IMG/VR virus record: IMGVR_UViG_3300015374_000083
Location: 1-20,273 of that record
Origin: a virus
Direction: 5' to 3' (one strand)
DNA length: 20,273 bases
The notes below the pieces were generated by a model. That model worked only from the letters and a program-made list of their open reading frames with translations, was not told the origin of the DNA and did not search any database. Positions 1 to 20,273 of this stretch are shown in pieces (the first letter of the stretch is position 1; the number at the start of each line of letters is the position of its first letter). The position numbers and the translations under genes were made by a program.

Positions 1-2
1 CC

Positions 3-335
3 ACCAAGGTCTACGAGGGGGCGGTGGTCTCGATCACCGCCGCCGGTTATGCAAAGGGCTACGCCGGCACCGACACCCTCTTCGCCGGCTTCGCCGATCG
101 CCAGGCGGACAACTCCGCCGGCGGCAGCGGCGCGATCACCGTCCGCGTGCGCCGGGACGTCCACTACCGCCTGGTGACGCTCTCGAGCGCCGCCCAGGCC
201 GACGTGGGGGACGCGCTCTACGCCAGTGATGACGGGACCTTCACGAAGACGTCGACCTCGAACCTGAAGGTGGGGACGATTCACGCGCTGGCCGGCACCA
301 ACCTGGTGGTCGTCCGCGTCGAGCCGAACGTCTGA
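3..335 (+). CDS. Capsid cement/decoration protein, 5' end missing
   Basis: The frame is open from the first complete codon at position 3, so the gene begins before the window and only about 110 C-terminal residues are present. The visible part is rich in Gly, Ala, Thr and Val. A Y-E-G-A-V-V start leads into A-G-Y-A-K and a later D-V-G-D-A-L-Y-A-S-D-D-G-T-F segment, a pattern common in small beta-rich proteins that sit on phage capsids. Such proteins bind the outside of the shell and stabilise it. The gene lies directly before the major capsid gene, the usual place for a decoration protein. A GTG at 24 is in frame but is internal to the same beta-rich region. I judge the family from pattern and position; a short head fibre or another head accessory protein is the main alternative. 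Confidence 0.62.
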   Translation, partial: TKVYEGAVVSITAAGYAKGYAGTDTLFAGFADRQADNSAGGSGAITVRVRRDVHYRLVTLSSAAQADVGDALYASDDGTFTKTSTSNLKVGTIHALAGTNLVVVRVEPNV

Positions 336-371
336 AGGGAAAGAGAGAACAGAGCGAAAAGGCAGAGGAGA

Positions 372-383
372 GCCCTTCGGGGC
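372..383 (+). promoter_or_regulatory. UUCG tetraloop hairpin before the capsid gene
   Basis: In the 74-base gap between the cement and capsid genes, a 4-bp GCCC/GGGC stem encloses a TTCG loop, which in RNA is the very stable cUUCGg tetraloop. No T run follows, so it is not an intrinsic terminator. The surrounding leader is purine-rich, which keeps it unstructured. The hairpin could protect or punctuate the capsid message, but the stem is short and chance is possible. Confidence 0.35.
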
Positions 384-409
384 CGCCAGTAGAAAAGGAC
401 TGAAGAGAC

Positions 410-1351
410 ATGGCTATCACGCGCTTGGGAATGCGGGGGGTGATCGGCACCTTCTACAACACGCTGGAGGCTGCGCTCGCGGACAGCTGGGCGAACCTGA
501 TCAGCATGTTCGTCCAGACCGACCAGGCTTCGGAAGAGTACAAGTGGCTCGGGCAGACGCCCGCCATGCGGAAGTGGGTCGGGGGCCGCCTGGTCAAGGA
601 ACTCCAGGAGAAAGGAGTGACCCTCGTCAATGACAAGTTCGAAGCCACGCTGGGCTTCGACGTCGACGAGCTCCGCCGGGACAAGAGTCCCCAGACCGCG
701 GTGCGAATCAAGGAGCTCGCCCTTCGCCTCGCCGAGCACTGGGCCAAGCTCCTCACCGACATGATCCGCGCGAACCCCACCGCCTACGACGGCCAGGCCT
801 TCTTCAGCGCCTCCCACTCTGAGGGTGCGAGCGGCACGCAGAAGAACCTCCTCACCTCGTCCGAGGTGCCGGCCCTCAACGTCGCCACCGCCACCGATCC
901 CACCGACATCGAAATGTCGAAGGCGATCCGCGGCATCATCGCCTACCAGCAGGCGCTCCTCGACAACCAGGGCGAGCCCATGAACACCGGCGGGCGGAAC
1001 TTCCTGATCATGACCCCCGCCAACCTCTGGGGGGCGGCGGTTGCTGCCTGCCAGAACCCCCTCGTCGCGAGCGGTTCCGGCGCCCAGACGAACCCCATCG
1101 TCAACATGCGGGGATACAGCTTCACCCCCGTCGTGAACCCGCGCCTGAACCAGGCGGGCGAGGACGACGACTTCTACGTCTTCCGCACCGATGCCCCTGC
1201 CCGCCCCTTCATCATGCAGGAGGAGATGTTCGAGACGTCGGAGGACGACACCGAGCTCTTCAAGCACGACCGCATCCTCTTCGGCGTCAAGGCTCTCCGG
1301 CAGGTCGGGCCGGCCTACTGGCAGTACGCCGCCAAGGCCACCCTCAGCTGA
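410..1351 (+). CDS. Mu gpT-like major capsid protein
   Basis: This 313-residue protein forms the icosahedral shell. It matches the Mu major head subunit gpT family from start to end. The region around residues 43-90 has Y-K-W-L-G-Q-T-P-A-M-R-K-W-V-G-G-R followed by K-F-E-A-T-L-G-F and D-E-L-R-R-D, paralleling the YGWLG...EWVGKR...TFEGTVGISRDDFEDD stretch of Mu gpT. A Y-D-G-Q-A-F-F-S segment near residue 125 and the ending F-G-V-K-A-L-R-Q-V-G-P-A-Y-W-Q also match. Length is close to the roughly 305 residues of Mu gpT. The ATG at 410 has a weak purine-rich site (GAAGAGA) upstream. A hairpin precedes the gene and a large one follows it, which fits a highly expressed gene. gpT-type proteins adopt the HK97 fold. 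The assignment is secure. Confidence 0.95.
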   Translation: MAITRLGMRGVIGTFYNTLEAALADSWANLISMFVQTDQASEEYKWLGQTPAMRKWVGGRLVKELQEKGVTLVNDKFEATLGFDVDELRRDKSPQTAVRIKELALRLAEHWAKLLTDMIRANPTAYDGQAFFSASHSEGASGTQKNLLTSSEVPALNVATATDPTDIEMSKAIRGIIAYQQALLDNQGEPMNTGGRNFLIMTPANLWGAAVAACQNPLVASGSGAQTNPIVNMRGYSFTPVVNPRLNQAGEDDDFYVFRTDAPARPFIMQEEMFETSEDDTELFKHDRILFGVKALRQVGPAYWQYAAKATLS

Positions 1352-1362
1352 TCTCAGTCTCC

Positions 1363-1410
1363 GGGCGGGGGACTGATGAGCCGGGGACGGACCCCGGCGG
1401 TCCCCCGCCC
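1363..1410 (+). promoter_or_regulatory. Compound hairpin after the capsid gene
   Basis: The 81-base gap after the capsid gene holds a perfect 11-bp inverted repeat (1363-1373 with 1400-1410). Inside it is a second perfect 7-bp hairpin (1380-1386 with 1392-1398) with a 5-base loop. Only two T residues follow, so this is not a classical intrinsic terminator. It may cause partial termination, pausing or RNA end protection, so that more capsid message than tail message accumulates. The structure is seen directly; the function is inferred. Confidence 0.6.
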
Positions 1411-1432
1411 TTGAGCAGGCAGGGGTGACCGC

Positions 1433-1789
1433 ATGGCGCTGAAGGACCTGATGCAGGCGGACCTCCTCGCGATGGAGGAGATCCTCGAGGACATCGAGTA
1501 CCAGCAGAACACCGCCGGGGAGGAGGAGGGCGACTGGCTCCCCCGGAAGGCGGTGGTCCGACGGAGCGATTCCTCGAGTCCCTTCGAGCTCGGGCAGACC
1601 GCCCGCCGCGGGCCCGAGCCGGTGCGAGTACTCCTCACGAAGGACGCCACCACCGGGATCGCCTCGGTCAATAAGCGCCTCGACAAGGTCAAGCTCCAGC
1701 CCGACACGGCGGCGGAGCGGATTTACAGCGTCTCGGAAATCCTCGAGCCCGACGATCCGGGAGTGTGGACCCTCTATGCCGTCCCCTGA
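1433..1789 (+). CDS. Putative head-tail connector/stopper protein
   Basis: This 118-residue acidic protein begins with a helical stretch (residues 1-30, Leu, Met and Glu rich) and ends in alternating beta strands (P-V-R-V-L-L-T, then R-I-Y-S-V-S-E-I-L and V-W-T-L-Y-A). Small proteins with such a C-terminal half directly after the capsid gene are usually head-completion or stopper proteins (lambda gpFII type) that plug the portal and bind the tail. The ATG at 1433 has an AGGGG-type ribosome site. The stop lies inside the next gene, giving a 14-base overlap and coupled translation. The family is assigned mainly from position and size, with only modest pattern support. A head-tail adaptor of another family is possible. 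Confidence 0.55.
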   Translation: MALKDLMQADLLAMEEILEDIEYQQNTAGEEEGDWLPRKAVVRRSDSSSPFELGQTARRGPEPVRVLLTKDATTGIASVNKRLDKVKLQPDTAAERIYSVSEILEPDDPGVWTLYAVP

Positions 1790-2444
1790 TGTGATCTTCA
1801 CCCTCAAGGACGAGGAGGTCCGCAAGGCCCTGGCCGAAATGCCGAAGGCCTTCAACGCGGCCCTCAACCGGGCGGCGCGGGGGATCTCCGGGGCCTTCGG
1901 GCGGAAGTTCACCTCCGAGCGGCTTTCGGTCCTCAAGATCCGCAGGAAAGCGGGGAAGAGCTCGGGCGGCGCCGCCACGCCGTTCCTGCCGGCGAAGATG
2001 CGGGCGGCCGGCTTCCGGGCCCGGCTCGACGGCCTGGGGGCGATCAACGGGAAGCGGCTCCGGATCGGCACCCGTTCGCCGATCCTCTTCGCGCACGAGA
2101 CCGGGGCGGTCATCCGCGCGCGTGGCGGGGGCATGCTGAAGATCCGCATGCTCCGTAACTGGAAGAGGACCACCGCGGAGGAGCGGAGGCCGGGCCCGGA
2201 AGGGAAGGGTGCCTTCGTCCTCCGGCGCCGCGGCAAGGTCTTTCTGGCGGTGAAGAAGAACGGGAAGCTGATCCTCATCGCCACCCTCGTCCGGCAGGTG
2301 CGGATCCCGAAGGACCTGGGCTTCATCAATTCCTGGTCGAAGTTCGCGCCGGAGATTGTCAGCCGGCTCGACAAGGCTCTGCTCTCGACCATGAAGCGCC
2401 TGGGCCGGGGCGGCGATGCCGCGGACGAGGTGGAGTCCGGATGA
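1776..2444 (+). CDS. Putative tail completion/neck protein (gpZ or HK97 gp10-like)
   Basis: This 222-residue protein is strongly basic. The N-terminal third is helical (E-V-R-K-A-L-A-E-M-P-K-A-F-N-A-A-L-N-R-A-A-R), the usual opening of minor tail/neck proteins of the lambda gpZ and HK97 gp10 groups, which complete the head end of the tail. Lys/Arg-rich stretches follow, with beta strands such as K-V-F-L-A-V-K-K-N-G-K-L-I-L-I-A near residues 150-165. The ATG at 1776 overlaps the previous gene by 14 bases; an in-frame GTG at 1791, just after that gene's stop, is an alternative start. The end overlaps the next gene by the four bases ATGA. Position between connector and terminator supports the call, but the exact family is uncertain. 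Confidence 0.6.
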   Translation: MPSPDVIFTLKDEEVRKALAEMPKAFNAALNRAARGISGAFGRKFTSERLSVLKIRRKAGKSSGGAATPFLPAKMRAAGFRARLDGLGAINGKRLRIGTRSPILFAHETGAVIRARGGGMLKIRMLRNWKRTTAEERRPGPEGKGAFVLRRRGKVFLAVKKNGKLILIATLVRQVRIPKDLGFINSWSKFAPEIVSRLDKALLSTMKRLGRGGDAADEVESG

Positions 2445-2926
2445 TGGCTGACCAGCACTCCGAGGTCATCGTCGCCGCGATCCTGACCGCGCTCGAGGGG
2501 ATCGACGCGGACGATGGCTACCGCACGACGCCGGCGATCGTCCAGCGTTACAGCCGTTCCGTCATGGACAGGACCGAGCGGCCCTGCCTGACCGTCATGC
2601 GCGCCGGCGAGGTGAAGGCGCCGCGGGGCACCGGCGAAGAGGACAGCGTCAACTGCGACCTGTCGATCGAGATCCTCGGGACCATTGCCGAGATCGAGGA
2701 CGAGAGCGAGCTCCCCGCGGACCGCGCGGCCGCCGACCTCCAGGACGACGTGGAGATGGCGCTCCAGAAGATGGACTGGGACTCGCTCCAGGTCCTCGAG
2801 GAGCCCCGTACGATCACCGAACCATTCGAGCCCGAAGACCCTGAGGACGGCTTCATCATGAGCCTGACCGTCCGCTACGCGCACAAGATCGGGGATTCGA
2901 CGGTGCCCCTGGCGCCCGAGCCCTAA
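2441..2926 (+). CDS. Putative tail terminator protein (gpU-like)
   Basis: This 161-residue acidic protein has a helical N-terminus (S-E-V-I-V-A-A-I-L-T-A-L-E), a central beta strand region (C-D-L-S-I-E-I-L-G-T), a second helix (A-A-D-L-Q-D-D-V-E-M-A-L-Q-K-M) and a last strand (G-F-I-M-S-L-T-V-R-Y-A). This helix-strand-helix-strand order is that of tail terminators such as lambda gpU, which form a ring capping the finished tail tube. The start is the ATGA overlap with the gene before, and the gene sits directly upstream of the tube gene, where terminators are normally found. It ends in TAA, which shows that TAA works as a stop in this genome. Identification rests on layout and secondary-structure pattern. 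Confidence 0.65.
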   Translation: MMADQHSEVIVAAILTALEGIDADDGYRTTPAIVQRYSRSVMDRTERPCLTVMRAGEVKAPRGTGEEDSVNCDLSIEILGTIAEIEDESELPADRAAADLQDDVEMALQKMDWDSLQVLEEPRTITEPFEPEDPEDGFIMSLTVRYAHKIGDSTVPLAPEP

Positions 2927-2938
2927 GGAGACCTGACC

Positions 2939-4096
2939 GTGAGAGACCGAAATCAGCTGGCCTGCAAGGTGGAGACGACGCCCGGCACCGTGGTGAGTCT
3001 CGCGGCGACGGACGTCCGCGTGCGGATCCGGAACGGCGACCTCCCCGAGTGCGTGGTGGAGCCGGTGGAGACCCAGGAGATTCAGGACACCTCCTCCTCG
3101 AGGCCGGTCATGACCGGCCGGCGCGAGTTCCGCGCGGGGGCCTCCTGGATCGTGCGGCCGCACACGACCCCCCTGACGCAGATACCCGTATGGGCCCGGC
3201 TCGTCGAAGCGGGCATGCTGAAGGTGTCCTCGCTCAAATCGATCGCGATCACCAGCGTGGTGGGCACCTTCACCGACGGGGAGACGATCACCGGCGGGAC
3301 CTCCGCGGCGACCGGATTGGTCTTCCGGAACCAGAACCTGGAGGCCGGCAAGCTCTCCTATGTGCCCGTCACCGGCGCCCTGGTCTCGGGCGAGACGATC
3401 ACCGGCGGGACCTCCGCGGCGACGGCCACCACCAGCGGCACCCCCCAGGACAACGGGCAGAAGATCCAGCCGGTGGACTCCTCCTTCGGCGGGAGCGAGA
3501 CCCTGCACCACCTCACGGTGGAGTTCCTCCGGGACGGCGTCTTCTGGCGCGGCCGCGGCTGCCTGGGCGAATTCTCCATGGAGTTCCGGGCCAACCAGCA
3601 CGCGATCGCGCGCTCCCGGCTCCTCGGCGCCTACGACACCCACGGCGACAAAGTGCTCTTCAGCGGGACCGACGTCTATCCCCAGGGAACCAACGCCCCG
3701 CCGCGATTCGTCGCCGCGGCGCTCAAGCTCGGGTCCTACAGCCCCACGGACATCGTCGACTTCACGCTCAACTTCCCGCTGAACCTCGAGCTCCGGGAAG
3801 ACGCCAACGACGCCGGCGGGATCCTCTATGCGGACTACGATCGCCGCGCGACGCCGCCGCTGGTCAACTTCGAGCCGGCGCTGGTAAAAATCGCGACCTT
3901 CGACTTCTACTCGGCCTACAAGGACGGCAGCACGTTTGCCATGACCTGGAAGCTGGGCTCGAACTTCGACTTCTTCGCCGACGAGTGCCAGTTCGTGAAC
4001 CTGGGCGTCGGGAGCCGGCGCGAGCTCGCGACGGTGCCCCTCCAGGTCCGGCTCTGCGGGAAGACGAATAACGAGCTCCAGATCTGGTGCCACTGA
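2939..4096 (+). CDS. Major tail tube protein with an internal repeat insertion
   Basis: This 385-residue beta-rich protein starts with a GTG 7-8 bases after a good AAGGAG site. It lies between the terminator and the tail assembly chaperones, the fixed place of the tube subunit. The N-terminal R-N-Q-L-A-C-K-V-E-T-T-P-G-T and E-P-V-E-T-Q...G-R-R-E-F-R segments are typical of tube proteins of this group, which stack as hexamer rings around the tape measure. Residues about 100-170 look inserted: they hold two copies of an 11-residue motif E-T-I-T-G-G-T-S-A-A-T at residues 115-125 and 152-162, of a kind often seen in surface-exposed tail proteins. The rest, with W-K-L-G-S-N-F-D-F and V-P-L-Q-V-R-L, continues the tube fold. 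The insertion probably projects from the tail surface. Length exceeds simple tube proteins because of it. Confidence 0.75.
   Translation: MRDRNQLACKVETTPGTVVSLAATDVRVRIRNGDLPECVVEPVETQEIQDTSSSRPVMTGRREFRAGASWIVRPHTTPLTQIPVWARLVEAGMLKVSSLKSIAITSVVGTFTDGETITGGTSAATGLVFRNQNLEAGKLSYVPVTGALVSGETITGGTSAATATTSGTPQDNGQKIQPVDSSFGGSETLHHLTVEFLRDGVFWRGRGCLGEFSMEFRANQHAIARSRLLGAYDTHGDKVLFSGTDVYPQGTNAPPRFVAAALKLGSYSPTDIVDFTLNFPLNLELREDANDAGGILYADYDRRATPPLVNFEPALVKIATFDFYSAYKDGSTFAMTWKLGSNFDFFADECQFVNLGVGSRRELATVPLQVRLCGKTNNELQIWCH
3281..3423 (+). repeat. In-frame 32-bp direct repeat, period 111 bp
   Basis: Bases 3281-3312 and 3392-3423 are identical over 32 bp. The period of 111 bp is exactly 37 codons, so both copies encode E-T-I-T-G-G-T-S-A-A-T in the tail tube protein. 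Identity at the DNA level, including third codon positions, points to a recent duplication or gene conversion, or to ongoing recombination that could change repeat number. Confidence 0.9.
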
Positions 4097-4104
4097 TCGG
4101 TTGA

Positions 4105-4124
4105 GCCGCGCGCGGCCGCGCGGC
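4105..4124 (+). promoter_or_regulatory. Strong GC hairpin between tube and chaperone genes
   Basis: A perfect 8-bp stem (4105-4112 with 4117-4124) of only G and C closes on a 4-base CGGC loop in the 44-base gap after the tail tube gene. A purine-rich tract with the ribosome site GGGAGG follows instead of a T run, so it is not a standard terminator. It could stabilise the 3' end of the tube message or lower translation of the next gene. Confidence 0.55.
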
Positions 4125-4140
4125 GCGGAAGGGAGGGAAA

Positions 4141-4530
4141 TTGATCACGGTTCACCGTACGGGGAAAGTTGTGAGGATCCCGCTCCGGAGCGAGCGGGAG
4201 AAGCCACCGGAGGAGCAGACATCCCTCCTCGTCAGGGTCCTGGACTTCGACGATTACCGCCGCGTGATCCAGGCGGCCGGCAACATCACCACCCACTATG
4301 AGCACAGCCTGGAGACGATCCGGAAGGTCCTGGGCCTGTCGCTGGTCGGGGTCGAGAACCTCAAGATCGCGGACGATAACGGGGAGGTGAAGGAGTTCGT
4401 GCTCGAGCGCGCCGGCAGCGAGATCACCAAGGCCAGCATGTCCGTCCTCGCCCCCTGGGTCGACGAGATCCTGGATTCGATCACCAAGGCCTTCACCTTC
4501 GGATTGACCGATGCAAAAAACTCGCGATAG
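4141..4530 (+). CDS. Tail assembly chaperone G-like (unshifted product)
   Basis: This 129-residue protein starts at a TTG with a strong GGGAGG site upstream; no better start exists. It lies between tube and tape measure genes, where lambda gene G lies, and its size is close to the 140 residues of lambda gpG. The middle is helical and acidic (Y-E-H-S-L-E-T-I-R-K-V-L-G-L-S-L). The last codons are GCA AAA AAC TCG CGA TAG, carrying a canonical -1 slippery heptamer just before the stop. Most ribosomes should stop here to make G; a minority shift to make GT. In lambda, G and GT coat the tape measure and recruit tube subunits, and neither remains in the virion. The family is assigned from position and the frameshift signal rather than sequence similarity. 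Confidence 0.88.
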   Translation: MITVHRTGKVVRIPLRSEREKPPEEQTSLLVRVLDFDDYRRVIQAAGNITTHYEHSLETIRKVLGLSLVGVENLKIADDNGEVKEFVLERAGSEITKASMSVLAPWVDEILDSITKAFTFGLTDAKNSR

Positions 4531-4907
4531 CCATCGCCTATCGGTTCGGGCGATGGCGGGGGCAGGCGGGCCAGGTCGGTTGTCCCTTCTGCCGGCCGGA
4601 GGACCTCGATGAGGAGGAGAAGGAAGAGGGCCGTTGCCCGCTCTGTAACGGCGCGGTGGACTTCGAGTGCAGCGGGAACGCCGATCCCGCGGCCTTCATG
4701 GACACCGACGATCCGGGGGCCTACTTCGAGCTGGCCAAGCTGGTGCTCCTCTCGAGGGAGCGCCAGTGGACGCCGGAGGAGTACTTGGCTCAGCCAGCGG
4801 TCTTCATTCAGGCCTTCGAGGCGAGCGTGGCGGTGATCTCGCGCTATATCGAGGAGGACCGCGAGCGGCGGAGGGCGCGGCTTCAGGAGGAGATGAAGAG
4901 GAACTAA
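4141..4907 (+). CDS. Tail assembly chaperone GT-like, made by -1 frameshift
   Basis: A -1 shift at 4515-4521 joins the first 127 codons of the G-like gene to the overlapping frame from 4521 to the TAA at 4905-4907, giving a 255-residue fusion (lambda gpGT is 279). The T part starts L-A-I-A-I-A-Y-R-F-G and holds two cysteine pairs, C148/C151 and C166/C169, spaced as CxxC-x14-CxxC, plus C177; this looks like a zinc ribbon. The rest is helical, ending in a highly charged Arg/Glu tail. Known T domains bind tube subunits while the G domain binds the tape measure. The T frame has no good start of its own: the first plausible one is a GTG at 4656 without a ribosome site. The tape measure ATG follows after four bases. 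The zinc role is inference. Confidence 0.88.
4515..4557 (+). promoter_or_regulatory. -1 programmed ribosomal frameshift signal
   Basis: The heptamer A AAA AAC occupies 4515-4521, in the correct phase relative to the G-like frame (GCA AAA AAC). After an 8-base spacer that contains most of the zero-frame TAG (4528-4530), a perfect 9-bp stem forms between 4530-4538 and 4549-4557, with a 10-base loop. Slippery site, spacer length and stem all fit the established requirements for -1 frameshifting, and the -1 frame is then open for 128 codons up to the tape measure gene. Confidence 0.92.
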
Positions 4908-4911
4908 TCGG

Positions 4912-6825
4912 ATGGCCGACACCAGCCGCACCATGGAAGCGGTCCTGGCCTTCCGGGACCAGCTCACCGACGGTCTCAAGAAGGCCGAGAGCTCCTTCGC
5001 TGCCTTCGGCAAGAAGGCAGGCCAGGCGATCAATGAGCTCCCCAAGCACATCTTCAGCCTGAAGACGGCGATCGCCGGCCTGGTCGGGGCTCTTGCGGTG
5101 CGGGAGATCGAGCAGTTCGTGGAGCGGGTCGGGAAGTACGGGGACAGCCTCAACAAGCTCAACCAGAAGACCGGCCTCACCGTCGAGTTCCTCTCGAAGC
5201 TCAAGTACGCCGGCGAGCAGAGCGGTCTCGGCCTCGAGGAGGCCGCGAAGGGGATCCTGAACTTCCAGAAGCTCCTCTTCGACTTCCGCCGCGGCGGAGA
5301 CGAGGCGGTCGAGACCTTCAGCATGCTCGGCGCCGAGTTCCTGGACGCGGCGCGGGGCGCCACCACCGCCGAAGACGCCATGCCGGCCCTGATCGAGGCC
5401 TTCTCCAACCTCACGAACTCGGAAGAGCGCGTCGTGGTGGCCTCGAAGCTCTTCAACAAAGCGGGCAAGGAGTGGCTCCCGCTTCTCTCCGAGGGCGGGA
5501 AGGGGTTCAGGGAACTGTCGGCCGAGGCCGAGCGCCTGGGCCTCGTCCTCACCAAGGCTCAAGCGACCGCCGGCACCGACTTCGTCGACGCCATTGAGCG
5601 GCTGAAGAAGTCGCTCTTCGGGCTCGGGGTACAGGCGATCACACCGCTCCTACCCACCTTCACCGAGTTTCTCGACCGGATGACGAAGCTGGTCGTGGAC
5701 AACCAGCCCAAGATCCTGACGTTCTTCGCCGACCTCCTCGAGGCGGCGGAGGGCGCGCTCCCGAAAATCCAGAAATGGTTCGAAGGAATCGGTGAATCGC
5801 TGAAGGGGATCCTCGGGCCTCTGCTGACCCTCAGGGAGGAATGGGTCAAGATCCAACTGGGAGCGGCGGAGGCCCGGTTGAAGGACGTACTGACCCCGGG
5901 CAGCGCCACCAACTGGAAGGACTCAAGGACTGGCACCCTGGAGGAGATCAAGGCAGCGCGCAAGGCAAGGGACGATCTGGTCCGCGAGTACGACGCGCTC
6001 CTCGCCGTGAGGGCGGCCATCGAATCTGGGAGGGTCCCAGTCGGGCAAGGCGGTAGCGGCCTTCTCGGTCAGACGGTGAGAGACCTGCGCGAACGCGCCG
6101 CCCAGATCCAGGCCGGACGCCGGATCGGCCCGCCCGCTATCGAGAACGTCGATACCGGCGGACGGATCGGCCCGCCTTCCATTGACGAGGCCCACGCCGC
6201 CCAGGTTCAGTGGGCGCACGTTCCAAACGCCCTCGATGCCACGGCGGAGGCACTCGAAAAACTGAGGCTCCGGTGGGAGGACTCCTTCAGCCAGTTCCGC
6301 GACTCGGTGCTCGCGGTGGGCAACGCGCTCGAGGACAACCTCTCCAGCTCCCTGGCCGACGTGATCACCGGCACCAAGAACCTCAAGGAGGCCTCGAAGG
6401 AGCTCGCCAAGAGCATGCTCAACGACCTGGCGAAGATCATCGCCAGGCTACTGGTCATGCGGGCACTCGGCGGAATCTCCAGCCTCTTCAAAAGCTCAAC
6501 GATCGGACCTCCGGCCATTGACGAGTTCGGACAACAGGTGCCTAAACGCGCCATCGGCACGCCCAGCACGCACGGTCCCACCATCGCCGGCGAGGCAGGC
6601 GATGAGGCCATCATTCCGCTTCCAGGGAACCGCCGCGTGCCGGTCCAGCTCCTGGGCGGCGGCGGCGGAGTGGTGATCGTCAACAACTACAACGTCACCG
6701 CCCTGGACGTGAAGAGCTTCGACGAGAAGCTCAAGGCCGGCGTCCAGCGAAACGGCGACTTCGTCGCCCAGGTCGCGGCCCGCGGGTTCCAGAATCGGCC
6801 GGACGTGAGGCGGAGGTACTCGTGA
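4912..6825 (+). CDS. Tape measure protein
   Basis: This 637-residue, largely helical protein sets tail length and is later ejected into the cell. The N-terminal region (residues 1-40) is an amphipathic coil with spaced Lys and Glu. A hydrophobic stretch near 46-63 (F-S-L-K-T-A-I-A-G-L-V-G-A-L-A-V) and another near 503-523 could enter a membrane. The C-terminal G-E-A-G-D-E-A-I-I-P-L near residues 563-573 resembles the conserved GEAGPEAIxPL box of lambda-type tape measures. Residues 405-411, 419-425 and 531-537 carry three copies of I-G-P-P-(A/S)-I-(D/E). At about 0.15 nm per residue the expected tail is near 95 nm, an estimate from the family rule. The ATG follows the GT stop by four bases, and the end overlaps the next gene by four. 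Confidence 0.93.
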   Translation: MADTSRTMEAVLAFRDQLTDGLKKAESSFAAFGKKAGQAINELPKHIFSLKTAIAGLVGALAVREIEQFVERVGKYGDSLNKLNQKTGLTVEFLSKLKYAGEQSGLGLEEAAKGILNFQKLLFDFRRGGDEAVETFSMLGAEFLDAARGATTAEDAMPALIEAFSNLTNSEERVVVASKLFNKAGKEWLPLLSEGGKGFRELSAEAERLGLVLTKAQATAGTDFVDAIERLKKSLFGLGVQAITPLLPTFTEFLDRMTKLVVDNQPKILTFFADLLEAAEGALPKIQKWFEGIGESLKGILGPLLTLREEWVKIQLGAAEARLKDVLTPGSATNWKDSRTGTLEEIKAARKARDDLVREYDALLAVRAAIESGRVPVGQGGSGLLGQTVRDLRERAAQIQAGRRIGPPAIENVDTGGRIGPPSIDEAHAAQVQWAHVPNALDATAEALEKLRLRWEDSFSQFRDSVLAVGNALEDNLSSSLADVITGTKNLKEASKELAKSMLNDLAKIIARLLVMRALGGISSLFKSSTIGPPAIDEFGQQVPKRAIGTPSTHGPTIAGEAGDEAIIPLPGNRRVPVQLLGGGGGVVIVNNYNVTALDVKSFDEKLKAGVQRNGDFVAQVAARGFQNRPDVRRRYS

Positions 6826-7508
6826 GCATCCTCGAATTCGCACCTCCGCGGAACCCGAGTTTCCCCCTTTCGGTCCAGAACGAATGGCCGACGGACGAGA
6901 CCGCGGCGATCAAGCCCTACGTGCAGGTCCTCCCCCGGACCATACGGCCCGTCCGGACCGTGTCCGCGCAGTGGACGGGGCTCAGCCGGGAGCAGCTCGA
7001 CTACTTCGAGAGCTTCTTCCACGAGGTGAAAGGCGGCGCGGGGATCTTCACCTGGAGAAATCTGGACCCCACCTTCAATCCCCTCCACCGCGGGCCCGAC
7101 CTCGCCCAGGTCGCCGCCGGCGGCGCCCCCGGTGCACGGGACTACAGCGTCCTTTACACCTGGTATGACAACCTCAGCGGGCAGGAGACGAAGCCGTCGC
7201 CGGCGTCCTCGATTTCGGTCCTGGACGGGAACGTGATCACGGTGGCGGTGCCGGTCTTCCCCGCCGGCGTCCCGGCAATCCGGGTCTATGCCTCCGAGAC
7301 TCCCGGGACCGAGGTCCTGCAGGCCTTCGCCACGGAGAGGACCTGGATCGAGCCCACCACCGGGCTCCTCACCGGCACCTCGAGTCCGCCGGCGACAAAC
7401 ACGCTGAAGCCCCTTCTCAAGTGGCGTCTGACCGGGCCCTATCGGCCGGAGAGGCGGGGGGCCAACCGCTATGACCTCGCGCTCGAGCTCATGGAGCAGC
7501 AGGTCTGA
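6822..7508 (+). CDS. gpM-like minor/distal tail protein with inserted beta domain
   Basis: The 228 residues can be read as a lambda gpM-type protein (109 residues) split by an insertion. Residues 1-88 hold a strand-rich start and S-R-E-Q-L-D-Y-F-E-S-F-F-H-E-V-K-G-G-A-G-I-F-T-W, like the leu/phe-rich helix and GGWKSFLW of gpM. The C-terminus L-L-K-W-R-L-T-G...Y-D-L-A-L-E-L-M-E-Q-Q-V resembles the closing strands of gpM. Residues about 90-192 instead form an Ig- or fibronectin-like stretch (Y-S-V-L-Y-T-W-Y-D-N, V-I-T-V-A-V-P-V-F-P-A-G-V-P-A-I-R-V-Y-A). gpM-type proteins form the ring between tube and tip; DUF2460 proteins of gene transfer agents are related in role. The GTG start overlaps the tape measure stop as GTGA. 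The family call is good; the insertion boundaries are approximate. Confidence 0.75.
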   Translation: MSILEFAPPRNPSFPLSVQNEWPTDETAAIKPYVQVLPRTIRPVRTVSAQWTGLSREQLDYFESFFHEVKGGAGIFTWRNLDPTFNPLHRGPDLAQVAAGGAPGARDYSVLYTWYDNLSGQETKPSPASSISVLDGNVITVAVPVFPAGVPAIRVYASETPGTEVLQAFATERTWIEPTTGLLTGTSSPPATNTLKPLLKWRLTGPYRPERRGANRYDLALELMEQQV

Positions 7509-8836
7509 TGGCGTTCACCCTCTCCGACTTCCTCCGCACCCGGATCCACGCGCTGCGACAGCCCGCCCCGCTCCTCCAGTTCTACGAGGTCTCGCTGCCC
7601 GATGGGACTTACTTCCGGGCGGTGGATTTCGTGGACCCGAAGGCCGGCGGCTCCCTCCCGGACCGGATCCCCTTCGCCGGCGAGGAGTTCATCGCCATGC
7701 CGATCACCCGGGGCGAGGTGCAGGAGGCCTCGGAGGGCGGGAACTTCCAGCTCCCGGTGACGATTGCGGATCCGCTCCACCAGGTAGCCTTCTACGTCCG
7801 GCAGTTCCTGGGGCTCCGCGGCCAGAGCGTGCGCTGGTGGATCGCGGCCCAGGACAACCTGGAGAACCCCGCCGACGCCCTCTCCGACATCTTCGAGGTG
7901 ATCACTTCCGAGATCGGCCAGGGGCCGGACCGGGTGACGCTGATTCTCGGCCACCCGAACCTCTACGAGACCAAGGTCCCGAAGCTCTTCTACAGCCGCT
8001 CGAAGTGCATCAACCCCTACCACGATCGGTTCGTGCCGGGGAGCTGGTGCACCTACCCCTCGAACGAATTCGGGGAGCAGTCCCGGCAGGACCTGGTGCC
8101 GGCCGCCGGCTACGGGATCCAGGCCTGGAAGCACGGCTGGTCGAGCCAGCAGGCGCGGCGGGCGTCGGTCTTCGACAGCGACCGGACGAACGCCGGCGAC
8201 CTGACCATCACCACCACCACCGACCGGATCGCCTGGAAGGCGCGCGAGCGTTACGGCCCGAACTTCTTCCGCGTGCTCGAGCGGGACTTCGACGTCTCGA
8301 CGGTGCTCACGTTGCCGGCGACCTCGCGGGTGGGCTGGATGGCCGGCCTCCTCCTCCAGGACACCGCGGAGGCCATGCCCCCGGTGGCGCCGGGCGAGGA
8401 GCCGCCGATCGAGCCCCTGAGCACCTGGCTCTTCTTCGGCGCTCAGGACAACGGCTCCGGCGGCCGCCGGCTCCTCCTCCGCCGCACCATCGCAAGCGAG
8501 GCGGACCCGGACGATACGGAGGCCTCCACCGACCTCTACCTGCGCCTGGTCCGCGAGGACAACGTGGTGACCTGCTACTCGAAGGCCTCCGAGGACGGCT
8601 CCTGGACCGAGCGCTTCCTCACCACGCTGACCGTGGCGGCCGCCGCGCGGATTGGAGTCGTCGCGGGAAGCGACACGAAGAGTGCCCTCTCCTTCACCGC
8701 GCGTTTCGGCTATCTCCGCTTCGCCGCCGGCGGACTGGCTTCCTGCGCTCGCACCGAGACCGACTGCAGGGCCCACGAGAATCTTCTCCAGTTCAATGGC
8801 TTTCTGGGGATGCCCAGTGACCGCGCTCGATACTGA
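7508..8836 (+). CDS. gpL-like tail tip protein with lectin-like insertion
   Basis: This 442-residue protein follows the M-like gene with a TGATG junction. The first 160 residues resemble the tail-tip hub fold of lambda gpL. Lambda gpL ends in two cysteine pairs that bind an iron-sulfur cluster, the second spaced C-x6-C and followed by an R-x-N...F-G-G-F sequence. Here C167 and C181 form the first pair, C413 and C420 the second, again C-x6-C, followed by R-A-H-E-N...F-N-G-F-L. Between the pairs lie about 230 extra residues. From about 235 to 408 they read like a concanavalin-A-like sandwich of the DUF1349 kind: F-D-V-S-T-V-L-T-L, A-G-L-L-L-Q-D, L-Y-L-R-L-V-R-E-D-N-V-V-T-C-Y-S, R-I-G-V-V-A-G-S-D, A-R-F-G-Y-L-R-F. 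Such domains often bind sugars. Cluster binding and sugar binding are inferences. Confidence 0.78.
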   Translation: MAFTLSDFLRTRIHALRQPAPLLQFYEVSLPDGTYFRAVDFVDPKAGGSLPDRIPFAGEEFIAMPITRGEVQEASEGGNFQLPVTIADPLHQVAFYVRQFLGLRGQSVRWWIAAQDNLENPADALSDIFEVITSEIGQGPDRVTLILGHPNLYETKVPKLFYSRSKCINPYHDRFVPGSWCTYPSNEFGEQSRQDLVPAAGYGIQAWKHGWSSQQARRASVFDSDRTNAGDLTITTTTDRIAWKARERYGPNFFRVLERDFDVSTVLTLPATSRVGWMAGLLLQDTAEAMPPVAPGEEPPIEPLSTWLFFGAQDNGSGGRRLLLRRTIASEADPDDTEASTDLYLRLVREDNVVTCYSKASEDGSWTERFLTTLTVAAAARIGVVAGSDTKSALSFTARFGYLRFAAGGLASCARTETDCRAHENLLQFNGFLGMPSDRARY

Positions 8837-9206
8837 AACGCTCATCGATGGGCTGATTGGAAAGCCCTTCGCCTGGCTCGCCCGGGGGCCGGAAAGTTTC
8901 TACTGCCTCGGGCTCTGGCTCCACCTGGTGGAGGTCCTCCGCGGGATCCGGATCGAAGACCCGTTCATCGAGCCGAACGAGCAACGTCTCAGGGAGTTCT
9001 GGCATCGCTTCCTCCCGGTGGACTTCAAGGAGCTGCGGCCGCTCGACGTCCTCTTCTGGCGCTGGTCGGATCAGACCCACGTGGCCACCGTGGAGAACGA
9101 GCGCTGGGTGGTCTCCGTCTCGCGCGAAGGTGGCGTCCACCGCATGCCGCTCCTCGAGGCGGTCCTGCGGGCGGAGAAGGCCTACCGGCTGAGGGACCTA
9201 TGGTGA
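8817..9206 (+). CDS. NlpC/P60 peptidase-like tail protein (gpK-like)
   Basis: The 129-residue product is a cysteine peptidase of the NlpC/P60 type, which cuts peptidoglycan peptides so the tail can cross the wall. The motif G-K-P-F-A-W-L-A-R-G-P-E-S-F-Y-C-L-G-L (residues 15-33) matches the family's G-x-P-F...G-P-x-x-F-D-C-x-G-L, with C30 as the likely nucleophile. H88 in T-H-V-A-T-V-E-N is the likely catalytic histidine, preceded by the usual R-P-L-D-V-L-F-W. The acidic residue before the cysteine is replaced by Tyr. I chose the GTG at 8817, which has a GGGG site just upstream and overlaps the L-like gene by 20 bases; the frame is open back to 8652 but that part is only the shadow of the previous gene. 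The JAB domain of lambda gpK is absent. Confidence 0.85.
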   Translation: MTALDTETLIDGLIGKPFAWLARGPESFYCLGLWLHLVEVLRGIRIEDPFIEPNEQRLREFWHRFLPVDFKELRPLDVLFWRWSDQTHVATVENERWVVSVSREGGVHRMPLLEAVLRAEKAYRLRDLW

Positions 9207-12200
9207 AGGTGGTCACCATCCGCGACTGCTTCCGCCGGCCGGAGGCCGCCGAGCCCGAGGTCCTCCTCGAGCACCGCCCCGGCATGCGGATCCGCGACTG
9301 CGTCCCGCGGGACTTCAACCTGGAGGGGGGCAACGTGGTCCTCCGCAACGGCCGCTCCCTGAGCGGGGAGGAGATCGAGGCGGTGGAGGTCCTCGACCGT
9401 GACGAGCTCGTCTTCGGGCAGGTGCCGGGGATCGTGGCGGCGATCGTGGGGGCGGTGGTGGGATCGGCGGAACTGTCCGCCGGCGCCGCTTTCGCCGTGG
9501 CCGTGGCCGACTTCATCCTGATGGCGGCGATCTCCGTCGGGATCAGTTACGGCCTGGCGGCGCTGACGGCACCCAAGAGCCGACTCAGCCAGGGGCAGGA
9601 CGACGGCCCCTCGAGGAGCTGGGAGGGGATCCAGGACACTTCCGGATCGGGTCGGCCGATTCCGTTCGTCTACGGGAAGCTCCGGACCGGGGGACAGTTC
9701 CTTCAGAGCTTCGAGCGCGCGATCACCGGGGAGCAGGTGCGGGACGGACTGACCACGCTCCATACGCTCCTGGGGGTCTGCCTGGGGCCGGTGCAGTCGA
9801 TCGGCGACATTGAGATCAACGGGAACAAGCTGGACACCATCCCGGACTGCACCGCTGACGTACGGCTCGGCACCGCGGAGCAGGCAGCCATCAACGGGTT
9901 TTTCGAGATCGAGAAGGAGGTCATTATCCAGCGGCCGATCGCCGCTTCGGACGGGATCGTGAGTTTCTTCACCACCACCGAATGCGAGGCCCTGGAGATC
10001 TTCTTCCGGTTCCCCAATGGGCTCCTGCGGGCCAGTAAGACCGGGAACCCGCTCCCCCACGACGTGACCTTCCGCTACGAGGTGAAGGAGTTCGGGTTCG
10101 GGTCGAACGTGGTGGTGGCCGTGGGGGAAAAGACGGTCTCCGCGCAGAGCCGGAACCCCATCAAGGGCAGCGTGAAGATCACCACCGACGCCTTCGGCGA
10201 CGAGCTGCGCCTTGGACGCTACGAGATCCGGATTCAGCGCCTGACGCCTGATGACGCCTCCCAGTCGGGATCGCTCACCTACAACAGCGCCTCGGAGGTT
10301 TACGCGATCACCGAGATCACCTACGAATCGCAGGCGCATCCCGGCCTGGCCATGGTGGGGCTGAAGCAGGTGCCCTCCGCGCAGCTCAATACGCAGGTCC
10401 CGACGAGCTACACTTTCCTCGTCGAAGGCTTCAACGACATCCGCGTCTACACCGATCTCTCCACATACACACGTGGCTACACCCGGAACCCGGCCTGGTG
10501 CGCGGCGCATTTCCTCACGAGCCCCATTCACGGCCTGGGCGACAAGTACACCTGGGACAATATCGACCTGGCCGCCTTCCTCGACTGGGCGGCCTACTGT
10601 GACGAGCTCGTGGACGACGGAAAGGGCGGCTTCGAGCCGCGGGCAGTCTTCGACCACTGCTTTGACCAGGTCCAGGCAGCGGACGACGCGGTGAGCATTT
10701 TCGCCGAGGGCTCGGGCGTGCTCCTCATCAAGCGCGCCTCGAGGTGGACGGTGGTGATCGACCGCGCCGACAGCATGATCTGGGTGGGGAACGAGGGGAA
10801 CATCAAGCCGGGCACCTTCCGTTACTCCTTCCTTCCCGCCGCGCAGGTGGCGAACCGCCTGCAGGTTGCCTTCCTGAACGGGGAGGACAACTACCGCCGC
10901 GACACCTACTTCGACGAGCTCCCGGGCCTCGAGCAGGGCGAGCCCTACGTGGAGGCTTCGCGGTCGCTCTGGGGTGTGACCCGGCCGAGTCAGATCTCCC
11001 GGGAGGTCAAGCGCCTCCTCCTCCATAACAAGCTCGACGTCACCCAGGTGGAGCTTGAAAGCGGCCTCGATGCCCTGCGCGTCTCGGCGGGCTCGATCTT
11101 CGGGGTCTCCATCCTCACCGCCGGCGTTGGAATCGCCTCCGGACGGATCCTGGCGGTCGATGAGACCCTGAGCCGGATCCGGCTCGATGCGGAGGTCACC
11201 CTCGAGGACGGGAAGGTCTACGAGATCACCGTGCATCACGCCCAGGGCGACGAGATCTCCACCAAGCGGATCGTCAACGCGCCGGGCACCACCGACGAGG
11301 TCTTCTCCGCGGACATCGCCTGGGCGGGCGCGATCGCCGCCGGCGACACCTACTCCCTGGGCGAGTTCGAGAGCTCGGTGGAGAAGTACCGCTGCGTGGA
11401 GGTCTCGCTCGATAACCAGTTCGGCCGGAAGATCCGGGGCCTCCGCTACGATCCCGCGGTCTACACGGGCGTCCTCGAAGCTCTGCCCACGGTGGTGAAG
11501 AACTCGATCCCGGACCCGCGGCTCTTCCCACCGGACGTGACGGAGCTGGTCCTTACCGAGCGCCTGGACACCAATCCCGACGGCTCTCTGGTGGACGTGA
11601 TCGATGTCGACTGGACGGCGCCCGTGAGCGCGATCCTGGACCACTTCGAGGTGTGGGTCCGCCTCGAGGACGCGCTCAATTTCAGCCTGGCCGGCCTGGC
11701 TCTGACCGGCCACTTCACCGTGCGCAGCGTCCTCACGCCCGGCTTCACCTACGAGATCTCGGTGGTGCCGGTCTCGACGAACGGGGTCCGGAAGCGGCCC
11801 GACCTTGCCACCCTGGCGAGCCTGACCACCTCCTCGGTGACGATCCAGCCGCCCGACCCCACCAACCTCCGGGCGACGATCACCGACGGGACCCTGGTGG
11901 CCACGGTAGACGAGATCCCGCCGAGCCAGCTCGGTCCCGGGGGCTATTACGAGTGGCGCCGCGGGAGCGGGTGGAACCAATCCCTCCTCATCGAGAAGAC
12001 CGCGAAGAACCGCCTCGAGCTCAAGAGCTACGCCCGGGGGTCCGCCACACTCCTGGTGAAGGCGGTCAACTCCCTGGGGAACAAGTCGAAGAACGCCGCC
12101 TCCGTCTCGATCACGCTCTACGGCCAGGTGGAGGAGAACATCATCCTCGAGCAGGAGGAGTTCCCCGACTGGCCGGGCCAGAAGATCGGGTTCAATATCG

Positions 12201-12940
12201 AGGACGGCACCTTCAAGCTCTCCCTCCTCCAGCCGGCCACCGCGAACCTCATGCTGCCCCGCCGGCGCCGGAACCGCCGGAGCGCCCGGCGGCTGGGCTT
12301 CGGCGCGCCGCCGCTCTTCCCGCTGATCATCCCGGTCGGGGTCTACACCACGGAGATCATCACCGCCTCGAGCGACGTCCCGGTGCGCGCGCGGCCCGAC
12401 GTCGCGATCGACTGGGAGGCGATCTTCCTGGGACTCGGAACCTTCGACACCGCCACCTTCCCTTTCGACAGCGAGCAGGCCCGGGTGCCCTTCGCCGGCG
12501 ACGAGAATGCCGAGAACCTCTCGCTTCTTATCGAGAGCCGGGTCTCCACCACCGATACCTCGGAGAGCTCCTTCGGTCCCTGGATCGAGCATCGGGACCG
12601 CGGGGAGCTGACCTTCAAGTACATCCAGTTCCGGCTCACCGGCCGGACGATCTCCCAGGCCTACTCGCTCAAGATCGACAGCATGAAGATCTCGATCGAC
12701 CTCCCCGACAAGGTAGTCTCCGGGAGGGTCCCGGTGGCGAGCGCGGTCTCGGTGGACGTCGATTACCCGACGGACTACTTCGTAGCGGTGAAGCGGCTCC
12801 TGGTGAGCCTGATCGGGGGCGCGAACGGCGACTACGTGAAGGTGACCGTTGAGGACGAGACGGGCTTCACCGCGGAGATCCGTGACTCCTCCCACGCCCT
12901 GACCACGGGCACGATCCATTTCGAAGCAAGGGGGTACTGA
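9200..12940 (+). CDS. Fused gpI-gpJ tail tip and host-specificity protein
   Basis: This 1246-residue protein is the central fibre/hub that contacts the receptor. Residues 1-80 are a small beta-grasp-like domain, then a Gly/Ala/Val-rich hydrophobic stretch (about 76-122), then A-P-K-S-R (124-128) and P-F-V-Y-G-K-L-R-T-G-G (155-165). These match the end of lambda gpI (a hydrophobic region, then APKAR and PVLYGEMRVG), normally a separate protein. From about 180 it follows gpJ: A-W-C near 432 with S-P-I-H-G-L-G matching the J NMAWCLWDMLTHPRYGMG region, and F-R-Y-S-F-L at 540 matching FRYSF of J. Two fibronectin-like domains lie near 779-875 and 886-975, an Arg-rich patch (P-R-R-R-R-N-R-R-S-A-R-R) near 1020-1031, and a final beta region with the probable receptor-binding tip. 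The ATG overlaps the K-like gene by seven bases. Confidence 0.92.
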   Translation: MVKVVTIRDCFRRPEAAEPEVLLEHRPGMRIRDCVPRDFNLEGGNVVLRNGRSLSGEEIEAVEVLDRDELVFGQVPGIVAAIVGAVVGSAELSAGAAFAVAVADFILMAAISVGISYGLAALTAPKSRLSQGQDDGPSRSWEGIQDTSGSGRPIPFVYGKLRTGGQFLQSFERAITGEQVRDGLTTLHTLLGVCLGPVQSIGDIEINGNKLDTIPDCTADVRLGTAEQAAINGFFEIEKEVIIQRPIAASDGIVSFFTTTECEALEIFFRFPNGLLRASKTGNPLPHDVTFRYEVKEFGFGSNVVVAVGEKTVSAQSRNPIKGSVKITTDAFGDELRLGRYEIRIQRLTPDDASQSGSLTYNSASEVYAITEITYESQAHPGLAMVGLKQVPSAQLNTQVPTSYTFLVEGFNDIRVYTDLSTYTRGYTRNPAWCAAHFLTSPIHGLGDKYTWDNIDLAAFLDWAAYCDELVDDGKGGFEPRAVFDHCFDQVQAADDAVSIFAEGSGVLLIKRASRWTVVIDRADSMIWVGNEGNIKPGTFRYSFLPAAQVANRLQVAFLNGEDNYRRDTYFDELPGLEQGEPYVEASRSLWGVTRPSQISREVKRLLLHNKLDVTQVELESGLDALRVSAGSIFGVSILTAGVGIASGRILAVDETLSRIRLDAEVTLEDGKVYEITVHHAQGDEISTKRIVNAPGTTDEVFSADIAWAGAIAAGDTYSLGEFESSVEKYRCVEVSLDNQFGRKIRGLRYDPAVYTGVLEALPTVVKNSIPDPRLFPPDVTELVLTERLDTNPDGSLVDVIDVDWTAPVSAILDHFEVWVRLEDALNFSLAGLALTGHFTVRSVLTPGFTYEISVVPVSTNGVRKRPDLATLASLTTSSVTIQPPDPTNLRATITDGTLVATVDEIPPSQLGPGGYYEWRRGSGWNQSLLIEKTAKNRLELKSYARGSATLLVKAVNSLGNKSKNAASVSITLYGQVEENIILEQEEFPDWPGQKIGFNIEDGTFKLSLLQPATANLMLPRRRRNRRSARRLGFGAPPLFPLIIPVGVYTTEIITASSDVPVRARPDVAIDWEAIFLGLGTFDTATFPFDSEQARVPFAGDENAENLSLLIESRVSTTDTSESSFGPWIEHRDRGELTFKYIQFRLTGRTISQAYSLKIDSMKISIDLPDKVVSGRVPVASAVSVDVDYPTDYFVAVKRLLVSLIGGANGDYVKVTVEDETGFTAEIRDSSHALTTGTIHFEARGY

Positions 12941-14034
12941 TGCCTTTGCCCTGGCCCACCTTCCCGATTCTCGGCTCCCGGCTGGTCTCGGAGTTCCGCG
13001 GGGACTACAACGACATCACCGCCGCCCTCCTCACCGCTTTCGCCGGCGTCGACGAGCCCACGCCGAAGTATGCCGGCCAGTGGTGGATCGATACTTCCTC
13101 CACGCCGAAGCTCGCCAAGCAGCGGAACACCCTGAATACCGCCTGGATCGTGCGCTTCCGCATCGACGAGGACTGGGGAGGCCTCCTGCCCCTGGTCGGC
13201 GGGACCATGGAGGGCCCGATCAACATGGGCGGATTTGCGATCACGAACCTGCCCGCGGGCTCAGGAGCGGCGCCGGCCCGCTACCAGGACCTGGCCCCCT
13301 ACGCCAAGCTCGACGGGAGCACGCCCTTCACGGGCGTTCCCTCGGGCCCGGCCCTGGACCCCTCTCTGGCCAACCAACTCACGCGGAAGGCCTACGTCGA
13401 TGCCAAGGCGATCGCCGGCGGGACCTTCACCGGGAAGATCACCATGCCGTTTGCGCCGTCGGCCGGCTCCCAGGAAGTCGCCCGGGCGATCGACCTCGAG
13501 AACACCATCGGCACCCACAACCACTCGGGTGGCACTGGCCAGGGGGTGAAGATCCCGGTGACCTCGATCTCGCCGACGGGCGGCGGCGCCGGCGATGGGC
13601 CGCGGCACAACGGCAGCGCGGTGGTGTGGGGCGCGGAAGGGATCATGGCCGATTCACCGGGGCTCCTGACGCTCTGGGATACCACTTCCTCGATCGGGAT
13701 CACCACGCAGGACCTTTCCGCCTACGTGCCGAGCTTCACCAGGATGGTGATTCTGAATCTTTATTTTGAGGGCGGTCAGCGGGTCTTTAGCGGAAACAAC
13801 CGGATTTTCTTCACCGCCGAATTGCGGAGGACCGGAGCTTCGGCTTTCTACCTGTACCGGGCGGACGCGGATGACTACGCCGGAGATTGGCAGCACAAGG
13901 CAGGGATCCAGGTCCTGCAGTACCTTGATGCCTCGCGCCGGCTGGATTACCGCGTGACGCGGACCCTGTTGGGGACCCCGGGTACTTTCGGAGTGCCCGG
14001 CCGTTCCATCGGCACGCTGGTGGGCTACCTCTGA
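12940..14034 (+). CDS. Tail fibre protein with HxH motif
   Basis: The 364-residue protein begins at a TGATG junction with the I-J gene. Residues about 85-165 carry typical fibre repeats: L-V-G-G-T-M-E-G-P-I-N-M-G-G-F-A-I-T-N-L-P and A-G-G-T-F-T-G-K-I-T-M-P. Residues 191-202 read G-T-H-N-H-S-G-G-T-G-Q-G; HxH motifs of this kind bind a metal ion at the trimer axis in T4 gp37-like fibres. The last third lacks repeats and is a likely receptor-binding tip. Its start (about 13745-13830) is visibly AT-richer and uses codons such as CTT, TTT and TAT that neighbours avoid, suggesting a swapped-in tip. The protein probably forms a side fibre attached to the tail tip. The fibre role is well supported; receptor and attachment are unknown. 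Confidence 0.85.
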   Translation: MPLPWPTFPILGSRLVSEFRGDYNDITAALLTAFAGVDEPTPKYAGQWWIDTSSTPKLAKQRNTLNTAWIVRFRIDEDWGGLLPLVGGTMEGPINMGGFAITNLPAGSGAAPARYQDLAPYAKLDGSTPFTGVPSGPALDPSLANQLTRKAYVDAKAIAGGTFTGKITMPFAPSAGSQEVARAIDLENTIGTHNHSGGTGQGVKIPVTSISPTGGGAGDGPRHNGSAVVWGAEGIMADSPGLLTLWDTTSSIGITTQDLSAYVPSFTRMVILNLYFEGGQRVFSGNNRIFFTAELRRTGASAFYLYRADADDYAGDWQHKAGIQVLQYLDASRRLDYRVTRTLLGTPGTFGVPGRSIGTLVGYL

Positions 14035-14279
14035 TGCGCCCTTCACCGGTCCGGATCATCCAGGTGGTCGAGACCCGGCTCCTCGTGCGGGGGTCCGGCA
14101 GGGAGGGCGATCCCTTCCGGCAGATCGCCCAGTACTGGTCGCTGGACGGGCAGCTCCTGGCGGAGGCGGACTCCCTCCTGACGGGTCGCGGGGAGCTCTT
14201 CACCACGGTCGAGAACACGGAGGCCTCCGCGAAGGAGGATCAGCATGGCAAGGATCAAAGTCTACGCGACGACGGGTGA
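14034..14279 (+). CDS. Small conserved-looking phage protein, function unknown
   Basis: This 81-residue reading frame starts at an ATG overlapping the fibre stop by one base. Its core, V-E-T-R-L-L-V-R-G-S-G-R-E-G-D-P-F-R-Q-I-A-Q-Y-W-S-L-D-G-Q-L-L-A, has the look of small proteins often found beside tail and lysis genes of GC-rich phages (ETRLxxRG...D-P-x-R...QYW-x-x-D-G-x-L-L-A-E). No catalytic motif, signal peptide or membrane segment is visible. The last 35 bases overlap the next gene, so translation of the two may be coupled; the ribosome site of the next gene lies inside this one. The final residues are low-complexity and may not be under selection. I do not know its function. Confidence 0.7.
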   Translation: MRPSPVRIIQVVETRLLVRGSGREGDPFRQIAQYWSLDGQLLAEADSLLTGRGELFTTVENTEASAKEDQHGKDQSLRDDG

Positions 14280-14712
14280 GATCACCCTGGGCACCTCGGG
14301 CGGCTGGAAGACGCTCCTCATGTACCAGGAGGCCGCAGGCAACCGCTCCGCGATCGACCGTTGGGGCGTCTACCCCATGGGCTCGGTGAACTCGGACCCC
14401 CACGTCCGGACCCGGCTGATCCGGGCGGCGGACGCCGGGACCGATGGCACCGCGGTCACCGCCACGGTGATCAATGGCGCCTCGGAGAGCGTGCGGGGTA
14501 CCTTCAAACAGGGCACCTTCACCGTCGAGCCTGACGTGTCGGGCAAGGTCCCCCTGGACCTGAAGCCGGCGCATCCCCAGGGGGGCGTGGAGTACACGGC
14601 GGTGGACCCCGGGCAGTGGGAGGTGCCGGCATCCGGCGTGGTCTGCATTCAGTACTGGAACGACAGCGGCGCGGCCGTGAAGGTTACGGCCGACATCGGG
14701 CTGGAGCAGTGA
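14245..14712 (+). CDS. Beta-rich phage structural/accessory protein, unknown
   Basis: The 155-residue protein has an excellent start: AAGGAGG lies 7-8 bases before the ATG at 14245. It is rich in Thr, Val and Gly with alternating strands and few helices. Central features are T-R-L-I-R-A-A-D-A-G-T-D-G-T-A-V, then G-V-V-C-I-Q-Y-W-N-D-S-G and a closing strand V-K-V-T-A-D-I-G-L-E-Q. The layout, with a D-P-x-V...G-T/G-D-G-T turn and a late hydrophobic strand, resembles the protein at 15780-16259, so the two may share a fold. Small sandwich proteins of this kind downstream of a fibre gene could decorate the fibre or act as an adaptor, but nothing specific shows this. Confidence 0.7.
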   Translation: MARIKVYATTGEITLGTSGGWKTLLMYQEAAGNRSAIDRWGVYPMGSVNSDPHVRTRLIRAADAGTDGTAVTATVINGASESVRGTFKQGTFTVEPDVSGKVPLDLKPAHPQGGVEYTAVDPGQWEVPASGVVCIQYWNDSGAAVKVTADIGLEQ

Positions 14713-15203
14713 TGAAGCCGGAAAACGGCAAAGCCATCATCGCCCAGTTTTCCCGGTTCCAGGCCCCCATCCGCCTGGCGATCCTGGCGTTCGTGGGCCT
14801 CGTCCTCCTGTGCCCCATGGGCCTGATCCTCATGATCCCCGAGGTGCACGCCTCCGAGGGGGCGGACGAGATCACCAAGCTCCTGATTGCCGCGACCCAG
14901 GAGCAGGTGAGCCTCTTGAAGTGGATCGGGACGATCATGGTCGGAGGGGAGACGGGGGCGATCCTCTTCCTCGTGAAGGCCCTGTTCACGGCCAACAACG
15001 TGCTGATCAAGGAGGTCAAGGACTCGGCGGTCGCGCGGCTCGCCGACGCGGAGGCGCGCACGAGGGCGCACGAGGGGACGCGGCAGGAGGTCAGCGGGCT
15101 CGCCGGGAACGTCCGCGACCTGGCGGCCTCCGTCGAACGGCTGCGCCTCGACTCGATCGCGCGGGGAATGGTGGTCAACCCGGCGGCGGACGTGAAGCAG
15201 TGA
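14712..15203 (+). CDS. Two-helix membrane protein with coiled coil, possible holin
   Basis: The gene begins at the TGATG junction (ATG 14712) and encodes 163 residues. Two hydrophobic segments are visible: residues 22-43 (L-A-I-L-A-F-V-G-L-V-L-L...) and about 72-94 (I-G-T-I-M-V-G-G-E-T-G-A-I-L-F-L-V-K-A-L-F). The second half (100-150) is charged and helical with regular Leu/Val/Ala spacing, consistent with a coiled coil. Two-helix membrane proteins after the tail genes are often class II holins, which release phage lysis enzymes; no endolysin gene is seen in this window. The next gene encodes a lipoprotein, so an alternative is part of an envelope-modifying or spanin-like pair. Family not recognised; the membrane location is well supported. 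Confidence 0.75.
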   Translation: MKPENGKAIIAQFSRFQAPIRLAILAFVGLVLLCPMGLILMIPEVHASEGADEITKLLIAATQEQVSLLKWIGTIMVGGETGAILFLVKALFTANNVLIKEVKDSAVARLADAEARTRAHEGTRQEVSGLAGNVRDLAASVERLRLDSIARGMVVNPAADVKQ

Positions 15204-15226
15204 AGCGCTGAGGAGGCGCAAAGACG

Positions 15227-15442
15227 ATGAAGCACCTGGTTCTCCTGACCGTCCTTCTATTCCCCATCGTTGGGTGTTGTCCGGAGCGGGTGGCCGCGCC
15301 GGCCCTGAAGAACGCCTGGAAGGTCCTCGGAGCGGAGTACGTGGCCTACGTGGAGGGCGACGCCAATCTCTCGCCGGAGACCAAGGCCACGCGGAAGCGC
15401 ACTGCGGAGGAGTTTGGGAAAACCCTTGAGGCCCTGAAATGA
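15227..15442 (+). CDS. Small phage lipoprotein
   Basis: The 71-residue product starts M-K-H followed by a run of Leu/Val and the lipobox I-V-G-C at residues 14-17, a clear signal-peptidase II site; C17 would carry the lipid. Position 18 is also Cys, which is unusual. The mature part is 55 residues and contains Y-V-E-G-D-A-N-L-S-P-E-T-K-A-T-R-K-R, probably helical. The ATG follows a GAGGAGG-type site by several bases. Candidate roles are an outer-membrane spanin partner for the membrane protein encoded just upstream, or a superinfection-exclusion lipoprotein, since lambdoid phages carry such genes (bor, cor type) downstream of J. There is no proline-rich stretch as in Rz1. Lipidation is well supported; the role is open. 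Confidence 0.8.
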   Translation: MKHLVLLTVLLFPIVGCCPERVAAPALKNAWKVLGAEYVAYVEGDANLSPETKATRKRTAEEFGKTLEALK

Positions 15443-15756
15443 ACATCGACATCGACAAGCTCAAGACCGGCCTCAGCACGGTCATCTTCGACCACCTGGA
15501 GAGCCTGAAGGAGGACCTGAAGGGGGAATACCGGGAACGGATCGAACCCCTCATCGAAGAGGCGACGCTCTACGTCACCCGCGCCGCCGATGGCGATCCG
15601 CAGTGGCCGCACAACCTCCAGCACCTCGAGGCGCAGGCCGGCCTGATCGGGGCGCAGATCGCGATTCGGGAGGCGGCGGAGATCTCCGCCGTGCTGCAGC
15701 AAATGGCCAGCATGGTGGTGCGCGCGGCGGTGGCGGGGATCCTCGCTGCGGCCTGA
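15439..15756 (+). CDS. Small helical protein of unknown function
   Basis: The 105-residue protein starts at an ATGA overlap with the lipoprotein gene, so the two are probably co-translated. It is almost entirely helical. Residues 1-48 are charged with heptad-like Leu/Ile spacing (I-D-K-L-K-T-G-L-S-T-V-I-F-D-H-L-E-S-L-K), suggesting a coiled coil. The C-terminal part (about 68-105) is Ala-, Ile- and Gln-rich, ending M-V-V-R-A-A-V-A-G-I-L-A-A-A, which is hydrophobic enough for membrane contact but is not a clear transmembrane helix. No known motif is visible. Genetic linkage to the lipoprotein and the two-helix membrane protein suggests a shared role at the cell envelope; this is inference only. 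Confidence 0.65.
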   Translation: MNIDIDKLKTGLSTVIFDHLESLKEDLKGEYRERIEPLIEEATLYVTRAADGDPQWPHNLQHLEAQAGLIGAQIAIREAAEISAVLQQMASMVVRAAVAGILAAA

Positions 15757-15779
15757 ACCCAGAGAGAAAGGAGCCGACA

Positions 15780-16259
15780 ATGGCAGGAGTACTCGTCGAT
15801 TTCACCGTCGGAGAAGTGGCCCTGGTCGCGGCGACGGCACAGACTGTGATCCAGGCGAAGAACGCCGCGAACCACAGGTTCAAACTGACTGGTTTCCAGG
15901 TGAGCTTCGATGGGGTCTCGAGCACCGCGGATCCGGTCCTCGTCGAACTCTGCCACGTGGCGAGCACCGGCGGGGATGGCACGAGCTCGTCCCTGACCGG
16001 CCTCAAGCGCGACTCGAGTCTGCCGGAGACCGTCCAAACCGCTGGACTCAAGACCTTCACGGCGGAGCCCACGACGATCACCGTCCTCAAGCGCTTCGAG
16101 GTCCCCGCTTTTCAGGGGAGCTACGAGTACATTGCGCCCTATGGGCAGGAGTACCAGTTCGGCGGTTCCTCCGCCGGCGCCGATTCGGGCCGCGTGGCGA
16201 TCCGCTGCACGGCCCCCGCGAACGTCAACTGCTGCGCGAGTCTCATGATCGAGGAGTGA
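15780..16259 (+). CDS. Beta-rich phage protein, possible paralogue of the 14245 gene
   Basis: The start is the ATG at 15780, preceded by an AAAGGAG site; an open frame further upstream is a shadow of the previous gene. The 159-residue product is rich in Val, Thr, Ala and Ser, with strand-like segments (V-A-L-V-A-A-T-A-Q-T-V-I-Q, D-P-V-L-V-E-L-C-H-V-A-S) and a closing G-R-V-A-I-R-C-T-A-P-A-N-V-N-C-C-A-S-L-M-I-E-E. Four Cys occur, two of them adjacent. The arrangement of D-P-V, a G-D-G-T turn and a late R-x-T/C strand parallels the 155-residue protein encoded at 14245. It may be a decoration or fibre-associated sandwich protein. I do not recognise a named family. Confidence 0.7.
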   Translation: MAGVLVDFTVGEVALVAATAQTVIQAKNAANHRFKLTGFQVSFDGVSSTADPVLVELCHVASTGGDGTSSSLTGLKRDSSLPETVQTAGLKTFTAEPTTITVLKRFEVPAFQGSYEYIAPYGQEYQFGGSSAGADSGRVAIRCTAPANVNCCASLMIEE

Positions 16260-16270
16260 AAGCGTAGCCG

Positions 16271-16501
16271 ATGGAGCTCCTCGTCCTGGCGAAGACCGGA
16301 AACGGCCGGATCCCCGGCACCATCATCGACGTCCGCCCGGACGGCTTCGCCTGGGGCCGGCAGGAGGGGCCGCCGATCTTCCGGAGGTTCCGGGTCGCTG
16401 ACGCCTCGGGCCTCGGACCTGGGCAGCTCCGCGCCAGTAAGGTCGATCTCCTGTCCCTTCGCCTCATTCCCGGCGATCTCCCGCTCGAGGAGCTTGGCTG
16501 A
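16271..16501 (+). CDS. Small protein of unknown function before the tailspike
   Basis: This 76-residue frame starts at ATG 16271 and ends in a TGATG junction with the tailspike gene, so translation is likely coupled. The core I-I-D-V-R-P-D-G-F-A-W-G-R-Q-E-G-P-P-I-F-R-R-F-R-V resembles small phage proteins with a V-x-x-R-P-D-G-x-x-W-G box followed by a hydrophobic strand. It is probably a compact beta domain. No catalytic residues, signal or membrane segment can be seen. A head- or tail-accessory role is suggested only by its neighbours. Confidence 0.65.
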   Translation: MELLVLAKTGNGRIPGTIIDVRPDGFAWGRQEGPPIFRRFRVADASGLGPGQLRASKVDLLSLRLIPGDLPLEELG

Positions 16502-18339
16502 TGCCGACCGTCGAAACCAAGACCATCAAACCGGGCGGGGGCGGGGACTACTCTTCGCTTTCGGCCTGGGAAGCCGCGGAACGGGGAAACCTCGTCAGCC
16601 AGGACAAGATCAAGATCGCCGAGTGCTATTCCGGCGGCGACCTGGGCGCTGTGGCCTTCAGCGGCTGGACCACCGACGCCACCCGCTATATCGAGATCAC
16701 CGTCCCCCTCTCCGAACGCCACCAGGGCACCTACAGCACCTCGAAGGCCTACTGCACCTCGGGCTCGGCCATCACTATCAACTCGACCATCGATATTTTT
16801 ATTCGGATCCGCGGCCTCCAGATCGACAACACCTGGAGCAACGCCGGAGCCTACGCGGTCCGCTTCTCGAATAACGGAAGCGGGCGGAAGATCATCGACT
16901 CCTGCCTGATCCGGAAGTCCGGGGCGACGAACGTGGGGTGCATCTTCTTCACCAACGGCACCGGCAACCTGATCAAGAACTGCATCATCCTCCAGCAGGC
17001 CGGCGGCTCCACCACCGCCTGCGTGGGCGTGAGCGGCGGCTCGATCAAGATCTACTACTCGACGATTGTGAACCTCGTCACCAACGCGTTCTGCCTTTCG
17101 GTCAACAGCCCCGCCACCATCACCGAGGACAACAACTTCCTCGGGGAGACCGGGACCGGGACCATTTACCAGGGGACCGCCACCTACACCAAGGGCACTC
17201 ACACCGCCACCACCGACGCCGCGGCGACCACTGCGGGCCTCCGGAATATCGCCTTCAGCACCTCGAACTTCACCAACGTCAGCGCCGGCTCCGAGAACCT
17301 GAAGCTGGTCCTGGGCTCGGCCCTCCTGGGCCAGGCCACCGACCTCTCCGGTGGATCCGGGGAGGAAGCGATCACCACGGACTTCCAGGGAGTGCCGCGC
17401 GACACGATCTGGGACATCGGGGCGCACCAATTTGCCCGCAGGGCCGCTCCGTTGCCCGTGACGGTCCGCCGGGAAAACGACCTTCCCCGGTACCTGGGAC
17501 GTGGGTCCGCCCAGTTCTCGAAACCGCTCGTCATACAGCCTGTAACTCGGCCCGGCGCCGGCCGGTTCGTGGCCCCTCCCCGCAATGATCTGTTGAAGCG
17601 TCTGCGCCGTGGGTCTGTCTCCATTCGGGGACCGCTGCGCATATCGATCGGGCCGGAGCCGGTCGACTGGACCGAGCCCGACCAGGGCTCGCACCCGCGG
17701 ATCTGGCTCAACGCGTCGACGCTGGGGGACTTCCAGGCCAGGATCGCCGGCGGGCACCGGGCGCACTGGGGCGAGCTCCAGCGCCACTGCCGGCTCGTGG
17801 CCGAACCGGCGGCCTATCCAAACAGCTACTTCGAGGGGAAGGAGCCGGAGGAGGTGGCGGTCCTCGCCTTCAGTTACCTCCTCGAGCCGGAGGATCCCCG
17901 GCACGTCGACTACGCAGACCGGGCCGTGGAGATCGCCCTCCACCTCGCGAACCTGCCCCTCGAGGCCGGCCAGGTGGGCCAGTACCGGCTCTTCGCAATG
18001 AGCCTGGTCTACGACTGGGCCTATCCGCGGCTCTCCCTCAGCGACCGGCGGATCCTCCGCGCTCGGATCGCGCTCTACGTCGACAGCTTCCGCACCGCGA
18101 ACGCGGAGGAGCGGCTCTGGGGCGTCTCCCTCCCGAACTGCGCGGCCGCGCTGGTGGGGCTCGCGGCGATCCTCGCCGACGGCTCCCTTGCGGAGAACGC
18201 GCTCTGGAGGACCTGGACCGACGGGCTCTTCGCCGTTTTCGACCTCGGGCCCTACGTCTCCACCACCTTCTTCTCCGCGCTCCGGTTTTTCGGGGAGGCC
18301 GACGGGGGAACGCACCGCGGGGCCGGGCCCTACGGGTAA
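16501..18339 (+). CDS. Tailspike, N-terminal fragment: beta-helix and start of lyase toroid
   Basis: This 612-residue reading frame ends at an in-frame TAA; the same frame then runs on to 20196. Residues 1-318 form a right-handed parallel beta-helix: T-I-K-P-G-G-G-G-D-Y-S-S-L-S-A-W-E-A-A at the start, then many short strands with stacked Asn, Thr and Ile. Residues 319-385 are an Arg-rich linker with a 36-residue repeat. From about 390 the helical toroid of heparinase II/III or alginate-lyase-like enzymes begins: H-P-R-I-W-L-N, A-F-S-Y-L-L, Y-R-L-F-A-M-S-L-V-Y-D-W-A-Y and L-P-N-C-A-A-A-L-V-G-L-A with N546 at the usual position of the substrate-binding Asn. The fragment stops after D-G-G-T-H-R-G-A-G-P-Y-G, inside a conserved-looking toroid motif. 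Such spikes digest surface polysaccharide. Alone, this fragment would lack the rest of the enzyme. Confidence 0.85.
   Translation: MPTVETKTIKPGGGGDYSSLSAWEAAERGNLVSQDKIKIAECYSGGDLGAVAFSGWTTDATRYIEITVPLSERHQGTYSTSKAYCTSGSAITINSTIDIFIRIRGLQIDNTWSNAGAYAVRFSNNGSGRKIIDSCLIRKSGATNVGCIFFTNGTGNLIKNCIILQQAGGSTTACVGVSGGSIKIYYSTIVNLVTNAFCLSVNSPATITEDNNFLGETGTGTIYQGTATYTKGTHTATTDAAATTAGLRNIAFSTSNFTNVSAGSENLKLVLGSALLGQATDLSGGSGEEAITTDFQGVPRDTIWDIGAHQFARRAAPLPVTVRRENDLPRYLGRGSAQFSKPLVIQPVTRPGAGRFVAPPRNDLLKRLRRGSVSIRGPLRISIGPEPVDWTEPDQGSHPRIWLNASTLGDFQARIAGGHRAHWGELQRHCRLVAEPAAYPNSYFEGKEPEEVAVLAFSYLLEPEDPRHVDYADRAVEIALHLANLPLEAGQVGQYRLFAMSLVYDWAYPRLSLSDRRILRARIALYVDSFRTANAEERLWGVSLPNCAAALVGLAAILADGSLAENALWRTWTDGLFAVFDLGPYVSTTFFSALRFFGEADGGTHRGAGPYG
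17476..17643 (+). repeat. Degenerate repeat in the tailspike linker
   Basis: Two 20-residue units, at residues 326-345 and 362-381 and 36 residues apart, share the pattern N-D-L-x-(R/K)-x-L-x-R-G-S-x5-P-L-x-I. The bases are less alike than the residues, so the duplication is old. Both units are Arg-rich and lie between the beta-helix and the lyase-like region. They may be a trimerisation or adaptor segment. Confidence 0.6.
18337..18339 (+). other. In-frame TAA interrupting the tailspike gene
   Basis: Codon 613 of the frame begun at 16501 is TAA. The next 618 codons in the same frame are open and continue the same enzyme fold without a gap. Single-base changes to TAC or TAT would restore Tyr, which fits the surrounding Y-G-(Y)-D-T-E-L-E-E sequence. 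TAA is a normal stop elsewhere in the window (2924-2926 and 4905-4907), so reassignment is unlikely. A nonsense mutation, sequencing or assembly error, or readthrough are the options. Confidence 0.9.
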
Positions 18340-18381
18340 GACACCGAGCTCGAGGAGATCTGCGGCCGCCTGCTCCCCGCG

Positions 18382-20196
18382 GTGGAATCCGCCCTGGGCG
18401 TCCCCTGGCAATCGGACGAGGCCTGGTGGGACGGACTCGCGCACTGGAAGCTCTGGCACTGGCGCGGCGACCGGACCTTCCACCGTCAGGGCGACCACGC
18501 GGCGCCGGCGGCCTACAGCCGGAACACCCAGCTCCACCTCCTTCAGACCGCCTCGAGGCAGGACAACGACTTCGGGAAGGCCTGCATGTGGCTCGTGGAG
18601 GAGATCCAGAACCGCGCCGGCCTCCTGGGCGGCGCCCAGGAGCTCTGGAACGTCCTCTTCCGTGACGTCACCCGGCCGGCGGTGCGGCCGACGGTGGCGG
18701 GCTACGGCGCCGGCGCCGAGCTCCGGCGGTTCACCCGGTCGGGGAAGCTCTGCCTCCGGGACGGGTGGGAGGAGGCCGGCACCAGCGTCACGATCGAGGT
18801 GCCGGAGTATTTCGTCGGGGGCCACGCCCGCCGGCGCGCCGGCCACTTCAACCTCGCCGCCCAGGGGCTGCCTCTCCTCTACGAGAAGGGGCACTTCGAC
18901 CCTGCGCAGGACCTGACCCCGAAGGAAACGGGGAACCCGGACGAGACCGGCCATCGCTACACCTACGCCCAGCGGATCCCCGCCGCGAACGTGCTTCGGA
19001 TCTTCGACACCGACGAACCCACCGACAACCTCCTCGAGAGCTTCCAGCGGACGGTCTTCGCCGCGGACCGCTACGGCGTCCTCTCCGGCGGCTCGGTGGC
19101 GATCTCCAACGACGGCGGGCAGCTCGTCCCCAAGAACACCGATAGTGATCGCCACCAGCCTGCCGACCTCGAGGACCTCCTCGCCGAGCCGAAGTGGCTA
19201 TCGCCGAGCTGGCTCTTCAGCCCGGCGGAGGGGGCGAAGTACTGCCATGCGGTCTTCGACCTGGCGCCCTTCTACTACTCCGCGAAATGCACCAGCTACC
19301 GCCGGCACTTCCTCTGGGTGAAGAGGGGGGCGATCCCCGGCTGGCCCTACCCGGTCCTGCTGGTCTTCGATCAGCCGGTGGTGGTGGTGGACGGCACGGC
19401 GGGGAAGCTCCCCCAGGTCCTCCAGCTCCAGGCGGCCGCCGGCGCCGCGGCGGGGACCGCGGCCGCCTTCCGGCTCGACCGGAGCCCCGGCCGGCTCTTC
19501 GTGAAGGTGCTCTCGCCGGCGACGGTCGAGAAGACCGAGGTCGCCGACTACGAGATCGCCGGCGAGGCCTATGCCGCCACCGCCGTCCAGGCCTTCGACG
19601 ATCCGGCGGGGGTGCGGATCGAGATCAACGCCTCGACTTCCAGCGCCACCCATGAGTTCCTGACGGTGCTCTTCCCCTGCCCGATCGCCACCGCGGCCGC
19701 GCCGGCGGTGAGCCTGGTCTCGGACGCCACCTATATCGGGGCGACGATCGGGGGAATCGAATGCAAGATGACCCGCGCGGACCCCTTCGCCGCGATCGTG
19801 GGGAGTTCGAGCGACGTCACGGCGCCGGCGGCGCCGACGGGCCTCTCCGCCACCGCCCTGGTCGGCGCCGTGGACCTGGACTGGTCGGACAACGGGGAGG
19901 GCGATCTCGACCACTACTCGGTCTACCGCTCGACCGGAGGCCCCTACACGCTCCTCGAGGCCTCGGTGGTGGGGTCGAGCTACCGGGACCGCGCCGTGGT
20001 CCTGGGGACGGCGTACTCGTACAAGGTGACGGCCGTCGACACGTCGGGGAACGAGAGCGCGCAGTCGAGCTCCGCTGGGCCGGTGACGCCGGACCTGGGG
20101 ATCTCCGGCCCGCCGGTCCGGCCGCCCGACCGTTCGCGCCGCCGCGCGATCCACGAGCGACGCCGGCGGGTCTCACCTCGCTACCCGTACCGCTGA
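18382..20196 (+). CDS. Tailspike, C-terminal fragment: lyase sandwich and FN3 domain
   Basis: The frame is open from 18340; the first usable start is the GTG at 18382, which lacks a well-spaced ribosome site (a GAGGAG lies about 25 bases upstream). In numbering from 16501, residues to about 690 finish the helical toroid. From about 700 a large beta-sandwich follows, with G-G-H-A-R-R-R-A-G-H-F-N-L (H775, H782) and G-L-P-L-L-Y-E-K-G, matching the H...GHF and L-x-x-x-G-x-x-L-L pattern of heparinase II/III C-terminal domains. Residues 1102-1195 are a fibronectin type III domain (A-P-A-A-P-T-G-L-S-A, D-L-D-H-Y-S-V-Y-R-S, Y-S-Y-K-V-T-A-V-D-T-S-G-N). The last 27 residues are Arg-rich. Joined with the first fragment, the intact spike would be 1231 residues. 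A separate functional protein is possible but less likely than a broken gene. Confidence 0.8.
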   Translation: MESALGVPWQSDEAWWDGLAHWKLWHWRGDRTFHRQGDHAAPAAYSRNTQLHLLQTASRQDNDFGKACMWLVEEIQNRAGLLGGAQELWNVLFRDVTRPAVRPTVAGYGAGAELRRFTRSGKLCLRDGWEEAGTSVTIEVPEYFVGGHARRRAGHFNLAAQGLPLLYEKGHFDPAQDLTPKETGNPDETGHRYTYAQRIPAANVLRIFDTDEPTDNLLESFQRTVFAADRYGVLSGGSVAISNDGGQLVPKNTDSDRHQPADLEDLLAEPKWLSPSWLFSPAEGAKYCHAVFDLAPFYYSAKCTSYRRHFLWVKRGAIPGWPYPVLLVFDQPVVVVDGTAGKLPQVLQLQAAAGAAAGTAAAFRLDRSPGRLFVKVLSPATVEKTEVADYEIAGEAYAATAVQAFDDPAGVRIEINASTSSATHEFLTVLFPCPIATAAAPAVSLVSDATYIGATIGGIECKMTRADPFAAIVGSSSDVTAPAAPTGLSATALVGAVDLDWSDNGEGDLDHYSVYRSTGGPYTLLEASVVGSSYRDRAVVLGTAYSYKVTAVDTSGNESAQSSSAGPVTPDLGISGPPVRPPDRSRRRAIHERRRRVSPRYPYR

Positions 20197-20210
20197 CCCT
20201 TCCGTTACTG

Positions 20211-20260
20211 CCCGCGGGGCCTTTCGGCGGGAGCTTCCGGGAGCGCCCCGCGGGGTTTTT
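20211..20260 (+). terminator. Rho-independent terminator of the structural operon
   Basis: A perfect 10-bp GC stem (20211-20220 with 20245-20254) with a 24-base loop is followed by G and five T residues (20256-20260). It lies 14 bases after the tailspike stop. Stem, spacing and T run are those of an intrinsic terminator on the plus strand, and it is the only such signal in the window, so the late transcript probably ends here. Confidence 0.88.
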
Positions 20261-20273
20261 CTACTGGAGGATC

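Follow-up and report, generated by a model that had tools for sequence, protein, structure and literature searches.

Phage depolymerases are described as centred on a parallel beta-helix (PMC13385381), and the phage lyases on record are of the hyaluronate, pectate, alginate and K5 types, with no mention of a toroid fold (PMC5380687). Bacterial heparinase II (HepII; PL21; PDB 2fuq, 3e80, 3e7j) has a helical toroid followed by a beta-sandwich; its catalytic residues are H202, Y257 and H406, and E205 serves as the neutraliser (PMC12088678, PMC10656541), and a Tyr/His/Asn mechanism operates in PL35/PL39/PL15/PL17-type lyases (PMC12088678). In the literature that we searched, with most subscription journals outside its scope, we found no virion protein of a phage described as carrying a toroid-type lyase. 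Beta-helix depolymerases are already known; what is new here is a probable phage spike that carries a lyase module descended from bacterial heparinase II. With moderate confidence, we read it from its sequence as a spike-borne uronate-polysaccharide lyase in which a beta-helix is mainly structural.

In the window, the whole 20,273-nt stretch that was analysed, the spike gene lies downstream of genes for a Mu-like major head protein, a tape measure protein and a lambda-J-like tail tip protein. A sibling contig (IMGVR_UViG_3300000440_000028, here L002; 42,948 bp) continues with integrase, helicase and primase genes, the integrase being downstream of the spike. The source is a temperate tailed phage, Mu-like in its head and lambda-like in its tail tip, and among the matches listed the best INPHARED relatives of its head protein are ~38% identical. 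The gene is called a "tailspike" from its place after the tape measure and tail tip genes; a virion-anchor domain could not be recognised in the protein.

The initial annotation joined positions 16501-20196 into one 1231-residue chain by reading through a stop, and translation bears this out: the frame is continuous apart from one internal stop, the TAA at codon 613. Its start codon shares bases with the stop of the gene before it (TGATG, 16499-16503), and the probability that an open frame of 1231 codons arises by chance at the window's composition is ~8e-13. Third-codon-position GC is 0.90 before the TAA and 0.94 after it, which marks both halves of the gene as coding. The sibling is >99.9% identical to the window (5 differences in 9773 nt) and has an uninterrupted 1231-aa ORF for the spike, which shows that the protein is real and that the TAA is either private to the window copy or an error of assembly. 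This agrees with the earlier view of the stop as foreign to the gene's normal form. Over window positions 68-20273 there are six differences from the sibling, five of which (16581, 18332, 18339, 19411 and 20255) fall after position 16500. Four of the six are inside the spike gene, close to the end of the window contig at 20273, a clustering that is compatible with either a recent variant or an assembly error. The same four differences could be taken to mean that the interrupted copy is a genuine truncated form with its own function, for example in receptor switching, but they sit where assembly errors concentrate, the cut falls inside the toroid, and other genes end normally in TAA, with no suppressor tRNA found; we consider a functional truncated form very improbable. 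Recoding of the TAA is also unlikely, and we rejected it because TAA terminates other window genes and a search for a suppressor found no tRNA gene. Unless it is an assembly error, the TAA in the window copy would cut the chain within the toroid and leave an inactive product.

Profile homology establishes that residues ~395-1095 are related to heparinase II-type lyases over their full length, toroid and sandwich alike (Table 1). A second contig (IMGVR_UViG_3300031576_000042, here L009) encodes a 902-residue protein that is 36% identical to the spike over the whole lyase module. An HMM of 32 rows, drawn from HepII-like proteins of 241 bacterial genomes and aligned without phage rows, matched the spike over residues 397-1092 (E=5.9e-42) and the L009 protein (E=3.2e-27), and none of 500 shuffled sequences matched it. 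One bacterial relative, L022, had come to light through the phage profile and was left out of a further HMM of 30 bacterial relatives, likewise without phage proteins, which still matched the spike at E=3.9e-33. When the two phage proteins were compared with two HepII-type proteins by hhalign, the probability was 99.1 and E=5.4e-19 over 555 columns. The HepB model NF045571 matched the lyase module alone at 27 bits (E=8.8e-7) and its curated cut-off of 600 bits was not reached, making the module homologous to HepB and not an equivalog. In a Pfam search the module had no match, including to PF07940, the family matched by the bacterial relatives L022, L013 and L051, and no Pfam or PHROG family covers it. 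Together these profile matches uphold the proposal of a toroid and beta-sandwich module of heparinase II/III type. The module is nevertheless far from HepII itself, at ~23% identity and fused to a beta-helix and an FN3 domain. In a tree, the spike and L009 proteins form one clade (100/100) outside the bacterial HepII clade, on a long stem of 2.2 changes per column, and the bacterial neighbour placed closest to the pair may be a long-branch artefact.

Table 1. Features of the spike gene and its upstream context in the window, with residues numbered along the 1231-codon frame.
Feature	Position	Strand	Basis
Tape measure protein, upstream context	4912..6825	+	
Tail tip protein J (lambda-J-like), upstream context	9200..12940	+	
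Spike gene, 1231 codons + stop, one in-frame TAA	16501..20196	+	translation of window
Parallel beta-helix-type domain, residues 1-312 (DYSSLSAWE...WDIGAHQF)	16501..17436	+	homologous tandem domains, weak model
Arg-rich linker, residues 313-385	17437..17655	+	
Linker repeat copy 1, NDLPRYLGRGSAQFSKPLVI	17476..17535	+	
Linker repeat copy 2, NDLLKRLRRGSVSIRGPLRI	17584..17643	+	
Helical toroid part of lyase module, residues ~395-735	17683..18705	+	full-length profile match to bacterial HepII-like proteins; L009 relative
H605, invariant in both phage proteins, within DGGTHxGAGPxGYDT	18313..18315	+	
In-frame TAA, codon 613; Tyr in intact sibling and L009; probable equivalent of HepII catalytic Y257	18337..18339	+	
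Antiparallel beta-sandwich part of lyase module, residues ~736-1097	18706..19791	+	HepB model NF045571 match; profile homology
H775, equivalent of HepII catalytic base H406	18823..18825	+	
A829, where HepII and most relatives carry H451	18985..18987	+	
FN3 domain, residues 1106-1192	19816..20076	+	match to solved FN3 3mpc
Arg-rich C-terminal tail, residues 1203-1231	20107..20193	+	

The AF2 model of the lyase module, made from an alignment with few relatives, has a pLDDT of 33, so active-site geometry is not readable from it. Human dermatan sulfate epimerase (6hzn) and PL39, PL35 and PL15 lyases rank first in a Foldseek search with this model, and the glycosaminoglycan and alginate lyases of PL35/PL39/PL15/PL17 (8khv, 6jp4, 3a0o, 4ojz) are among the leading matches. 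Foldseek also weighs sequence and the TM-scores are only ~0.18, and these proteins have no significant direct sequence match to the spike; the ranking leans slightly towards the toroid/beta-sandwich superfamily.

We then compared active-site columns. The column of the HepII base H406 holds His in 31 of the 32 bacterial relatives, and it holds H775 in the spike and a His in L009 too, so the initial annotation was right to single out H775 as a catalytic position. The column of Y257 is also filled in 31 of the 32. Y613 occupies it in the 34-row alignment, in the match displayed for the full profile and in the larger profiles generally, with a three-residue loop insertion, whereas smaller or HepII-only alignments put P610 there. 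Y613 is invariant in both phages when the spike is read from the intact sibling, and it is the codon turned into a stop in the window. The Tyr acid would most likely map to Y613, which gives the "nearby Tyr" of the initial annotation a probable identity in the larger alignment, though not in the smaller ones; a reading with P610 in its place, and hence no catalytic Tyr, did not survive the alignment of the 32 relatives. Two further residues named there as catalytic do not hold up, as N546 is D and H782 is Q in L009 and both are outside the conserved catalytic columns.

Three other HepII residues, H408, D425 and H451, which we take to be zinc ligands, correspond to R777, E795 and A829 in the spike. 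Both phage proteins carry other residues at the H408 and D425 positions; at H451 only the spike does. The region around H202/E205 is not alignable in the phage proteins. These losses, with the neutraliser unplaced and the phage stem so long, would fit a module that is catalytically dead and serves as a carbohydrate-binding adhesin, its cleft holding host polysaccharide without cutting it. However, at 36% identity both phage proteins keep the base His, a Tyr in or close to the catalytic column, H605, and the H/R/N context that is shared with HepII at spike H818, R825 and N830. Catalysis by the module is plausible from these residues, and we regard a purely binding role as rather unlikely.

We hypothesize that the gene product is a virion-associated spike of the temperate phage, in which the N-terminal beta-helix would be mainly a rigid stalk and residues 395-1095 a captured, strongly diverged toroid/beta-sandwich polysaccharide lyase. 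A host surface polysaccharide that contains uronate would be bound in the cleft between toroid and sandwich and cleaved there by beta-elimination, H775 acting as the base and Y613 as the other residue in proton transfer. Cutting this polysaccharide would let the phage reach the cell, and the FN3 domain and basic tail may help with attachment or sugar binding.

As in phage tailspike depolymerases, a likely beta-helix-type domain is present in a probable tail-associated protein. Residues 1-312 are 28% and 26% identical to the two domains that stand in tandem in a 690-residue protein of viral contigs L003/L004, and they have a weak choice-of-anchor Q match. An AF2 model of the domain (pLDDT 43) shows a three-strands-per-coil pattern repeated at residues 91-191, where pLDDT is 50-70, and a fold search with this model gave no match under 1e-3. 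From the tandem homologues and the coils of this weak model, an N-terminal parallel beta-helix is likely on moderate evidence, in line with the initial annotation, which had gone on to suggest two carbohydrate-active modules in one spike. That second suggestion is not supported, since we looked for an enzyme family or signature in the beta-helix and none matched, and its relatives are duplicated domains of an unannotated viral protein. The same findings bear on the possibility that this protein, like an ordinary tailspike, uses its beta-helix as the depolymerase and the toroid module as an accessory. Known phage depolymerases would favour it, as their enzyme core is the beta-helix itself (PMC13385381), but this spike has a separate toroid lyase module behind the beta-helix, and the L009 phage keeps the lyase with no beta-helix at all; we give a beta-helix depolymerase little credence here.

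The remaining parts of the chain are also as first described, and the beta-helix, linker, lyase module, FN3 domain and Arg-rich tail are joined in one protein. The linker holds a 20-residue Arg-rich repeat in two copies, with a score reached by 11 of 2000 shuffles; residues 1106-1192 match the FN3 structure 3mpc at E=2e-8; and the Arg-rich tail closes the chain. A separate Arg-rich insertion, RRRRNRRSARR, near residue 1020 of tail tip protein J (window ~12260-12320) resembles the Arg-rich stretches of the spike, and a relationship between it and the linker repeat was rejected because the similarity is at chance level.

A different location for the protein must also be considered. It could be a cargo (moron) enzyme, secreted by the lysogen or serving it, outside the virion, given that heparinase II relatives are bacterial polysaccharide-use enzymes and that the end of a tail cluster is a usual place for cargo genes too. 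However, no signal peptide is evident in the spike protein, its start overlaps the preceding gene, and the lyase is fused to a beta-helix, FN3 and a basic tail. In addition, the L009 lyase has at its C-terminus a domain that recurs in a small neighbouring protein. A cargo role is in our view doubtful, and we continue to favour a virion-borne lyase.

The L009 contig encodes TerL, portal, major head and minor tail proteins, and its head genes are unrelated to those of the window phage. Its lyase protein has neither N-terminal beta-helix nor FN3 and ends in a different C-terminal domain. The same lyase module in an unrelated phage, on a different architecture, indicates a mobile phage module. We speculate that it may belong to a new depolymerase class, in which a mobile virion toroid/beta-sandwich module uses a His/Tyr pair without the HepII-type H408/D425 and is mounted on different stalks in each phage, a proposal that we hold tentatively, at somewhat short of even odds. 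If this is true, phages also borrow from the bacterial uronate-lyase toolkit, searches for depolymerases should widen beyond beta-helix models, and such spikes would be a source of enzymes for uronate-rich capsules and exopolysaccharides.

Scans of IMG/VR found only the sibling L002 and L009 as carriers of the module; they used short degenerate peptide patterns, so further members may exist. PLSDB gave no plasmid match, and INPHARED held no phage with the lyase module, returning only FN3 matches, chance-level matches and one fecal contig of bacterial origin. The latter (L006; GenBank MT837828.1), found by tblastn and labelled "Bacteriophage sp.", has a full heparinase II gene at 2388-4709 (1471 bits to the HepB model) among ordinary bacterial genes, and is probably a mislabelled gut bacterial contig.

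Several smaller observations were made on these contigs. The C-terminal domain shared by the L009 lyase and the small adjoining protein (4116-4502 and 7317-7703; 36% identity) also occurs weakly in a 595-kb phage (LR756511) and is possibly a common virion attachment domain. A further protein of 613 residues, encoded at 8587-10428 near the L009 lyase gene, combines PKD with a thrombospondin type 3 repeat and a region that may be a beta-helix. In the window itself, a short direct repeat at 3277-3423 (~36 bases, 97%), within the gene at 2939-4096, produces a repeated ETITGGTSAAT motif.
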